Shown one piece after another: positions 1 to 64,000 of a stretch of DNA of 64,000 nt. Source of the stretch: Streptomyces violaceoruber. GTDB lineage: Bacteria > Actinomycetota > Actinomycetes > Streptomycetales > Streptomycetaceae. The stretch covers positions 1 through 64,000 of the forward strand of contig JODI01000020.1 of assembly GCA_000720805.1 (NCBI GenBank), given 5' to 3'. Below the pieces are notes generated by a model. That model was given only the letters and a program-made list of their open reading frames with translations, was not told the DNA's origin and ran no database searches. The translations under genes and the position numbers were made by a program. The first letter of the stretch is position 1. The number at the start of each line of letters is the position of its first letter.

Positions 1-33
1 AGCCTCAAGGAAGCCCTCTCCACCACCGCCTGA
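1..33 (+). CDS. 3' end of a gene that begins outside the window
   Basis: The first ten codons read SLKEALSTTA and are followed by TGA at 31-33. Codon choice is typical of high-GC actinobacterial genes and a hairpin follows directly, so this is probably the C-terminus of a plus-strand gene. Too little is present to name it. Confidence 0.4.
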   Translation, partial: SLKEALSTTA

Positions 34-41
34 CCCCCGAC

Positions 42-69
42 GGCGGCCGCCCCACCCCCGGCGGCCGCC
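42..69 (+). terminator. Putative hairpin terminator
   Basis: The self-complementary decamer GGCGGCCGCC occurs at 42-51 and again at 60-69, so the two copies can pair as a GC-rich stem with an 8-nt loop. It lies just after the stop at 31-33. There is no U-tract, which is usual for actinobacterial terminators. Confidence 0.45.
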
Positions 70-121
70 ACGAACACCCCCCAAAGAAGAAGCCAGCAGC
101 GTTAACGCCCTGGAGTGCAGC

Positions 122-442
122 ATGAGCGAAGCACCGACGCCGACCGTGCAGGTCGTCGACAACGCCGCAGCGAACCGATACGAAGCGCGGATCGGCAGCG
201 TAGTGGCGGGATTCGCCGAGTACATCCGTACGACTCGCCTCATCGCCTTCGTGCACACGGAGGTCAACCCCGGCTATGAAGGGCAGGGGATCGGCGCAGC
301 GCTGGTGCGTACCTCGTTGGACGAGGCCCGCTCCGCCGACCTCGCCGTTCTGCCCGTGTGTCCGTTCTACTCCGGTTGGATCGCCCGCCATCCCGACTAT
401 CAGTCCCTGCTCTATACGGGCAAGAGCAAAGTCAGCGACTGA
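122..442 (+). CDS. Small GNAT-type N-acetyltransferase (YjdJ/NATD1-like)
   Basis: This 106-residue protein fits the short GNAT family (YjdJ/NATD1 type) of about 90-110 residues. The acetyl-CoA-binding signature is visible as VNPGYEGQGIGAALV at about residues 49-63, followed by the C-terminal CPFYSGWIARHPDY segment typical of this subfamily. The substrate is unknown. Its stop codon overlaps the ATG of the iron-sulfur gene by one base (TGATG at 440-444), so the two are probably translationally coupled. In E. coli the relatives yjdI and yjdJ are also neighbours, which supports a linked role; that role is not established. Confidence 0.85.
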   Translation: MSEAPTPTVQVVDNAAANRYEARIGSVVAGFAEYIRTTRLIAFVHTEVNPGYEGQGIGAALVRTSLDEARSADLAVLPVCPFYSGWIARHPDYQSLLYTGKSKVSD

Positions 443-888
443 TGAACGTGCCACTTCCCGGCGGTGAGGACCGCACGAACCGCGCGGCCGCCAAGCGCTA
501 CGAAGGTACTGGCATCACGGTCAGCTACGAGGCAGGTATCTGTCTCCATCAAGCGGAGTGCCTGCGTGGTCTGCCAAGAGTCTTCGACGTGGAGCACAGA
601 CCGTGGATCGATGTGAACGCCGCCCCTGCCGCTGCGATCGCCGAGGTGATCAGGCGCTGCCCCAGCGGTGCCCTGCAGTACCGCATGCAATCCGGGGCCC
701 AGGAGGAACCGCAGCTGCCCACAGACGTACAGCGGCACTCCGACGGAGTGGTGCACATCCGCGGCGACCTTCACATTAGGACCGCTCAAGGAATGCGTCA
801 TGAAACGCGGGTCATGCTGTGCGGATGTGGACGGTCGGATAATCAGCCATTCTGCGACCATTCCGGGCCCTGCGGTCGAAAAGCTTGA
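442..888 (+). CDS. Fused YjdI-type [4Fe-4S] and CDGSH-type iron-sulfur protein
   Basis: The ATG at 442 is chosen because it overlaps the stop of the GNAT gene; the frame is open further upstream but inside that gene. The 148-residue product has an N-terminal YjdI-like (divergent 4Fe-4S) domain with GICLHQAECLRGLPRVFD at about residues 29-46 and RRCPSGAL near 71. A C-terminal CDGSH-like motif reads CGCGRSDNQPFCDHSG near 125-140. The three Cys of the CDGSH signature are present, but the usual terminal Asp-Gly-Ser-His order is replaced by Asp-His-Ser-Gly, so the His is displaced by two positions. Cluster binding there needs testing. Confidence 0.8.
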   Translation: MNVPLPGGEDRTNRAAAKRYEGTGITVSYEAGICLHQAECLRGLPRVFDVEHRPWIDVNAAPAAAIAEVIRRCPSGALQYRMQSGAQEEPQLPTDVQRHSDGVVHIRGDLHIRTAQGMRHETRVMLCGCGRSDNQPFCDHSGPCGRKA

Positions 889-940
889 GGAATCCGAATC
901 AGCGGGGCCCTGTGGAACCGCCGTCTCGTATGGTGGACCA

Positions 941-1420
941 ATGGATGAAAGACCTCCTCCGCTGTCGGTAATCGAAATGCGGGCATGGCGTAGCTTGCTG
1001 CAGATGAGTGCGCTTCTTTCCAGTAGAAGCGCACGACCCATTCAGGAAGAATTCGGCCTCTCCGAGGCAGACTGCGCTGTCCTGGCCGAACTCACGCAGA
1101 CGGTGAACCCGGACGGCTGGATGCTCATTTCGCAGCTGGTCGCCTGCCTGGGCTGGGAAAAGAGCCGACTGTCCCACCACCTGGGCCGGATGGAGAAGCG
1201 TGGCCTGGTAGCCAGGAGGGAGTACGTCGACGACCGGCGCACAGCACTCGTCTCCGCCACTCAAGCAGGCCGAAAAGCAATAATTGAGGCAACCCCTCGG
1301 CAGGCCGAGGAAATTCGAAAACTCTTCTTCGATCATCTATCTCCGGGGCAAATAATGTGGCTCATGGAGATCGCGGAGCGCATTATCGAGAAGGTGCATG
1401 CTGCTCCCGAAACTCCGTAA
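941..1420 (+). CDS. MarR-family transcriptional regulator
   Basis: This 159-residue protein has the MarR winged-helix layout: an N-terminal dimerization helix (MRAWRSLLQMSALLSSRSAR), the reading helix segment SQLVACLGWEKSRLSHHLGRMEKRGLV at about residues 64-90, and the wing with the conserved Asp-Asp-Arg-Arg (VDDRRTALVSAT). The ATG at 941 is preferred because the N-terminal helix starts there; the open frame continues upstream without MarR similarity. Ribosome-site support is weak. It precedes the response-regulator/flavoenzyme operon by 29 nt on the same strand and may belong to the same redox or stress circuit. The ligand is unknown. Confidence 0.85.
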   Translation: MDERPPPLSVIEMRAWRSLLQMSALLSSRSARPIQEEFGLSEADCAVLAELTQTVNPDGWMLISQLVACLGWEKSRLSHHLGRMEKRGLVARREYVDDRRTALVSATQAGRKAIIEATPRQAEEIRKLFFDHLSPGQIMWLMEIAERIIEKVHAAPETP

Positions 1421-1449
1421 GCCATTTACCCGAAAGGCTGGGGGGAAAC

Positions 1450-3126
1450 GTGCCAGAGAAGACACAGTCGGCGCGGGCCGTCATCATGACCGTCGACGAC
1501 GACCCGGGAGTTTCCCGGGCTATCGCCAGGGACCTGCGGCGACGCTACGGCGCCTCCCACCGGATCGTACGGGCCGAGTCCGGAGACGCGGCCCTCGAAG
1601 CGCTGAACGAATTGAAGCTGCGCGGTGACCAGGTGGCCGTCATTCTGGCCGACTACCGCATGCCCCACATGAACGGCATCGAGTTCCTCGAGCAAGCCAT
1701 GGACGTCTTCCCCGGAGCCCGTCGCGTCCTGCTGACGGCCTACGCGGACACCAACGCCGCCATAGACGCCATCAACGTTGTGGACCTCGACCACTACCTG
1801 CTCAAGCCCTGGGATCCTCCGGAGGAGAAGTTCTACCCGGTCCTGGACGAACTGCTGCAGGTATGGCGCACCGGCGATCACCGGGCCGTGCCCAGCATCA
1901 AAGTCATCGGACACCGGTGGTCCGCCCGGTCCTCCGCGACGCGCGACTTCCTGGCCCGCAACCAAGTCCCCTACCGCTGGTACTCCACCGACGAACCCGA
2001 GGCCCAGCGACTGCTGCTCGCCGCCGGCCAGGACGGCCGGCGTCTCCCCGTGGTGATCACCGCGGACGGAACACCTCTGGTCGACCCCGAGCCGACCGAA
2101 CTCGCCGAGCGAGCAGGCCTGGCGACCACCCCCACCACCGACTTCTACGACCTGGTCGTCATCGGTGGCGGGCCGGCCGGCCTCGGCGCAGCCGTCTACG
2201 GCGCCTCCGAGGGATTGCGCACCGTCCTGGTCGAGCGATCGGCGACCGGCGGCCAAGCCGGACAGAGCTCCCGCATCGAGAACTACCTGGGCTTTCCCGA
2301 CGGCGTAACCGGAGCACAGCTGACCAGCCGCGCGCGGCGACAGGCGACGAAATTCGGAGCGGAGATCCTCACCGCACGCGAGGTCACAGGACTCGAAGCC
2401 AACGGTGCCGCCCGGATCGTACAGTTCTCCGACGGCTCCACGATCGCCGCGCGCAGTGTCATCCTTGCCACGGGAGTGTCCTACCGCCAGCTGCCCGCCT
2501 CCGGCGCCGACGTCTTGGCCGGCCGCGGTGTCTACTACGGCTCCGCACTGACGGAGGCCACCTCCTGCGAAGGCCACGACGTGTACATCGTGGGTGGCGC
2601 CAACTCTGCAGGACAAGCGGCCATACACATCGCGCGCACCGCCAAATCGGTGACGCTTCTCATCCGCGGGCCGTCCCTGACGGCATCGATGTCGCACTAC
2701 CTGATCCAGCAGATCGAGCAGACAGCCAACATCCAGTTGCGCTGCCACACGGCCGTCGAGGCCGCGCACGGCGACGGGCACCTGCAGCAGCTCACCCTGC
2801 GCGACACCGAGACCGGCCAGAGCGAACTGGTGGACACACAGTGGCTCTTCGTCTTCATCGGCGCCGCACCGCTCACCGAATGGCTGCACGACACGACCCT
2901 GCGGGACAGCCGCGGCTTCATCCTGGCCGGACCCGACCTGACGCCCGACGGACGGCCGCCGGCGGACTGGGACCTGGATCGCCCCCCGTACCACCTGGAA
3001 ACCAGCATCCCTGGAGTGTTCGTGGCCGGAGACGCGCGAGCGGAGTCCGCCAAGCGCGTCGCCTCCGCCGTCGGTGAAGGAGCCATGGCCGTCATGCTTG
3101 TCCACCGCTACCTGGAGCAGTCATGA
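1450..3126 (+). CDS. Response regulator fused to thioredoxin-reductase-like FAD oxidoreductase
   Basis: The start is GTG 1450, preceded by a GGCTGGGGGG ribosome site. The 558-residue product has three parts. Residues 10-130 are a receiver domain with acidic triad D16-D18, phosphoacceptor D68 (LADYRMP), T96 and K119. Residues about 150-220 resemble a glutaredoxin fold (IKVIGHRWSARSSATRDFL, then LPVVITADG with the expected cis-Pro) but lack the active-site cysteines. From about 230 there is a thioredoxin-reductase-like domain with the FAD loop GGGPAGLGAAVYG, an NAD(P)H loop VGGANSAGQAA (about 381) and the C-terminal FAD segment GVFVAGDARAESAKRVASAVGEG. No CxxC is present in the reductase domain. 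There is no DNA-binding domain, so the output is probably enzymatic. The stop overlaps the kinase start (ATGA). Confidence 0.88.
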   Translation: MPEKTQSARAVIMTVDDDPGVSRAIARDLRRRYGASHRIVRAESGDAALEALNELKLRGDQVAVILADYRMPHMNGIEFLEQAMDVFPGARRVLLTAYADTNAAIDAINVVDLDHYLLKPWDPPEEKFYPVLDELLQVWRTGDHRAVPSIKVIGHRWSARSSATRDFLARNQVPYRWYSTDEPEAQRLLLAAGQDGRRLPVVITADGTPLVDPEPTELAERAGLATTPTTDFYDLVVIGGGPAGLGAAVYGASEGLRTVLVERSATGGQAGQSSRIENYLGFPDGVTGAQLTSRARRQATKFGAEILTAREVTGLEANGAARIVQFSDGSTIAARSVILATGVSYRQLPASGADVLAGRGVYYGSALTEATSCEGHDVYIVGGANSAGQAAIHIARTAKSVTLLIRGPSLTASMSHYLIQQIEQTANIQLRCHTAVEAAHGDGHLQQLTLRDTETGQSELVDTQWLFVFIGAAPLTEWLHDTTLRDSRGFILAGPDLTPDGRPPADWDLDRPPYHLETSIPGVFVAGDARAESAKRVASAVGEGAMAVMLVHRYLEQS

Positions 3127-4577
3127 GCAGCCACCTCATGCCGTGCCACACCCAGGAAATACGCAAGCTTTTCCTCTTCGAGCGGCTCGCGCCCGAACAA
3201 CTCGACCGCCTGTGCGCCGACGGGCGCGTCGAACTCTACGAAGCCGGGCCCGTCTATGCGGAGGGACAGCCGGCGAGTTGCTTCTACGTTCTGATCGAGG
3301 GCACCGTCGTCATGTCCCGCCGCATCGGCCACGACGACGTCGAGGTCAACCGCACCTCGCAACCCGGCGTCTACGCCGGCGCCATGCAGGCCTATCTGGG
3401 AGAGCGGACTCCGCAGGTCTACAACAACAGCCTGCGTACGACCGAGCCGACACGTTTTTTCGTGCTGCCGGCCGACACTTTCGCGGCCGTCATGCAGGAG
3501 TGGTTCCCCATGGCCGTCCACCTGCTGGATGGCCTGTTCTTCGGAGCGAAGAACACACAGCAAGCCATCGGGCAGCGAGAGCGGCTCCTGGCACTGGGAT
3601 CGCTGTCAGCGGGGCTCACACACGAGCTCAACAACCCGGCCGCGGCGGCCGCCCGCGCCGTCGCCACGCTGCGTGAACGGGTGGCCGCCATGCGGCACAG
3701 CCTCGCCGTCATCACCGAGGGCCCGTTCACGAAGGCCACACTCACCACGCTGGTCGACATGCAGCAGCAGACGGCCGACCGCGTCGCGATGGCGCCGTCA
3801 CTCAGCCCGCTGGAAGCCGCCGACCGGGAGGACGCTCTCACCGACTGGCTGGAGGACCGAGGCATTGGTCATGGCTGGCAGGTGGCGCCGGCTTTCGTCC
3901 AAGCAGGCCTGGACACTTCATGGCTTGACCACATCGAAGGGATGGTCGGCGAGACAGTACTCCCGACCGCCATCGAGTGGCTCAGTCAGACCGTCGAGAC
4001 CGAAATGCTGACCAACGAGATCGCAGAATCCACCGCGCGCATCTCCCACCTCGTTGACGGAGCCAAGCAGTACGCGCAATTGGACCGAGCACCCTTTCGT
4101 CTGGCCGACGTTCACGAACTGCTCGACAGCACCCTGCTGATGCTGGCAGGCAAGATCGGCCCCCACATCTCGGTCGTGAAGCACTACGACGACACGCTCC
4201 CGAAGGTTCCTGCCTATCCGGCCGAACTCAATCAGGTCTGGACCAATCTGATCGACAACGCCATCAGCGCCATGGCGCATACCAGAGCACCAGGCACGCT
4301 GACGGTACGCACAGCCCGCAAACAAGATCGACTCCTTGTCGAATTCCGCGACACCGGAAGCGGTATCGATCCCGAAATCCGCGAACGCATCTTCGACCCC
4401 TTCTTCACGACCAAACCGGTAGGCGAAGGCACCGGCCTCGGCCTCGACATCTCCTGGCGGATCGTGGTCAACAAGCACCACGGCAGCCTCCACGTCGAGT
4501 CCCACCCCGGGGACACCCGCTTTCAGGTCCTGCTCCCTCTCACCACCCCCGATCCCTACGCCAAGGACTACCAATGA
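3123..4577 (+). CDS. Soluble sensor histidine kinase with N-terminal cyclic-nucleotide-binding-type domain
   Basis: This 484-residue protein has an N-terminal Crp/cNMP-binding-like beta-barrel (LFLFERLAPEQLDRLC to about residue 135), then an H-box with His167 (SAGLTHELNNPAAAAARA), an N-box LNQVWTNLIDNAISAM (about 369-384), and G motifs FRDTGSGIDPEIRERIFDPFF and GEGTGLGLDIS. No membrane segment is visible, so it acts in the cytoplasm on an internal signal. It overlaps the upstream fused response regulator by 4 nt and the zinc-finger gene downstream by 4 nt. By position it is the likely phosphodonor for D68 of the fusion protein. The sensor ligand (cyclic nucleotide, redox cofactor or other) cannot be read from sequence. 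Confidence 0.88.
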   Translation: MSSHLMPCHTQEIRKLFLFERLAPEQLDRLCADGRVELYEAGPVYAEGQPASCFYVLIEGTVVMSRRIGHDDVEVNRTSQPGVYAGAMQAYLGERTPQVYNNSLRTTEPTRFFVLPADTFAAVMQEWFPMAVHLLDGLFFGAKNTQQAIGQRERLLALGSLSAGLTHELNNPAAAAARAVATLRERVAAMRHSLAVITEGPFTKATLTTLVDMQQQTADRVAMAPSLSPLEAADREDALTDWLEDRGIGHGWQVAPAFVQAGLDTSWLDHIEGMVGETVLPTAIEWLSQTVETEMLTNEIAESTARISHLVDGAKQYAQLDRAPFRLADVHELLDSTLLMLAGKIGPHISVVKHYDDTLPKVPAYPAELNQVWTNLIDNAISAMAHTRAPGTLTVRTARKQDRLLVEFRDTGSGIDPEIRERIFDPFFTTKPVGEGTGLGLDISWRIVVNKHHGSLHVESHPGDTRFQVLLPLTTPDPYAKDYQ

Positions 4578-4927
4578 CCCAGGACGCCGCGATCGACCTC
4601 ACCGTCCCGCCCAGCGGCAACGGCTGTGTCGAGTGCCTAGCCAGCGACGGCTGGTGGTTCCACCTCCGGCGCTGCGCCAGCTGCGGCCACATCGGCTGCT
4701 GCGACAGCTCACCGTCCCAGCACGCCACCGCCCACTACCGCGCAAGCGGACACCCCGTGGTGCAGAGCTTCGAGCCCGGAGAGGACTGGTTCTGGGATTT
4801 CAACCGCGGGGACGTTCTGGACATCGAAGTCGCCCTTGCACCGCCCGAGAGTCACCCCGCCGACCAACCGGTCCCGGGGCCGGTGGGCCGAGTGCCGCAG
4901 GACTGGGTACGCCACCTGAGGCGTTGA
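4574..4927 (+). CDS. UBP-type zinc-finger protein
   Basis: This 117-residue protein carries the zf-UBP pattern: CVEC at about residues 18-21, CASCGHIGCC at about 37-46, then His residues in SQHATAHYRASGHP. In eukaryotes the domain binds the free C-terminus of ubiquitin. Bacterial single-domain versions are known but their ligand is not established. The tail (about residues 85-117) is Pro-rich and probably disordered. The gene overlaps the histidine kinase by 4 nt (ATGA) and ends the operon. It may be a zinc or peptide-tail binding accessory to the flavoenzyme or kinase; that is inference from coupling only. Confidence 0.85.
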   Translation: MTQDAAIDLTVPPSGNGCVECLASDGWWFHLRRCASCGHIGCCDSSPSQHATAHYRASGHPVVQSFEPGEDWFWDFNRGDVLDIEVALAPPESHPADQPVPGPVGRVPQDWVRHLRR

Positions 4928-5002
4928 CACCACCATAGGAACAAGTAGACCATCCTGGCCGATCTCACCACGACAGCGACCATGCGGCTCAATCCATAAC
5001 TT

Positions 5003-5024
5003 ATGCACTCAGGTTTGAGTGCAT
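5003..5024. promoter_or_regulatory. Perfect inverted repeat upstream of nhaA (putative operator)
   Basis: ATGCACTCA (5003-5011) and TGAGTGCAT (5016-5024) are perfect inverted arms around the 4-nt spacer GGTT, about 80 nt upstream of the nhaA start. The symmetry and length suit a dimeric TetR- or MarR-type repressor. The nearby MarR (941-1420) and TetR (7556-8191) genes are candidates. A transcript hairpin is the alternative, though the arms are AT-rich for a terminator here. Confidence 0.5.
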
Positions 5025-5101
5025 GCCAGATTTCGGTTGTGCTCCCGCAGAGTCAACGGCGACCACCGTGACGCGGGCACACGCTACGCCGAGGAGTGAC
5101 C

Positions 5102-6994
5102 GTGCCTCCCGCCAACTCAACGATGACTGGGCAGACTGCCTGTAGCAAGGACGTTCGCAGTCCGCTGCGCACCTTTATGCGTACTGAGACCGCCAGTGCG
5201 GCGGCTCTGCTGGCAGCCACCGTCGCTGCGCTGGTATGGGCCAACACCGCACCCGGCACCTATGAGTCGTGGTGGCACATCCAGATGTCTCTGCGGTTCG
5301 GCCCTGCCGAGATCTCGCTGAATCTGCGTAATTGGGTGAACAGCGGGCTGATGGCCCTGTTCTTCTTTGTGGTGGGCCTCGAGGCCCGGCGCGAATTCGA
5401 CCTTGGTGAGCTACGCGAACGCCGTCGGCTCACGCTACCTCTGGTAGCCGGGCTCAGCGGCATGCTTGTCCCCGTCGCCCTCTTCCTCACTGTCAACGCC
5501 GGCCATTCCTCGGTACATGGCTGGGGCGCCGCGATGTCTACCGACACCGCCTTCGCGCTCGGCATCCTCGCCGTCTTCGGTGACCGATTGCCCGGCCGCC
5601 TCCGTCTCTTCCTGCTTACGGTCGCGGTTGCCGACGACTTCATCGCGCTGGCCGTGATTGCGGTCGCCTACAGCGGGACCATCCACCTGCCTGCGCTCGC
5701 CCTCGCGGTCGGCGTGTTTGCGGCAATGCTGGCCCTGCGCCTGGCCGGCGTGCGCATCTCGGTCGTGTACCTACTGCTGGCTCTGGTGCTGTGGGGAGCA
5801 CTGCTGCAATCCGGAGTGGACCCTGTGGTCAGCGGCCTGGTCATGGGCCTGCTGACGTACGCGCATCCGGCCGAGCGGCACAGTCTGGAGAACGTCACTG
5901 GCCTGTTCCGAAGCTTCCGCGAACAACCGACGCCCGAACTGGAACGCACCCTGCGCCGCGGGCTGTCCTCGACGCTTTCCCCCAACGAGCGGCTCCAGAG
6001 GATGTTCCATCCCTGGACGAGCTTCGTTGTCGTGCCGCTGTTCGCGCTGGCCAACGCCGGCATCACCGTCAGCGCCGGACAACTCGCCGACGCCGTCACC
6101 TCACCCGTAACCCTGGGCATCGTGCTCGGATACGTGGTGGGCAAGCCCATCGGCATTTACGGTGCCACCTGGCTCACCGTGCGCGCGAGCCGGGGAAGAC
6201 TGCGTCCCCCGGTCGGCTGGGGTGCCGTCGCCGCCGGCGGCAGCCTCGCGGGAGTCGGCTTCACCGTATCGCTGCTGATCGCCGATCTCGCCCTCACCGG
6301 AGCCCGCCTTGAGCAGGCAAAGATCGGTGTCCTGGCCGCTGTCGTCTGCTCGTTTTTCCTTACGTGGATGGCCACCGGGCTGCTTGCGCTGCTTCCCCCA
6401 CAGCGCAGGGCCCGTGCGCTGCTGGGGGAAGGGCAGACCATCGTCGACCTCGTCGAACCTGTGGACGTGGAGCGCGACCATATCCGCGGCCCCCTTGACG
6501 CACCGGTCACACTCGTCGAGTACGGAGACTTCGAGTGCCCATACTGCGGAGTGGCGGAGTCCGTGGTGCGCGAACTGCTCGCCAACTTCGGCGACGACGT
6601 GCGCTATGTCTGGCGCCATCTGCCCCTGCCGGATGTCCACCCCAACGCGCAGCTGGCCGCCGAGGCAGCCGAGGCCGCCATGCTCCAGGGCCGGTACTGG
6701 GAGATGCACGACCTGCTGCTGAGCCACCAGGGTGCCCTCCAGGTGAGGCACCTGCTGGCCTACGCGGAACAGATCGAGCTCGACGGCGATCAGTTCCAAG
6801 CGGATCTGCGCCGGCGGGTGGGTGCCGAACGGGTTGCCGAAGATCTGGAGTCCGCGGAACTGAGCGGCGTCTCGGGGACACCGACGTTCTTCGTCAACGG
6901 CCGTCGCCATCATGGTGCCTACGACATCGCCACCCTGTCGGCTGCGGTACGCACTGCCAGGGTGCAGGCCGCTTTGGCGGACAGGAGCGGTTGA
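5102..6994 (+). CDS. nhaA: Na+/H+ antiporter NhaA fused to a DsbA-like thioredoxin domain
   Basis: GTG 5102 is chosen because GAGGAG (5091-5096) lies 5 nt upstream; GTG 5096 is the alternative. The 630-residue protein begins with an NhaA domain (about residues 25-430) of roughly a dozen membrane segments, with family motifs such as [33 protein letters not shown] and the [17 protein letters not shown] stretch that holds the adjacent aspartates used for Na+/H+ exchange. From about 450 follows a DsbA/Thioredoxin_4-type domain with C479-P-Y-C482 ([10 protein letters not shown]) and the cis-Pro loop [10 protein letters not shown]. Ordinary NhaA is about 390-430 residues and lacks this tail. The fusion occurs in other actinobacteria. 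Linking antiport to thiol redox chemistry fits the redox operon just upstream. Confidence 0.9.
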
Positions 6995-7555
6995 TTGTGG
7001 TGCGTGCCCGGCACAAGGCACCGGTGACGCAGCACCACATAAAGGGCTCGCGCGTGAGCACCTTTGGCAGTCCCCCGGGTTCGGCGCCTGTGGAGGACCC
7101 TCACCTCTACTGCGTTAAGGCGTTGCAACCGCCGTGAAGCATGCGGCTCGTTCCGCACGCGGTACGCGGAGAGGGCCGGTGACATACGTCGTCTGTGTAA
7201 GCAGACCCCTACGGGGGGTGCCTGAATATCGTCAGCCCGCGGACACGTCAGATGCTAGGACCACCCGGTACCGGAGGCCGCACAGGGGAACTGACCCGAG
7301 CGCAGGCTGCCCGACGGGAGTGTGGAGTGGCAGTACATGGCGCTGGTGGCAGCGCCGCGCAGAGTTGCTAATGGGGGGACAGCCATCGTGAACCCGGTGC
7401 CGGCGAGCCCCGGATCAGCACCTTGGCATCGCCCGGTTTCGCGCCTGGACCAGATTGCAGCGGTCTACGCGCCGGTTGTCCGCCCGGTAGTCAGTGCACT
7501 GCTGCAGGCGAGTAAAGTACCTTTTCGAAACCTTCTGTCGGGCGGTGTAAGGAGA
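6995..7555. other. 561-nt stretch without a supported gene
   Basis: Open frames here have no recognizable motifs, no good ribosome sites and non-typical codon use. The stretch presumably holds the 3' end of the nhaA transcript and the promoter of the TetR gene. A perfect decamer palindrome CAGTGCACTG sits at 7492-7501, 55 nt before the TetR start, and could be an autoregulatory site. Nothing else stands out. Confidence 0.4.
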
Positions 7556-8191
7556 ATGGTGAGCACCAGGAGTTACCGCTCGCCGCGCCGCATGCAAGGA
7601 GCTGCTGAGACCCGAGCTGCGATCCTGCGAGCAGCGGAAGAGCTGTTCATCACCCAGGGATACTCAAACATTACTGTTGGGAAGATCGCCGAGACTGCTC
7701 AGGTGGCAGTGCAGACGGTCTACAGCAGCACGGGCGGCAAGGCCGACATCCTCATGGAACTGCTCACCCCCGCGATCGAAGACCCGAGCGTCGAGCGAAC
7801 GATGCGCACGATCACCGAGTCTGCAGATCCGCGCGAGATCATCAATGCCACCGCGCAGGGGACACGGCAAGCACACGAGGGGCACTGGCGGATGCTTGAG
7901 GCCCTGGTGCCCCAATGTCATGCCGAGCCGACCGCCGCTGCGGTTCTCGCGGCCGGCAACGCCGAGTACGTGAAGGTACTGACGGTCATCGCTGAGCGTC
8001 TGCGTGACCTCGGCGCACTGCGTCCCGGCCTGGACATTCCCAAAGCCGCCGACCTGCTCTGGTTCCATCTCGGCCAGGACGCCTGGTTCAGTCTGGTCGG
8101 GCACCGGCAATGGAGCTTCGACGAGGCCGAGGAGTGGCTGGCCGGGGCGGCGCGGTGGGCCGTGCTCGCAGACCCTGAGGCGGGCCGGTAA
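7556..8191 (+). CDS. TetR-family transcriptional regulator
   Basis: This protein of about 211 residues has the TetR N-terminal HTH: ETRAAILRAAEELFITQGYSNITVGKIAETAQVAVQTVYSSTGGKADIL at about residues 15-62. The ligand-binding half shows no specific family signature. The start is placed at ATG 7556; GTG 7559, one codon later, has a better spacing to GGAG at 7551-7554 and may be the true start. The frame is open upstream but without similarity. It follows nhaA on the same strand after a long gap and converges on the hemerythrin gene. Its targets are unknown. Confidence 0.88.
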   Translation: MVSTRSYRSPRRMQGAAETRAAILRAAEELFITQGYSNITVGKIAETAQVAVQTVYSSTGGKADILMELLTPAIEDPSVERTMRTITESADPREIINATAQGTRQAHEGHWRMLEALVPQCHAEPTAAAVLAAGNAEYVKVLTVIAERLRDLGALRPGLDIPKAADLLWFHLGQDAWFSLVGHRQWSFDEAEEWLAGAARWAVLADPEAGR

Positions 8192-8558
8192 GGCTCGGCC
8201 CGCCAGATCTCCGACGCCGTTCCGGGACGCCGGCTCTAGGTCAGGTCAGAAACTGGCAGTCGGTCGTCGACTTCGACAGGTCGAGATGGTGGAGCGCTTG
8301 GACGCGAAGGGCAGCCGCTGAGCAGGACGCAGATGACGGCCGCGAGGAGAATCCCAGCGGGTGATTCGTGCGTTCTGTGGTCCCCGCGGCCGCGCACTCG
8401 AGGCGGGATCAGTGGCTCCGTGATCTCCGGTGCCCCGGAACGATCCAACTGCACGTTCCCCGCCCCGTAGCCGCAGACCGAGTCCGCGTGAAGCACGTAT
8501 GCCCCCGGCTCACGTGTTCCACGAACGGAACCAGGAGGCCGAGATCCAGGCGCTCAGC
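8192..8558. other. 367-nt convergent intergenic region, possible relic
   Basis: The region lies between the convergent TetR and hemerythrin genes. A minus-strand frame (8496 to 8236) contains a hydrophobic stretch ending in a lipobox-like LLSGC followed by a Pro/Ser-rich tail. It has no ribosome site and no known family, so it is not called as a gene. No clear terminator was seen. Confidence 0.3.
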
Positions 8559-9194
8559 TCACGTCTTTGCACCGGAAAGAACCGCGAGCGCTGCACGGGC
8601 CTGTTCCCGCATGGCCGGCACGAACTCCAGTGCAGGAGCAGGCAGCCCCGACAAGATGAGAGCGACCTCCTCGGGCGTTCCGACCTCGTCGAAGAAGCCC
8701 ACAGTCAGGTGCGCCGCCTCCATGGGCGAGGTGGCAATGACCTGCTGCGAGAAGGCCGCCCAGCTTTCGGGCGACACATGCTTCTCAAGCGCGGGGAACA
8801 GAATGGGTTCCTCGTGCTCAAGGTGACGATGAACGAGATCGCGTACGGCCTCGGCGGCCTGGTGCAGGCCCTCCCGGTCGGCATCGCTTTCGGTTGGTGC
8901 GGCCTCCAGCGCGTCGAGCGCCGCGTCCAGTTGGTCATGCTCCTTGCTGAGGACAGCGAGCTCTTCTGTCACCTCCGGTGCGACGGCGGAGATCATTGGC
9001 CACAGCTGATGATCCTCCGTCTCGTGATGATGGTGGAGATTCTTCACCAGGTAGCCACGCAGCTCGGCGACCGCCTCCAGGGGTACCGAACGGCGAAGGG
9101 CAGCCTCTGACAACAGGGTGGTGGCGCGACGGTGCAGGTCATGGGTCAGGCGCGTCTCGGTGACGGCGACTGCCTCTGTGTCGAAGGGATTCAT
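8559..9194 (-). CDS. Hemerythrin HHE-domain protein
   Basis: The start is ATG 9194 (MNPFDTEA); the frame extends ten codons further up without support. The 211-residue protein has a four-helix hemerythrin-like domain with metal-ligand candidates H in LTHDLHRR (about residue 21), LHHHHETEDHQLWP (about 52-65), KEHDQLDAAL (about 85) and RHLEHEEPILFP (about 125-136). Such domains bind a diiron centre and sense or carry O2, NO or iron. A C-terminal helix region (about 150-211) is less conserved. It stands alone on the minus strand, next to an IS relic. Its exact ligand is not predictable. Confidence 0.88.
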   Translation of the reverse strand: MNPFDTEAVAVTETRLTHDLHRRATTLLSEAALRRSVPLEAVAELRGYLVKNLHHHHETEDHQLWPMISAVAPEVTEELAVLSKEHDQLDAALDALEAAPTESDADREGLHQAAEAVRDLVHRHLEHEEPILFPALEKHVSPESWAAFSQQVIATSPMEAAHLTVGFFDEVGTPEEVALILSGLPAPALEFVPAMREQARAALAVLSGAKT

Positions 9195-9639
9195 GTTGGC
9201 TACTCTAATCGATAGATGGGTCACTGCCGAAAATCTCGTTTAGGTTTGAACCACGGTGGATATGTGCCGCCCACCGGGTACCGTTGCCCGGCGGGCACCG
9301 GGGAACATGCGCCACAGACACGTATCTGCAACTGCAAGATCACACATTCCGCACGGTGGCAGGTGGTCCCCGCACCCCCCTGCGAGCCCGTGCGGTGCAC
9401 GACTCTCGTCCCTAGGTCGCGGTCAGCCTCCCCCGCCGGTGATCCGCCTTTGGCCCGGCAGCGAGGGGCCGTCGGCCGACGGCCCCTCGCCCAGCGCATC
9501 GGACGGAGTAAAGGCCGGTTCAGAGGCCCCAACAGGGCGGGGTAGATGGGGGAGTGGGGTCGGCGGCAGGGGCATAGATCGCCGCTATCGGGCAGGAGGG
9601 GCGTAGCAATGATCCCCCGTCGAACTGCACGCACTGTAC
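9195..9639. other. 445-nt region without a supported gene
   Basis: The stretch separates the hemerythrin gene from the IS5 relic. It holds the hemerythrin promoter and a strong hairpin at 9461-9490. No coding frame shows recognizable motifs. Confidence 0.4.
9461..9490. terminator. Long perfect GC-rich hairpin
   Basis: GCGAGGGGCCGTC (9461-9473) pairs perfectly with GACGGCCCCTCGC (9478-9490) around GGCC. It looks like a bidirectional rho-independent-type terminator, although no functional gene ends directly beside it now; the original gene may have been lost when mobile elements entered. Confidence 0.55.
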
Positions 9640-10042
9640 GGGCTGACAAGGAGCTTCGAGCCGGCCGGTCCTCGGTCGACCGGCGAGGGGCCCGTGTGCT
9701 GCCCCCCTATAGGGCCCTGGCATGGGAGGAGTCGCTCACACACCGGGACCAGTCCAGCCGCGAGGCCGCGTTCAGTTCGGCCGGCAGGACCTCGTGCAAT
9801 AGCTGCCACACTCCGGCCTCGTTCCAGTCCCGCAGCCGTCTCCAGCAGGTCATGCCCGAGCCGAAGCCGAGATCTTGGGCAGGTACCCCCACTGGATCCC
9901 GGTATACAGCACATACGAGATCCTGCACAGCCTCCCGTTCCGGCAACGGCTTGTGACCGGGATACCGGAACCGCCGCTCAGGCTGCGGCAGCAGAGGTTC
10001 AAACCGATCCCACAGGTCATCCGACACGATCCACGGCGACAT
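9640..10042 (-). pseudogene. IS5-family transposase remnant
   Basis: The minus-strand start MSPWIVSDDLWDRFEPLLPQ at 10042 and the segment FGSGMTCWRRLRDWNEAGVW are typical of Streptomyces IS5-family transposases. The stretch around 9880-9925 is out of frame: read in the next frame it gives YVLYTGIQWGYLP, as expected for the family. The coding frame shifts again near 9715, where TGPSPVDRGPAGSK continues in another frame. At least three frameshifts and loss of the whole catalytic C-terminus show it is dead. Confidence 0.8.
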
Positions 10043-10086
10043 CCTCACACCAGAACGAACGCACAAGGAGCTTGCAGACGGAGAAT

Positions 10087-11730
10087 TCAGGTCACCTGTA
10101 GGATTCCGGACGCCAGAGTCGATGAAGTGAGGTGCTTGTAGCCGACACTCGCGAAGTAGACGAGAAGTTCATGGTCGTCCCGGCTGAGCAGCGTTCCCTC
10201 TCCCCAAAGATGATGACGTACGGGAGTACCTCCATTTCCTGCCAAAGGGCGCCAGGATGATATCTGCTGCGGAGTTTGATCGTTATCGCAGTTTTTGCAT
10301 GGTGCCGAGTATGTTTCACCGAAGTATGCAAGCAGTTCCGCCCGGCGGCAGTGTGTGGTCTCGGCATAGTGCCGGGCCGCGCCAAGACGGCTCGCCATGA
10401 CTGCCTGACGTTGTTTATCTCGTGACAGCAATCGACCTATCAACTCCGTTGACTTATGTCGTCCGTGCTGAGGCTCGACGATGCGTCGGCCACTGGAGCT
10501 GCGTAGCTCTACGACTCCCATATCTGCCAGTTCGTTGACAACGCGGTCGGCTACGTGGGAGGGAACACGGGCAGCTTGAGCCAATTCGTCCACGGCGATA
10601 TCGCATCCCGCGTTCTCCATGGCATCGATGAAGCGGTGGAGCACCGGCTCACTTATGTGGGTGCGCGCTGCAAGGCTGCGTGGGATGCGAACAGTCCGCG
10701 CGTCGTGGACCAGGACCGCGATGGCGGGTTGCCCGTCCCGGCCCGCCCTGCCGATCTCTTGGTAGTACTCGTCGATGCTCGCCGGCACGCCCGCATGGAT
10801 GACGGTCCGGATGTCAGGCTTGTCTACACCGAGGCCGAACGCACTGGTGGCAACTACCACGTCAAGGTCCCCTGCGAAAAAAGAGTCCTGAACGGTAGCC
10901 CGCGTTTTGGCGGGCAGAGCGCCGTGATACGCAGCCGCGCGCAGGCCCGTAAGTCGTACCCGTTCGGCAAGTGCCTCACAACGGGCGTGAGTCAGTGCAT
11001 AGATGAGCGCGGGTGTCTCTTGCTGGACGAGAACCTCAGTACAGCGATCGTCGACGGCGCGAGCCTCGGAGCTAGCAGGTTCGGTGAGGCGCATGGACAG
11101 AGAGATGTTCGGCCGGTCGAAGCCCCCGACCACCACTTGCGGCGTACGCATCCCCAGGCGACGGGTGATGTCAGTCTGCACGGGCGGAGAGGCGGTCGCA
11201 GTTAGGGCGAGGACGGGCGGACTACCGAGGCTATCCACTGCGTCTGCGAGTCGAAGATATTCGGGCCGGAATTCCTGTCCCCACTCGCTGACGAGGTGAG
11301 CCTCATCGACGCAAAACAATCCGATGGTCCGCCTCCCATCGCGGATTGCAGTTGCCGTTTCGACGTTCGCAAGTTGTTCGGGGCCGACGAACAGGAAATC
11401 AAGGTCCCCCCGGGCCAGGAGGTCCAGAGTGTCGCGACGGTCCCGGACGGGCTGCGTAGAGTTCAAAAGGGCGGCAGCGACCGGACGCCTTGAAATGGAG
11501 CGCAATTGATCCCTCTGTAGCGCGATAAGCGGTGACACGGCTACGGTCAGACCGCCGATCAGCATTCCGGCCACTTGATAGATCGCACTTTTTCCACTGC
11601 CAGTGGGCAGGACAGCGAGGGTGTCTTTGCCAGCGACTACTGCGCGGACAGCCTGCTCCTGGGAAGGCCTCAGGGAGAAGCCGAAAAGTGAATGTGCCAT
11701 CGACGACACTGAGCTTTCCGTCACAGGCAT
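10087..11730 (-). CDS. recQ: RecQ-family ATP-dependent DNA helicase
   Basis: The product is 547 residues from ATG 11730; ATG 11742 is also possible but GAAAGG would then touch the start. Helicase motifs are clear: motif I LPTGSGKSA, the DEAH box in CVDEAHLVSEWGQEFRP, motif III ALTATAS, motif V ATSAFGLGVDKPDIRTVIH and motif VI QEIGRAGRDGQP. A zinc-binding Cys set follows near the C-terminus (THCRRAELLAYFGETYSAPCKNCDN), then a winged-helix-like region. No HRDC domain is apparent, making this a short RecQ. Family members unwind 3'-5' at forks and recombination intermediates. It stands alone; no defence partner gene is adjacent. Confidence 0.9.
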   Translation of the reverse strand: MPVTESSVSSMAHSLFGFSLRPSQEQAVRAVVAGKDTLAVLPTGSGKSAIYQVAGMLIGGLTVAVSPLIALQRDQLRSISRRPVAAALLNSTQPVRDRRDTLDLLARGDLDFLFVGPEQLANVETATAIRDGRRTIGLFCVDEAHLVSEWGQEFRPEYLRLADAVDSLGSPPVLALTATASPPVQTDITRRLGMRTPQVVVGGFDRPNISLSMRLTEPASSEARAVDDRCTEVLVQQETPALIYALTHARCEALAERVRLTGLRAAAYHGALPAKTRATVQDSFFAGDLDVVVATSAFGLGVDKPDIRTVIHAGVPASIDEYYQEIGRAGRDGQPAIAVLVHDARTVRIPRSLAARTHISEPVLHRFIDAMENAGCDIAVDELAQAARVPSHVADRVVNELADMGVVELRSSSGRRIVEPQHGRHKSTELIGRLLSRDKQRQAVMASRLGAARHYAETTHCRRAELLAYFGETYSAPCKNCDNDQTPQQISSWRPLAGNGGTPVRHHLWGEGTLLSRDDHELLVYFASVGYKHLTSSTLASGILQVT

Positions 11731-11837
11731 CAAGTGTGGCATCCTTTCAATTGAAATGAGGCCCCAAAGCACCTAGGGCAAAGCTCCTACTGGGTCAGGA
11801 TCCGATGCCACCCCAGAATGCATGGCGGGTCTTCTCA

Positions 11838-11880
11838 GTGCCCCTCATTACTGGGCAAGGACCCCACGGATCAGGACGTG
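11838..11880. repeat. 43-bp imperfect direct repeat, copy 1
   Basis: This segment matches 12753-12795 at 36 of 43 positions, including the shared ends TGGGCAAG and GGATCAGGACGTG. The pair flanks the GFA gene in the same orientation. It may be the end of a lost insertion element or a duplication that came with acquisition of the GFA gene. Confidence 0.6.
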
Positions 11881-12048
11881 ATGGTGTGCACCCCCGCCAC
11901 GAAGGGGGCAAGGCCCTCAATACAAGCACAGCCATCACGTCAGGAGCTGCGAAGTCGTCACGCACCGACGTCCCGGGCGGTGATCACCGGGAAACGACAC
12001 GTGAGGACGGGGACGGTGGCACCCGAGGTTCGCGTCCTCATCGCGAAA

Positions 12049-12068
12049 GCCCCCGCCGAAGCGGGGGC
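12049..12068. terminator. Hairpin terminator
   Basis: GCCCCCGC (12049-12056) and GCGGGGGC (12061-12068) form a perfect 8-bp stem with a CGAA tetraloop. It is downstream of the minus-strand GFA gene (stop at 12223) and so probably ends that transcript. Confidence 0.6.
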
Positions 12069-12222
12069 ATGGAGATTCGCCATCGAGTCTGTGACGTCGC
12101 CTCGGCAGCTCAGATCTTGGCCGGCCCGCGGTGTCCGCCTGCCGGGTTCGGTTGTGACTGCGTAGATCTCGCGGGCGGTTGCGTGGAGTTATCCACAACC
12201 ATCAGGTCGATAGATCCGATGA

Positions 12223-12684
12223 TCAGCCGCAGCCCCCGGGCAAGCGCCCCTCTACGGACTTCGGGTCGGCGTCAGGGCGAGCGGGATACTGCGGTACGTC
12301 AAGCGCCTTGGTCCAGGAGATGCGGCGCGCCGTGAATATCTCCATGATCGGCGCCTTGACGCGTTCTGGGTCGTCGAGGCTGCCGAGCATCACGAACACC
12401 TGGCCCGGGAAACCCGAAAGCTTGTCGGTGAAAACCCGGTCGCCGCATTCAGGACAGAACCTGCGCTCCAGCGTGTTCCCGCTGTCGGCCACGTAGGGAT
12501 AGGAACGAGGGTCGCCACTCAGGAGCTTGAAGTCGTCCTGGGCGACGCTAAAGTAGGTCGACATGACGCTGCCGGACGATCGCTGACAGTCCCTGCAATA
12601 GCAGTTCGCGACGAAGTCGGGCGCGTTGCTGAACTCGTATGTGACGGCGCCGCAATCGCAACGCCCTGTGAACTTCTCCGACAT
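12223..12684 (-). CDS. GFA-family (glutathione-dependent formaldehyde-activating-like) zinc protein
   Basis: ATG 12684 is supported by GAGGGAGC 4 nt upstream. The 153-residue product shows the GFA/CENP-V zinc ligands: GRCDCGAV (about residues 7-14), ANCYCRDCQRSSGS (about 26-39) and RRFCPECGDRVF (about 73-84). The family is named for the S-hydroxymethyl-glutathione synthase Gfa, but most bacterial members, including those in mycothiol-using actinomycetes, have no proven substrate. The gene is isolated and flanked by a 43-bp imperfect direct repeat, which suggests it came in on a mobile segment. Confidence 0.85.
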   Translation of the reverse strand: MSEKFTGRCDCGAVTYEFSNAPDFVANCYCRDCQRSSGSVMSTYFSVAQDDFKLLSGDPRSYPYVADSGNTLERRFCPECGDRVFTDKLSGFPGQVFVMLGSLDDPERVKAPIMEIFTARRISWTKALDVPQYPARPDADPKSVEGRLPGGCG

Positions 12685-12752
12685 TCTTGCTCCCTCTATT
12701 TCATACTGGTGGCCCCCGCCGCACTGACCAGACTGCATCTTTGATCCGCGCG

Positions 12753-12795
12753 TCGCCCCTCAGTAGTGGGCAAGAATCCCTCGGATCAGGACGTG
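12753..12795. repeat. 43-bp imperfect direct repeat, copy 2
   Basis: This is the partner of 11838-11880, same orientation, 36 of 43 positions identical. It lies upstream of the GFA gene and next to an IS110 relic. Confidence 0.6.
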
Positions 12796-12869
12796 CTTCC
12801 CGGGATCGGTTTGAACCGCCTACGAAGGATCGCGGACAGCGCGGCCAGGGCGGCAGGCGCTTGCGACTG

Positions 12870-13140
12870 CTGACCCCGCGCCACCTCAACCCGCTGTGGC
12901 CCCCACCCGCGAGGGCTTCGGCGCCACGGACCTTGCGGTTCCTGCGCCAGGGTCTCCAGTCGGTTGTGGCCGGTTCGACGCAGGGCGGCAAGGGTCTGAT
13001 AACCGGTCAGGAGGACCAGCGGGCCGGCGTTGCCCAGGTCGCGGATCGAAACCTGGCAGAGTTTCGGCTCACGATCGAGTTGGCGTATGACGCGAGAACG
13101 TCGACCCAAACCCTGCAGGCGCCGTCTTATGAGCGTGTCC
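12870..13140 (-). pseudogene. IS110-family transposase remnant
   Basis: On the minus strand the segment GPLVLLTGYQTLAALRRTG matches the conserved central region of IS110 transposases. The expected continuation (RNRKVRGAEALA) is found in another frame near 12945, so there is a frameshift. Both ends are missing. Confidence 0.65.
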
Positions 13141-13824
13141 ATGAGAGGCAGGGCGTGCCGGTTGGTGGCTGACGAGGTGATGTCGGTGCCGCCGTGGGGT
13201 AGTCCACAGCCCCTCGATGAGACGCGAGCAGCCCGGCGGCCTGGTCACAGCTGAACCGCTGGTCGGGAACCCAGTCCAAGGTGGGAACAGATGGTGCGGA
13301 GGTCATCTGCGCGTGCCAGTTCGCTCGACTCCCCCGCGCGCAACTCCCACTGGACTTCGTAGTCGGAGGTCCGCGACGGCCAGGATTCCGCATCCAGGAG
13401 TGCTGCGTAGACGAGAGTGGAAGGCACCGATGAGTACGAGGTGGCAGTAACAGCGAGCGAGGGCACCCGGCAAGGCAAGACCGCGCCTCGCCATGGTCGT
13501 GCTACGAGTTCCTAGGGGCTCGGCCAGTGGTGCCCCTCCTTGGGAAGTTTCCAGCGAAAGGCGGCTGGCGGAGTCTCGCAGTCACAGGCGGTCAGCAAGT
13601 CTCAGATCCAAGAACCCGCCTCGGCAGACTGTCTCTTGGCTTCCGCCGTCTCCTGGTCCGCAGACGCGCGCTCACCGCAGGGGCGCAAACAACCCCAGGG
13701 ACTTGACCAGTGGACACCCTGGTCTCCTGAGGGGGCGGTCGGGCGAGCATGTGAACGTTGGCATCAGAAGGTGTGTATTTTGCTCCTCTTTGAGTGACGA
13801 GGTGTCGGTGCGCGCGACGTCAGG
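13141..13824. other. 684-nt region with no identified gene
   Basis: The stretch follows the IS110 relic. A minus-strand frame, roughly 13440 to 13245 (reading VYAALLDAESWPSRTSDYEV), has a protein-like composition, but it has no start signal or known family and may be a gene fragment. The last part leads into the GlxA-type promoter. Confidence 0.3.
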
Positions 13825-13881
13825 CCAATCAAAAGAGACACCTCCAATCAATTGACACGTCACCTAGCTGATTCGTACGAT
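13825..13881 (+). promoter_or_regulatory. Promoter and putative direct-repeat operator of the GlxA-type gene
   Basis: TTGACA (13852-13857) and TACGAT (13876-13881) form a near-consensus housekeeping promoter with an 18-nt spacer. The -10 box ends 6 nt before the ATG at 13888, so the transcript is probably leaderless; no ribosome site is present. CCAATCAA occurs at 13825-13832 and 13844-13851, the second copy touching the -35 box. Direct repeats of this kind are what AraC-type regulators bind, which suggests autoregulation. Confidence 0.6.
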
Positions 13882-13887
13882 CGCCGC

Positions 13888-14853
13888 ATGAATGTACAGA
13901 TACCGGACATAGTAGGTACGCGTAAAATCGCGATACTAGTGATCGATGGTGTATCCATGCTGGACGTAGCCGCTCCGTCGGAAGTCTTCGCCGAATCACG
14001 GCACGCAAGCAGCCACTATGACCTCGTCTTCTGCTCTCCTGACGGCAAGGACGTGAAAACGGGTAGCGGCCTTCTTCTGCACGCCGAGTCCAACGCCCAC
14101 GATGAAGGGCCGATCGACACCGCGATCATCGCGGGCGGTTGCAGTTTGCCCACCCGCACCATCGCTCCGGAGCACATCTCGGCAGCACGCCATTTGGCAG
14201 GACGCGCACGACGGGTGGCAAGCCTGTGCACGGGTGCGTTTGTCCTGGGAGCCGCTGGCCTCCTCGACGGCCGCAAGGTCACGACGCACTGGAACCACAA
14301 TCAACGGCTGCAGGACCTCTATCCGAAGGCCGAGGTCGTCCATGACAGCACGCTCGTTGCTGACGGAAACTTCATCACCTCGGCCGGAGAAAGCGCTGGC
14401 ATTTCGTTGAGTCTGCACCTCCTGAAAGCGGACCAGGGTGATCAAGTCCACCGTGTGGTGGCTCGGGATCTCTTGGCCTATCAACCGCTGGACAACAGTC
14501 CTGCCGTTGCGTCAACACAAACACCCCACAATCCCCTGGTCCGTAAGCTGACCGAGGAGATTGTCGCCGACCCCTCTGCGCAGTACACACTGGCCGACCT
14601 CGCCAACCGTGCTGCCGTCAGTCCCCGTCACCTCTGCCGCCTATTCCAGGACGAAATGCAGATGACGCCGGCCAAGTTTGTCGAGCAGGTACGGTTCGAC
14701 AGCGCACGTTCGCTGCTCGACAACGGGGAATCGGTTACCAACACGGCCTTCATGTCAGGCTTCGGAAGCATGGAAACCTTGCGGCGCACCTTCATCAGCC
14801 GCTTGGGAGTCTCACCGCGGGCCTACCAGAACCGGTTCAAAACGGTAGCGTAA
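13888..14853 (+). CDS. GlxA-type AraC-family regulator (DJ-1/PfpI domain + HTH)
   Basis: This 321-residue protein has an N-terminal DJ-1/PfpI amidotransferase-like domain (IAILVIDGVSMLDVAAPSEVF from about residue 14; nucleophile-elbow region VASLCTGAFVLGAAGLLDG near 110) and a C-terminal AraC double HTH (YTLADLANRAAVSPRHLCRLF and TNTAFMSGFGSMETLRRTFISRLGVSPRAYQNRF). The Cys of the DJ-1 elbow is retained. Regulators of this type control diverse catabolic and stress genes. It stands alone, with no divergent target gene, and has its own strong promoter. Base composition is somewhat lower in GC than the neighbours. Confidence 0.9.
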   Translation: MNVQIPDIVGTRKIAILVIDGVSMLDVAAPSEVFAESRHASSHYDLVFCSPDGKDVKTGSGLLLHAESNAHDEGPIDTAIIAGGCSLPTRTIAPEHISAARHLAGRARRVASLCTGAFVLGAAGLLDGRKVTTHWNHNQRLQDLYPKAEVVHDSTLVADGNFITSAGESAGISLSLHLLKADQGDQVHRVVARDLLAYQPLDNSPAVASTQTPHNPLVRKLTEEIVADPSAQYTLADLANRAAVSPRHLCRLFQDEMQMTPAKFVEQVRFDSARSLLDNGESVTNTAFMSGFGSMETLRRTFISRLGVSPRAYQNRFKTVA

Positions 14854-15404
14854 TACGTACCGCGGGCTGCTGCTGGCGCATCGCTGACTCTGCTTACAGG
14901 AACTGTGACTCAGTCCCGCATCCTCCCATCTTCGCCAAGCTGCACAGCACGAGCCGCTCCGAGGCCGCCGCGGTTCCCGCTGGGGCCGCCAACTACAAGC
15001 CGTGCACGCACGCTTAGGTGAGCAAGTGGTCCGAGGCTCTCGTGTCTCTGCCCAAGTCGGCGGTCGGCGTGCGACCAAGCTCAAGGGCCCGGCGCCTGAG
15101 GATCGCGTGCGTACCTAATCTGCGGCAAGGGCGGCACCGGCGCACAAGCCGCAACCGGGAACAGCTGTGACTGCTGCGACGACGACGTCGCGGTCAGCGT
15201 TTATCCGCCGACACAAGCCCTACGAGCAAACCGACCCTCGCGGCTGATGCATCAAGTACGTCACGGCGGGTGCATGCCGCCATGCGACATCGCCAAGCAG
15301 GCAAAAGGCGGCGCGCACGTCGTTCCGCCGACGGTCGCCGAAGCGGCGCCCGCGCCGCAACAGCCCGCAGCGCATTACTGACACGACGAAAGGGAAGCGT
15401 CCTT
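14854..15404. other. 551-nt region without a supported gene
   Basis: Short frames here show no known family. A Cys-rich plus-strand stretch at about 15115-15200 (NSCDCCDDDV) is unusual, but it has no start signal and its frame cannot be tied to a gene. The 3' part leads to the SsgA-like gene, with AAAGGGAAG as its ribosome site. Confidence 0.35.
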
Positions 15405-15866
15405 ATGAACGACCAGAGACCGCAAGGCGGCCCCGAGACCCCAGACGACGGCTGCGCACCCGTGCTGCATACGACCCTCCGCCGCCTGTTCACCACGTCG
15501 ACGCCGAACTTGGTGTCGTGCAGCTTTCGGTACAGCGTGCACGACCCATTCGCCGGCGGTATCGAAATGACTCTCGCTCCCGGGATCTCGGTTACTTGGA
15601 CGGTAGCCCGAGACCTTCTCCGGGATGGCATGCAACAACCTTCCGGCGAAGGCGACTTCCGGGTGTGGCCCTCGAGCGCACAAGTGGACCCTGGCCAGCG
15701 TCTCTACTTCAGTCTCGATAGGCCCAGCGGCCATGTGACCTTCGAAGCGGACCGGGCCGAGCTACGGCGTTGGCTCGACGCCACGAACGAGACGGTGCAT
15801 GCCGGCTGTGAGAGCGAGCTATTCGACTGGCAAGCCCTGGAAGCGAGCTTGCTGGGTACGGACTGA
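15405..15866 (+). CDS. SsgA-like sporulation/cell-division regulator (SALP)
   Basis: This 153-residue protein matches the SsgA-like family in length and layout: an N-terminal RYSVHDPFAGGIEM block (equivalent to the conserved YxxxDPYAV), VTWTVARDLLRDGM at about residues 65-78 (W.FARDLL..G) and GDFRVWPSS at about 84-92. SALPs are restricted to morphologically complex actinomycetes and steer septum placement, spore-wall maturation and FtsZ recruitment. The ribosome site AAAGGGAAG precedes ATG 15405. Which SALP class (SsgA-G) it belongs to cannot be settled by eye; it has no division gene next to it. Confidence 0.85.
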   Translation: MNDQRPQGGPETPDDGCAPVLHTTLRRLFTTSTPNLVSCSFRYSVHDPFAGGIEMTLAPGISVTWTVARDLLRDGMQQPSGEGDFRVWPSSAQVDPGQRLYFSLDRPSGHVTFEADRAELRRWLDATNETVHAGCESELFDWQALEASLLGTD

Positions 15867-16114
15867 CCGTTGCGGGGTGACACGAGTCACAAGGCCGGGT
15901 ATGCGGCTGGTGGGGCAATGCTCGTGCTCATGCCGATTGCCAGCTCCACCGCGCAGGTCGGAAACACTGTTGGTCAGGCGGGATGCCGCTCGCCATGGTC
16001 TTCCCGGCGTCGTAGGCTCCGGGGCCCGCAGCGATCCTCTTTGCGATGACAATGCTGACTTCCGGGGCATCTGACTCGGTGGTCTGGTGCCAGGGCTGTG
16101 TCGTTCTCGTGGAA

Positions 16115-17451
16115 GGTCCGGTTTGATGGGTGGTGGGGCGGCTCGGGCGGCTTCGCGGTCGGTTGCCACAGGCTGGGGCGAAGGCAGGCACGGCTTCCGG
16201 TGATCATGGGGATCGAATCCCTGATCATCACAACGGAAGACTGTGTCTGCCCGCCCATCATTGCCCATCCCTACCGGACTGGGCCAACTCGCCGACGCCA
16301 CAACGCCCTCGTCTGCCGACTCCGGACTGCTGGCCCGACTGGCGAGCGTGCCGGACCCGCGCCGTGCCCGCGGCCGACGCCACCCGCTCGTCTTCGTCCT
16401 GGCCCTGGCCGCCTGCGCCGTCCTGGCCGGCTCCCGCTCACTCGCGGCGATCGCGGAGTGGGCCGCTGACGCCCCGCCCGACCTACTGATCCGGCTCGGC
16501 GAGCCGTGCCGAGAACCGGACGCCGGGCCGTCCGCCCCCGCCGAGGCCACCGTGCGGCGCGTGCTCCAGAGAGTCGACGGCGACGCGCTGGACGCGGCGA
16601 TCGGCGCCTGGCTGGCCGAGCGGCTCCGTGACGGCACGGCTGAGCAGGTCACCCCGTCCGCTTCCGGGCTTGCGGTGGACGGCAAGACCGTGCGCGGCGC
16701 ACGCCGCCCCGACGGCACCCAGGTCCACCTGTTGTCCGCGATGAGCGGGGGCGGCCTCGTCCTCGCCCAGCGTGAGATCGCCGCCAAGACCAACGAAATC
16801 ACCGTGTTCCAACCCCTGCTCGCCTCAGTGGAGCTGACCGGATACGTGGTCACCTTCGACGCCTTGCACAGCCAGCTCGACCACGCCCGCTTCCTGGTCG
16901 AGAACAAGAACGCGCACTACATAGCGCTGATCAAGGGCAACCACCCCACCCTGCACCGATACCTCAAGCAACTCCCCTGGAGGGACATTCCGCTGCTGGA
17001 CAAGACTCGCGCCACCGCCCATGGCCGAGAAGAGATCCGCCGCATCAAGGTCGCCACCGTGGCAGGGCTGGCGTTCCCTCACGCCGGCCAAGCCCTGCAG
17101 ATCGTCCGCCGCCGCCGGAGCATGACCACCGGCAAGGTCACCCTTGAACGCGTCTACGCGGTCACCAGCCTGGCTGCCCACCAGGCCCACGCCGCCGAGA
17201 TCGCCCGCCGAGTCCGCGGGCACTGGGGCATCGAGAACAAGATCCACCACGTGCGCGATACAACTTTCGCCGAGGACGCCTCCCGCGTCCGGACCGGGAC
17301 CGCACCGCGTGCCATGGCGACCCTGCGCAACCTGGCCATCGGCGCCCTCCGCCTGACCGGCTGCGACAACTTCGCCGCCGGACTGCGCAGACACTCCCGC
17401 GACACCACCCGGCCGCTCACCACCCTCGGCATCACGTGATCAAACCAGCCG
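16115..17451 (+). mobile_element. ISAs1-family insertion sequence, apparently complete
   Basis: The element contains one full transposase gene. GGTCCGGTTTGAT at 16115-16127 is inverted relative to ATCAAACCAGCC at 17439-17450. The match is imperfect here, but the right end of the related relic at 33392-33404 (ATCAAACCGGACC) is the exact reverse complement of the left end, which supports these as terminal repeats. The precise outer boundary and target duplication could not be fixed. Confidence 0.6.
16243..17439 (+). CDS. ISAs1-family transposase
   Basis: The full-length product of 398 residues starts at GTG. It has the DDE_Tnp_1-associated N-terminal region ([32 protein letters not shown]) and the ISAs1 catalytic blocks [15 protein letters not shown] (about 145), [31 protein letters not shown] (about 203-233) and [31 protein letters not shown] (about 324-354). 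No internal stop or frameshift is visible, so it may be active and could act in trans on the related relics at 18293-18372 and 32600-33392. Confidence 0.92.
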
Positions 17452-17499
17452 TAACGCCACCGTCTGCCTGGCTGCACAGAACCAGGTCCGCCCGGCGAT

Positions 17500-18201
17500 C
17501 TACGTCGGGATAAGGACGGTAAGCCATTCCGCTTCACGTGGCCGGTATCCGTAACGATCCCACAGCCCTGACACGATCGCCGGGACGTGGCCGGCTCCGT
17601 AGACGATGGCCACCCGGATCGGCTCGTCGCCGCGTTCCGAGTGGATCTCGCCGAGCGCGTCGAGCAACCGCTGGTCGCGCCGATCAGTCATCGCGTGTTC
17701 CACAGGGCTGTCGGCCATCATCTCCGCCCGCAGTGTCGACGGCAGATCTTCGACCACCTGGTCTTCGTCGAGGAAGGCGCGCGGACCGCGCAGCGCGAAC
17801 ACCAGGCCCATCACCGGGGCCACGAGCATGAGGAGTACGTACATCCACCGCGGCAGTGTCTTCAGGTCCGCGATCGCTTCGGCCGCGGTGACGTCCGGGT
17901 TGACCACCGGCACGCCTTCGGGAAGCACCAGCTCATCGCGCTGCTCCTGCAGGCCGTTGCGCCGCCGGCGCGGGGCGAACCGGTAAGCAAGCGTGAGGGC
18001 ACTCACTCCGACCGATTTTCCTCGGATTCCCTCGACGACTATGAGGTCGCATTCCCTGAGCCTGAGGCGGACCTGGGAGTAGAACGTCGGCGAGGCCACA
18101 TGCAGCATCGGGAAGATCACGAATTCAAGCGGCGGCCCCGTCCGCCTCATGGTGATCACAGCAGACCGGACGGCATACCCGGTCACCTCGACGATCTGCA
18201 T
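17500..18201 (-). CDS. TraB/GumN-like (TIKI-type) membrane-anchored protein
   Basis: ATG 18201 has GGGGGAA upstream. The 233-residue product starts with the conserved substrate-type strand and FPMLHVASPTFYSQV, then LRECDLIVVEGIRG, one hydrophobic segment (RWMYVLLMLVAPVMGLVFAL, about residues 119-138), and the C-terminal VAIVYGAGHVPAIVSGL segment. These are hallmarks of the TraB/PrgY/GumN superfamily, proposed metalloproteases or pheromone-inhibiting proteins. The biological role in streptomycetes is unknown. The gene sits between a full ISAs1 copy and a second ISAs1 3' end, so it may have been carried as passenger DNA. Confidence 0.7.
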   Translation of the reverse strand: MQIVEVTGYAVRSAVITMRRTGPPLEFVIFPMLHVASPTFYSQVRLRLRECDLIVVEGIRGKSVGVSALTLAYRFAPRRRRNGLQEQRDELVLPEGVPVVNPDVTAAEAIADLKTLPRWMYVLLMLVAPVMGLVFALRGPRAFLDEDQVVEDLPSTLRAEMMADSPVEHAMTDRRDQRLLDALGEIHSERGDEPIRVAIVYGAGHVPAIVSGLWDRYGYRPREAEWLTVLIPT

Positions 18202-18292
18202 GATTCCCCCGCGAACCTCGCCCGGCTTACCTTCCACCCGTACCAGGACACGAGCCCGCCTAGGGCCGTGGTTCCCTCACGGCGCAACCTGT

Positions 18293-18372
18293 CGCCGGAC
18301 TGCACAGACACTCCGCGACACCACCCGACCGCTCACCACCCTCGGCATCACGTGATCTAACCGGCCACAACG
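18293..18372 (+). repeat. Solo 3' end of an ISAs1-family element
   Basis: About 80 nt match the 3' end of the transposase at 17381-17460 with a handful of differences, including a 1-nt deletion (CTCCGCG versus CTCCCGCG). It encodes the same C-terminus ([11 protein letters not shown]) and the right-end sequence, slightly changed (ATCTAACC). Only the 3' end is present. Confidence 0.8.
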
Positions 18373-18855
18373 CGAAAACGACGCAGCCCTGGGTCTGGTG
18401 CATCGTGCGGTTCATCAGGTCCTCGTACTCGGGAATTTCGGGATTGTAGGTTGCAGCGCCTAATTTCTTATGCCTGGCCAATGTTCTGCCCATGAATTAG
18501 CCCTCGAGCACCTCAAAAACGCGGTGGACGATTGAGTGCTGAGCTTCTGTGTCGTGGTCCGACACGCTGAGACCTGCGTCGATGCACTCTTTTACCCTCT
18601 TGTATCGGGATTTTGGTCAGCAAGGAGGCGACATGGGTTGCTGGCCCTCGCCATGGGCGTCGAACGAATCGGCAGCAATTCAGCGTCTAGAAAGTCAACT
18701 GGCGAGATCACTGTCCCTCGCCTTCCTGGACCAGCACACCGGTCCCCTTGCCCGCAGCCGCACGGGCCTTCGGTACTTCCAGGAGCGCCAACATGCAAGG
18801 CCCTCCAGGCCGATCACACGCAAGCATAGGATGGCTCTGAACAGGGGCTTGGCAG
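18373..18855. other. 483-nt region without a supported gene
   Basis: The stretch leads to the large LuxR-type gene and probably holds its promoter. It includes AT-richer segments (about 18425-18480). No reading frame shows known motifs. Confidence 0.35.
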
Positions 18856-21648
18856 ATGAAGGCGGTGAGAATGGATCGGCGAAGGCGTGGCGCAGGCCAT
18901 GGCGATGGGGATGACCTGGTGTTGCTGGGGCGGGACGCGGAGCGTGCCGTTGTCGATCGGATGCTTGCGGCCGTCAACGCCGGTGAGAGCCGTGTACTGG
19001 TGGTGCACGGTGCGCCGGGAATCGGGAAGTCGGCGCTTTTGCGGTACGCGGAGATCGCGGCCGCAGACATGCAGGTACTCGGCGCGGTCGGCGTCGAGTC
19101 GGAGATGGAGTTGGCTTACGCCTCGCTGCATCAGTTGTGTGCTCCGCTGATGAATCGGTTGGAGCGCCTTCCCGCGCCTCAACTCGCAGCGCTGGAAACG
19201 GTGTTCGGGATGCGGGCAGGGGAGCCGCCCGAACGGTTTTTGGTAGGGCTGGCGGTACTCACTCTTCTGTCGATTGCTGCGGAGCAGAAGCCTTTGCTGT
19301 GCGTGATTGACGACGCCCAGTGGGTGGATCAGGCATCGCTGCAGGTGCTGGGCTTTGTGTCCCGCCGTCTGTTGGCAGAGTCAGTCGCTGTCGTCTTCGG
19401 GGTACGGGAGCGGCCTCAGGAGTTGTTCGGGCTCTCTGAGCTTGAGATCACCGGTCTACGGGACGCCGATGCACACACCCTGCTGAACTCGGTCACACAC
19501 GGTCGTCTCGACAGGCAGGTCCGCGATCGGATCGTCACCGAGACCAGGGGTAATCCACTCGCTCTGCTGGAGCTACCGCGCGGGCTGACAGTGACCCAGA
19601 TGGCGGGCGGTTTCGGCCTGTTGCGCGCCGACATGCTGCCGGACCGGATCGAGCAGAGCTTTCTGACCCGGATCGGCGCTCTGCCCAGTCCTGCCCGGCT
19701 ATTGCTGCTCATCGCTGCGGCCGAGCCGGTCGGCGACCCCGTTCTGGTGTGGGGGGCGGCAAGCCGGCTCGGCCTGACGCCGCAGGACGCGCTCCCCGAG
19801 GGCATGCAGGAGTGGCTTTCATTGGACGCGCGCGTGACGTTTCGTCACCCACTCGTGCGGTCGGCGGTGTACCGGTCAGCGTCGCAGGAGGACCGCCGGG
19901 CCGTGCATCTGGCGTTGGCAGCAGTCACGGACCCGCAGGCCGATCCGGACCGTCGCGCCTGGCATCGGGCGTCCGCGACTGCCACGCCCGATGAGTCCAT
20001 CGCCGCGGAGTTGGAACGATCTGCCGATCGGGCACAGGCGCGCGGTGGACTGGCTGCCGCTGCGGCGTTCCTGCAGCGGTGCGTGGCGTTGACGGAGGAC
20101 TCCTCGCGGCGTGCTGAGCGCGCGGTGGCGGCTGCGGAAGCCACCTTGCAGGCCGGGGACCTCGACGTTGCGCGCAGGTTTGCGGAGATCGCCGACCGGG
20201 CCGCCGAGAACGAATTGCAACGAGTCCGGGCGCATCTGGTCCGGAGTCGGATCACGTTTGCGGCCGGTCTGAACCAGGAGGCGCCACCGCTGCTGCTGAC
20301 AGCGGCACAGCGGCTTGGGGCCTTTGACGAAAACCTCGCGCGTGAGACCTATCTGGTGGCGTGGGGTGCAGCGGCGTTGCTGGCCGCGCACTCCGACAGC
20401 CTGCGGGCGATCTCGGAAGCGATTCGGGCGCTTCCGGCGCGGGCCGGGACACCACACGCCCTCGATATCGTCTTGGAGGGCTGTGCGCTGCTTGTCACCG
20501 ATGGGCGGGCCGCCGCTGTGCCGGTACTGCAGCGGGCGCTGGCGGCGCTGACTGACCTCCCAGCAGGCGATGCGTTGATGTGGGGATGGGTAGCCAATGG
20601 CGTCAGCGCGGCTGTATGGGACGACCACGCCATGCGGGTCCTGGTCGGCCGGGTCGTGGAACAGGTGCGAGCTGCTGGCGCCCTGACCGAGCTTCCGTTC
20701 TGCCTGACATCGCTCGGGATCGCGATCTCCTGGACTGGGGAATTCACCGCGGCGGATGTGATCGTCGCGGAGATCGAGGATGTGTGCGCGGCTACGGGTG
20801 TGCCCATCGCGCCCCATGTCGAGCTCAGGTTGAGTGCACTGCGAGGCCGGGCGGCCGAAGCTGAGGCGCTGATCGCCGCCACAATTGAGGAGGCTGGCGC
20901 GAGCGGTCAGCTGATGGGGGTCACAGTCGCCCAGTGGGCGGCCTCGGTCCTGTTCAACGGTCTAGGGCGCTACGAGCAAGCACTGGCGGCGGCTCAGGTG
21001 TGCACCCGGATGGCCGAACTGTGGGTGTCCGTCTGGGCGTTGCCCGAACTGATCGAGGCGGCGGTGCGTGGCGGTAACGATGACATTGCTCGCGCGGCAC
21101 TGCATGATTTGGCGGAAGCTACGACGCCGTCGGGCACGGATTGGGCTCTTGGCGTGCTCGCCCGCTCCCGGGCGCTTGTCGGCGACGACCCCTCTGAGAA
21201 TCTGTACCACGAGGCGATAGAGCGACTGGGTCGAACAGAGCTGCGTCCCGAACTCGCACGTGCGCATCTTTTGTACGGCGAGTGGCTACGCCGAGAGCGC
21301 CGGCGGGGCGAGGCCCGGGAACAGCTGCGAACCGCGTATGGGATGTTCGTGTCGATCGGGATGGAGGCGTTCGCCGAGCGGGCCCGCGGTGAACTGGTCG
21401 CTACGGGCGAGCGCATCGGCGATCGCACAGTCGAGGCTTCATCCGGCGGGGAACTGACGGCACAAGAGCGGCAGGTTGCGCTGCTCGTGCGGGATGGTTT
21501 GACCAATCCGGAGATTGGCACGCGGCTCTTCCTCAGTCCGCGAACGGTCGAGTGGCACCTGCGTAAGATCTTCGCCAAGCTTTCGATCACCTCCCGTTGG
21601 CAGCTCAGAGATGTGCTGCCTCCTTACGAGCACGCCACCCCGCGGTGA
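18856..21648 (+). CDS. Large ATP-binding LuxR-family (LAL/MalT-like) regulator
   Basis: This 930-residue protein begins with an AAA/STAND ATPase: Walker A VVHGAPGIGKSALLRY (about residues 49-64) and Walker B LLCVIDDAQWVDQ (about 149-161). A long alpha-helical TPR-like middle region (about 350-850) follows. The C-terminus is a LuxR HTH: LTAQERQVALLVRDGLTNPEIGTRLFLSPRTVEWHLRKIFAKLSI (about 868-912). ATG 18856 is used; ATG 18871 is an alternative with GGCGGTGAG before it. LAL regulators commonly control secondary metabolism or sugar uptake. No biosynthetic cluster is adjacent, so the target is unknown. Confidence 0.9.
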   Translation: MKAVRMDRRRRGAGHGDGDDLVLLGRDAERAVVDRMLAAVNAGESRVLVVHGAPGIGKSALLRYAEIAAADMQVLGAVGVESEMELAYASLHQLCAPLMNRLERLPAPQLAALETVFGMRAGEPPERFLVGLAVLTLLSIAAEQKPLLCVIDDAQWVDQASLQVLGFVSRRLLAESVAVVFGVRERPQELFGLSELEITGLRDADAHTLLNSVTHGRLDRQVRDRIVTETRGNPLALLELPRGLTVTQMAGGFGLLRADMLPDRIEQSFLTRIGALPSPARLLLLIAAAEPVGDPVLVWGAASRLGLTPQDALPEGMQEWLSLDARVTFRHPLVRSAVYRSASQEDRRAVHLALAAVTDPQADPDRRAWHRASATATPDESIAAELERSADRAQARGGLAAAAAFLQRCVALTEDSSRRAERAVAAAEATLQAGDLDVARRFAEIADRAAENELQRVRAHLVRSRITFAAGLNQEAPPLLLTAAQRLGAFDENLARETYLVAWGAAALLAAHSDSLRAISEAIRALPARAGTPHALDIVLEGCALLVTDGRAAAVPVLQRALAALTDLPAGDALMWGWVANGVSAAVWDDHAMRVLVGRVVEQVRAAGALTELPFCLTSLGIAISWTGEFTAADVIVAEIEDVCAATGVPIAPHVELRLSALRGRAAEAEALIAATIEEAGASGQLMGVTVAQWAASVLFNGLGRYEQALAAAQVCTRMAELWVSVWALPELIEAAVRGGNDDIARAALHDLAEATTPSGTDWALGVLARSRALVGDDPSENLYHEAIERLGRTELRPELARAHLLYGEWLRRERRRGEAREQLRTAYGMFVSIGMEAFAERARGELVATGERIGDRTVEASSGGELTAQERQVALLVRDGLTNPEIGTRLFLSPRTVEWHLRKIFAKLSITSRWQLRDVLPPYEHATPR

Positions 21649-21903
21649 CGTTGCCTGTTCCTGGGATGTCGGAACGGTGTCCTGCGGAGCACCCAGGCAT
21701 CTCCACCCGGTGTTGCGGCTGCCCGGTCAGCCGCTGGAAGTTCTTCCACCCGACGCTGGATGGTGACTTGAGCGCGAAAGCGCGGACGGTGGCCCGCCGT
21801 TCAACCCGCCCATACCGGCCCGCTAGGCCCTGTCTGACAATGATCGTGTTGTGGCGGGTCTTCTCTGTGGAATCGGCCGACTTCTCGTGAGAGGGTCCTG
21901 CAT

Positions 21904-22319
21904 GTGATCAGTCAGGATGGCGTCCGGGTCCGCGAGCTCGTACTCGTGGAGGGAGTTCGCCCTGCGGACGTTGTGTGTGTTCATCGCGAAGCGCTTCACG
22001 TGCTGCGTTCGAGCATCGACGCAGGCCACATCGACGGCTACAGCGATGACGACTGGCCGACGGAAGTCCTGCACTCGTATGAGCATTCGACCTTGATGTC
22101 CGAGACGACGGGCAATTCAAGGTGCTGTCGGACTTGGCGCCCTACACAATCCACGCCGAAGGCTGGGGGGACGGCCGGCTGGTCTTCAGCGCCAGCGACT
22201 CGGGAACGGCCTTGTGGATTGAGGTCACGCAGGAACAGGAAGCAGCACCCCTGTCCCGATTGGGTCTGAGGTTCCCCCGGCGTGCGGGAGGTGCTGATCA
22301 GCAGGTCAGAGTGGGTTGA
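21904..22319 (+). pseudogene. Frameshifted hypothetical gene
   Basis: From 21904 the frame reads VISQDGVRVRELVLVEG and on to DDWPTEVLHSYE with good codon use. Around 22080 the sense switches to the next frame, reading FDLDVRDDGQFKVLSDLAPY and then GDGRLVFSASDSGTALWIEVTQEQ. The two halves join smoothly if one indel is undone. No family is recognized. The 3' end runs into an IS3 relic. The region just upstream (about 21829-21850) may be an IS end. Confidence 0.4.
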
Positions 22320-22650
22320 CGGGGTTTCAGATTCGTTCGTTCGGCCGTTGCCTGGTCGGCGTAGTGCTTCTCCTCGAACTCGATCGGGCTGAGGTAGCCG
22401 AGCCGCTTCTGGATGCGCCGGGAGTTATAGAAGCCGTCGATGTACTCGAACAGTGCGAGATTCGCCTCGCCCCGGGTGGCGAAGACGCGGCTGCGGATGC
22501 ACTCCGTCTTGATGATCATCCACAGGTTCTCCGCGAGAGCATTGTCGTAGCTGTCCCCGACCGAGCCCGTGGATGCTTCAACTCCCGCTCGCAGCAGTCG
22601 AGTTGTGAGCTTCACGGATGTGTATTGACAGCCGTGATCCGCATCACACG
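22298..22650 (-). pseudogene. IS3-family transposase (OrfB) C-terminal remnant
   Basis: The minus strand encodes the end of an IS3 OrfB integrase domain: DHGCQYTS, GDSYDNALAENLWMIIKTE (catalytic region), EYIDGFYNSRRIQKRLGYLSPIEFEEKH and a short tail to the stop. The sequence before about 22650 is unrelated, so the first two thirds of the gene are missing. Confidence 0.8.
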
Positions 22651-23009
22651 TCCTCGCACCGTCAGATGCCGTCGGCCCTCGCGGCGGCTTACCCCCGACT
22701 TCCGCCCGCGTCGCCGAGACTGCACCGCACACGGTGTTCTCCCTGTCCCGTCGAGGCTCAACGCACAGGAAACGGAGCACGAATGTCGAAACAGTCCGCA
22801 ACCCGCAGGCCCCCCGCACAGCCGCCACTCGACGGGCCGTGGCGGTACGTCTCGCATCACGAATAACACGACTGCTCCGGCCACCATCAGAGCGCTCATG
22901 GCCCACCGCCGAATACGTTCCTTCCGCCGAACGCGTGCCCGACGCCTACCCAGCTCAGTCCCGTGCATCGACTCGATCAGAGGCTGACCGCGCTCTCGGA
23001 GGGCATTAA
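22651..23009. other. 359-nt region between relics; very short ORF noted
   Basis: A plus-strand ORF at 22783-22866 encodes 27 residues (MSKQSATRRPPAQPPLDGPW and seven more) with GGAG 6 nt upstream. The minus strand has a frame with one hydrophobic segment (MSALMVAGAVVLFVMRDV). Neither is supported by family or context, and both are left uncalled. Confidence 0.25.
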
Positions 23010-23206
23010 CTCGGTGCTGTCGTCTCATGCCGTCGCTCAGCGGCAGTCTGGTCGGAGAGCTGCCGTAGGACAGGCCGAGAAGCGTGACGGCGCGCACACG
23101 ATGGCCGTGCTCCCGCAGTACCCGCGCGACCGGGTGCCAGTTCCACTCCCCCCAGCCAAGCTCCCGGCACCAGGACGAACGTCGTTTCGTGCGTGGTGGT
23201 GCTCAT
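23010..23206 (-). pseudogene. Truncated alpha/beta hydrolase
   Basis: ATG 23206 opens with MSTTTHETTFVLVPGAWLGG, a typical alpha/beta-hydrolase N-terminus with the oxyanion-hole strand. A frameshift near 23145 moves the continuation (HPVARVLREHGHRVRAVTLLGLSYGSSP) to another frame. The match ends near 23040, before the nucleophile region, so the gene is dead. It is the last member of the minus-strand cluster. Confidence 0.65.
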
Positions 23207-23259
23207 TGTGCTTGCTCACTCCGGCTCGGCTGAAGGGTGTGAGTGCTGAGGCTGGGTGG

Positions 23260-23577
23260 TCAGGACAGCGGCGACGCGGCGGTCGGGTCGAGCGCTAGTT
23301 CCTCGACGTTGAGGATGTTGCTGGTGTCGAAGCCGTGCATGTCTGCTGCGAATTCGGGGCTGTCCATGTAGGCGGTGGTGACCTCACCGGGGTCGGCGTC
23401 GTCGGGGTAAGAGATCAGCGCGATCAGGCGGAGCGCCTCGGTGGCGTGGTCGGTCCAGATGCCGTGCGTGGTGACGCCGAAGGCGCGCAGGCTGGGGATG
23501 TGTCGCGGCCAGTGCACGGTCGCGTAGTCGTGGAGCGCTTCGGCCGTGCGCAGGGTGTAGATCCTGAGCTGGTACAC
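23260..23577 (-). CDS. NIPSNAP-family protein
   Basis: GTG 23577 (VYQLRIYTLRTAEALHDY) is preferred because the family consensus starts there and AAAGGAC lies upstream; ATG 23619 in the same frame is an alternative. The 105-residue product has the dimeric alpha/beta-barrel NIPSNAP pattern: YQLRIYT, VHWPRHIPSLRAFGVTTHGIW and LIALISYPDDADP. Bacterial members are small proteins of unknown function, often next to oxygenases or quinone enzymes. It lies 59 nt downstream of the DUF1772 gene. Confidence 0.75.
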   Translation of the reverse strand: MYQLRIYTLRTAEALHDYATVHWPRHIPSLRAFGVTTHGIWTDHATEALRLIALISYPDDADPGEVTTAYMDSPEFAADMHGFDTSNILNVEELALDPTAASPLS

Positions 23578-23635
23578 GTTCGTCAGGGTCCTTTCGGTCT
23601 GGGTGGTGGACTGCGGCATGGGGCGGAGTGCAGGG

Positions 23636-24106
23636 TCAGCTGATGAGGCTTGCGCCCAGAGCGAGGACGGCCAGGCCCTGCAGGACGGCTCGGGGGACGA
23701 TGATGCGGTCCCAGTCCCGCTGCAGGCTGCGGGCGTTGGCAGGGGTTTCGTGGGCGTCGGCGGCCGCGGTGAGTTGGCGGTTGATGGGTGCGCTGACGCG
23801 CAGGTAGAGCAGCACCCAGACCACCAGCAGCAGGAAGGCCGCTGCCGCGGTCGCCGATCCGGCGGGTCGGCCGGCCACGGCGGCGAGCACGGACGCGGCG
23901 GCGGCTGCGACGACGCCGAGGATTCCGGGGACTGGCATGCGCCCGTCGGCGAAGCGGTGCACGTTGCCCATGACCGCGGTAAGAGAAGTGTCATCGACGC
24001 GCTCGAGCGCGTCGCGCTGAACCAGCGCGCAGAACACGTCGGTGCCGTAGACGATCCCCGTGCTCAGGATCGCCAGCAACGCGGCGAGTTGCGAGAGAAG
24101 TGTCAT
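23636..24106 (-). CDS. DUF1772-like integral membrane protein
   Basis: This 156-residue protein has four hydrophobic segments: residues about 3-22 (LLSQLAALLAILSTGIVYGT), 60-80, 87-105 and 137-155. It also has the conserved N-terminal G..YG.......L region and RxxW-like QRDWDRIIVPR near 128-138. This matches DUF1772/anthrone-oxygenase-like proteins, small membrane proteins found with polyketide or aromatic-oxidation genes. ATG 24106 overlaps the stop of the SnoaL-like gene by 4 nt, so expression is coupled. Catalytic activity is not shown for most members. Confidence 0.75.
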   Translation of the reverse strand: MTLLSQLAALLAILSTGIVYGTDVFCALVQRDALERVDDTSLTAVMGNVHRFADGRMPVPGILGVVAAAAASVLAAVAGRPAGSATAAAAFLLLVVWVLLYLRVSAPINRQLTAAADAHETPANARSLQRDWDRIIVPRAVLQGLAVLALGASLIS

Positions 24107-24531
24107 GCCTTCGCCGCCGGGCCGTCGAGCGGCGGCAGGACGCCGATCTGCTGGAACATCTGCATCAGGTTCAGCTCGTCCCAGTGCTCGACGAACATGC
24201 CGTCATCGACGCGCCAGATGTCGATGCTGCGCATCTCGACGCTTTGGCCGCTGGCGGGGATGCCCAGCAGGTCCCCGGTGTGGGTGCCGCGGTAGACGAA
24301 GCGGCCGACGACGCGGTCACCGGAGACGATCAGGTCTTCCATCGTGACTTTCACGTCGGGCAGGCCGGTGAAGAACGCGGCCCAGAACTGGCGGTTGGCC
24401 TCGCGTCCGTCGGCGACGAAGTCGTTGTGGTTGATGTAGTCCCTGGCGACGAATCGGTCCACCAGGTCCGGGTTGTGGGTGTTGGTCATCTCGACGAAGA
24501 GCTCAGCAAGCTGGGGTCCGGAGGTGGTCAC
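24103..24531 (-). CDS. SnoaL-like polyketide cyclase / ester cyclase-family protein
   Basis: The 142-residue NTF2-like fold matches SnoaL-type proteins: AELFVEMTNTHNPDLVDRFVARDYINHN, FFTGLPDVKVTMEDLIVSGDRVVGRFVYRGTHTGDLLGIPASGQSVEMRSIDIWRVDDG and EHWDELNLMQMFQQIG. The Asp/His positions of SnoaL cyclases are broadly preserved, but many members have unknown substrates. It is coupled by 4-nt overlaps to both the DUF1772 gene and the upstream reductase remnant. It is probably part of a small-molecule detoxification or tailoring operon. Confidence 0.8.
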   Translation of the reverse strand: MTTSGPQLAELFVEMTNTHNPDLVDRFVARDYINHNDFVADGREANRQFWAAFFTGLPDVKVTMEDLIVSGDRVVGRFVYRGTHTGDLLGIPASGQSVEMRSIDIWRVDDGMFVEHWDELNLMQMFQQIGVLPPLDGPAAKA

Positions 24532-24925
24532 GCGGTCTCCTCATGGTGGTTGGCACCGCTGGCGGTCGCCGCGGCGAGGGTGGGGTAGTCGGTGTAACCG
24601 CGGTGGTCGCCGCCGTAGAACGTGGCCGGGTCGGCCTGGTTCAGCGGTGCGCCTGAGCGGAGGCGGGCCGGGAGGTCGGAGTTGGCCAGTGCCGTCGTGC
24701 CGACCGTGATGACGTCCGCCAGGCCGGCGTCGAGGTCGGCGACGCGCGTGTCGATGCCGGAGCCCGCACGGTTGAGGAACAGGGCCGTCGGCCACTGCTG
24801 CCGCAGTTGCCGCAGCAACTCCTCGTCGCCGCCGTGGATCAGGTGGAGGTAGGCGAGGCTCAGCGGTGCCAGGGCCGTGACGAGTGCCGGGTACAGGTCG
24901 CGGGTATCGTGCTCGGCGATGCCTG
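24528..24925 (-). pseudogene. C-terminal fragment of an OYE-type flavin reductase
   Basis: The minus strand reads GIAEHDTRDLYPALVTALAP, then LSLAYLHLIHGGDEELLRQL, ADLDAGLADVITVGTTALAN and LNQADPATFYGGDHRGYTDY. This is the C-terminal third of an Old Yellow Enzyme/alkene reductase. The TIM-barrel N-terminus is absent: at about 24925 the sequence switches to a quinone-oxidoreductase fragment in another frame. The stop overlaps the SnoaL-like start. Confidence 0.8.
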
Positions 24926-25150
24926 CTCGCTGCCGCGCGGGCTGGCCGTGGCGATCACGTGGGCACCGGTGTTCTTGGCCGGCTGCACCGCGTAGCCGCC
25001 GACCGCGCCCCCGGCGGCGCCGTTGATCAGCACGCGCCGCCCGGCGGTCAGCTTGCCGTGGTCGAACAGCGCCTGGTACGCGGTCAGTCCCACCAGCGGC
25101 AGAGCGGCCGCATCGGCCAGCGGGATGCCCTTCGGGCCGCCGCGGTGTAC
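24926..25150 (-). pseudogene. Internal fragment of a zinc-independent quinone oxidoreductase
   Basis: GIPLADAAALPLVGLTAYQA and RVLINGAAGGAVGGYAVQPA are the central and NADPH-binding parts of a QOR/MDR-type reductase; the usual GGVG has become GGAVGG. Both termini are missing. It joins directly to the OYE fragment at about 24925. Confidence 0.75.
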
Positions 25151-25246
25151 TCGCTGGTAGCGGGACTGTCCTATCTGGTCAGACAGTGCATTGCCCCTCG
25201 TGCCGGTGGCGTCCGAGGTGGACGACCACACCAGCGTGGTGGTGGG

Positions 25247-26188
25247 TCAGGCGACGAAGCGCTTGAACCAGTCGAGCATCGGCTGCGGGTTCTCGGGCAG
25301 GTAGTTGTAGCCGTCGAAACGCCGGTTCGTGCCCTCGACCCAGATGAGATCCTTCTGGTCGGTCGGCATGGCGTCAAAGATCGCCTGCACGTCGTCGGGC
25401 GTGGTCAGCGTGTCGTCGCGGACCTGCAGCAGCAGCGTCGGAATATCCACCGCCTTGGCGTATTGCGGCATGTCCATGTCTTTCAGTTCCATGCTGGTTG
25501 CGCGGCGCAGGGCGTCCGCGACCTCCGACAGCGCGTCAGGCATGCCCATGTGGCCGAGAATTGTGCGGTAGAAGGAGCTCAGCGAGATCGGTTGCGGCGC
25601 GACGATCGCCTGGACATCCTCGAACTCTTCCGGGTGCTTGGACATGCCGACCATCGTCGCGTTCATGCCGCAGCAGCGGCTGAGCAGGCCGATCTTCATG
25701 TTCTTGAGGTCGGGCTGCGAGCGGACGTAGCGCAGTGAGCCGATCACATCGCGGTACTCGCGAATGCCGTTGCCGACCGCGCCGCCGCTGCCGGCCGCGC
25801 TCTGGCCGAAATTACGCAGGTCGTAGGCCAGGATGTTGTAGCCGGCTTCGTGCAGGTGCTTGTAGTCCGGCATGAAGTTGACTTCGATGTTGTTGCCGCT
25901 CGCCTCCCAGGCGTCGCTGTAGGGCTTGAGGTGCCCGGGGAAGCCGTAGCGGTTTGCCCAGATGGGGTGGTTGGCGATAATCAGACGATCGCTGTCGGCC
26001 GGTATGAACCAGCCCTCGATCGTCACGCCGTCCATCGCGGGGAAGAAGACATCGGAGAAGGCGATGCCGTCGTCCGCCGGCGAGCGGAGGATCGGCGAGC
26101 GCGCCGGGTTCGCCATGGCAGAGACCAGACCGGCGACCAGCTCGGCGCGAGTGGGGAGAGTTGCTTCAGTGTCCGTAACTTGGGTCAT
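25247..26188 (-). CDS. Alpha/beta hydrolase with a Cys nucleophile elbow
   Basis: This 313-residue protein has a DLH/peptidase-like alpha/beta-hydrolase core: DGVTIEGWFIPADSDRLIIANH (about residues 53-74), EAGYNILAYDLRNFGQSAAGSG and IGLLSRCCGMNATMVGMSKHPEEF. In the last the nucleophile elbow reads S-R-C-C-G rather than G-x-S-x-G, so the nucleophile would be Cys, as in dienelactone hydrolase. IPTLLLQVRDDTLTTPDDVQAIFDAMP holds the acid region. The expected catalytic His position reads EGTNRRFDGYNY, with no clear His. A GGGAC ribosome site precedes ATG 26188. It heads the surviving minus-strand cluster. Confidence 0.8.
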   Translation of the reverse strand: MTQVTDTEATLPTRAELVAGLVSAMANPARSPILRSPADDGIAFSDVFFPAMDGVTIEGWFIPADSDRLIIANHPIWANRYGFPGHLKPYSDAWEASGNNIEVNFMPDYKHLHEAGYNILAYDLRNFGQSAAGSGGAVGNGIREYRDVIGSLRYVRSQPDLKNMKIGLLSRCCGMNATMVGMSKHPEEFEDVQAIVAPQPISLSSFYRTILGHMGMPDALSEVADALRRATSMELKDMDMPQYAKAVDIPTLLLQVRDDTLTTPDDVQAIFDAMPTDQKDLIWVEGTNRRFDGYNYLPENPQPMLDWFKRFVA

Positions 26189-26386
26189 GTGCTGTCCCTA
26201 AGAATGTGAGGCGGTCCGGGAGGACCGGGTTGTGGCTGCTGTGGTATGGCCGTTGATGGCTCGAAAGAAATGGCCGCCCGGTCCTCCGGGACGATCCGGC
26301 CACTGATTGAGAACTGCGGTCATCGCTGGTGAGGGACCTGTCGGTGGAGTGCTCTTCGGACCACGGCATGTGGATCACGAGGGATA

Positions 26387-26640
26387 CGGAGCGACGAACT
26401 TGAATGCGCATCGTGGCCGGGGTGATGGGATCGCCGCGCAGGACCCTTCGTGTCACGGGATATCCGCCGAGTTCGAAGAGGTGGTCCCGTTCCCTCGGAC
26501 TCAGGTGCAGTCCTCGGGCGAGTGCGGCGAGCATCTGCTGCGACGGCATGGGACCGCGTTGCTGCTCGATCCGGCCGTAGTAGTCGGCCGACATACCGGC
26601 CAGCGCGGCAACTTCCTCCCGCCGCAGCCCGCCGGTACGC
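26387..26640 (-). pseudogene. N-terminally truncated, degraded MmyB-type XRE regulator
   Basis: The minus strand reads RTGGLRREEVAALAGMSADY and then IEQQRGPMPSQQMLAALARG with the following LELGGY-type linker of an MmyB-like regulator. The first 25-30 residues, holding HTH helix 1, are missing because a TAA lies just upstream. After about 26387 the similarity ends, so the ligand domain is lost. The N-terminal part is nearly identical to 27350-27473. Confidence 0.75.
26516..26639. repeat. 124-bp direct repeat, copy 1
   Basis: This segment is identical to 27350-27473 at 122 of 124 positions. It encodes the HTH part of two neighbouring MmyB-type regulators. The repeat ends abruptly at GCCGGTACG, exactly where both genes lose their N-terminus. 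Confidence 0.9.
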
Positions 26641-26660
26641 CCCGGACAACTTGTCCGGGG
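26640..26660. promoter_or_regulatory. Perfect 21-bp palindrome
   Basis: Arms CCCCGGACAA and TTGTCCGGGG surround a single central C. It lies directly at the truncated end of the XRE fragment. The CCGGACAA arm resembles repressor operators rather than a terminator, because there is almost no loop. It could be an operator or the scar of an insertion. Confidence 0.5.
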
Positions 26661-26738
26661 TTAAGCATGCGATGCGGGAAACAGGGACACGACACGGTGG
26701 ACAACCGAGCGCCGCAGTGTTCCGGGAAGCCCGGCGGG

Positions 26739-27428
26739 CTACTTCCGCACGGCGGTCAGGCGCTGGAGTTTCTCGTGGCTCGGTGAGCCGGGCGTCGCGG
26801 AGAAGACGAGCAGCTCCTGGGCCGCGTCGGGGTCCACCAGCAGCTGTGCGTACATCTCGAGCTCGCCGAGTTCGGGGTGCAGGTAGCGCTTGAGGTCGTG
26901 GTGGTGGGTGACGTCTATTTCGTGTCGCCGCCAGACTTCGCTGAACTCCGGGCTGGCTTGCAGCAGGGCCGCGACGATCTCTCCGGCCCGGCCTTGAGGG
27001 TCTGCGGTGTAGGCCGCCCGGAGTTCGGCGGTGAAGACCCTGCCGCGTAGTGCGTGGTCCTCGGGGGGATAGATGGCGCGCTGCGCCGGGTCGGTGAACC
27101 AGCGGTAGGCCAAGTAGCGTGACATGCCGCTGAAGCGGGTCCAGTCGCCGAACAGGGCGACCGCCGGAGGAGTCTGCAGGAGCGCTTCGCCGAACCGGGA
27201 GAACACTATGGCCGGGGTGTCGGAAAGCCGCTCGGCAACGCGCAGCATGGTGGGGCTGACGCGATCGTCACCCGGGCTCCGTGGCGGCGCCGCATGCCCG
27301 CCGAGCTCGAACAGGTGCTCCCGCTCACTGAGGCTGAGGTTCAGTGCCTGGGCGAGTGCGGCGAGCATCCGCTCCGACGGCATGGGACCGCGTTGCTGCT
27401 CGATCCGGCCGTAGTAGTCGGCCGACAT
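26739..27428 (-). CDS. MmyB-type XRE regulator, N-terminally truncated
   Basis: From ATG 27428 the product is 229 residues: MSADYYGRIEQQRGPMPSER (HTH helices 3-4) and then the MmyB ligand domain (WTRFSGMSRYLAYRWFTDPA, PPEDHALRGRVFTAELRAAY, HPELGELEMYAQLLVDPDAA). Family members start about 30-35 residues earlier. Here the frame continues up only to a TGA after GGLRREEVAALAG, so the first HTH helices are missing and DNA binding is doubtful. It is upstream of the hydrolase cluster on the same strand and was probably its regulator. Confidence 0.75.
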   Translation of the reverse strand: MSADYYGRIEQQRGPMPSERMLAALAQALNLSLSEREHLFELGGHAAPPRSPGDDRVSPTMLRVAERLSDTPAIVFSRFGEALLQTPPAVALFGDWTRFSGMSRYLAYRWFTDPAQRAIYPPEDHALRGRVFTAELRAAYTADPQGRAGEIVAALLQASPEFSEVWRRHEIDVTHHHDLKRYLHPELGELEMYAQLLVDPDAAQELLVFSATPGSPSHEKLQRLTAVRK

Positions 27429-27473
27429 ACCGGCCAGCGCGGCAACTTCCTCCCGCCGCAGCCCGCCGGTACG
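27350..27473. repeat. 124-bp direct repeat, copy 2
   Basis: This is the partner of 26516-26639 in the same orientation, 834 nt away. It covers the HTH-coding part of the regulator at 26739-27428. Confidence 0.9.
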
Positions 27474-27610
27474 GGAAAGGCCGCCCGGATCAGCGTTCCC
27501 ATCTCATCCCACACGCACCACGCCGGGGTCTCCGGCCGCTACCGTCCCACTTCGCGTACGGGCAGGGACCACCGGCAGCGGAGCCGGATGGCCGCACGCG
27601 CCAGGGCCCG

Positions 27611-27724
27611 GTCGTCGAACTCCTCCTTCACCGCTCCGATGAGATGCTGTCTGCGCACCCACTGACCTTGTGGGCGCGGTGTTTTGTAGGACCACGACTC
27701 GCTCACGCCCAGGGCTCTCCAGCT
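27611..27724 (-). pseudogene. IS3-family OrfB N-terminal fragment
   Basis: The minus strand reads SWRALGVSESWSYKTPRPQG and then RRQHLIGAVKEEFDD, which matches the beginning of IS3 (IS150-group-like) OrfB proteins (CR.LGVS.SW.YK...P). Nothing else of the element is nearby. The rest of 27474-28099 holds no supported gene. Confidence 0.6.
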
Positions 27725-28099
27725 TGTCACTCCGGCCGACCGGTGCGGACCCCGCCCGACGCAGGAAGCAGTATCAAGCGACACCGGCGCAGTTCGCACG
27801 CCGACCGGCCTGACGCCGAGCAACGGTGGCGGGCCGTGAACGCACCCCCCTCGTCGCCCTGGTCCGTGCCGGAGCCCGCTTCGAGCGTGGCCACCTCGTC
27901 GAACGCTCCGAGAGCCACGCGGCCTGGACGATCACAATTGATCCACGGGTCATGACTCCTTCCCCCTCAGCCCGGCAGCAGGCTGGCGCGTCGGGCCGAT
28001 TAGTTCTGCCGGTTGGCTGAAGTCTCCCTTGTGACAAGCCCGCCCCGCGGATCAGGAAACGCCGGATCCCGGTGTCATGGAGGAGAGATAGAGTCCAGG

Positions 28100-28408
28100 A
28101 TGAACAATCGGATTCGGCTGTACATGTCGATGTCGCTCGACGGCTACATCGCCGGCCCGGACGATCGGCCAGGGCAGAAGCTCGGACGCGACGGTGGACG
28201 GCTCTTCAACTGGCTCGACGACCGGGAGTCCGACGGTCCGAGCGGCCAGGTCTACCGCGAAACGCCGGCGACCGGCGCGGTGATCTCCGGCCGTCGGACC
28301 TTCGAACTCGCCGGGCGCTGGCAGGGCGACCATCACGACGGCGTGCCGAAGAGACGCCATCACCGGAGTTCAGCCGCGCGCCGTTACCTGCGTGCCCTTG
28401 CGTTGTGA
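28100..28408 (+). pseudogene. Truncated RibD/dihydrofolate-reductase-like protein
   Basis: ATG 28100, with AGGAGAG upstream, starts MNNRIRLYMSMSLDGYIAGP, the N-terminus of the RibD C-terminal (DHFR-like) family. The match runs through ETPATGAVISGRRTFELAGR to about residue 88. The last residues are out of frame and the expected 90-100 C-terminal residues are missing. The 3' end converges on and overlaps the MFS gene. Confidence 0.7.
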
Positions 28409-29781
28409 CCGCGATGGCCGTGCACGGGTACGGTGCCAGGTCGGTCGCGGAGCCGGAGGCTGATCAGCGCAGTGATCGTGAAGACGGCGACCTGGTAGAG
28501 CATGGCGTGCCGAAATGCGGTGTCCGCATCAGCGGCGGGGGCATAGTAGGCGAGTCCGGCCGCGGTGACTCCGATGGATCCGCCGAGCTGCTGTGCTGTG
28601 GGCAGCAGTCCGGAGACCGACCCGGCGGCAGGGCCGTGCACCCCGGCCAGGACCAAGGTGAACGCCGACGCGGTGAAGGCGCCGAACGCGGCGCCGCCGA
28701 CGGCCAGCACGGGCAGTGCCGCCTGGCGTCCCGCCGCTGAGCCGATGAGCGGGGCCAGCGCCAGGCACATCCCGGCCAGCACCAGCGACGCGGCGGTGAG
28801 CACCGTCGGCCCGTGCCGGCGGGTGAGAGCGGGGGCGGCTGTGCTGCCGGCGGCGGCAGCAGCGGCGAAAGGTGCCGACGTCAGCGCGGCTGCCAGGGCC
28901 GAGTATCCGACGGCGGACTGAAGGTGGAGGAAGAGCAGGCAGGTGAAGGAGGGCACGCCTGTGTTGAACATGAACACCAGCAGTGTGCCCCTGCGGGCCG
29001 CCCGGTCACGCAGCACCGCGGGATGGATCAGCGGGTCAGGCCGGTGCGGGAGGCTCCGGACGAAATGGCACAGGGCGGCCGCAGCCACGGCGAACCCGGC
29101 CCATGTCCACCAGGGCCAGCCTGCTTCCCGCCCCAGCGCCAGGGGCAGGACCAGCGCGCCGGCTCCCACGGTGACCAGCAACGCACCCAGCTTGTCGACG
29201 CGCAGTCCGTCCGCCCCGCGGGTACGGGGCAGCGCGCTCGCTCCGGCCAGCGAGGCGAGCGCCACCGGCACGGTGAGGAGCATCACCGGCCGCCAGCCGA
29301 GGCCGAAGAGATCGGCGCTGAGGACGAGGCCACCGATCAGCGGCCCGGCCAGTGACGCGACGGCCATGGTGGCGCCGTACAGGCCCAGCGCACGCGGTCG
29401 GCGTGTCGCGGGGGTAGCGGACCGGATGAGCGACAGGACCTGGGGGGCGACCAGGCCGCTGCCCGCGCCCTGCACCAGCCGGGCCGCAATCAGTGATGCG
29501 GCGTCGGGGGCACACGCGCCGGCCACCGAGCCCACGGTGAAGACCACGGTGCCCGCCACGAACAGTCGGCGGTAGCCGTACCGGTCGCCCAGCCGTGCGG
29601 CGGGGATGAGCAGGCAGGCGTACGTCAGGGTGTATCCGGCCAGGACCAGTTGCACGGCGCCGGAAGAAGCGTCCAGGCCGGCCTGTATCGCCGGCGCAGC
29701 CACCTGGGCGACAGTGACGTTGAGCAGTTGCACGAAAGTGGCGCTGAGCACCACCGGCAGCACCAGTCGATGGCCGCTCAC
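28384..29781 (-). CDS. MFS transporter, DHA2 (EmrB/QacA-like) family
   Basis: This 465-residue protein has about 14 hydrophobic segments. MFS motif A is seen after TM2 as PAARLGDRYGYRRLFV (about residues 60-75), the motif B/C region as LIAARLVQGAGSGLVAPQVL and GPLIGGLVLS. It probably exports small hydrophobic molecules using the proton gradient. Its ATG overlaps the stop of the hydrolase gene by 4 nt, so the two are cotranscribed; the LysR gene transcribed away from this pair is the likely regulator. The last residues (PGTVPVHGHRGHNARARR) are a basic cytosolic tail. Confidence 0.88.
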   Translation of the reverse strand: MSGHRLVLPVVLSATFVQLLNVTVAQVAAPAIQAGLDASSGAVQLVLAGYTLTYACLLIPAARLGDRYGYRRLFVAGTVVFTVGSVAGACAPDAASLIAARLVQGAGSGLVAPQVLSLIRSATPATRRPRALGLYGATMAVASLAGPLIGGLVLSADLFGLGWRPVMLLTVPVALASLAGASALPRTRGADGLRVDKLGALLVTVGAGALVLPLALGREAGWPWWTWAGFAVAAAALCHFVRSLPHRPDPLIHPAVLRDRAARRGTLLVFMFNTGVPSFTCLLFLHLQSAVGYSALAAALTSAPFAAAAAAGSTAAPALTRRHGPTVLTAASLVLAGMCLALAPLIGSAAGRQAALPVLAVGGAAFGAFTASAFTLVLAGVHGPAAGSVSGLLPTAQQLGGSIGVTAAGLAYYAPAADADTAFRHAMLYQVAVFTITALISLRLRDRPGTVPVHGHRGHNARARR

Positions 29782-30623
29782 GGCAGCAGCGCCGCAGCGA
29801 GCTCACGGGGCCGGGCGGCGAACGGACTGTGGCTGCCCGGGAGGGTGCGCACGGTGAACGGATTGCCGGGCACGGCCCGGTCGGCTTCCGCGATCATCAA
29901 ATCCTGCACGGCTGGCGGCAGCGCCCGGTCGTCCGCACAGCGCAGGAAGGTTCGCGGTATGCGCCCCCAGCGTTGCGGAGTCACGATGACGGGCGTGGCC
30001 GGGATCGCCAGCGGCAGATCGGGGCTCAGTGCCGAGCGCCAGCGGTCGAAACGGTCCACAGCGGTGTCGTGGTAGTGGGTCTGCCGCAGTTCCTCGACGT
30101 AGGCGGGATCCTGTGAGAGCGGGTTGATCCGCACGGCGCCCAGCTCCCCAGGGTCGCCGAGATTGAGACTCTGGCCCCGGGCCGTGACGTTCTCGGGCGA
30201 GTCGAGATAGTCGAAGAACCGCGACCGTCCGGCAGGCACGAAGGCCGAGAGATAGACGATCTCATCGACGAGTTCGGGTGCACGCTCGGCGGCCAGTGAC
30301 GCGGGGCCGCCGCCCGCGCTGTGCGCGACGAGGACCACACGACGGTGGTGGCGGGCTTGGCGCAGCGTGTCCAGCACGGTCTCGGCGCAGTCGTCCATCG
30401 TCACGGTGGCGAGCGCGGACTTCTCGGTCAACAAGCCCGGCTGGCCCGGCTGGAGGTATCCGCTGGGCAGCGGTGAGTCGAAGCCGTGCCCTGGCAGGTC
30501 GACGGCCACACTCGCGGCACCCAGTGCGGCGAGTGCGCGCTGCGTCGCCGCCCACTGCCCGGAGCCGTGCCAGGCCCCGTGCACGAAGACGAAGACGGTG
30601 TCTGTGGAGGAAAAATCAGTCAT
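29778..30623 (-). CDS. Alpha/beta hydrolase (esterase/MenH-like)
   Basis: This 281-residue protein has the oxyanion strand VFVFVHGAWHGSGQWAATQ, then AVDLPGHGFDSP, and the nucleophile elbow LVAHSAGGGPASL with Ser in H-S-A-G-G. The acid/His region near the end is PGNPFTVRTLPGSHSPFAARP, whose His is the likely catalytic base. Family members hydrolyse esters or lactones. ATG 30623 is chosen for the fit of the first strand; the frame is open further up into the promoter. It is the first gene of a hydrolase-MFS pair, divergent from a LysR regulator. Confidence 0.85.
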   Translation of the reverse strand: MTDFSSTDTVFVFVHGAWHGSGQWAATQRALAALGAASVAVDLPGHGFDSPLPSGYLQPGQPGLLTEKSALATVTMDDCAETVLDTLRQARHHRRVVLVAHSAGGGPASLAAERAPELVDEIVYLSAFVPAGRSRFFDYLDSPENVTARGQSLNLGDPGELGAVRINPLSQDPAYVEELRQTHYHDTAVDRFDRWRSALSPDLPLAIPATPVIVTPQRWGRIPRTFLRCADDRALPPAVQDLMIAEADRAVPGNPFTVRTLPGSHSPFAARPRELAAALLP

Positions 30624-30685
30624 GACCGCATTCCACGTGACCCAGCCCTCATCATCCAGCGAAAGATCTGACAGGATTCCCCGCG

Positions 30686-30700
30686 ATACATTTGAGGTAT
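30686..30700. promoter_or_regulatory. LysR-type regulator recognition site (ATAC-N7-GTAT)
   Basis: ATAC (30686-30689), seven bases, GTAT (30697-30700) is the symmetrical T-N11-A box known from LysR regulators such as BenM/CatM and CbnR. It lies 15 nt before the LysR start and 62 nt before the divergent hydrolase start, where such sites are expected. It is seen in sequence only; binding is inferred. Confidence 0.6.
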
Positions 30701-30715
30701 GACTGGGAGGCTGGC

Positions 30716-31672
30716 ATGGAGGCGCGGCACCTGCGGTACGCACTGGCCCTCGCCGAGCACGCACACTTCGGCCGGGCGGCCAGTGCGCTGGGCATCGCGC
30801 AGCCTCCGCTGTCCAAACAGATCGCCGACCTCGAACGGGAAGTGGGCACCCGCTTGTTCGATCGCACCCGCCAGGGGGTGTTTGCGACGGCTGCAGGAGA
30901 GGCCTTCCTGCCCCGGGCACGCAGGGCGCTCGACGAGATCGCGGCCGCTACGGTCGACGCGGCTCGGGCAGCGCGCGGCGAGACGGGCCGGCTGCGCCTG
31001 GGGTTCATCGCCTCGGCGCTGCTCGAACCCCTGCCAGACGTCCTTGGCCGGTTCGGCCGCGAGCGGCCCGACGTACGGCTGGAACTGCACGAGATGGCGA
31101 CCAGGCGCAGCACGGCCGCGCTCGTCACCGGCGAACTGGACGTGGCCATCAGCCTCGGCCCGCCAAGAGGCGTCGGGGCCGAGCAGTTGGTGTCGGTCCC
31201 GATCGGACACGACCACCTGGTCGCGGTCGTGAGCAGCACGCACCCGTACGCGGGTCAGCCGTCGGTGGACGTGGACCAACTGCGGCGACAGCCGCTGATC
31301 GTTGCGCCCGGGGAGGACGAGCCTGCTGTTGTCACCGGGCTGCGGACCCTCCTGGGTAAGGACTCCCTGGCGCTCTCCGGCGCGACTGTCGCGAGGGACA
31401 TCCACACCATCATCGGCCTCGCCGCCTGCGGGGTGGGCGTCGGTCTGGGACCCTCTCGCATGCTGACGGCCCCACGACAGGGCACGTGGTTCTGCGAGGT
31501 GACCCCACGCACGCCTCTGCCCGATCTCGTCCTGTCCTTCCATGCCCGGGACCGTTCCCCGGCACTGACCGCCTTCCTCGACGTCATCCGCACGAACTGC
31601 CCCGACGTCGGTGCCGCGCTCGACCACCAGCTCGGCCCACTGGGCTCACGAGGAGAAGACGACCACAAGTGA
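30716..31672 (+). CDS. LysR-family transcriptional regulator
   Basis: ATG 30716 has GGGAGG 5 nt upstream. The 318-residue protein has the N-terminal winged HTH (LRYALALAEHAHFGRAASALGIAQPPLSKQIADLEREVGTRLFDRT, about residues 6-51) and a periplasmic-binding-protein-like effector domain (GRLRLGFIASALLEPLPDVL onward). Closest in style to CatR/BenM-type regulators, whose consensus site is found in the promoter. It is divergent from the hydrolase-MFS pair and probably activates it in response to a small aromatic or organic acid. Confidence 0.9.
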   Translation: MEARHLRYALALAEHAHFGRAASALGIAQPPLSKQIADLEREVGTRLFDRTRQGVFATAAGEAFLPRARRALDEIAAATVDAARAARGETGRLRLGFIASALLEPLPDVLGRFGRERPDVRLELHEMATRRSTAALVTGELDVAISLGPPRGVGAEQLVSVPIGHDHLVAVVSSTHPYAGQPSVDVDQLRRQPLIVAPGEDEPAVVTGLRTLLGKDSLALSGATVARDIHTIIGLAACGVGVGLGPSRMLTAPRQGTWFCEVTPRTPLPDLVLSFHARDRSPALTAFLDVIRTNCPDVGAALDHQLGPLGSRGEDDHK

Positions 31673-31699
31673 TGCGGTGTGGGCATCGGTCCCTGTGCG

Positions 31700-32098
31700 C
31701 ATCACGATCTCGGTCAGGACCTGGAGCCAGTACGTCGCGCCCTCCCCGCCGTCACCGATCCACAGGCCCAGGATGTCCCGGTGCCCCTCGGCGGTGACCG
31801 CCGGCTCTGGGACGCCGCCTGGGCGGAGTTCGTACCCTTCCTCCAGTTCGACGTCGAGATCCGGAAGATCGTCTGCACCACGAACGCGATTGAGAGCATC
31901 AACGCTCGGATCCGCAAGGCCGTGAGGGGCCGGGGACACTTCCCCACCGACCAGGCCGCCCTCAAATGCGTCTACCTGGCCGTCATGAGCCTGGACCCGA
32001 CCGGCACCGGACGCAAACGCTGGACCATGCGCTGGAAGGCCGCACTCCAAGCCTTCGCCATCACCTTCGACGGCCGGCTCGCCGCCGGACGCCGCTGA
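31700..32098 (+). pseudogene. IS256-family transposase C-terminal remnant
   Basis: LWDAAWAEFVPFLQFDVEIR, then KIVCTTNAIESINARIRKAV and RGHFPTDQAALKCVYLAVMS are the catalytic Glu region and C-terminus of an IS256/Mutator transposase, ending at TGA 32096-32098. Upstream of about 31790 the match is weak and degraded, and the N-terminal two thirds are missing. Confidence 0.85.
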
Positions 32099-32235
32099 AG
32101 AAATCCGACCGAGTTCCACCGTTCGCTACACAGACCCGATCATGGTGGTATGCGAAGTGCCAGGTTGCCGGGGTCGCCACACGAGCGCTGACGACTCCTC
32201 GCTGATGATCATCCCGGCATGGTGCGCGGCATCTT

Positions 32236-32360
32236 GACGCATCAAGTGACGCGCTGTCTGACGCGGTACGGGACGCACCACGTGACGCGCTGTCTGACGC
32301 CGTACGGGACGCACCACGTGACGCGCTGTGTGACGCGGTACGGGACGCACCACGTGACGC
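32236..32360. repeat. Tandem array: 36-bp unit built of 12-bp subunits
   Basis: Three 36-bp units lie head to tail at 32246-32281, 32282-32317 and 32318-32353, differing at single bases, followed by the first 7 bases of a fourth. Inside them the pentamer GACGC recurs at an exact 12-bp pitch, eleven times from 32236 to 32356. No spacers separate the units, so it is not CRISPR. Frames across it read D-A-x-x repeats but lack a start. It lies between an IS256 and an ISAs1 relic. Confidence 0.9.
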
Positions 32361-32599
32361 CCCTGGCTGGACTGGGTAGATACGTGTTGGCGCAGGTTCG
32401 CCTTCCCGACCGGGCCACCGATTCCGGAGCGGCTTACCGGCAGCACCCTTGTCATGGCGAGCGCCCGGAGCGGTGGGTGAGGCCGACAGCAGCCGACCTG
32501 CCGCATCGGCGATGACCCACCACGCCGAGCCGGGCTTGTCGGACATGGCGACGCCGGCCCGGCGGGCCCATCGGGCAGCCACCCGTGCCGAGCCAGTGC

Positions 32600-33392
32600 G
32601 GTCCAGGCGCCGGGCGATCGCGGTGGACGGCAAGTGCCTGCGCGGCGTGAAGCGACCGGACGGCAGCCGGGTCTTCGTGCTGTCCGCGGTCCGCCACGGA
32701 GACGGCGTCACGCTCACCTCGCGCGAAATCGGCGCGAAAACCAACCCGATCCCCGAGTTCGCACCCCTGCTCGACCAGATCGACGACACGGATCTCGCGG
32801 GGACCGTCGTCACCGCCGACGCCCTCCACGCTCAACGCGACCACGCCACCTACCTGCACGAACGCGGCGCCCACTGCCTGCTGACCATCAAGAACAAGCA
32901 GCGGGGCCAGGCCCGCCAACTCCATGCCCTGCCCTGGAAGGCCATCCCCGTGATCCACCGCGACGACGCGCGAGGGCACGGCCGCCACGAGCAACGGCTC
33001 GTGCAGGTCGTCACCGTCGCGGGCCTGCTCTTTCCGTAGGCGGCCCAGGTCCTGCGGATCCAGCGCCGTCGCCGCCTCCACGGCGCGAAGAAGTGGTCCA
33101 GCGAGATCGTCTACGCCATCACCGACCTGACCGCCGAAGAAGCGAACGCGGCCGAGATCGCGTCTCGGGCTCGCGGGCACTGGATGGTGGAAACACCGTC
33201 CACTGGGTCCGAGATGTCGTCTTCGGAGAGGACAACTCCCAGGTCAGAACCCACTATGCGCCCGTCGTACTCGCTGCCGTCCGTGACCTGATCCGCAGCG
33301 CACTCAAGCTCGCCGGATACGTCAACACCGCCGCCGGACGCCGGGCCCACACCGACCGCCCCCGCATCCTCACTCTCTACGGCATCACATGA
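32600..33392 (+). pseudogene. ISAs1-family transposase relic
   Basis: The plus strand reads RRRAIAVDGKCLRGVKRPDG, then VVTADALHAQRDHATYLHER and LLTIKNKQRGQARQLHALPW. The frame is cut by TAG at 33037-33039 and shifts near 33180 before VHWVRDVVFGEDNSQVRTHY and the end LTLYGIT. The N-terminal 130 residues are missing. The right inverted repeat (33392-33404) is intact. It is related to, but clearly diverged from, the complete element at 16115-17451. Confidence 0.85.
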
Positions 33393-33532
33393 TCAAACCG
33401 GACCAGCCGGGCAAACACCGGGGCCCTGCGGTCAGGAACGGCCGCGCTACCTCTTTTGCCCGCACGCCAGTCGTCTCGGGGTGTACGCAGCGCCTGGCTG
33501 TGCGACTCGGTCGGCGCCCTTGTCTGTTCAAG

Positions 33533-33550
33533 CGTTGTGACCTCACAACG
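33533..33550. promoter_or_regulatory. Inverted repeat upstream of the cupin operon
   Basis: CGTTGTGA (33533-33540) and TCACAACG (33543-33550) are perfect arms around CC, 57 nt before the cupin start. A second, looser inverted pair CGTGAC/GTCACG follows at 33549-33568. They could be operators for a dimeric repressor. Confidence 0.5.
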
Positions 33551-33606
33551 TGACGCCGCGAAGTCACGCCTTAAGGGTGACAGCATCCAACGACGCAGGA
33601 GGTCAC

Positions 33607-33987
33607 ATGCCGCGCACACGTAAGGACGAGGCCCCGATTCTCGTCGACGCGCCAGTCATCCAGGGCCGGTACGCCGAACTCGACGACTACACGGTCTCCT
33701 TCGAGACCTTCCCCGAGGGCGCCGACGGCACCTCGGCGTTCCGCGGGCTGCCCGAGGACCGGTGCCAGTGCCCGCACTGGGGCATGGTCCTTTCCGGTCG
33801 CCTCGTGCTGCGCTACCGCGACCGTGCCGAGACCTACGAGGCCGGCGACGTCTACTACGCGCCGCCCGGACACGTGCCCGTCGTGGCCGCGGGGGCTGAG
33901 ACGGTCGATTTCAGCCCGTCCAAGGAGTTCCAGCAGACCATGGCGGTCGTGGCCGCCAACATGAGCGCCGCCGGAGGTGCGCGATGA
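33607..33987 (+). CDS. Small cupin-domain protein
   Basis: A very strong AGGAGG at 33597-33602 fixes ATG 33607. The 126-residue protein has a single cupin barrel with CQCPHWGMVLSGRLVLRYRDRAETYEAGDVYYAPPGHVPVV at about residues 55-96, containing the GxxL and G-D-x-x-x-x-P-x-G-H pattern. The first cupin motif has His in CPHWG but few other metal ligands, so it may be a binding rather than a catalytic cupin. It overlaps the SnoaL-like gene by 4 nt. Confidence 0.85.
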   Translation: MPRTRKDEAPILVDAPVIQGRYAELDDYTVSFETFPEGADGTSAFRGLPEDRCQCPHWGMVLSGRLVLRYRDRAETYEAGDVYYAPPGHVPVVAAGAETVDFSPSKEFQQTMAVVAANMSAAGGAR

Positions 33988-34409
33988 GCAGCAGCCAGGC
34001 CACCGCCACCACCACCACGGCCCGCGGGCTGGCCGACAAGTTCGTCACCTTCCTGGAGACCGGCGTCGCTCCGGCGGGCCTGTTCACGCCGGAGGTGTTC
34101 TGCGACTTCACGATGCCGCTCTGGCGTATGCAGGCACAGGGCGTCGAGGAGGTCGTGGCGCTGCGCCTGGCCGGTCACCCCGGACCCAGCCAGGTGCCCC
34201 GATCCCGTTTCGATGCCACGACGACGGGATTCGTCCTGGAGGTCGAGGAGCGGTGGGAGCAGGACCGTGAGTCGTGGTACTGCCGGGAGTTGTTCCGCGC
34301 CGATGTTTCCGACGGGTCGATCTCGCAGCTCTCGGTGTACTGCACCGGCGACTGGGACCGCGCGCGGGTGGCCGAACACGGTCGGACGGTGCGGCTGCTC
34401 AGACCCTGA
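33984..34409 (+). CDS. SnoaL/NTF2-like protein
   Basis: This 141-residue protein has the NTF2-like pattern: FLETGVAPAGLFTPEVFCDFTMPLWRMQAQGVEEVVALR, then TGFVLEVEERWEQDRESWYCRELFRADVSDGSISQLSVYCTGDWDR. It overlaps the cupin gene by 4 nt (ATGA). Members act as cyclases, hydrolases or ligand-binding proteins; its activity is not predictable. Together with the cupin it may bind or process a small molecule that the following large regulator responds to. Confidence 0.75.
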   Translation: MSSSQATATTTTARGLADKFVTFLETGVAPAGLFTPEVFCDFTMPLWRMQAQGVEEVVALRLAGHPGPSQVPRSRFDATTTGFVLEVEERWEQDRESWYCRELFRADVSDGSISQLSVYCTGDWDRARVAEHGRTVRLLRP

Positions 34410-34439
34410 CGGCGGACCGGAAAGCAGTATGATCTGATC

Positions 34440-36254
34440 ATGGAGCCTGCGGTCGAGCGGGTCGCCGCCGTCCGGGCGGCGCTGCTGGAGGCCTACTACG
34501 AGGCCCGTGACACCGGTGACGCCGACCTCATGGCGGCGGCGGCACTCAAGCTGCCGACGAGCCAGCGGTTCGGTACTCATCCTGGTCAGGTACCGGCGTT
34601 GATCCACGAGGCGTACGCGGCGGCGGTCGCACCGGCGAGCCGCTGCCGCCTGGCCGCTGCGCTCGCCCGGGCCTGGGTCTACGGAGGCGACGCCCAGCGG
34701 GCCGTGACCTTTGCGCGGGAAGCGGTCGCCATGGCTGACGGTGTCGGCGATCCCGAGATCATCGCCGACGCCCTCGACGCCGCGCTGGTCGCGAACTGGG
34801 GGCCCGACGACTTCGCCGAACGGCTGGCCCTCTCGGCACGCCTGGCCGAGGTGGCGGCCCATCTCACAGATCCCACGCGGCGGTTGACCGCGCACCTGTG
34901 GCGACTGACCACCGCGTGGGAATGCCTCGACATGATCTCTGTGCAGCGCCAACTGCGCGCGCTCGACATGCTGGCCGAGGAGTCGGGCTCGCCACGCGAC
35001 GCCTTCTTCGCCGCGTCGCGGCGGGCCATGCACGCCCTTGTCACCGGCGACGTCGAGGCAGCCGATCAGCTCATCGCCCTCACCGGAGACCTGGGTGCCC
35101 AGGCCGCCGAGCCCGACCTGGATGCGGTCGTGCACAGCCTGGCCGCAGCCCGGGCACACCAGGTCGGCGACATCGAGGCGCTGCGCAGCGAGGCGGTCGC
35201 GTTCGCCGCGTTCGGCGCCGCCGAGGGGGTGCCCTCGGTGTCGGCCGAGGCCGCAGCACTCTGGCTCGCCGCGGACGAACCCGACCGCGCGCTGCGGCTG
35301 CTGCAGCAGCTCGCCGGCACCGGGCTCGACACCGTGGCGCGCGATGTCGACTTCCTGCTCACCGTGACCTCTCTCGTCGAGGTCGCAGCTGCGCTGCACG
35401 TCGACGACATCCTCGCCGACGGGGTCCGCCTGCTGGAGCCCTTCGCCGGCCGGGCAGTGCTCAACGCGGGCGCGGTGACGTTCCACGGCGTGGTCGACGA
35501 CTACCTCCACCGCGCCGAACAGACACTCGGCCGCCCCGTTGCGACACGCTGGCGCCACCGCGCGCAGTCCTGCTACGAGCGGATCGGCGCCAACTGGTGG
35601 CAAGAGCGGCTCCTCGCACCCCCGGTGCCGATCCCATCGCCCCGTCCGCTCACCGTGCACCTGTACCGGGACGGCAGCCTCGGCTGGGTCGTCGGCTCAG
35701 GCGGCGCCCCGGTCGTGCTGCCCGACCTCAAGGGGCTGTACTACCTGCGTGCACTGCTCCGCAGGCCCGGCGTCGAGATGAGTGCGCTCGACTTGTCCGC
35801 CGCGGCGCCGGGCCATGCGGGGACCGTCGTCGCCGATTCGGGTACCGGCGAGGTCATCGACAAGCAGGCACTGGCGGCCTACCACCACCGGTTGCGCGAG
35901 ATCGACGTCGAGTTGGACGAAGCCGGGCCCTGGACTGCCCAGGCCGCGATCGACCGACTACGACTCGAACGCGACGCGTTACTCGCCGAGGTGCGCACGG
36001 CCACCGGTCTCGGCGGACGGCGGCGTCACTTCAGCTCGACCAACGAGCGGGCCCGAGTAGCGGTACGCAAGGCGATCGCGTCCACTCTCGACCGCATCCA
36101 GCGGCACGACACCGCCCTCTCCCGGCTGCTGCGCGACACCGTCCACACGGGTGCGTCCTGCCGCTACGACCCGGACCCTGCACGGCCGGTGACCTGGCTG
36201 CTCGACCCTCCGGAAGCGGAGCCGGAAACCGGGGCACAGACCGGCAGCCCATAG
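34440..36254 (+). CDS. Putative TPR-type regulator with a conserved C-terminal domain
   Basis: This 604-residue soluble protein has an alpha-helical, TPR-like N-terminal part (residues about 1-380). The C-terminal domain of about 200 residues runs from LTVHLYRDGSLGWVVGSGGA through DLKGLYYLRALLRRPG and TGLGGRRRHFSSTNERARVA to LLRDTVHTGASCRYDPDP. From recall, this last module ends many actinobacterial and myxobacterial ATPase/cyclase-type regulators. No Walker motif or HTH is visible here, so it may be a stand-alone signalling or scaffold protein. The last few codons run into a group II intron relic, so the native C-terminus may be altered. It follows the cupin-SnoaL pair by 30 nt. Confidence 0.7.
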   Translation: MEPAVERVAAVRAALLEAYYEARDTGDADLMAAAALKLPTSQRFGTHPGQVPALIHEAYAAAVAPASRCRLAAALARAWVYGGDAQRAVTFAREAVAMADGVGDPEIIADALDAALVANWGPDDFAERLALSARLAEVAAHLTDPTRRLTAHLWRLTTAWECLDMISVQRQLRALDMLAEESGSPRDAFFAASRRAMHALVTGDVEAADQLIALTGDLGAQAAEPDLDAVVHSLAAARAHQVGDIEALRSEAVAFAAFGAAEGVPSVSAEAAALWLAADEPDRALRLLQQLAGTGLDTVARDVDFLLTVTSLVEVAAALHVDDILADGVRLLEPFAGRAVLNAGAVTFHGVVDDYLHRAEQTLGRPVATRWRHRAQSCYERIGANWWQERLLAPPVPIPSPRPLTVHLYRDGSLGWVVGSGGAPVVLPDLKGLYYLRALLRRPGVEMSALDLSAAAPGHAGTVVADSGTGEVIDKQALAAYHHRLREIDVELDEAGPWTAQAAIDRLRLERDALLAEVRTATGLGGRRRHFSSTNERARVAVRKAIASTLDRIQRHDTALSRLLRDTVHTGASCRYDPDPARPVTWLLDPPEAEPETGAQTGSP

Positions 36255-36261
36255 CCGTCGA

Positions 36262-36400
36262 CCGCGTTGAACTTCCGTCCGGAGTTCCCGTTGCGGAAGT
36301 ACGCACCCCAGCCTCGCAGCACGGGGTTGAGGTCGGCGGCCACGGCGGCCACCGGCCGTTCGGGTCGCGTCCCGCGTCGTGGTGTAGGGGATCGAGCATG
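36262..36400 (-). pseudogene. Group II intron reverse transcriptase/maturase C-terminal fragment
   Basis: The minus strand reads RPVAAVAADLNPVLRGWGAY and then FRNGNSGRKFNAVDGYGL, the GIIM maturase-specific domain. Nothing of the RT domain or the intron RNA (domains V/VI) was identified nearby. Confidence 0.7.
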
Positions 36401-36525
36401 GGGCGTTACGGTACGAGGCTCCAGGTGATCTTCGGCGATCTTGCGGTCCACGAGGCGTCTTGCTGGAGCGAGTTGAGCCGGCGCTGCGGGTGCGGCCGGC
36501 CGGAGTCCGCTCCCGCCGTCGGCCC

Positions 36526-36621
36526 AGGCCGCCGCCACTGCCGAGTATGGCCGCTGGGACGGTGTCCTGCCCGAGGTGACGCTGCTGGCCGAATGGCCCG
36601 AAGGCGCCGAAGCACCCGCCG
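36526..36621 (+). pseudogene. IS701-type transposase fragment
   Basis: The plus strand reads AATAEYGRWDGVLPEVTLLA and then EWPEGAEAPADG, a conserved piece of IS701-family DDE transposases (RWDGVLPE..LL.EWPEG..AP). It is an internal fragment of about 32 codons. Confidence 0.55.
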
Positions 36622-36624
36622 ACG

Positions 36625-37068
36625 GCGGCCTCGTGGTGCTCGCGTCCGGCGCCAGGGGTGAGGGCGACCGCGGTGTATAACCCGGTCTCGGGCTCGACGG
36701 CCAGGTGAGCCTTGAAGCCGTCCTGCTGATGGCTGCGGGTCTTGTGCACGTGCCGGGACTCCGGATCGACGGTGGAGACCATCCGGTCGTAGGCGGTGCC
36801 CCGGGTGATGCGCCACCGTCCGTCGCGTCCGTCGGAGTCCTCGGCCGGCTCCACGTCCTGACCGGCGACCAGGGCCAGCAGGCCGACCGCGTCCGCCGCC
36901 TTCTCACCCAGTTCCTGCTCGGGCAGATGTCCCAGCAGCCTGAGCGCGTCGGTGACCAGGGCGTCTACCAGAGTCTCCCGGGCGGCCTGGTCGTTCCAGG
37001 CGATGCGGGGCTTGTCCGGATCGGTGTAATCGTGGGCCGTGCACCGCACCGCTGCGACCTCGGCGGCC
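36625..37068 (-). pseudogene. IS1182-family transposase internal fragment
   Basis: The minus strand reads HDYTDPDKPRIAWNDQAARE, then ALLALVAGQDVE-type sequence, STVDPESRHVHKTRSHQQDG, FKAHLAVEPETGLYTAVALT and PGAGREHHEAA, the middle of an IS1182 transposase. Both ends are lost. Confidence 0.8.
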
Positions 37069-37160
37069 CGGGAACCTCGCGGGTCACCCTCATCGTCACG
37101 TCCGTCGCTACCGTCGCCGCCAGCAGGCAGGGCTGACCTCCCTGGTCAGCGTGCTGGTGG

Positions 37161-38039
37161 TCAGCGGGCTCTATGGTCCTCGGCATGCCAAGGACCGCGT
37201 TGCCGCGTTGCCGCGTGCTGGAGATCGGGAACGTCTGGCCCATGGTGGGGGCCGGTGCGGTAGCGGCCCGGAGAGATGCCGTACTCGCGGCGGAAGGCGG
37301 TGGCGAAGGAGAACTCGTTGGCGTAACCGGACTGACGGGCGATCGCGGTGAGTGGTGCGTCGGTCTCGCGCAACATGCGGGCGGCGGTGCTCAGCCGCAC
37401 ATCTCTCACGTAGGCCATCGGGGGTTTGCCGACGAGGATGGTGAATCGCCGGGTGAAGGCCGTGCGGGAGATTCCTGCCTGGCTGCTGAGGAGTTCGACG
37501 GTCCACGGCGCGCGAGGATCGTCGTGGAGGGAACGCACGGCGGCCGCGATGACCGGGTCGGGGACTGCCCATGCGCCGGCCGTCTCCACGTGGCGCAGCA
37601 CCTGCACGACGAGGAGGCCGACCAGCGCCGTGCGGTTCGCGTCCGCGCCGGGCCGGTCAGCGGCAAGGTCGTCGCTCAGCAGGATGGACAGCTCGGCCAG
37701 CCGGGGGAGGCCACCGGTGACGACCGAGACCGGCGGCAGGCGTCGCAAAGCGGCATGTACTTGTGGGTCGGCAAGGTGGTAGCAGCCGGACAGCAAGGTG
37801 ACGTCTTCGCCGTGGAGCGCGTGTTCTGCACCGGTGGGAAGGAAGATCACGTCTCCTGCGGCCGCCCGCTCCGGTGGTTTCTCCGCGGCCGTCAGCCACA
37901 CGGTTCCGCGCTGGATGATGTGGAAGCCGATGCTGGTTTTGGACGGGAACCTCTGCCGCCACGGCCCCGGCTCGCCGATTTGGCATGCGAAGGCGCGACC
38001 GCCCCGGATCCGGCTGGCGATGTCGCTGAGTAAGTCCAC
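37161..38039 (-). CDS. AraC-family regulator with cupin-type sensor domain
   Basis: From GTG 38039 the product is 292 residues. The N-terminal half is an AraC_binding_6/cupin-like domain (SIGFHIIQRGTVWLTAAEKPPERAAAGDVIFLPTGAEHALHG). The C-terminal half has the two HTHs: WTVELLSSQAGISRTAFTRRFTILVGKPPMAYVRDVRLSTAARML and LTAIARQSGYANEFSFATAFRREYGISPGRYR. The ribosome site is weak. It is divergent from the flavin-dependent oxygenase gene (38477), its likely target. The tail past the second HTH (about 35 residues) is not conserved. Confidence 0.88.
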   Translation of the reverse strand: MDLLSDIASRIRGGRAFACQIGEPGPWRQRFPSKTSIGFHIIQRGTVWLTAAEKPPERAAAGDVIFLPTGAEHALHGEDVTLLSGCYHLADPQVHAALRRLPPVSVVTGGLPRLAELSILLSDDLAADRPGADANRTALVGLLVVQVLRHVETAGAWAVPDPVIAAAVRSLHDDPRAPWTVELLSSQAGISRTAFTRRFTILVGKPPMAYVRDVRLSTAARMLRETDAPLTAIARQSGYANEFSFATAFRREYGISPGRYRTGPHHGPDVPDLQHAATRQRGPWHAEDHRAR

Positions 38040-38132
38040 CCGCTAGATGGTAGCGGGGGCGCGCACAACGGGACATGCACGGTGACCGTACGGACATGGC
38101 ACCGTGACGGTCCACGGTCTTGACTGTCGATC

Positions 38133-38288
38133 ATGAGAGTTGTGCTGACAAGCCTTGCCGTGCCGTCGCATCTGTGGGCCATGATCGCGCCCACGGCCCA
38201 GTTGTTGCAGGCCGCGGGTCACGACGTCGCGATCGCGACCTCACAGGAAACACTTTCCACCACGGCATGGACGATGTCCGCACCTTGA
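38133..38288 (+). pseudogene. N-terminal fragment of a GT1-type glycosyltransferase
   Basis: ATG 38133 starts MRVVLTSLAVPSHLWAMIAP and then TAQLLQAAGHDVAIATSQET, the classic N-terminus of macrolide-type (GT1) glycosyltransferases. It stops after 51 codons at TGA 38286-38288. The rest of the gene is absent. The following stretch to 38476 has no supported gene. Confidence 0.65.
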
Positions 38289-38476
38289 CCGACCAGCAGC
38301 TCGTAGGGCAGTGGCTGGCGCACTCCAGCATCGATCCGACGGAACCATCGCCTACGCGATTGGACAATGCGGACTTCCTGCCCCGCCTGCCTGGAACTGT
38401 TGCATAACGCGTGGCGCCGACGAAGGTACGCGGACCGCTCGCCTCGTTGGACTCATGAATCGCTTGGAGAATTACT

Positions 38477-39643
38477 ATGCCGGTTGATCACCCCACCGTT
38501 CCCTCGGCTGCCACCGCCGACCCGTGCAGCCGCGCCCGCACGGCTCGGGCGGTGCTCGCCGCGAACGCGGCGGCGACGGAAGAACAGGGAAGGCCCACAG
38601 CGGAGAGTCGGGCCGCTGCCGAGGAAGCGGGTGCGTTCGCCCTGACCACCCCCGAGAAGTTCGGGGGGCTCGACGCCGACCACCGCACGATGGTTCGGGT
38701 CTTTGCCGAACTGGGTGCGGGGTGCCCGTCGACCGCCTGGCTCGCGGCGGTGAGCGCCACCGCCAAATCGTTCTTCTTCGACTGGATGACGACCGAGGCG
38801 CAGGAGGCCGTGTACGCCGACCCGAACGTGCGGGTGTGCGGCACCGCCATGCCCACAGGCCATGCCCGCAGGGTGGGCGGCGGCTACCTGGTCGACGGGC
38901 GCTGGTCCTACGCCTCGGGTTGCCTGGAAGCCCGGTGGGCGATGGTGGGCCTGGGCATGATCGACGACGAGAGGACGGACCGCGTGTGTCTGGTCATGCT
39001 GCCCACGGAACAGTTGCAGATCGACCGGACCTGGGACCACGCGGTGGGGTTGCGGGGCACCGGCAGCCACACCCTGGTGGCCGAGGAAGTGTTCGTGCCG
39101 GACTCGTTCCTGATGACCCAGCCCGAGCACCTGGAGGGTCCGGGCATCGGCACGCGCCAGCTGTCGATCGTCCTGCACACGGTGGCACCGCTGCTCGGGG
39201 CGGCGAGGGGAGCGTTGGACCTGATCAGACCGCTGATGACAATCGAGCGCCCGGTGTTCGGCACCCCCTACACACGGCGCAGCCAGTCACCGTCGGCGCG
39301 GCACCTGTTCGCCGAGTCCAGCCAGCTCGTGGACACCGCCGAGCAGCGCACGCTGGGGGTGGCGGACATGCTCGATGCTGCAGACCTTGGTAACACCTCC
39401 TCGGCCACCGAAGCGGCGGGCGCGCGGATGCAGTTGGTGTGCGCCCTGCGGGACTGCCGTACGGCACTGGACATGTTGCTCGACCTGCACGGCTCCAGCG
39501 CGCTCACGGGGGGCAATGCGCTGAGCATGTTCTGGCGCGATGTCGCCATGGGAAGCCGCCACGGCGCGGTCAACCCATACGTGGTGGCCGACCAGCTCGG
39601 CAGCGCCCTGGCCCCCGAGAAGCTGCCCGCCGAGGACTCCTAG
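38477..39643 (+). CDS. Acyl-CoA dehydrogenase-fold flavin-dependent monooxygenase (HsaA/ActVA-like)
   Basis: TTGGAGAA precedes ATG 38477. The 388-residue protein has the acyl-CoA dehydrogenase-like fold with GAFALTTPEKFGGLDADHRTMVRVFAELGAGCPSTAWLAAVSA (about residues 51-93), GGGYLVDGRWSYASGC and DHAVGLRGTGSHTLVAEEVFVPD, and the C-terminal helical domain ending in DLHGSSALTGGNALSMFWRDVAMGSRHGAVNPYV. Proteins with this pattern (HsaA, HpaB/ActVA-ORF5 relatives) are oxygenase components that take FMNH2 from a separate reductase to hydroxylate aromatics. No reductase gene is adjacent. It probably is controlled by the divergent AraC regulator. Confidence 0.85.
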   Translation: MPVDHPTVPSAATADPCSRARTARAVLAANAAATEEQGRPTAESRAAAEEAGAFALTTPEKFGGLDADHRTMVRVFAELGAGCPSTAWLAAVSATAKSFFFDWMTTEAQEAVYADPNVRVCGTAMPTGHARRVGGGYLVDGRWSYASGCLEARWAMVGLGMIDDERTDRVCLVMLPTEQLQIDRTWDHAVGLRGTGSHTLVAEEVFVPDSFLMTQPEHLEGPGIGTRQLSIVLHTVAPLLGAARGALDLIRPLMTIERPVFGTPYTRRSQSPSARHLFAESSQLVDTAEQRTLGVADMLDAADLGNTSSATEAAGARMQLVCALRDCRTALDMLLDLHGSSALTGGNALSMFWRDVAMGSRHGAVNPYVVADQLGSALAPEKLPAEDS

Positions 39644-39705
39644 GTATTCCGGAGCGCGGGCACACAGCAGACCGTCAGCCTGACAAGACGTAAGAGGAAC
39701 GGATC

Positions 39706-40245
39706 ATGAGCGAGAGCACGACCGATGGTAAGCAGAACAGAAGCGGTGAGCATGCCGACCTGGTCACCCAGATCGACCGGGCCCGGCAGTCCTTGCGGGG
39801 GACCACCAGCGGCCTGAGCGACGAGGAAGCCCGCCGACGCACCACCGTCAGCGAGCTCTGTCTGGGCGGCTTGATCAAACACGTCACGGCGGTCGAGCAG
39901 ATGTGGGCGAATTTCCTGGCGGAGGGCCCGTCTGGGCTGCCGGACACTGCCAGCCTGACCGAGGCGGACTGGGCCCGGCACGCCGAGCAGTTCCGCATGA
40001 TGCCGGGCGAGACGCTGGATGCTCTGCTCGCCGGCTACGACGTGTCGAACCGCCGGTTCGACACGTTGATCGCCACACAGCCCGACCTGGACACCACCAT
40101 CGCGCTGCCGGAGAGCCCCTTCTTCACAGAGCAGCACTGGACGGTCCGCCGAGTGCTGCTGCACGTCGCGCTGGACACCGCCCAGCATGCCGGCCACGCC
40201 GACATCATCCGCGAAGCGCTGGACGGAAAGAAGAGCACGCGCTGA
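39706..40245 (+). CDS. DinB/mycothiol-maleylpyruvate-isomerase-like protein
   Basis: AGAGGAAC precedes ATG 39706. The 179-residue protein is a DinB-superfamily four-helix bundle: DLVTQIDRARQSLRGTTSGLSDEEARRRTTVSELCLGGLIKHVTAVEQMWANF and VRRVLLHVALDTAQHAGHADIIREALDG. His in KHVTAVE, and His residues in LLHVALDTAQHAGHAD, are the usual metal triad. Actinomycete members often act in mycothiol-linked detoxification. It lies 62 nt after the oxygenase gene on the same strand and could be cotranscribed. Confidence 0.85.
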   Translation: MSESTTDGKQNRSGEHADLVTQIDRARQSLRGTTSGLSDEEARRRTTVSELCLGGLIKHVTAVEQMWANFLAEGPSGLPDTASLTEADWARHAEQFRMMPGETLDALLAGYDVSNRRFDTLIATQPDLDTTIALPESPFFTEQHWTVRRVLLHVALDTAQHAGHADIIREALDGKKSTR

Positions 40246-40249
40246 GGAG

Positions 40250-40471
40250 GGGGCCCTGTCCGACCTGGCGCCCCTGGCCATCCCGGCCTGGCACGCCTTC
40301 GGTGTGGTGGCGGCCGGGGGCTCGGTCCTCGTCATATGGCTGCGGCTGCGCCCTCGGCCGGTGTACGCGCTGGGGCTCAGCCTGGCGGCCGTGGCCGCCC
40401 TCGGCCCGGCCATCCGCCCCTGGTACGCCCTGTGGGGGCTGGTCCTCACGAACAAGGAAGTCGCCCGATGA
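40250..40471 (+). pseudogene. C-terminal fragment of an MptA/MptB-type mannosyltransferase
   Basis: LAIPAWHAFGVVAAGGSVLV, then YALGLSLAAVAALGPAIRPW and YALWGLV resemble the last membrane segments of alpha-1,6-mannopyranosyltransferases of the MptA/MptB type. The frame has no start and the rest is gone. It follows DinB by 5 nt. Confidence 0.5.
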
Positions 40472-40600
40472 CCGACGATCTTGTCGCTGGACTCCCACCC
40501 CGGACCTGGCCGAGCGTCCCGACGCCTACGCACACCAGCCCGCCCGACCTGCAGTTCTCACGATGCACACTGCTCTTTGATCGCGGTGCGGTCGCCCCGG

Positions 40601-40765
40601 AAAAGGATTGTCGAACGAGTGCTCTCCGACAACGGCCTTTGCCAGGGGCTCTCACGCCTGGCGCCACACCTGCACCGAGCTCGGCGTCCGCCATGAACGC
40701 ACTCGAAGTCAAAGCGGCATCACGGAACTACCCGGATGAGTTTCGTGAGCGGGCGATGCCGCCAC
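40601..40765 (+). pseudogene. IS481-like and IS3-like transposase scraps
   Basis: ERVLSDNGLC followed in another frame by SHAWRHTCTELGVRHERTR is the catalytic region of IS481-type integrases (about 40601-40712). AASRNYPDEFRERAM (40714-40758) matches the start of IS3 OrfA proteins. Two different elements have been stitched together. The rest of 40472-40913 holds no supported gene. Confidence 0.55.
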
Positions 40766-40913
40766 ACGGGAGCACGCTGGGGGCGCGGCAGGGCGCAGTC
40801 GAACTCGGGTGGTTCTGCCGGACCCCCGGTTGAGCTTCCCCCTTCCTGCCCAAGCGTGCGTGTCCGACGGTAGAGCAGTCATCGGGCAAGCCATCACCGG
40901 AAGGTCGTCGTTC

Positions 40914-41846
40914 ATGCGCGCAGTTGTCGTGAGAAGTCTCGGTGGGCCGGGCCAGATCGAGGTCATCGAGACGCCGATCCCCACTCCAGGGCGCCACGAG
41001 GTCTTGGTCCGGGTGGCGGCGGCACCGCTGCATCCGGCAGACTTCCAGGCCACCAGCGGGATGTATGTGAAGTTCGGCGTTGCCGCCGAGGCTGATCAGT
41101 ATGGCGTGGGAATCGACGTCGCCGGCACCGTCGAGGCCGTCGGAGACGGCGTGTCGACCGTGATGCCCGGCCAGGCGGTCATCGGCTTGCAAGAACGACT
41201 CGACCAGCGCACCGCTTGCCAGGCCGACTACGTCCTGCTCGAAGAGTGGGCGGTGGCTCCCGCGCCGAAGGGCGTGCCGTTGAGCGAGGCCGCCGGACTG
41301 CCGCTGAACGGGATCACCGCCTGGCAAGGCCTGGACGTCCTGACGTTGCCCCCGACCGGCTGGGTGCTGATCACTGGGGCAGCAGGCGGAGTCGGCAGGT
41401 TGGCAGTCCAACTCGCTGCCATGCGGGGACACCGCGTGGTCGCCCAGGCCAGGGCGACCGACGAGCAGGCATTGCGCGATCTCGGTGCCACGGAGTTCGT
41501 GCCCAGCGGGGATTTCCTCAGTGTGGCGGTGCGTTCCCTTGTCCCCGGCGGCGTTAACGGCGTGCTGGACACCGCCAATATCGGGCCTGCTGCCATGGAC
41601 GCCGTCGCACATGGCGGGAGTTACGTTTCCCTGCTGAACGGCGCACCGCAGTCCCGCCGGGACGTCAAGACCGTCAACTGGGCTTACCACACCGACCGTA
41701 GCCAGCTTGGCGTCCTATCGGCTCTGGCGGCATCCGGATCCCTCTCCGTGGCCGTCGCCGAGACCATCCCGCTTGCCGCCGCCCGCAGCGCGCACGAGCG
41801 TAACGCCGCCGGCGGTACCCGCGGATTGCTCGTCCTCACCACCTGA
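40914..41846 (+). CDS. Zinc-independent MDR/quinone oxidoreductase
   Basis: GGAAGG lies upstream of ATG 40914. The 310-residue NADPH-dependent reductase has MRAVVVRSLGGPGQIEVIE, the GroES-like domain, LPLNGITAWQGLDVLTLPPTGWVLITGAAGGVGRLAVQLAAMRGHRVVAQA (Rossmann loop GAAGGVG, about residues 154-160) and a C-terminal GGTRGLLVL. No Cys/His zinc ligands are present. It reduces quinones or enones in related proteins. It lies in tandem with a second MDR enzyme and an XRE regulator. Confidence 0.88.
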   Translation: MRAVVVRSLGGPGQIEVIETPIPTPGRHEVLVRVAAAPLHPADFQATSGMYVKFGVAAEADQYGVGIDVAGTVEAVGDGVSTVMPGQAVIGLQERLDQRTACQADYVLLEEWAVAPAPKGVPLSEAAGLPLNGITAWQGLDVLTLPPTGWVLITGAAGGVGRLAVQLAAMRGHRVVAQARATDEQALRDLGATEFVPSGDFLSVAVRSLVPGGVNGVLDTANIGPAAMDAVAHGGSYVSLLNGAPQSRRDVKTVNWAYHTDRSQLGVLSALAASGSLSVAVAETIPLAAARSAHERNAAGGTRGLLVLTT

Positions 41847-41905
41847 TCCCGCCCTGTCTCACAGCTGTTCATCAGATCCCCATCCCTTGGCCGGAAGGCA
41901 GCAAC

Positions 41906-42961
41906 GTGTCGAGATCCAACGAGATGATCCAGTGGGTACTGCCCGGCGGGTCGGCACACGGCGTCGAATCCCTGACCCGCCGAACCGTGCCGATCCCCGA
42001 GCCGGGCCCCTCGGAGGTGCGGATCAGGGTGCACGCGACCTCACTCAATTACCGGGACATCGTCGTCGCCAACCGCATGTACCCGGTCCCGGCGGCACCG
42101 GATCTCGTCCCGCTGTCAGACGGCGCGGGAGTGATCGACGCGATCGGGCCGGACGCGGGCCCCTGGTCTGTGGGCGACCGCGTAGCCAGTGTCTACTTCC
42201 GGAACTGGGAGGACGGGGCACCCGGTCCGGCGATGGGATTCGGGCTGGGGTCCGGGAGCGAGAACGGCATGCTCGCCGAGTACGTCGTCCTGCCCGCGGA
42301 CCGGATCGTCCCCGTGCCCAAGAGCCTGAGCCTCACCGAGGCGGCGACTCTCCCCTGTGCGGCGCTTACCGCCTGGAGCGCCGTCCACGGCCGCCGCCCG
42401 TACCGCACGCGGTCGCTAGGCCCTCAAGACACGGTCCTGGTCCTCGGGACGAGTGGGGTGTCACTCTTCGCACTTCAGCTCGCGAAGGCCGCCGGAGCCC
42501 AGGTGTGGGCGACGTCCGGCAGCGACGACAAACTCCAGCTGCTGCGTCGGCTCGGTGTGACGGGCACGGTCAACTACCGGAGCACGCCGCACTGGGGCGA
42601 CGAGGTTTTCGCGCAGACCGGCGGGGCCCAGCTCGTCGTGAACGCGGCGGGCACCGGTTCTCTCGACCAGGCCGTTGCGGCGGTGGCCTTCGGTGGCGAC
42701 ATCGCCTTCATGGGGCTGTTCGACCAAGCGGAATCCATGCCCGACCTCATGACGCTGATGGCCAAGTCCGCGACTCTCCGCGGTGTTGCGGTAGGCAGCA
42801 GAGCCGCTTTCGGTGATCTCGTGAACGCCATGGACGAGTACGCGATCGAGCCGATCATCGATCAGGTAGTGCCGTTCGACGACGCGCCGGAAGCGTATAG
42901 GCTCCAGGTTTCCGGTGCCCAGTTCGGGAAGGTTGTCATTGAGACGGTGGCCGCGACATGA
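41906..42961 (+). CDS. Zinc-independent alcohol-dehydrogenase-like (MDR) oxidoreductase
   Basis: GTG 41906 has GGAAGGCAGCAAC upstream. The 351-residue enzyme shows the MDR pattern: HATSLNYRDIVVANRMYPVP (about residues 43-62), SDGAGVIDAIGPDAGPWSVGDRV and an NAD(P)-binding loop VLVLGTSGVSLFALQLAKAAGAQVW (about 178-202). Structural-zinc Cys residues and catalytic Cys are missing, so it is a zinc-free reductase. It is coupled to the following XRE regulator by a 4-nt overlap and lies 59 nt after the other reductase. Confidence 0.88.
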   Translation: MSRSNEMIQWVLPGGSAHGVESLTRRTVPIPEPGPSEVRIRVHATSLNYRDIVVANRMYPVPAAPDLVPLSDGAGVIDAIGPDAGPWSVGDRVASVYFRNWEDGAPGPAMGFGLGSGSENGMLAEYVVLPADRIVPVPKSLSLTEAATLPCAALTAWSAVHGRRPYRTRSLGPQDTVLVLGTSGVSLFALQLAKAAGAQVWATSGSDDKLQLLRRLGVTGTVNYRSTPHWGDEVFAQTGGAQLVVNAAGTGSLDQAVAAVAFGGDIAFMGLFDQAESMPDLMTLMAKSATLRGVAVGSRAAFGDLVNAMDEYAIEPIIDQVVPFDDAPEAYRLQVSGAQFGKVVIETVAAT

Positions 42962-43797
42962 CTGATGACCCTCGGTCGGGATTCCCACCCACGCGCTCCG
43001 GTCTCACGTCGTTCCTGAAAGCGCGACGTGCCCGGATAGCACCCGAAAACGTCGGCCTCACGGCGTCGGGTCGTCGGCGGGTCGCCGGCCTGCGGCGCGA
43101 GGAACTGGCCGAGCTCGCCGGGGTGAGCGTCGACTACTACGTCCGGCTTGAGCAGGGGCGTAGTCCGCACGTGTCCGACGCCGTTCTCGACGCGGTCGCG
43201 CGAGCACTGGAACTCAGCTCCGGCGAAACCCGGCACCTGAAGATGCTCGCGCGGCCCAGTACGAGCGACGACGAGCCCGATCATGTCGTGCGAGGCCAAC
43301 TCGTCCGCCTGCTCGAAGCGACCGACACGCCGGCGTTCCTCCTCGGCCGCCGCACCGACGTGTTGGCCTGGAACCCGCTTGGAGATGCGATATTCGGCTT
43401 CAGCAGGCAGGCCAGAGGCGACCGGAACTCGGCACGCTACGTGTTCACCAACCGCGAAGCAGCAAGGTTCTACCCGGACTGGTCAACCGTCGCGGCCGAG
43501 ACCGTTGCATGGCTGCATCTCGACGCGGGACGCCATCCCCGGGACCCGGAGCTGGCCTCGCTCGTGGGTGAACTGTCAATCACGAGTCCGGAGTTCCGGA
43601 GACTCTGGGCCCGCCATGACGTGTACGACCGAGGCAGCGGCAAGAAGCGGGTCCGGCATCCCGAGGCAGGCCTTCTGGAGCTGGAGTACGAAGTGCTCAC
43701 GATGCCCAGTGACCCCGACATGGTCATGTCCGTCCTGCTTGCCGTCCCCGGCTCGCCCACAGCGGACAACCTCCGGCTGCTCGCACTCAGTCGTTGA
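42958..43797 (+). CDS. MmyB-type XRE-family regulator
   Basis: This 279-residue protein has an intact N-terminal HTH (GLTSFLKARRARIAPENVGLTASGRRRVAGLRREELAELAGVSVDYYVRLEQGRSPHVSDAVLDAVARALEL, about residues 15-86) and the MmyB ligand domain (LARPSTSDDEPDH onward). Family members sense fatty or aromatic ligands. The gene overlaps the preceding MDR oxidoreductase by 4 nt, so it is coupled to it and probably controls these two reductases. The HTH-bearing N-terminus is complete, unlike the two copies at 26-27 kb. Confidence 0.9.
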   Translation: MTDDPRSGFPPTRSGLTSFLKARRARIAPENVGLTASGRRRVAGLRREELAELAGVSVDYYVRLEQGRSPHVSDAVLDAVARALELSSGETRHLKMLARPSTSDDEPDHVVRGQLVRLLEATDTPAFLLGRRTDVLAWNPLGDAIFGFSRQARGDRNSARYVFTNREAARFYPDWSTVAAETVAWLHLDAGRHPRDPELASLVGELSITSPEFRRLWARHDVYDRGSGKKRVRHPEAGLLELEYEVLTMPSDPDMVMSVLLAVPGSPTADNLRLLALSR

Positions 43798-43932
43798 CGG
43801 GACAGCAGGCGCACAGAGCACGCGCACGAGCTTGCCGCCTGCAACTGCCCCGACACCGATCTCGCCTTGAGGTTCGTGCACCTGTCCGCTGCTCGACGGG
43901 CGCAGCTGTCGGGACCTTAGTTGGCGGATTCG

Positions 43933-44772
43933 TCAGTCGTTGAACGTCTGCTGACCGATGGCGCGGAGGAAATCGAAGCTCTCCGCTGTGCTGGAGCCCG
44001 GCTGCGGCCGGAAGATCACCAGTCGATGTCCGGTCGTGGTGCTGAGCACGATGTCGCACTGCACCTCCAGTCGGCCCGCCCGCGGGTGCAGGAGGGTCTT
44101 GGGAGTGGATCGCAGCGGCTGGACGTGCATGTCCTGCCAGTACCGGGCGAACTCCGCGCTGGCGTCGAGGAGGTCGTCGACCAGCCGCTGCGCGGTGCGG
44201 TCGGAGCCGAGCCGTGCGGTGGCGGCGCGGAGATCGGCCGCGTATCCGCGGCCGATCTCCGCGTGCTCCTCGGGTGTGTTGAGTGCACGGGAACCCGGTT
44301 CCGTGAACCAGCGCCACGTGACGTTGGCGTCCCGACCCTCCAACTCGGCCCAGGATCCGATGAGCGCGCGGCTCAACGGGTTCTGCGCCTGTACGTTGGT
44401 GAGATCGTCGATGACGTGGGCCGGCACGGTGGTGAGCGCGTCAAGAAGGAACATCATCGAAGGGTCGACGTACCCGCCGTGCGCAGGGCGCGCGGGCGGC
44501 GGGCAGCCGGCCAGCCGGTAGAGGTAGTCGCGTTCGTCGACCGTCAGCCGCAGGGCGCGGGCCAGGTTGGCCAGCAGTGCCTCCGAGGGGTGCGAGCCGC
44601 GGGAGCGCTCCAGGCGCTCGTAGTAGTCCACGGAGAGGTTCGCCAGCATCGCCACCTCCTCCCGCCGCAGGCCCGGTGTGCGCCTGCGGCCGCCAGGGAC
44701 GAGCCCGACGTCCTCCGGGCGCAACGCCTCCCGCCGGGCGCGCAGAAAGCCACCGAGGTCGTTGTCCGCCAT
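43933..44772 (-). CDS. MmyB-type XRE-family regulator
   Basis: ATG 44772 has AAAGGC upstream. The 279-residue protein has an HTH (LGGFLRARREALRPEDVGLVPGGRRRTPGLRREEVAMLANLSVDYYERLERSRGSHPSEALLANLARALRL) and an MmyB ligand domain with the conserved NVTWRWFTEPGSRALN. It overlaps neither neighbour but follows the aldo/keto reductase on the same strand by 20 nt. It is convergent with the other XRE gene. Its probable target is the aldo/keto reductase. Confidence 0.9.
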   Translation of the reverse strand: MADNDLGGFLRARREALRPEDVGLVPGGRRRTPGLRREEVAMLANLSVDYYERLERSRGSHPSEALLANLARALRLTVDERDYLYRLAGCPPPARPAHGGYVDPSMMFLLDALTTVPAHVIDDLTNVQAQNPLSRALIGSWAELEGRDANVTWRWFTEPGSRALNTPEEHAEIGRGYAADLRAATARLGSDRTAQRLVDDLLDASAEFARYWQDMHVQPLRSTPKTLLHPRAGRLEVQCDIVLSTTTGHRLVIFRPQPGSSTAESFDFLRAIGQQTFND

Positions 44773-44792
44773 GAGCTGCCTTTCGACTGGGA

Positions 44793-45794
44793 TCACTCCT
44801 GGATCGACGCCATCGCCGGGGGAGCGTAGCGCTGGCCGACGACGGCGTCGGCGGGTACGGCCTCGTCGAGTTCCTTCAGGGTGGCCTGGTCGAGGACGAC
44901 GCCGGCCGCCGCGACGTTCTGCTCGAGATACGTCCGGCGCTTCGTGCCAGGGATCGCAGTCACATGGTCGCCTTGGGCCAGGACCCACGCCAGCGCCAGC
45001 TGACCCGCCGTGATGCCCAGTTCATCCGCGACGGCTCGCACGCGGTCCACCAGCTGGAGGTTGTGCTGGAGGCTCTCGCCGGCGAACCGCGGCGCGGTGC
45101 GGCGGAAGTCGTTCTCCGGCAGGTCCTCGATTCCGCGCAGCCCGCCGGTGAGCAGGCCGCGGCCGAGCGGCGAGTAGGCGACGAAGCCGATGCCCAGTTC
45201 CTGGACGGTGTCCAGCACGCCGTTGGTCTCGACGGTGCGGGTGAACAGTGAGTACTCGGTCTGCACCGCCGAGAGGCGCGCGGTGGCGTGCGCGGCGCGG
45301 ATCGATTCCGGCAGCGCCTCGCAGATGCCCAGGTACCGCACCTTGCCCGCGGCCACGAGCTCGCCGAGCGCTCCGAACGTCTCCTCGACGGGCACGTCCG
45401 GATCGACCCGGTGCTGGTAGTAGAGGTCGATGTAGTCGGTGCCCAGGCGGCGCAACGACCCGTCGACCGCATTGCGCAGGTACTCCGGCCGTCCGTTCGG
45501 GCCGCCGACGACCCGCCCGGAGTCGTCGAGGGTCAGCCCACCGAACTTGGTGGCGACGACGACCTGGTCTCGGCGGCCGGCGAGGGCGCGACCGAGGAGT
45601 TCCTCGCCGCTGAACGGGCCGTACATGTCGGCGGTGTCGAACATCGTGACACCCAGGTCGATGGCGCGGTGGACGGTCGCGACGGACTCGGCGTCGTCAG
45701 GGGTGCCGTACATCGCGGTCATGCCCATCGTGCCGAGGCCCTCGACGGAGGTCACCATTCCATGGCTGCCGATGGTGTGCGGCTTCAGAGTCAT
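44793..45794 (-). CDS. Aldo/keto reductase
   Basis: AAAGGGAAAC precedes ATG 45794. The 333-residue TIM-barrel protein shows LGTMGMTAMYGTPDDAESVATVHRAIDLGVTMFDTADMYGPFSGEELLGRAL (catalytic Asp in FDTAD and Tyr in MYGP), KFGGLTLDD with catalytic Lys, and LYYQHRVDPDVPVEETFGAL with catalytic His. It belongs to the AKR11/13-like group, and the NADPH-binding end is LAWVLAQGDHVTAIPGTKRR. It reduces aldehydes or ketones. The XRE regulator follows 20 nt downstream. Confidence 0.92.
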   Translation of the reverse strand: MTLKPHTIGSHGMVTSVEGLGTMGMTAMYGTPDDAESVATVHRAIDLGVTMFDTADMYGPFSGEELLGRALAGRRDQVVVATKFGGLTLDDSGRVVGGPNGRPEYLRNAVDGSLRRLGTDYIDLYYQHRVDPDVPVEETFGALGELVAAGKVRYLGICEALPESIRAAHATARLSAVQTEYSLFTRTVETNGVLDTVQELGIGFVAYSPLGRGLLTGGLRGIEDLPENDFRRTAPRFAGESLQHNLQLVDRVRAVADELGITAGQLALAWVLAQGDHVTAIPGTKRRTYLEQNVAAAGVVLDQATLKELDEAVPADAVVGQRYAPPAMASIQE

Positions 45795-45989
45795 TGTTTC
45801 CCTTTTCCGGCTTCGAGTTCGGCGACGTCCAACCGCCTTGCAGAACCCAGTCTGTGGGCAACTCGCCCCGTCAAGGGCGCCCTCCTGATCCCCGGTCTGG
45901 TAGGGCGACCCAGGAAAGCCGGGCCGTCGGTAGCGTCGGCACCGTCCGGTACTCGACTTGCGCTGGCCGGAACGCGCGGGGCCCGGGTC

Positions 45990-46125
45990 GCGGAGCATGA
46001 CACGGTCCGAGCGCAGGCGCCCGACCAGCACGACCGGCAGGTCGGCCAGGGCGTGGGTGAGACAGGCGACGTCGTAGCCGGCGTCCATCACGATCAGGAT
46101 CTCCAGGTCGCCCGGCCGCCAGTGC
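45990..46125 (-). pseudogene. IS701-type transposase fragment
   Basis: The minus strand reads GHWRPGDLEILIVMDAGYDV and then ACLTHALADLPVVLVGRLRS and DRVM, the piece of an IS701-like DDE transposase around its second Asp. It is an internal fragment. The aldo/keto reductase promoter side (45795-45989) is otherwise empty. Confidence 0.6.
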
Positions 46126-46149
46126 CCGGCTTACGTCAACCGCCCGACG

Positions 46150-46530
46150 ACGCCGCGCAGTTGGGCGGCGGTGACGACGCGCCGGGTCACCTCCCAACTC
46201 GGCGTCACCCAGCCGGTGCTCTACTCGGCCTTCACCCACCGACAAGCACTCATTGACGCCGTGGCCCTGAGCGGGTTCACCGAAATCGCCGAAGCACTCG
46301 AAGCGGCCGACGGCGACCCCATGGCACGCATGCGCGCCTACCTCGGCTTCGCCTCAGCACGGCCCCACCTGTACGAAGCCATGTTCTCGATGCCCTCGGA
46401 CTTGGGCTTCGGGACCGCGAGCGCCCCCAAACCGCTACACGCGCCTTCGCGGCGACCCACGAGGTCTTCCCCGGCCCCGACCACACCAGAGGGGCACCCC
46501 TGGCCAGCTGCCTGAGCGCCGGCCGGTAAC
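46150..46530 (+). pseudogene. Truncated, frameshifted TetR-family regulator
   Basis: The plus strand reads TTRRVTSQLGVTQPVLYSAF and then RQALIDAVALSGFTEIAEAL, the end of a TetR HTH and the start of the ligand domain. HTH helix 1 is missing. A frameshift near 46440 moves RAFAATHEVFPGPDHTRG to another frame, and the gene ends early. It is fused at its 5' end to the transposase scrap. Confidence 0.7.
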
Positions 46531-46543
46531 ACGTTGATCATTG

Positions 46544-48514
46544 CTAACGGAGCGTTGGCATACCGTCCGGATCCAGACCATACGGCCACAGGGTATGGAG
46601 CGCCTCCTCCATACTGCGGCGGTCCAGCGGGCGGGTGTTGCCTTCGTCGGCGAGTTGCCGGTAGAGGGTTTCGGCACCTTCCTGGTCCCCGGCCCGCTCG
46701 CGCATCTGAGCCAGGTGGTACAGCGCGCGGGTGTCGCCGTGGCCGGCGGCCTGCCAGTAGAGGGATGTGGCACCTTCCTCGTCCCCGGCCTCTTCTCTCA
46801 TCCGGGCCAGGTCGACCAGCGCGTCGGTGTCGCCACGGGCGGTGGCCTGGCGGGCCAGGTATTCGGCGCCTTCGTGGTCCCCGGCCTGCGCGCGCATCTT
46901 GGCCAGGTCGACCAGCGCGCGGGGGTCGCCACGGTCGGCGGCCTGCCGGGCCAGAGTTTCGGCGCCCTCCTTGTCCCCGACTTCCTCACGCATCTGCGCC
47001 AGGTGGTGCAGCGCGTAGGTGTTGCCGTAGTCGGCGTTTTGCAGGAACAAGTCCTCGGCGCCCTCCCGATCCCCGGCCTCCTCACGCGTCTTGGCCAGGC
47101 GGTACAGGAAGTGAGGCCTGCCGTGGTCGGCGGCCCGCCGGGCCAGGGCGGCGGCGCCTTCCTGGTCGCCGGCCTGCTCGCGTATCCGGGCCAGGCGGTA
47201 CAGCGCGTCGGTGTTGCCGTGGTCGGCGGCCTGCCAGTAGAGGGTTTCGGCGCTCTCCTGGTCTCCGGCCTGCTCCCGCGTCAGGGCCAGGCGGTAGAGG
47301 GCGTGACGGCTGCCGTGTTCGGCGGCGCGGTGTCGGAGGTGGTGGGCCCATTGCAGCCGGTGCCGGTTCTCGGCCGCCTCGGTGAGGTTGTTCAGGTCGT
47401 CAGCGTTGGTGAGGTGGGTGAGAGCGGCGCGCCAGAAGGATGCGGGCGGGCAGAGCGTTCTGCGGGCGGTGCGGCCGTGCTGTTCGAGGTAGTCGGCGAG
47501 CCGGAACATCGGTCCCGCTGCTACCGGTGAAGTGGGCGGGGTTTCGGTGGGTGTGGGCGGTCGTCGTCGGGGCCGGAAGGTGGTGCTGCGCAGAGGGGAC
47601 TGTTTGCCATGGACCAGTTGGGCGAGTTCGGCGTATGCCTGTTCGGCCCAGTCCTTGGCCAGCTGGTCGTAGTCGGTGTCGGTGAGGTAGTCGGCGGCAG
47701 CGTCGGTGAGGAAGGCCTGCGGCAGGTGGAGGCCGACACCGAGGCGGCGCGCGTCCATCGCCGCTTCCAGTACGGCTCTGGCCGCAGGCGTGGCTTGTTC
47801 GTAGCGTTTGAGGAGTTCGGGAGCACCGGCCAGGTCCTGGGCCACCCGCCCGCTGGCGCCGGCGCGGGTGAGGGCATCGGCCAGCAGGCGGTCACCGCCC
47901 CGGGCGAGGGCTGTCGTGGCGGCCAGTGCCTGGGCGTCGAAGGCGTCAGGAACGGTCAGCGTGCGGCCGGACAGGAGTTCCCGCACCCGGCTGTAGGGGT
48001 CCGGTCCGCCAGGGGAGGGCAGAGCGGTATACCGGGCGGCGTACTCGGGCCAGAGCGTCCCCAGCACCAGCACCGGACCGCGCTGCGCGGTGGTGAGCAG
48101 ACCGTGGAGTGCGGCGGCGATGCGTTCACCGGCCTCCCGGTCGCCGAGGTAGTGCTGGGCTTCGTTCAGCCACACCACAGTCCGGGGGGCGACACGGCGC
48201 AGGTCATCGAGAGCCGCCGCGGCGCGGGTCGGGTCGAACGGATGCCACAGGCTCCACCCTGCGTCCGCCAGCGGCTGCACAGCCTCCCAGCACGCCCGGG
48301 TCTTCCCCGTCGACGAGCTGCCCACTAAAACCACCATCCGGCTGCGGCCGGCCGCAGCGTGACGTACCGCTTCGGCCAGCACCCGGTCATGCGCACGCTC
48401 CACGTACCCCGGCAGCCCTCGTTTCCCGGGCACATCGTCTCCGTATCCGGCCGGATGGACTTCCAGAGCGTGCGGCTCCCACTCCCCGATCGGACGTCCC
48501 GGCGCCGACCGCAT
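46544..48514 (-). CDS. P-loop NTPase with seven 32-residue TPR/Sel1-type repeats
   Basis: From ATG 48514 the product is 656 residues. The N-terminal part carries a P-loop (MVVLVGSSSTGKTRACWEAV, about residues 60-79) and a Walker-B-like VVWLNEAQHYLGD (about 113-125). A helical middle follows, then seven near-exact 32-residue repeats of the type ALYRLARIREQAGDQEGAAA. It is probably a STAND-like sensor/regulator. The frame is closed upstream by TAG at 48542-48544, but the residues before that stop (LRLPAEGLLEL) continue an HTH domain from the gene at 48537-48821. So this looks like the C-terminal part of a formerly single HTH-NTPase-repeat protein. Confidence 0.75.
   Translation of the reverse strand: MRSAPGRPIGEWEPHALEVHPAGYGDDVPGKRGLPGYVERAHDRVLAEAVRHAAAGRSRMVVLVGSSSTGKTRACWEAVQPLADAGWSLWHPFDPTRAAAALDDLRRVAPRTVVWLNEAQHYLGDREAGERIAAALHGLLTTAQRGPVLVLGTLWPEYAARYTALPSPGGPDPYSRVRELLSGRTLTVPDAFDAQALAATTALARGGDRLLADALTRAGASGRVAQDLAGAPELLKRYEQATPAARAVLEAAMDARRLGVGLHLPQAFLTDAAADYLTDTDYDQLAKDWAEQAYAELAQLVHGKQSPLRSTTFRPRRRPPTPTETPPTSPVAAGPMFRLADYLEQHGRTARRTLCPPASFWRAALTHLTNADDLNNLTEAAENRHRLQWAHHLRHRAAEHGSRHALYRLALTREQAGDQESAETLYWQAADHGNTDALYRLARIREQAGDQEGAAALARRAADHGRPHFLYRLAKTREEAGDREGAEDLFLQNADYGNTYALHHLAQMREEVGDKEGAETLARQAADRGDPRALVDLAKMRAQAGDHEGAEYLARQATARGDTDALVDLARMREEAGDEEGATSLYWQAAGHGDTRALYHLAQMRERAGDQEGAETLYRQLADEGNTRPLDRRSMEEALHTLWPYGLDPDGMPTLR
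46634..47305 (-). repeat. Seven 96-bp tandem coding repeats
   Basis: The seven 32-residue repeats of the P-loop protein lie head to tail without gaps. Each has the pattern AL..LA..RE.AGD.EGAE.L..QAAD.G.T. The DNA copies are similar enough that unequal exchange could change their number. Confidence 0.85.
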
Positions 48515-48536
48515 CCCGCTCCCGCCCCCGGCCGCG

Positions 48537-48821
48537 TCACGCTACAACTCCAGCAACCCCTCGGCAGGCAGTCTCAGCGCGCGCCAGGGCCCCCACCGTT
48601 CTCTCCGAGGGCACCGGCTCGCCATCCTGCAACGCCTCCCACACGGTCGTGCGCCCCAGCCCCGACCGGCCGGGAAGATCCTTCTTGTCCATGCGGCTGC
48701 GGGCCAGCCCGTCGTTCAGCTTCCTGCGCAGCTCGGTGAGCGCCGGATTGACACCGCCGCGGTCCCGTCCAGACTGCACCGTCTTGCCCTCCCCCGAGAA
48801 GCCGTGTTCGCCCGTGTTCAT
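48537..48821 (-). CDS. XRE-type HTH protein (5' part of a split HTH-NTPase gene)
   Basis: GGAGGAAG fixes ATG 48821. The 94-residue product holds an HTH: NPALTELRRKLNDGLARSRMDKKDLPGRSGLGRTTVWEALQDGEPVPSERTVGALARA. The final residues (ETACRGVAGVVA) are out of keeping. At the GC run 48577-48584 the next frame reads ALRLPAEGLLEL, a normal HTH end, which stops at TAG 48542-48544 and then continues into the NTPase frame. A frameshift plus a nonsense change therefore separate this HTH from its NTPase. A short HTH protein is still made and might act alone. Confidence 0.75.
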   Translation of the reverse strand: MNTGEHGFSGEGKTVQSGRDRGGVNPALTELRRKLNDGLARSRMDKKDLPGRSGLGRTTVWEALQDGEPVPSERTVGALARAETACRGVAGVVA

Positions 48822-48901
48822 CTTCCTCCGGCGGACCCTGTCGAACAGCATTCCCGCGACCTTCGACCCCAACAACACCCCACCCTGAACTGGGAGCTGC
48901 C

Positions 48902-49099
48902 GTGAGTGTCGCCGTCTCCCTCCTCACCACCGCACTCGTGATCGTCATCGCGCTGCTGGCCGCCGCCGGCGCGGGCAAACTCGCGCGGATGGACGGCGCC
49001 ACCTACCCGACTGCCCTCACACGCGCCGCTGCCGCCTTCGCCGCGGTCATCACCCTCGCCGCCGCAGTTGCTGGTGCCCTCGCCGCCCTCTACGCCTGA
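48902..49099 (+). CDS. Small hydrophobic membrane protein
   Basis: GGGAGCTGCC precedes GTG 48902. The 65-residue protein has two hydrophobic segments (SLLTTALVIVIALLAAAGAG and AFAAVITLAAAVAGALAALY) joined by a short charged loop (KLARMDGATYPT). It is divergent from the HTH gene, with 80 nt between starts. Function is unknown. The arrangement suggests it may be the target or partner of the HTH-NTPase system. Confidence 0.65.
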   Translation: MSVAVSLLTTALVIVIALLAAAGAGKLARMDGATYPTALTRAAAAFAAVITLAAAVAGALAALYA

Positions 49100-49104
49100 C
49101 CGCC

Positions 49105-49212
49105 ATGGAGATGGCCGTAGCGATCGGCCGGGGTGAACCGCCGCCCGGTCTGGAAGAGCTCCTCAAAGTCCTCGGCGACGGTCCGGGACCTGAACGGCGC
49201 GCTGCCCGGTAA
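49105..49212 (+). CDS. Very small ORF downstream of the membrane protein
   Basis: ATG 49105 begins 5 nt after the previous stop. The 35-residue product (MEMAVAIGRGEPPPGLEELL and fifteen more) has high third-position GC and an ordinary soluble composition. No family is recognized. Tight spacing suggests cotranscription with the membrane protein. Confidence 0.4.
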   Translation: MEMAVAIGRGEPPPGLEELLKVLGDGPGPERRAAR

Positions 49213-49323
49213 GACAGCGCGCCATGGTGGTGTCATGCCGGCGTGAGGAGCCGTGGTGCTGTGGTTACCGGCCGGGACGGGTACGGGTCAGCGGCGGATG
49301 TCGCCGCGGTGGTGCCCGCCGTC

Positions 49324-49397
49324 GCGGTGGCTGTCGCCGCCCCACGACTCGTCACGGTGGTGGCCGCCGCGGCGGTGGCTGTCGCCGCCCCACGACT
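49324..49397. repeat. 48-bp-period direct repeat
   Basis: The same 26 bases occur at 49324-49349 and 49372-49397. On the minus strand they encode a 16-residue repeat, SWGGDSHRDGGHHRDE, in a His/Gly/Asp-rich tail ending in GDIRR and a stop. This may be the C-terminus of a gene whose front was replaced by the IS5 relic. Confidence 0.6.
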
Positions 49398-49439
49398 GGT
49401 CGTCGATGAAGCGGCCGTGGTCGCTGCGCAGGGTGGCGG

Positions 49440-49679
49440 TGTCGGAGCGGTTGTCCCAGTCGGCACGAACCTTGTCCGGCCGGGTGCGCGGGCGGCCCGG
49501 CCCGGGCCGGGGCACCCGGATACGGCCCAGGACCACCTGGAACTGCGGGGGGTCACCGCGCTGTTCGCCGTGAAGACCAGCGACATCGGTTTCTGGGCCT
49601 GCTCGACCGCCAGGTGCAGCTTGGTGGTCAGCCCGCCCCGGGAACGCCCGAGCCCGTGGTCGTCGGGCTCGGTGAACAC
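49440..49679 (-). pseudogene. IS5-family transposase fragment
   Basis: The minus strand reads EPDDHGLGRSRGGLTTKLHL and then AVEQAQKPMSLV, followed in another frame by QFQVVLGRIRVPRPGPGRPR and TRPDKVRA. This is the catalytic region of an IS5-type (ISL2-like) transposase with a frameshift near 49570. The 5' end touches the start of the sigma-factor gene. Confidence 0.75.
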
Positions 49680-50658
49680 ACCACCTGGCGGCTCGACCTG
49701 CAGAAGCGAGGTCGACGAGCCGGCGTTCTCCGGGCTGGTCGAGCGACACCGGCGGGAGCTGCACGTGCTCTGCTACCGGATGCTGGGGTCGTTCGAGGAC
49801 GCCGAGGACACCGTGCAGGAGACGTTCCTTCGTGCCTGGCGACGGCGGGAGACCTTCGAGGGGCGGTCGACGTTCCGGGCCTGGCTGTACCGGATCGCCA
49901 CCAACGCCTGCCTGGACCTGCTCGCCAAGTGCCGGCCGGAGCCTGCGACCGGCGGCGAGGTGCTGTGGCTGCAGCCCTACCCGGACCGGCTGCTCGACGA
50001 GCTGCCCGTGGGCGACGCGGACGAGCCGGAGACCGTCGCCGTCGCTCGGGAGACGATCGAGCTGGCGTACCTGGTCGCGGTCCAGCACCTCGCGCCGCGC
50101 CCGCGGGCCGTGCTGATCCTGCGGGACGTGCTCGGCTGGTCGGCCAAGGAGGTCGCGGAGATCCTCGGGGACTCCGTCAACTCCGTGAACAAGGCGCTGC
50201 AGCGGGCCCGCGCGGGCATGAGGGAGCACCTGCCCGCCGAGCGGCAGGACTGGACCGGCGGCGAGGAGGACCCAGGAACGCGCGAGCTGGTGCGCCGCTT
50301 CACCGACGCGAGCGTCGCCAAGGACGTCGACGGTCTCGCTGCCATGCTGCGGGACGACGTCCGCTGCTCGATGCCGCCCACCCCGGGCCTGTACGTCGGT
50401 GGCGACACGGTGGTGAACAGCTGGGTCGAGGACGGGTTCGCGGACCTGGGGCGCCTGCGCTGCGTCCTCACATCGGTGAACCGGCAGCCCGCCCTCGCCT
50501 TCTACCTCTGGCGGGAGCAGGAGGGCGCGTACCTGCCGCTGACGATCGACGTCCTGCGCATCACCGGCGGGGCGGTCGCCGAGATCGTCATCTTCCACGA
50601 CGACCAGTTCCCGCGGCTCGGACTGCCGGAGCGCCTGCCGGCGGACGGCACGGAGTAG
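49672..50658 (+). CDS. ECF sigma factor with C-terminal SnoaL-like domain (N-terminus displaced)
   Basis: Sigma region 2 is clear (EPAFSGLVERHRRELHVLCYRMLGSFEDAEDTVQETFLRAWRRRETFEGRSTFRAWLYRIATNACLDLL). Sigma region 4 follows (LAPRPRAVLILRDVLGWSAKEVAEILGDSVNSVNKALQRARAG), then a SnoaL-like C-terminal domain (ELVRRFTDASVAKDVDGLAAMLRDDVRCSMPPTPG), as in ECF41/ECF56-type factors. The usual start about 10-20 residues before EPAF is not present: the frame upstream runs into the antisense IS5 relic. GTG 49672 is the best remaining start (328 residues). Expression may now depend on a promoter in the relic. Confidence 0.75.
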   Translation: MNTPPGGSTCRSEVDEPAFSGLVERHRRELHVLCYRMLGSFEDAEDTVQETFLRAWRRRETFEGRSTFRAWLYRIATNACLDLLAKCRPEPATGGEVLWLQPYPDRLLDELPVGDADEPETVAVARETIELAYLVAVQHLAPRPRAVLILRDVLGWSAKEVAEILGDSVNSVNKALQRARAGMREHLPAERQDWTGGEEDPGTRELVRRFTDASVAKDVDGLAAMLRDDVRCSMPPTPGLYVGGDTVVNSWVEDGFADLGRLRCVLTSVNRQPALAFYLWREQEGAYLPLTIDVLRITGGAVAEIVIFHDDQFPRLGLPERLPADGTE

Positions 50659-50960
50659 TCCCGGTGTGGACGCTCGCGCGCGGTGGAGAAGCCACGGGCA
50701 GGGATGCTGCCCGGGCCGGTGGCCTCGCAGCAGCGGAGCGGTCGTCGCACCGGGCGCGAGCGCCGTGGTGAACCTGCCTCACCACCGATGTGAGTACGGT
50801 CATAATCCAAAATCCGGTCAGGCCCTTGCCCACGGACCGACCCCCTGCTTATTGTCGTACGGTCGTAAGGTGAAGGATTCGGCGAGCGTACGGGCGCAGC
50901 GTCCTGCGAAACCGCTGACCAATGAGGCCCAGCAACACTCTCAGTCGAAAGGGACTTCCC

Positions 50961-51548
50961 ATGAACGCGCTGGTCTTGCCGAAGGTGACGCCGGGGGCGG
51001 CGGACGAGGCGCGGGGTGCTGGACGGATGGGCGCCGAGTCGGCCGTGGCGCGACGGAACCCGGGCGCCCCCGGCCCGGTCGCCTCCTTCGCCCGGTTCGT
51101 CCTGTTCGGCGGCGGTGTCGGGGTCGCGTCCGGCGCTGCCGTGGCCGGGCTCGCCGGACTGATGCCCTGGGCTGTGGCGAATGCTCTGATCACCGTCGCC
51201 TCGACTCTGCTCAGTACGGAGCTCCACGCACGCTTCACCTTCGGGGCAGGGCATGCCGGATGGCGCCGGCACTGGCAGTCAGCTGGGTCGGCCATGGCCG
51301 CCTACGGGGTGACCTCCACCGCGGTGCTCGTCCTGCACCTCGTGCAGCCGTCGGCCGGAGCGCTCTATGAGCAGGTCGTCTACCTCGCCGCCGCCGGGCT
51401 CGCCGGCATCGGGCGTTTCCTGGTGCTGCGTGTGTTCGTCTTCGCCGGTGGCCGGACCCGGACCTCGACGGTGCGGGCCATGAGCTCGGCGCCGGCACGG
51501 GAAACGGGCGCCAAGGTGTCCCTGCCCTTCCCGGTACCGGCGCTGTGA
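50961..51548 (+). CDS. GtrA-like integral membrane protein
   Basis: AAAGGGAC precedes ATG 50961. The 195-residue protein has a 45-residue soluble lead, then four hydrophobic segments (FARFVLFGGGVGVASGAAVAGLAG, WAVANALITVASTLLSTELHARFTFG, MAAYGVTSTAVLVLHLV and VYLAAAGLAGIGRFLVLRVFVFAG). The pattern ARFTFG after TM2 and RFLVLR..VF in TM4 resembles GtrA-like flippases for lipid-linked sugars. A charged tail follows. No glycosyltransferase is adjacent. Confidence 0.65.
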   Translation: MNALVLPKVTPGAADEARGAGRMGAESAVARRNPGAPGPVASFARFVLFGGGVGVASGAAVAGLAGLMPWAVANALITVASTLLSTELHARFTFGAGHAGWRRHWQSAGSAMAAYGVTSTAVLVLHLVQPSAGALYEQVVYLAAAGLAGIGRFLVLRVFVFAGGRTRTSTVRAMSSAPARETGAKVSLPFPVPAL

Positions 51549-51619
51549 GCGAACGGTCCGGCAGTGTCTTCCTGGCCGATGACCACCGACTCGAGTGGGC
51601 CCTGGAGGTCCCGCAGTCG

Positions 51620-51780
51620 AATGTTCTCGACCGTTGTTGACCAGGACGTCTATCCGCCCGAACCGCTCGATCACCTGCCGGACCGCCGTCTCGGCCGATT
51701 CGTCACCGGCCACGTCCAGGTCGAGGAAGCTCACCCCGGCCGGCGCGGTGAGCCCGGCAATGCCTAGCTTCGCCTGAAGA
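51620..51780 (-). pseudogene. SDR (short-chain dehydrogenase) fragment
   Basis: The minus strand reads GVSFLDLDVAGDESAETAVR and then QVIERFGRIDVLVNNG, the central part of an SDR with the NNAG motif beginning. The sequence breaks off right after NNG (51645). Neither the TGxxxGIG N-terminus nor the YxxxK region is present. Confidence 0.65.
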
Positions 51781-51799
51781 AGTCAGATGGAACCGTCAG

Positions 51800-52085
51800 A
51801 CGGAACAGCGACGGCATCTTCGCCACGCTGCTCGATTCGGCGGCGGGCTGCGTCGTCCAGTCCACCCTCCCGCAGGGTATGGCGTGCACCTCGCTCGATC
51901 TGACCGTGAAGTTCCCGCGGCGGATCACCCTGGGCACGGGCCCGGTGCGCGCCATCGGCGCACTGGCCGGCAGTGGCCGTCGAACCGCCCTCGCGCAGGC
52001 GCAGTTGTTCGACTCGATGGACCGACTGCTTGCCCACGCCACCAGCAGCTGCATGCTGTTCCCGGTGCCTGCCCCTCAAGCGTGA
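51800..52085 (+). pseudogene. PaaI-type thioesterase C-terminal fragment
   Basis: GIFATLLDSAAGCVVQSTLP, then TSLDLTVKFPRRITLGTGPV and RRTALAQAQLFDSMDRLLAH followed by ATSSCMLFP are the hot-dog core and end of a PaaI-like thioesterase. The first 40-50 residues are missing and there is no start signal. Confidence 0.7.
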
Positions 52086-52139
52086 CTCCGGCGGTGCGGC
52101 CGGGGCGCCCCGCTGCCTCACGGACGTTTTCCCGTGCAC

Positions 52140-52570
52140 CGCTCTTGAAGACCCCATCGATCCCCGCGTCTGGAACGACCTGGCCGCATTGGTCGGATTC
52201 GGCGCCGTCACCGCGGTCCGGACCGTGCCCGTCGGCTGGGAGGCCGAGCACAGCGGCGAGGGCTTCCAACTGGTCGCCACCGCGCTGTACGCCGCACCCG
52301 CACCGGCGCGGTACGGCTCGGACCCGCTGACGTACCCGGGATCCTCAGCCTGATCACCCTCAGCCGGCCGGGCCCCTTCCTGCCCCGTACCGTCGAGCTC
52401 GGCATCCGGTACCGGGCGGGCGGCTGATCGCCCTGGTCGGCGAACGCCTCCGCCAGCCGGGCTGGACCGAGAGCAGGGCCGTCCGCGCCCCCCAGGCCAC
52501 CGCGGAGAGCGACATCCACGCGATCAGGCTCCACGAGTCCATCGGTTTCACCTGCGTCGCCGCACGCGGT
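52140..52570 (+). pseudogene. Frameshifted GNAT acetyltransferase
   Basis: Pieces in successive frames read DPRVWNDLAALVGFG, FQLVATALYAAPAP, VPGILSLITLSRPGPFLPRT, LIALVGERLRQPGWTESRAV and IHAIRLHESIGFT, which together follow the order of a GNAT family acetyltransferase with its acetyl-CoA-binding RxxGxA loop deleted. At least two frameshifts and one deletion are present. The remainder to 52822 holds no supported gene apart from the lpdA leader. Confidence 0.65.
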
Positions 52571-52822
52571 TCCCGCTCGTCCGCACGCCGGTCAGGCGGC
52601 CGCAAACGCGAGGCTGGGACGGACAAGAAGCCGGACAGGGGGTCTGAGCCGTTGCCGCGAACCGCCTCCTACGGGCACCTGGCCCCCTGGCTTTATCATT
52701 GACAGTCAGCCGAGGTCGCCGTCAAGATCTTCCCCCGGGATGCCGACCGGCCCGCGTTCCGGGCCGCCCCTCCTGATGGAGCATGCTTACGGAGGACACC
52801 AGGGCCTCAGAAAGGAACCTCC

Positions 52823-54235
<1,413 letters not shown>

Positions 54236-54353
54236 GGATCCCCGGAGATCCTGATGTGCGGGAGCGCGGCCTCGGTTCTGGGACGGGAGCGGGGTCGCGC
54301 CCCTGTGTCAAGCAGCCTGACGTGCTGGTGGGCACCGTGGTGGGACGTCGCTC

Positions 54354-55640
54354 TCAGCGGCGCAGCTCCTGGTGCGCCGTCTCCGGCAGCCGCAGGTACA
54401 CCAGCGAGGACAGCAGGCACAGGGCGGCCACGTACCAGGGGAAGAACCCGGAGTGCCCCATCTCCTTGAAGAGCGTGCCGACGTACGGGGCCGTCCCCCC
54501 GAACAGCGCGACCGTCAGGGAGTAGGGGAAGCCGATGCCGGCCGCCCGCACCCGGGGCGGGAAGACCTCGGCGTTGACGGCCGCGCTGATCGACGTGAAC
54601 CCGGTCAGCAGGACCATGCCCGCGCACTGCACCAGCAACAGCACCACGAACGAGTCGCGCAGGGCGTGCAGCAGCGGCACGCTGAGCAGGGCGAAGCCGA
54701 GGCCGAAGAAGAGGAGCAGGGGGCGCCGGCCGAAGCGGTCGGAGAGCAGTCCGCCGAGTGGCTGGAGCAGGCCGAAGAAGGCGAGGGAGACCGTGCCCGC
54801 GAGCAGGGCGTCGGACTTGTCGACGCCGGCGTTGAGTTCGGCGTAGGTCGGCAGGTAGGAGGTCCAGGTGTAGTACGCGATGGTGCCGCCCGCCGTGATG
54901 CCGCAGATGAGGAGGGACTCGCGGGGGTGGCGGCGCAGCGCCTCGAACAGGCCGGGACGCGGTGCCTCGCGCTGCTCGGCGCTCCTCGTCTCCTGCGCGC
55001 CCTGCCGGATCCAGAACCCGACCAGGCTGAGGACGGCACCGAACACGAAGGGCAGCCGCCAGCCCCAGCTGTTCATCTGCCCGTCGGTGAGCGTGTCCAC
55101 GAGCAGGGTGGCGATCCCGGAGGCGACGAGCTGTCCGGCCGTCGTCGACACGTACTGGAAGCTGGAGAACAGGCCGCGCCGGCCGGGCCCTGCCGACTCC
55201 ACCAGAAAGGTCGTCGAGGCGGCGAACTCCCCGCCCACGGACAGGCCCTGGAGCAGTCGCGCGAGGACCAGCACCACGGGAGCCAGGACGCCGACCGCCG
55301 CGTACGTCGGGGTCAGCCCGACCAGGAGACTGCTGCCGCCCATCAGCAGGATGGTGACCGTGAGCGCGGCGCGTCGGCCGTGCCGGTCCGCGATGGTGCC
55401 CATCAGCAGCCCGCCGACCGGCCGCATGAAGAAGCCCACCGCGAACACCGCGAACGTCGACAGCAGCGGCACCAGCGAGTTGTCGGCGCTCTTCGGGAAG
55501 ACCTCGGTGGCGATGTAGGTGGCCAGGAAGGTGTAGGCGTACCAGTCGTACCACTCCACGGCGTTGCCCACGGAGGCCGCCAGCAGTTGGCGTACGGGCC
55601 GTTTCGTCGGGGTGGACGGCGACGTGTGGGTCTCTGTCAT
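54354..55640 (-). CDS. MFS transporter, metabolite:H+ symporter (MHS) family
   Basis: ATG 55640 starts MTETHTSPSTPTKRPVRQLL. The 428-residue protein has 12 membrane segments. The MHS signature N-terminus is SVGNAVEWYDWYAYTFLATYIATEVFP, the motif A loop is GTIADRHGRRAALTVTI and the second half has SDRFGRRPLLLFFG. Relatives (ProP, KgtP, ShiA, dicarboxylate carriers) import compatible solutes or organic acids with H+. The transcript converges with lpdA. It is divergent from the phospholipase C gene, with 173 nt between starts. Confidence 0.9.
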   Translation of the reverse strand: MTETHTSPSTPTKRPVRQLLAASVGNAVEWYDWYAYTFLATYIATEVFPKSADNSLVPLLSTFAVFAVGFFMRPVGGLLMGTIADRHGRRAALTVTILLMGGSSLLVGLTPTYAAVGVLAPVVLVLARLLQGLSVGGEFAASTTFLVESAGPGRRGLFSSFQYVSTTAGQLVASGIATLLVDTLTDGQMNSWGWRLPFVFGAVLSLVGFWIRQGAQETRSAEQREAPRPGLFEALRRHPRESLLICGITAGGTIAYYTWTSYLPTYAELNAGVDKSDALLAGTVSLAFFGLLQPLGGLLSDRFGRRPLLLFFGLGFALLSVPLLHALRDSFVVLLLVQCAGMVLLTGFTSISAAVNAEVFPPRVRAAGIGFPYSLTVALFGGTAPYVGTLFKEMGHSGFFPWYVAALCLLSSLVYLRLPETAHQELRR

Positions 55641-55813
55641 GATCGCGACCATCCCCCGATGCGGCGGCCCCACACCTCCCGTACCGACGACTTTCACATC
55701 AGCGCCACCACACCCTTCCCTGACGTTTGGTGCTCTTGGAACACTCGCAGCGCACGCATTCCGTCATTCCGTCACGTTCCGGCCATCCGCCCCCTGGATG
55801 AGAGGCACCACCC

Positions 55814-57865
55814 ATGCCCGAGGTCAACCGGCGCAGATTCATGCAACTCGCGGGCGCCACCACGGCGTTCACCGCTTTGTCGAACAGCGTCCAGCGCGCC
55901 GCCGCACTCCCGGCGAACCACCGTACGGGGAGCATCGAGGACGTCGAGCACATCGTCGTCCTGATGCAGGAGAACCGTTCTTTCGACCACTACTTCGGTT
56001 CGCTGCGCGGCGTCCGGGGCTTCGGCGACCCGCGTCCGGTGACCCTCCAGAACGGCAAAACGGTCTGGCACCAGTCCGACGGCACCAAGGACGTCCTGCC
56101 CTTCCACCCCGACGCCGACGACCTGGGCATGGCCTTCCTCCAGGACCTCCCGCACGGCTGGAACGACGGACACGCCGCCTTCAACGGGGGCAGGTACGAC
56201 AAGTGGGTGCCGACCAAGTCGTCGACGACGATGGCGTACCTGACCCGCGACGACATCCCGTTCCACTACGCGCTCGCCGACTCCTTCACCATCTGCGACG
56301 CCTACCACTGCTCGTTCATCGGCTCCACCGACCCGAACCGCTACTACATGTGGACGGGCTACACCGGCAACGACGGTCAGGGCGGCGGCCCGGTCCTCGG
56401 CAACGACGAGGTCGGCTACGGCTGGACGACCTACCCCGAGCGTCTGGAGAGGGCGGGGGTCTCCTGGAAGATCTACCAGGACGTCGGCGACGGCCTCGAC
56501 GCGAACGGCTCCTGGGGCTGGATCAACGACGCCTACCGCGGCAACTACGGCGACAACTCGCTGCTCTACTTCAACCAGTACCGGAACGCCAAGCCCGGCG
56601 ACCCCCTCTACGACAAGGCCCGCACCGGCACCGACCACACCAAGGGCGAGGGCTACTTCGACCAGCTCAAGGCCGACGTCAAGGGCGGCAAGCTGCCGCA
56701 GATCTCCTGGATCGTCGCCCCCGAGGCCTTCACCGAGCACCCCAACTGGCCCGCGAACTACGGCGCCTGGTACATCGCCCAGGTCCTGGACGCACTGACC
56801 GCCGACCCGAAGGTGTGGGCGAAGACGGCCCTGTTCATCACCTACGACGAGAACGACGGCTTCTTCGACCACCTGGTCCCGCCGTTCCCGCCGGCCTCGG
56901 CCGCGCAGGGCAAGTCGACCGTCGACCCGGCCCTGGACGTCTTCCAGGGCGACAGCGGCCATGCCGCCGGACCGTACGGGCTCGGCCAGCGGGTGCCGAT
57001 GCTGGTCGTCTCGCCGTGGAGCAAGGGCGGGTTCGTCTGTTCCGAGACGCTCGACCACACCTCGATCATCCGGTTCATGGAGCGCCGCTTCCGCGTGCAC
57101 GAGCCGAACATCTCGCCCTGGCGGCGGGCTGTCTGCGGTGACCTGACGGCCGCGTTCGACTTCTCCCGCAAGGACACCAAGCCGGTCGCCCTGCCGGACA
57201 CCGACGGCTACGAACCGCCGGACCGCGACCGCCACCCCGACTACGTGCCGACCCCGCCGGCCAAGGCGGTCCTGCCCAGGCAGGAGCGCGGCCTGCGCCC
57301 CGCCCGCCCGCTCAAGTACGCGCCCCACGTGGACGGTTCGGTGGACGCGGCGAGCGGGAAGTTCACCCTCACCTTCGCCTCCGGCGCCAAGGCCGGCGCC
57401 GCGTTCCTGGTCACCTCCGGCAACCGCACCGACGGCCCCTGGAGCTACACCACCGAGGCCGACAAGAGCGTTTCGGACACCTGGAACTCGGCGTACTCGA
57501 AGGGGTCGTACGACCTGAGCGTGCACGGTCCCAACGGGTTCCTGCGGGTCTTCAAGGGGCCGAACAAGACCGCCGGCCCCGAGGTCACCGCACGGCACAC
57601 CGGTGACGACGTCGAGCTGACCTTCACCAACAAGGGTTCCGCCACGGTCCGGTTGAAGGCCGCCGACGGATACGGCCGCCCGGCCCGGACCTTCACCGTG
57701 CGGGCCGGCGCCACCGTGCGGCACACCTTCGACCTCACGGCGAGCAGGCGCTGGTACGACCTGACCGTCACCTCCGAGGCCGACCCGGCCTTTGTACGGC
57801 GGTTCGCCGGACATGTCGAGAACGGGCGTCCCGGGGTCAGCGACCCGGCTGTCACGACGGAGTAA
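55814..57865 (+). CDS. Phosphocholine-type phospholipase C (Tat-exported)
   Basis: GAGAGG precedes ATG 55814. The 683-residue protein starts with a twin-arginine signal (NRRRFMQLAGATTAFTAL). The catalytic phosphoesterase domain (about residues 45-480) has VEHIVVLMQENRSFDHYFG, CSFIGSTDPNRYYMWTG, TYDENDGFFDHLVPP and EVGYG-type motifs with the nucleophile region of acid-phosphatase-like PLCs. Two C-terminal repeat domains (DUF756-like, about 500-590 and 595-675) follow, as in PlcN/PlcC. Enzymes of this kind hydrolyse phosphatidylcholine or sphingomyelin outside the cell and are often induced by phosphate starvation. No clear PHO box was seen upstream. Confidence 0.93.
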   Translation: MPEVNRRRFMQLAGATTAFTALSNSVQRAAALPANHRTGSIEDVEHIVVLMQENRSFDHYFGSLRGVRGFGDPRPVTLQNGKTVWHQSDGTKDVLPFHPDADDLGMAFLQDLPHGWNDGHAAFNGGRYDKWVPTKSSTTMAYLTRDDIPFHYALADSFTICDAYHCSFIGSTDPNRYYMWTGYTGNDGQGGGPVLGNDEVGYGWTTYPERLERAGVSWKIYQDVGDGLDANGSWGWINDAYRGNYGDNSLLYFNQYRNAKPGDPLYDKARTGTDHTKGEGYFDQLKADVKGGKLPQISWIVAPEAFTEHPNWPANYGAWYIAQVLDALTADPKVWAKTALFITYDENDGFFDHLVPPFPPASAAQGKSTVDPALDVFQGDSGHAAGPYGLGQRVPMLVVSPWSKGGFVCSETLDHTSIIRFMERRFRVHEPNISPWRRAVCGDLTAAFDFSRKDTKPVALPDTDGYEPPDRDRHPDYVPTPPAKAVLPRQERGLRPARPLKYAPHVDGSVDAASGKFTLTFASGAKAGAAFLVTSGNRTDGPWSYTTEADKSVSDTWNSAYSKGSYDLSVHGPNGFLRVFKGPNKTAGPEVTARHTGDDVELTFTNKGSATVRLKAADGYGRPARTFTVRAGATVRHTFDLTASRRWYDLTVTSEADPAFVRRFAGHVENGRPGVSDPAVTTE

Positions 57866-57918
57866 AGCCCAGCGGGGAACGGCCCCTTGGGGCTGGCCAG
57901 AAACCGATGGTCCCGGGG

Positions 57919-57931
57919 TAGTGTGCCCCGG
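57919..57931 (+). promoter_or_regulatory. Putative -10 box for a leaderless transcript
   Basis: TAGTGT (57919-57924) ends 6 nt before GTG 57931, and no Shine-Dalgarno sequence precedes that start. This is the expected layout for a leaderless mRNA in Streptomyces. A weak -35 could lie in the upstream GGCTGG region. A small stem (GCCCC/GGGGC at about 57883-57893), the likely end of the phospholipase transcript, sits just before it. Confidence 0.4.
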
Positions 57932-58782
57932 TGACCACGCAATCGAACACTCCTGCAGGCTGGTACCCCGATCCGCACGGGGCGGCCCAGACGCTCCGCT
58001 ACTGGGACGGCGCGCAGTGGACCGAACACACCAACGCGGACCAGCAGCAGGCGGTGCAGTCCGGACCGGTGCAGCAGGCGGCGCCGCAGACGCAGATGCC
58101 GCAGCAGCAGGCCGGGCCGGACGCGCGTGTGCAGCGTCAGGTGCAGCAACAGGCCGGGGTCGTCGCGGGCGGCCCCGGCGGCGGCAGCCTGTTCACCGAG
58201 CCGGTGCTGGTGGTGAACCAGAAGGCCAAGCTGATCGAGCTGACCAACGAGTACAAGGTCATGGACCAGAACGGCAATCAGCTCGGCTCGGTCGTCCAGG
58301 TCGGGCAGAGCGCGCTGAAGAAGATCCTCCGCTTCGTCGCCAGCATCGACCAGTTCATGACGCACAAGCTGGAGATCCGGGACACCTACGGGCAGCCCGT
58401 GCTGTTGCTGACGCGGCCGAGGAAGTTCCTCAAGTCGCGGGTGATCGTGGAGCGTCCGGACGGCTCTCCGGTGGGTGAGATCGCCCAGCAGAACATGATC
58501 GGCAAGATCAACTTCGCGATGAACGTGAACGGCCAACAGGTCGGCGCGATCAAGGCGGAGAACTGGCGGGCCTGGAACTTCGCGATCGTCGACCACACCG
58601 ACAACGAGGTCGCCCGGATCACCAAGACCTGGGAGGGCCTCGCCAAGACGATGTTCACCACTGCGGACAACTACGTCCTGCAGATCCACTACCAGCTGCC
58701 CGAGCCGCTGCTGAGCCTGGTCGTGGCGACGGCACTGACCGTCGACACGGCGCTCAAGCAGGACTCCCGCGGACTGGGCTGA
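57931..58782 (+). CDS. DUF2510 + phospholipid-scramblase-like (LURP-one-related) protein
   Basis: This 283-residue protein starts with a DUF2510 motif (GWYPDPHGAAQTLRYWDGAQWTEHT, residues 9-33), then a Gln-rich linker (about 40-90), then a scramblase/LOR fold from FTEPVLVVNQKAKLIELTNEYKVMDQNGNQLGSVVQ to ILRFVASIDQFMTHKLEIRD, KFLKSRVIVERPDGSPVGEIAQQN, with a hydrophobic C-terminal strand (LLSLVVATALTVDTAL). Such bacterial proteins are cytosolic or membrane-associated. Lipid scrambling is not proven. Its neighbour is an exported phospholipase C. Confidence 0.85.
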   Translation: MTTQSNTPAGWYPDPHGAAQTLRYWDGAQWTEHTNADQQQAVQSGPVQQAAPQTQMPQQQAGPDARVQRQVQQQAGVVAGGPGGGSLFTEPVLVVNQKAKLIELTNEYKVMDQNGNQLGSVVQVGQSALKKILRFVASIDQFMTHKLEIRDTYGQPVLLLTRPRKFLKSRVIVERPDGSPVGEIAQQNMIGKINFAMNVNGQQVGAIKAENWRAWNFAIVDHTDNEVARITKTWEGLAKTMFTTADNYVLQIHYQLPEPLLSLVVATALTVDTALKQDSRGLG

Positions 58783-58800
58783 GCGCGCGCTCTCGGTCGG

Positions 58801-58890
58801 AGCGCGTGACCGGCGCGAGGTGATCATCGCGAGGTGATCAGAGCGATGACCGGCGCGAGTTGACCGGCGCGAGGGTATCAGAGCGAGGTG
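58801..58890. repeat. Short GACCGGCGCGAG repeats in a convergent gap
   Basis: GACCGGCGCGAG occurs at 58808-58819, 58848-58859 and 58862-58873, with ATCAGAGCGA repeated between and after. The cluster lies between convergent genes and slightly enters the 3' end of the DMT gene. It looks like slippage-derived simple repeat, possibly part of a terminator. Confidence 0.6.
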
Positions 58891-59825
58891 AGGTGCCCCG
58901 GCTCCTTCTGCCGGGGCAGCCGGGGTACCAGCGCCGGTTCGGTCGTCGCGGTGGAGGGCTCCAGTGCCAGGACCGCGGCCACCGGATGGTCGTCGTCCGC
59001 GGTGGCGTGCGGGGTCGCCCGGGTGAGCAGGAGTACGCCCCAGGACGCCAGGCCCGCTCCCGCCAGGGCGAGGAGCACGCCGGCCGCGCCGCCCTGCAGG
59101 CGCTCGCCGAGCAGGGTCAGGCCGATCGCCGCCGCGGCCATCGGGTTGGCCAGGGTCACCACCGCGAGCGGGGCGCCGAGGCCGCCCCGGTAGGCGGTCT
59201 GGGACAGCAGCAGTCCGCCGGCCGCGAAGGCCGCGACGAGCAGCGCCACCCCGATCACCTGCACGCTGAGCAGCGGGCCGGAGCGGTCCGTCGCGGCCAC
59301 CGTGACGGTCTGGGTGAGGGCCGAGGCGACGCCGGAGGCGAAGCCTGACGCGGAGGCGTGCCGCAGGCCGGGGCGAGCTCCCCGCCGCGCCAGCAGGCCG
59401 ATCGAAGTCGCGGTCACGCCCGCGACGGCCAGCGCCTCGGGCGTGCTCAGCACCTGCTCGGGGGCGGGTCCGGACGCGGCGACCAGGATCGCGGCCAGCC
59501 CGGCCAGAGTGAACGCGGTACCCCGCCACTCCAGCGCGCTGACCCGGCGTCCCGCGATCCGTGCGCCCAGCGGCACCGCCGCGACCAGGGTGAGCGCGCC
59601 CAGCGGCTGGACCACCGTCAGTGGACCGTAGGTGAGGGCGACGACGTGCAGCAGCGCGGCCGAAGCGTTCAGTCCGACCGACCACCACCAGGCGCCCGAG
59701 CCGAGGAGCCGCAGCAGGCCCGAGCCCGGGTTGCGGGCGGCGAGGCGTTCCTGGGCGACCGCCGCGGCCGCGTAGGCGACGGCGGAGAACAGGGACAGGA
59801 CGACGGCGAGCAGGGTGGCGTTCAT
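58878..59825 (-). CDS. DMT-family (EamA-like) transporter
   Basis: ATG 59825 overlaps the stop of the PAP2 gene by 4 nt, so the two are coupled. The 315-residue protein has about ten hydrophobic segments in two EamA-like halves (MNATLLAVVLSLFSAVAYAA, AALLHVVALTYGPLTVVQPLGALTLVAAVP, GVALLVAAFAAGGLLLSQTAY, GGLGAPLAVVTLANPMAAAAIGLTLLGERL). The substrate is unknown. Co-transcription with a phosphatase of lipid phosphates hints at a lipid or isoprenoid intermediate. A cytosolic tail of about 45 residues ends the protein. Confidence 0.85.
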   Translation of the reverse strand: MNATLLAVVLSLFSAVAYAAAAVAQERLAARNPGSGLLRLLGSGAWWWSVGLNASAALLHVVALTYGPLTVVQPLGALTLVAAVPLGARIAGRRVSALEWRGTAFTLAGLAAILVAASGPAPEQVLSTPEALAVAGVTATSIGLLARRGARPGLRHASASGFASGVASALTQTVTVAATDRSGPLLSVQVIGVALLVAAFAAGGLLLSQTAYRGGLGAPLAVVTLANPMAAAAIGLTLLGERLQGGAAGVLLALAGAGLASWGVLLLTRATPHATADDDHPVAAVLALEPSTATTEPALVPRLPRQKEPGHLTSL

Positions 59826-60631
59826 CGGGCCGCTCCGACCAGGACGTTCTCGTGGGCGTTCTCGTCGGCGGGTACGAGCTTGTCCTGTGCGCGTCCGGCC
59901 GTGGTCACCGTCCGGTGCGGGAGGTGGATCACCGCGAGGGCGAGCCCCAGGATCGCCCCCGCCACGATCGCGTCGAGCCAGTAGTGGTTCGCCGTTCCGA
60001 CGATCACCAGCAGGGTCACCAGGGGGTGCAGCAGCCACAGCCAGCGCAGGCGCGACCGGGTCGCCACGATCAGCCCGATCGCCACCATCAGGGCCCAGCC
60101 GAAGTGCAGCGAGGGCATCGCCGCGAACTGGTTGGAGAGGTGGTCGGTCTGCGGCGGCCCGTACACCGAGGGGCCGTACACCCGCGCGGTGTCCACCAGG
60201 CCGGCCTCGGCCAGCATGCGCGGCGGGGCCAGCGGGAACACCAGGTGCACCACCAGCGCGGTGGCGGTCAGCGCTGCCAGGACCCGGCGGGCCCACACGT
60301 AGTGTGCCGGGCGCCGCAGATAGAGCCAGACCAGGAAGCCCAGGGTGGCCGGGAAGTGGACCGTCGCGTAGTAGGTGTTCGCGATGTGTACGAGCGTGTC
60401 GCTGGACAGCAGCAGGGACTGGACCGAGCCCTCGCCGGGCAGATGGACGGCCAGCTCCCAGTCGCACACGCGGTGGGCGTTGTGGAGCGCCTCGACGGTG
60501 TGGCCCGTCGCCAGCTGCCGGCCGAACTTGTAGACGAGGAAGAGCCCTATGACGAGCAGGAGCTCACGGACGAGCGGCGGACGCGCTGTCGCGCGTGGTG
60601 CCGCTTCTGAAGGCTCGGTGCGGGCATTCAT
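59822..60631 (-). CDS. PAP2-superfamily phosphatase (inositol phosphorylceramide synthase-like)
   Basis: ATG 60631 follows GGGCCGGGGG. The 269-residue integral membrane protein has about six hydrophobic segments. The PAP2_3 motifs are MPSLHFGWALMVAIGL (second phosphatase motif PSxHF) and ANHYWLDAIVAGAILG (H..WLD). It would dephosphorylate a lipid phosphate or transfer a head group at the membrane. It is the first gene of the pair with the DMT transporter and is divergent from a TetR regulator that shares a long inverted repeat with it. Confidence 0.88.
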   Translation of the reverse strand: MNARTEPSEAAPRATARPPLVRELLLVIGLFLVYKFGRQLATGHTVEALHNAHRVCDWELAVHLPGEGSVQSLLLSSDTLVHIANTYYATVHFPATLGFLVWLYLRRPAHYVWARRVLAALTATALVVHLVFPLAPPRMLAEAGLVDTARVYGPSVYGPPQTDHLSNQFAAMPSLHFGWALMVAIGLIVATRSRLRWLWLLHPLVTLLVIVGTANHYWLDAIVAGAILGLALAVIHLPHRTVTTAGRAQDKLVPADENAHENVLVGAAR

Positions 60632-60725
60632 CCCCCGGCCCTTTCGCTGACGGTGGTGCGTGTGCTGATGCCGGACCGACAGGTGACTCGTCCGGCACCC
60701 GGAACTCATCGATACGGGTGCGTAC

Positions 60726-60775
60726 CGATACGCCAGTGTACCGATACGATTGAGTATCGGTACACTGGCGTATCG
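60726..60775. promoter_or_regulatory. Perfect 22-bp inverted repeat (TetR operator region)
   Basis: The 22 bases at 60726-60747 are the exact reverse complement of those at 60754-60775, separated by GATTGA. Each arm carries CGATAC at its outer end and CCGATAC at its inner end. GTACCGATACG also occurs as a direct repeat at 60722 and 60738. It lies between the divergent PAP2 (start 60631) and TetR (start 60848) genes and probably holds two TetR dimer sites controlling both. Confidence 0.8.
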
Positions 60776-60847
60776 ATTGACGTACGACACATTCGGACGA
60801 CACTGGATGCGGGCCTTGTGGCCGCCGGACCCGAGCGAGGAGAGCAC

Positions 60848-61462
60848 ATGACGTCGCAGGCAGCGGACGGACCGGAGACGGTCGCCGCCTCGCGCCGCTC
60901 CAAGATCACGCCGGAACGTGAGCGGGAGTTCTTCGGCGCCGTCCTCGATCAGGTCCGTGAATGCGGATATGACTCCGTGACCATGGAGGGCATCGCGGCC
61001 AGCACCCGCTGCAGCAAGTCGACGCTCTACCGGCAGTGGCGGACAAAGCCCCAGTTCGTGGCGGCGGCCCTGCGCGCCAACCGGAGGGTGCGCTTCGCCG
61101 GCATCGACTCCGGTTCACTCGCCGAGGACCTGCGCCTGGCCGCCCGGGCCGCGGGCGCCTGGTCGACCAAGGACACCAAGCTGGTCCAGGCGCTCGGCCA
61201 CGCGGTCACACAGGACGCGGAACTGGCCTGCGCGCTGCGCGAGGCGCTGGTCGAGCCGGAGATCGCCGCGCTCGAGGAGATCCTGCGCCGCGGCGTCGAA
61301 CGCGGCGAGGTTCCCGCCGACCATCCGGCGCTGGCGTACATCCCCGCGCAGATGTTCGGCGTCCTGCGCGCCCGGCCGGTCCTGGAGGGAAAGGACGCGG
61401 ACCCGGACTACCTGGTCTGCTTCGTGGAGGCCGCGGTGCTGCCCGCACTGGGCCTGACCTGA
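60848..61462 (+). CDS. TetR-family regulator
   Basis: GAGGAGAGCAC precedes ATG 60848. The 204-residue protein has an HTH at about residues 25-65 (REFFGAVLDQVRECGYDSVTMEGIAASTRCSKSTLYRQWRTKPQFV) and a TetR_C-type ligand half with LVQALGHAVTQDAELACALREALVEPEIAALEEILRRGVERGEVPAD. It is divergent from the PAP2-DMT operon and separated from it by a 22-bp perfect inverted repeat, so it most likely represses that operon and itself. Confidence 0.92.
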   Translation: MTSQAADGPETVAASRRSKITPEREREFFGAVLDQVRECGYDSVTMEGIAASTRCSKSTLYRQWRTKPQFVAAALRANRRVRFAGIDSGSLAEDLRLAARAAGAWSTKDTKLVQALGHAVTQDAELACALREALVEPEIAALEEILRRGVERGEVPADHPALAYIPAQMFGVLRARPVLEGKDADPDYLVCFVEAAVLPALGLT

Positions 61463-61470
61463 GACCGGGC

Positions 61471-61497
61471 CGCCGTCCACGGGATGACTGGACGGCG
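61471..61497. terminator. Hairpin terminator between convergent genes
   Basis: CGCCGTCCA (61471-61479) pairs with TGGACGGCG (61489-61497) around a 9-nt loop, 8 nt after the TetR stop. It probably terminates the TetR transcript and may serve the convergent DUF2510 gene as well. Confidence 0.6.
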
Positions 61498-61607
61498 ACC
61501 TGTTCGCGCCGCACCGTGGGGACGGGGGCGGCGCGCACCCCCCGGCCGGGTGGGGTTCCTCCTGAGCGGAGAGGTGCCCCGCCCGGCCGCCGCGTGTTCC
61601 GGCCGGT

Positions 61608-62594
61608 TCAGACGTTCTGGCCGCTGCCGCCGCCCTTCGACACCTTGATGCCCTTGGTGATGTCGTCGAGGACGGACTCCGTCTGGTCGACGTCGACGCC
61701 GAAGCGGACGACGACCATCTGCTGGGGGTTCGCGGGGGAGGGGAAGGCCAGCGACTGGACGAGCCCGTCGGAGCCCTTGCTGGTGACCGCCTTCCAGCGC
61801 ACCAGGTAGCCCTTCTGCCCGGCCACGGTCACCGCCTGGGACTCCAGCACGTCGTGCGAGGTGATCTCGCCGTAGCCCTTGCCGTAGGACTGTGCGGCGT
61901 TGGCCGCGATGTCCGCCTTCGCCACCTCCTCGGCCGTGGTCCCCTTGGTCCCGAGCGCCAGCGCGGGAGTCGAGAACGCGCCACCCTTCGTGCACTTCTC
62001 GGTGGGCTCGCCGGGGCAGTCGTAGGAGTCGTTCGAGGAGACCTGCGCGCCGGCCGGGATCTGCTGGCCGTACCAGCCGTCCGGGATGGGCAGGCTGATC
62101 CCGTCGATCGCGTCGGTCACCGAACCGCTCTCGATCTTCGGCGCCTCGGACGGGCCGGGCGAGGGCGACCCGTCCGGATCCGGCGACCGGCCGCCCGGAC
62201 CGCCGGACCCGCCGCCGAACGGGCCGCCCCCGCCGTCCTGACCACCCGGTCCCGGCTGCGAGTCGGCCGTGTTGCTGCTGCCGTCACCGTTGGACAGCGC
62301 GTACACGCCCACGCCGATGCACGTGAGGACCACGACGGCGGCCCCCACGGCTATACCGGTGCGCAGCCCGCGCCGCGGACCGGCCGGCGGCCCCGCCGGA
62401 TACGCCGGATAGCCCGGATGCGCGGGATACGGTCCGGCGGCCGGCGGCTGCGTCGGGGGACCCCATGCGGCGGTCGATCCCGCGGGGCGGGTCTGGTCCG
62501 TCCACGCCTTACCGTCCCACCAGCGTTCGGTGGCGGGAGCGTCATCTGTCTGCCCGGGGTCGGGATACCAGCCGGGGGGAGTCACCTGCGTCAT
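61608..62594 (-). CDS. DUF2510-containing single-pass membrane protein
   Basis: GGTGGGGG precedes ATG 62594. The 328-residue protein has DUF2510 at residues about 7-35 (GWYPDPGQTDDAPATERWWDGKAWTDQTR), a Pro/Ala/Gly-rich linker, one membrane segment (GIAVGAAVVVLTCIGVGVYAL, about 79-99), a second Gly/Pro/Ser-rich linker and an extracellular domain of about 180 residues (GISLPIPDGWYGQQIPAGA to the end). The outer domain has two Cys residues that could pair. Function is unknown; such proteins may sense or bind envelope ligands. Confidence 0.8.
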   Translation of the reverse strand: MTQVTPPGWYPDPGQTDDAPATERWWDGKAWTDQTRPAGSTAAWGPPTQPPAAGPYPAHPGYPAYPAGPPAGPRRGLRTGIAVGAAVVVLTCIGVGVYALSNGDGSSNTADSQPGPGGQDGGGGPFGGGSGGPGGRSPDPDGSPSPGPSEAPKIESGSVTDAIDGISLPIPDGWYGQQIPAGAQVSSNDSYDCPGEPTEKCTKGGAFSTPALALGTKGTTAEEVAKADIAANAAQSYGKGYGEITSHDVLESQAVTVAGQKGYLVRWKAVTSKGSDGLVQSLAFPSPANPQQMVVVRFGVDVDQTESVLDDITKGIKVSKGGGSGQNV

Positions 62595-63082
62595 GCCCCC
62601 ACCGTATGAGCACTCGGTGAAAGAGACATGAGAGGGCCCCGGCCCGCCTGCCCCGACCCGCCCGTCCCGGCCAGAGCAGCACCGGCCGCCGCCCCTTCAC
62701 TCCGGGAGTCTTGAGCCGGGCACGCGCCCGCTCTCGGCCGGCGGGAGCGGGGGCCCGCGCCGGAGCCGGAGCCCCACCGCCCGCACCGGCGGTGCGGCCC
62801 GCGGCCGGAGCCCGCACCCGCGGCGCCCCTCGCCCGAGCGGCGGCGTCAGCGAGAACAGCACCTGTCTCCCTCTGGCGTGAAATGACCTCTCTCCCGCCG
62901 CCCAACACTTTCTGACGGACAGTCACGTCCGGTCGCCGCTGGTCGCGGGCATGACGCGTCGACCGTCGTACCGCACGTCACCCGTCAAGGCAACAGGTAC
63001 CGGGACGGCCCTCCGTGTCGGCAGTCGTACGGCTACTCTCGAGTTCTGTACGTCGTTCGGGCGACTATGGGGAGGTAGCGGG
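62595..63082. other. 488-nt intergenic region, promoter of two genes
   Basis: The stretch lies between divergent starts (62594 minus, 63083 plus). It is Arg/Gly/Pro-coding in several frames, a product of high GC, and none has a proper start or family. It must hold both promoters, but no clear boxes were identified by eye. Confidence 0.4.
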
Positions 63083-64000
63083 ATGACGGAGGTACGGCCC
63101 ACAGCGGCCGCCTCGGCCTCCCTGTGGGAGCGCGACGCCGAAGTCGACGACGTCGTACGGGCGATCGAGGCGCTGGGCGCGGACAGCTCCTCCTCGGGCA
63201 GCCTGCTGGTGATCCGGGGCGAGGCCGGCTTCGGCAAGACCGCGCTGCTCGCCGAGACCCGCCGCATCGCCGAACGACGGGGCTGCACGGTGTGGTCGGC
63301 CCGCGGCGGCCAGACCCTCAGGTCCGTCCCCTTCAACGTCGTACGGCAGTTGCTGCAGCCCGCGCTGGTGTCGCTGATGCCGGAGGAGGCCCGCGAGTAC
63401 CTCGGCGACTGGTACGACATCGCCGGTCCCGCCCTCGGCCTCACCGAGCCCGGCGAACGGCAGGCCGACCCGCAGGGCGTCACCGAGGGACTGGTCGCCG
63501 CGGTGCGCCGGCTGGCCCGGCGGGAGTGGCCGCTGGTGCTGCTGATCGACGACGCCCACTGGGCCGACCAGGAGACCCTGCGCTGGCTCGCGGCCTTCGC
63601 CGCACGCCTCGACGACCTGTCCGTGCTGGTCGTGGTGGCCCGCCGGCCCGGCGAGGTGAGCGGCGAGAGCGCCCGGCTCCTCGACGCGGTCGCCGCCACC
63701 GCGGGCGGCCCCGCCACCACCCTGAGCGCCCTCACCCCGCAGGGCACCGCCGGCCTCACCCGCGCCACCCTCGGCGAGCACGCCGACGCCCCGTTCTGCC
63801 GCGAGGTGTGGGCCGTCACCGACGGCAACCCGTACGAGACCGTGGAACTCCTCGCCAAGGTGCGCGACAGCGGACTGGAGCCCACCGAGAGCGCGGCCGG
63901 TGAACTGCGCGCCCTGAACCGCGCGGCCCGGGGCGGCGGCCTCGTCGCCCGCCTGGAGGAACTCGGCATCGACGCCACCCGGTTCGCCTGGGCGGCCGCC
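63083..64000 (+). CDS. ATP-binding LuxR-type (LAL) regulator, 5' part
   Basis: GGGGAGG precedes ATG 63083; the gene runs off the window after 306 codons. The visible part is an AAA/STAND ATPase domain: Walker A VIRGEAGFGKTALLAE (about residues 43-58), Walker B PLVLLIDDAHWADQETLRWL (about 149-168) and the sensor GRR-like ARRPGEVS. The strong similarity to the domain order of the regulator at 18856-21648 predicts a TPR middle and a C-terminal LuxR HTH, but that part is not in view, so the regulator class is inferred. Confidence 0.8.
   Translation, partial: MTEVRPTAAASASLWERDAEVDDVVRAIEALGADSSSSGSLLVIRGEAGFGKTALLAETRRIAERRGCTVWSARGGQTLRSVPFNVVRQLLQPALVSLMPEEAREYLGDWYDIAGPALGLTEPGERQADPQGVTEGLVAAVRRLARREWPLVLLIDDAHWADQETLRWLAAFAARLDDLSVLVVVARRPGEVSGESARLLDAVAATAGGPATTLSALTPQGTAGLTRATLGEHADAPFCREVWAVTDGNPYETVELLAKVRDSGLEPTESAAGELRALNRAARGGGLVARLEELGIDATRFAWAAA

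Follow-up and report, generated by a model that had tools for sequence, protein, structure and literature searches.

What does a response regulator do when its receiver is joined to a flavoenzyme, and why should the genes of a soluble histidine kinase and of a UBP-type zinc finger protein follow it so closely? This question is raised by three consecutive genes of the window, i.e., the whole stretch of 64,000 nucleotides of Streptomyces violaceoruber DNA analysed here. The answer that we favour, with a confidence only a little above even, is that they encode a two-component system whose response regulator would be a phosphorylation-gated flavoprotein, where the electron acceptor, the signal, the phosphotransfer, its consequence for the enzyme and the role of the zinc finger are what we infer, and the anatomy, the conservation, the absent motifs and the evolutionary coupling of kinase and receiver are what the sequences show. 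The features of the locus are the following:

944..1420, forward strand: MarR-family gene; its open reading frame opens at 668, the ATG at 944 is a guessed start, and it ends 29 nt before the regulator gene
1450..3126, forward strand: gene 1, enzyme-output response regulator (558 aa, GTG start) composed of a receiver (REC), a thioredoxin (Trx) fold lacking CxxC and a thioredoxin reductase (TrxR)-like flavoprotein lacking CxxC (Pfam, alignment, AlphaFold2)
1651..1653, forward strand: codon of D68, the predicted phospho-acceptor (receiver alignment, 86/86)
2539..2550, forward strand: position at which TrxR carries CxxC, occupied in this protein by G364-S-A-L367 (alignment)
3123..3126, forward strand: ATGA overlap between genes 1 and 2 (ORF coordinates)
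3123..4577, forward strand: gene 2, soluble histidine kinase (484 aa) with a Crp/cNMP-type N-terminus, H-box H167, a DHp insert and HATPase (Pfam, alignment)
4574..4577, forward strand: ATGA overlap between genes 2 and 3 (ORF coordinates)
4574..4927, forward strand: gene 3, UBP-type zinc finger protein (117 aa) carrying Asp44 where ubiquitin binders have Arg (Pfam, alignment)

The ORF coordinates bear out the three genes joined by 4-nt overlaps that an earlier note on this DNA had described, with an ATGA at each junction. Among the best 80 of 587 confirmed loci, the same in-frame 4-nt overlap occurs at 66 of the 80 regulator-kinase junctions and at 65 of the 73 kinase-zinc-finger junctions, and a second complete three-gene copy lies on contig C39 of the same genome. 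Since the overlaps recur across loci and a second full copy exists, the arrangement is not due to chance. A scan for sigma-70 promoters found none, and it is possible that the MarR gene is co-transcribed with the regulator. The MarR and NhaA-DsbA neighbours of this copy recur at none of those best 80 loci, 20 of which are represented by stretches shorter than 15 kb; NhaA-DsbA was therefore rejected as a component of the system.

As for the conservation of the gene order, the regulator is followed by the kinase in all 80 named actinobacterial loci (53 of them from Streptomyces), and the zinc finger lies directly behind the kinase in 73 of them; these loci, as the best 80 of 587 confirmed, are biased to close relatives. 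In a wider draw of 197 Actinomycetota genomes, 22 of which hold a kinase match at E <= 1e-60, the kinase gene stands beside the regulator gene in each of the 22 (as read from coordinates), and the zinc finger comes immediately after the kinase in only eight (a ninth copy is spread over more than one frame). Among the genomes with the full order is G097. Hence, the idea of a conserved three-gene order holds among close relatives, where the operon is a conserved module and rare adjacency is not seen, whereas in the wider draw the zinc finger directly joins the pair in a minority of the kinase genomes. No zinc finger is annotated next to the regulator-kinase pairs of Caballeronia, Deinococcus and Gloeothece. 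The module is carried by many actinobacteria.

Concerning the regulator, the Pfam search returned Response_reg at residues 12-124, above the cut-off, and no DNA-binding domain, as the earlier note had stated. The alignment also confirms the place that it had assigned to the phospho-acceptor: D16, D17, D18, D68, T96, Y116 and K119, which include the acidic pocket, phospho-Asp, Thr and Lys of a two-component receiver, are kept in 86/86 aligned receivers, and DD(D/E), D68, T96 and K119 are found in 17/17 kinase-linked regulators of greater divergence whose receiver is complete. The picture is different in the 22 relatives without a kinase (counted as places covering the REC domain, the fragment G135:C205 being left out), which form one clade (tree support 0.895). 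The receiver of one of them (L207) is unreadable, the gene being interrupted; among the other 21, the switch Thr T96 is lost in 19 and D68 in 14, and a smaller first sample of kinase-less regulators (n = 10) had given losses of 10/10 and 6/10, respectively. T96 is retained in L201 and L210. The former keeps D68 and K119 as well; no kinase lies within 5 kb downstream of it, and on its upstream side the contig breaks off. The presence of the kinase and the integrity of D68 and of the receiver are coupled in evolution. Because the kinase-less regulators form one clade, a single loss of the kinase followed by decay of the receiver may have been their origin, a possibility that counts against the reading favoured here.

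The kinase matches the Pfam profiles cNMP_binding (43-125; 35.0 bits vs. a cut-off of 27.5) and HATPase_c (367-474), the latter also above its cut-off; HisKA remains below it (17.4 vs. 26.9). The DHp hairpin is interrupted by a helical insertion some 80 aa long. H167, E168 and N171 are kept in 88/88 aligned sequences, so that H-box, HATPase and genetic linkage (80/80 among the best 80 of 587 loci) all mark this protein as the predicted cognate kinase. The highest 19-residue hydropathy is 1.11 for the kinase and 1.36 for the regulator, vs. 2.62 in a record annotated as an antiporter; both values are consistent with cytosolic proteins, as proposed earlier for the kinase. The proposal of a canonical Crp-type cNMP sensor is not supported. 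Indeed, cNMP-binding domains have a Glu in the phosphate-binding cassette of cAMP sites, and this position is Ala or Ser in 84/88 of the aligned kinases (including a Nostoc kinase that has no cNMP domain) and Glu in none.

The flavoenzyme part matches Pyr_redox_2 (233-544; 108.9 bits vs. 26.1 in Pfam) and has TrxR and AhpF as its best folds, so that both FAD and NAD(P) dinucleotide-binding domains are present, and the glycine motifs of the two are conserved in the alignments of the relatives. One might thus think of a kinase-controlled enzyme that truly reduces disulfides, as thioredoxin reductase or AhpF does, all the more as TIGR01292 is the top NCBIfam profile and some databases give the relatives the name thioredoxin reductase. 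However, neither TIGR01292 (211.8 vs. a cut-off of 343.45) nor the AhpF model (166.9 vs. 502.9) is reached, and the redox-active CxxC is absent from the window protein and from 47/47 relatives compared. It is present in the genome's own TrxR-like protein L006, which also has HRRDTLR at the NADPH motif (the match contains one in-frame TGA, and one open stretch of 262 aa was compared); in L007, a second outgroup, CxxC is absent too. HRRxxxR is the NADPH motif of thioredoxin reductase; the window protein has IRGPSLT instead, and the full motif is absent from all 47 relatives compared, L053 keeping two adjacent Arg of it with the rest gone. The absence of CxxC, the incomplete HRRxxxR and the sub-cut-off TIGR01292 score led us to reject the identity as thioredoxin reductase, and with it the reductase chemistry suggested earlier; we consider a true disulfide reductase at this locus extremely improbable. 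As for the middle domain, which had been called glutaredoxin-like, residues 150-221 form in the AlphaFold2 model a beta-alpha-beta-alpha-beta-beta-alpha domain, as in Trx/Grx folds, which agrees with the fold; no glutaredoxin profile matched the regulator in the Pfam search. In AhpF, Trx folds with CxxC precede the reductase; the Trx-fold stretch inspected here (residues 152-171) contains no CxxC.

The flavoprotein may have no enzyme activity. The absence of CxxC from both parts and of the full HRRxxxR would fit a TrxR-like pseudoenzyme devoid of electron transfer, whose scaffolding of the zinc finger or of other partners would depend on phosphorylation; the conserved FAD and dinucleotide glycine motifs, needless for a mere scaffold, argue against this, and we regard it as quite doubtful.

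The same type of flavoenzyme is found in another context. In four plasmid chaperone/thioredoxin operons, a cNMP domain is fused to the CxxC-less flavoenzyme and a UBP zinc finger gene adjoins, with no kinase; these four are dnaK-grpE-dnaJ-cbpM-clpB-trxA operons. A tree was built from REC, cNMP and bare forms together. Its three bare forms cluster (0.999) and its six cNMP forms do not, and the ancestral node of the REC forms, with a support of 0.53, is too weak for gains and losses to be ordered. These forms bear on a reversed reading of the regulator, according to which the flavoprotein would be the input: the redox state of FAD or of bound NAD(P)H would set the stability of the D68 phosphoryl group or feed back on the kinase, and the zinc finger or another protein would be the output. 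Classical turnover is indeed doubtful without CxxC and the full NADPH-Arg motif, and the flavoprotein, being kept in relatives with a decayed receiver, needs no receiver. Yet receivers usually control the domain fused to them, in the cNMP-fused form a sensor-type domain takes the position of REC, which an output role of the flavoprotein would predict, and in 14 of the 22 kinase genomes an intact zinc finger is missing from the place right after the kinase; we find this reading unlikely.

The third gene encodes a zf-UBP domain (18-80; 49.7 bits vs. 22.7 in Pfam), whose closest solved relative is the bacterial 2IDA. The Cys/His pattern of zinc ligands is kept in 79/79 aligned zinc fingers (two of 74 rows having been dropped by a score filter). 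In eukaryotic UBP zinc fingers, an Arg two residues after a ligand Cys functions in binding the C-terminus of ubiquitin. This residue belongs to the C-G-R seen in four eukaryotic alignments out of 18 matches, those that were displayed, and the bacterial set has C-C-D instead, with D44 in 79/79 and Arg at neither 44 nor 45; thus, the ubiquitin-type binding evoked earlier is not supported, the Arg being replaced by Asp. A zinc finger reading a ubiquitin-like C-terminus, such as that of Pup, and bringing the system to modified proteins would be in agreement with the retained aromatic residues (W28 and W72 in 79/79, W74 in 78/79) and with the Pup match in 35 of 46 zinc-finger genomes vs. 51 of 151 others (197 Actinomycetota genomes), an association confounded by class. 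Besides the Asp, it is opposed by the 11 of 46 zinc-finger genomes with no Pup match, including the three-gene genome G097, and by the UBP zinc fingers of Burkholderia, Rhizobium and Nostoc; we therefore rejected, as the main reading, ubiquitin or Pup as its ligand and hold such a reader to be very unlikely. Zinc fingers joined to Na+/H+ exchangers also exist.

Returning to the phosphorylation-gated flavoprotein, the soluble kinase would sense a signal through its degenerate Crp-type domain, autophosphorylate at H167 and hand the phosphate to D68. Phosphorylation would change the activity or the partner binding of an FAD- and NAD(P)H-type oxidoreductase with the TrxR/AhpF fold, and, since the flavoprotein's own disulfide is missing, the electrons would have to take another path than the classical one to thioredoxin and end on a different acceptor. 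The zinc-finger protein probably serves the flavoprotein as a partner or adaptor, given that the two adjoin also where no kinase exists. The general role is probably in stress, redox or protein-homeostasis control, as suggested by neighbours, namely the universal stress protein gene that lies beside many Streptomyces copies of the operon and the chaperone, ClpB and thioredoxin genes around one kinase-less form; the neighbours differ between copies, and those of this copy are found in 0/80 loci (best 80 of 587), which weakens it. The operon may be tied to published stress-tolerance islands. More speculatively, one CxxC-less flavoprotein and a charge-reversed zinc-finger reader, gated by either a phosphorelay or a fused Crp-type sensor, might be a widespread module coupling the redox state to protein quality control via a non-disulfide acceptor, possibly the zinc-finger cysteines, an idea to which we give little credence.

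As far as the literature searched shows, nothing beyond a name exists for response regulators that carry this redox-enzyme fold: the search of one paper collection found no functional study of REC-TrxR regulators or of the operon. With its linked kinase, a natural set of relatives whose receivers are intact or decayed, and a counterpart devoid of the kinase in which a sensor-type domain is fused to the enzyme, this operon makes the control of a flavoprotein by phosphorylation directly testable; it also raises the question of what bacterial UBP zinc fingers bind, the ubiquitin-reading Arg being gone.

Compared with known systems, the REC-thioredoxin reductase architecture has already been named in print, as "Mycobacterium-like" (PMC5847659), with the receiver preceding a TrxR-like output as in this operon; the available part of that paper names the architecture only, with no mention of the kinase partner, the missing CxxC, the Trx fold, the zinc finger or the receiver decay. 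One database product name begins "Fused response regulator/thio...". With thioredoxin reductase and AhpF, the flavoprotein has in common the FAD and dinucleotide-binding folds, and it differs from them in lacking CxxC in both the reductase and the Trx-fold stretch, in its incomplete HRRxxxR and in the added receiver. AtoS/EspC/T2SS_HK-type kinases, the best NCBIfam models for gene 2 (all below cut-off), share the H-box and HATPase, to which the operon kinase adds the Crp-type N-terminus and the DHp insert of about 80 residues. The zinc finger shares its ligand pattern with the eukaryotic ZnF-UBP domains of USP16, USP49, HDAC6 and USP5 and with bacterial 2IDA; unlike the eukaryotic domains, it has Asp for the Arg of C-G-R and an extra invariant Cys43, and, unlike other bacterial forms, this copy is without the N-terminal CxH and without the Cys of WCY. 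Lastly, the records named "Cyclic nucleotide-binding domain-containing thioredoxin-disulfide reductase" have the CxxC-less flavoenzyme of the operon and in several cases an adjoining UBP zinc finger, but their cNMP domain is fused to the enzyme itself and no kinase is seen alongside.

The three genes that the earlier note had described as a redox two-component operon, including D68 as the predicted phospho-acceptor, were found on the basis of ORF and Pfam analyses at the following places, both junctions being formed by the overlap sequence ATGA:

1450-3126, + strand: gene 1, receiver-flavoprotein regulator
3123-4577, + strand: gene 2, cNMP_binding/HATPase_c kinase
4574-4927, + strand: gene 3, zf-UBP protein

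According to Pfam, the gene 1 product embeds a receiver (residues 12-124), whose phospho-Asp place is indeed occupied by D68, and a Pyr_redox_2 flavoprotein part (233-544), and the predicted structure shows a Trx-type fold at about residues 150-221; gene 2 codes for a cNMP_binding domain plus HATPase_c and gene 3 for a zf-UBP protein. Nearby lie a small GNAT-type acetyltransferase gene (122-442) adjoining a gene for a CDGSH iron-binding domain fused to a Fer4_19 domain (358-888, +).

The REC-TrxR architecture is already in print (PMC5847659); no functional work on the operon was found in searches of an open-access library. Judging from sequence comparison, the operon is a real and conserved two-component system with a flavoprotein output, apparently unstudied. 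The gene 1 alignment used as query gave 587 confirmed loci; among the best 80, all named and 53 of them Streptomyces, a kinase homologue lies downstream of the regulator in every case, and a zinc finger follows the kinase on the same strand within 200 nt in 73. Of the seven loci without such a call, L150 stops 259 nt past the kinase, L168 has a match on the opposite strand, and in L094, L139, L144, L158 and L165 no match was found after the kinase. In-frame 4-nt overlaps occur at 66/80 regulator-kinase and 65/73 kinase-zinc-finger junctions. The regulator (E <= 1e-200) is present in 56 of 121 genomes of the genus, two of which carry two, and the module is therefore accessory.

The conserved three-gene order holds for close relatives, but only in part beyond them. 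Among 197 evenly drawn Actinomycetota genomes, flavoenzyme and kinase (both E <= 1e-60) and zf-UBP (E <= 1e-6) gave matches in 44, 22 and 46, respectively. By coordinates, the kinase lies beside the regulator in 22/22 kinase genomes (G071 has an additional kinase elsewhere), but the zinc finger is directly behind it in only eight: the source genome G000 (twice), G123, G182, G153, G172, G097, G094 and G044. In G023 the zinc finger is split across two frames, and in G168 it lies upstream, the kinase on the downstream side being less closely related (34% identity). Behind one REC-flavoprotein, G174 (L184) and G125 (L185) harbor three kinases of one family in tandem, which suggests several inputs into one regulator; a zinc finger lies about 3.3 kb past them in G174, whereas in G125 the match, about 3.6 kb past them, is partial. 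By hand count, a flavoenzyme match lies within 5 kb of 14 of the 63 zf-UBP places among the matches listed. Regulator-kinase pairs with no annotated zinc finger alongside occur in Caballeronia, Deinococcus aetherius and Gloeothece (whose kinase carries cNMP_binding and HATPase_c), the plasmid gene tables being incomplete; in Nostoc edaphicum the kinase has a receiver in place of the cNMP domain, and two other annotated genes lie in between.

A second complete copy is located on contig C39 of the source genome (82%, 73% and 65% identity for genes 1, 2 and 3). Its neighbours, which recur across the 80 named loci, encode AlkB-like (31), MBL (32), DUF4032 (33), a divergent universal stress protein (39) and a LuxR-type regulator (23). 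The window copy is flanked instead by a MarR gene, which stops 29 nt before the regulator, and, directly downstream (5096-6994, +), by a fusion of an NhaA Na+/H+ antiporter with a DsbA/Thioredoxin_4 domain, each found beside the operon in 0/80 named loci. In 2-kb steps, GC is 0.61-0.69 over positions 1-28000 versus 0.68-0.75 in the remainder of the window, and this stretch was possibly acquired. Given its different neighbours and lower GC, the window copy looks like an additional, possibly acquired one. A third zf-UBP paralogue (L171, contig C3, about 105.6 kb) has neither of the other two genes alongside.

Kinase residues H167, E168 and N171 are invariant (88/88 aligned). The kinase model (pTM 0.39; residues 137-168 with pLDDT < 50) places helices at 163-199 and 280-320, with helices 204-275 in between. 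cAMP receptors have Glu in a motif position that is Ala or Ser in 84/88 of the aligned kinases, which makes cAMP an unlikely ligand of the Crp-type domain. Receivers with and without a kinase offer a natural experiment, the most useful result of the analysis. All 18 more distant regulators (L037-L054) have an adjacent kinase (that of L051 cut by a contig end), and DD(D/E), D68, T96 and K119 are kept in the 17/17 with a complete receiver. For 22 REC-covering matches from the 197-genome draw (one fragment omitted), no kinase homologue was found in the surrounding stretches, several of which stop at contig ends. These form a single clade (support 0.895), and in the 21 readable receivers T96 is lost in 19 and D68 in 14; L210 retains T96 without D68, and L201 retains D68, T96 and K119, with no kinase in the 5 kb downstream and the upstream side cut. 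The receiver switch hence decays in the lineage without kinase and persists in those with it, as a dependence of D68 on the adjacent kinase would predict; there may have been one loss followed by repeated decay.

In kinase-less counterpart loci the constant unit, as read from gene content, is flavoenzyme plus zinc finger, with an exchangeable control (receiver and kinase, or a fused sensor-type domain). Four plasmids (L026, L172, L173 and L179), from Rhodococcus pyridinivorans, Rhodococcus sp. DK180, Nocardia farcinica and Streptomyces angustmyceticus, carry a zinc finger and a cNMP-fused flavoenzyme (cNMP_binding confirmed in 4/4) behind dnaK-grpE-dnaJ-cbpM-clpB-trxA, possibly a mobile protein-quality-control island. 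Rhizobium leguminosarum has the same two genes without chaperones, and in R. qingshengii a bare flavoenzyme, with no sensor domain, adjoins the zinc finger. The association is not exclusive on either side, since Deinococcus aquaticus has the cNMP-fused form without an annotated zinc finger, and zinc fingers also occur apart from it or as the terminal part of Na+/H+ exchangers. The C-terminal exchanger fusions are in Deinococcus ficus (L025, 4183-6219) and an actinobacterium (L069, 1-1695).

The closest solved structure to the zinc finger is 2IDA. All 79 aligned zinc fingers share the Cys/His pattern as well as W28 and W72, and W74 is kept in 78/79. In eukaryotic zf-UBP domains the Arg of C-G-R reads the ubiquitin C-terminus. 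USP49, HDAC6 and two USP16 chains read C-G-R (five alignments displayed among 18 matches), whereas D44 is invariant in 79/79 bacterial zinc fingers and Arg is at 44 or 45 in none, HMMER placing that Arg opposite D44 (USP16) or, via a one-residue gap, opposite S45 (others). With Asp standing in for Arg, ubiquitin-type binding, which the earlier note had mentioned for this domain in eukaryotes, is unlikely. A Pup match is present in 35/46 zinc-finger genomes of the 197-genome draw and absent in 11.

The thioredoxin-reductase-like output is only partly sustained. The regulator matches the TrxR profile below the cut-off (211.8 versus 343.45 bits); 7jyp and AhpF 4xvg top its fold search by E-value (predicted structure), and the best TM-score by target length is 0.89 among the matches listed. 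The model (mean pLDDT 78.8) has five stretches below 50 (1-7, 109-111, 145-147, 265-287, 533-539) and a pTM of 0.67, and we therefore give no reading of the domain arrangement. Where a TrxR-like control from the same genome (L006) has CATC and HRRDTLR, the window regulator has YYGSALTEA at the CxxC site and IRGPSLT at the NADPH motif; neither CxxC nor the full HRRxxxR was found in any of 47 flavoenzyme relatives or in the further ones compared, and CxxC is absent also from the second outgroup (L007) and from the Trx-fold stretch 152-171. The lone C373 is kept in 87/89 aligned sequences but is absent from the two Deinococcus forms and from several distant relatives. Since the FAD and dinucleotide glycines are kept across the alignments while those motifs are missing, the flavoenzyme part is likely one of three things: an NAD(P)H flavoprotein that uses a different acceptor, a sensor or a pseudoenzyme; it lacks the CxxC and full HRRxxxR of TrxR, but is like it in profile and fold.
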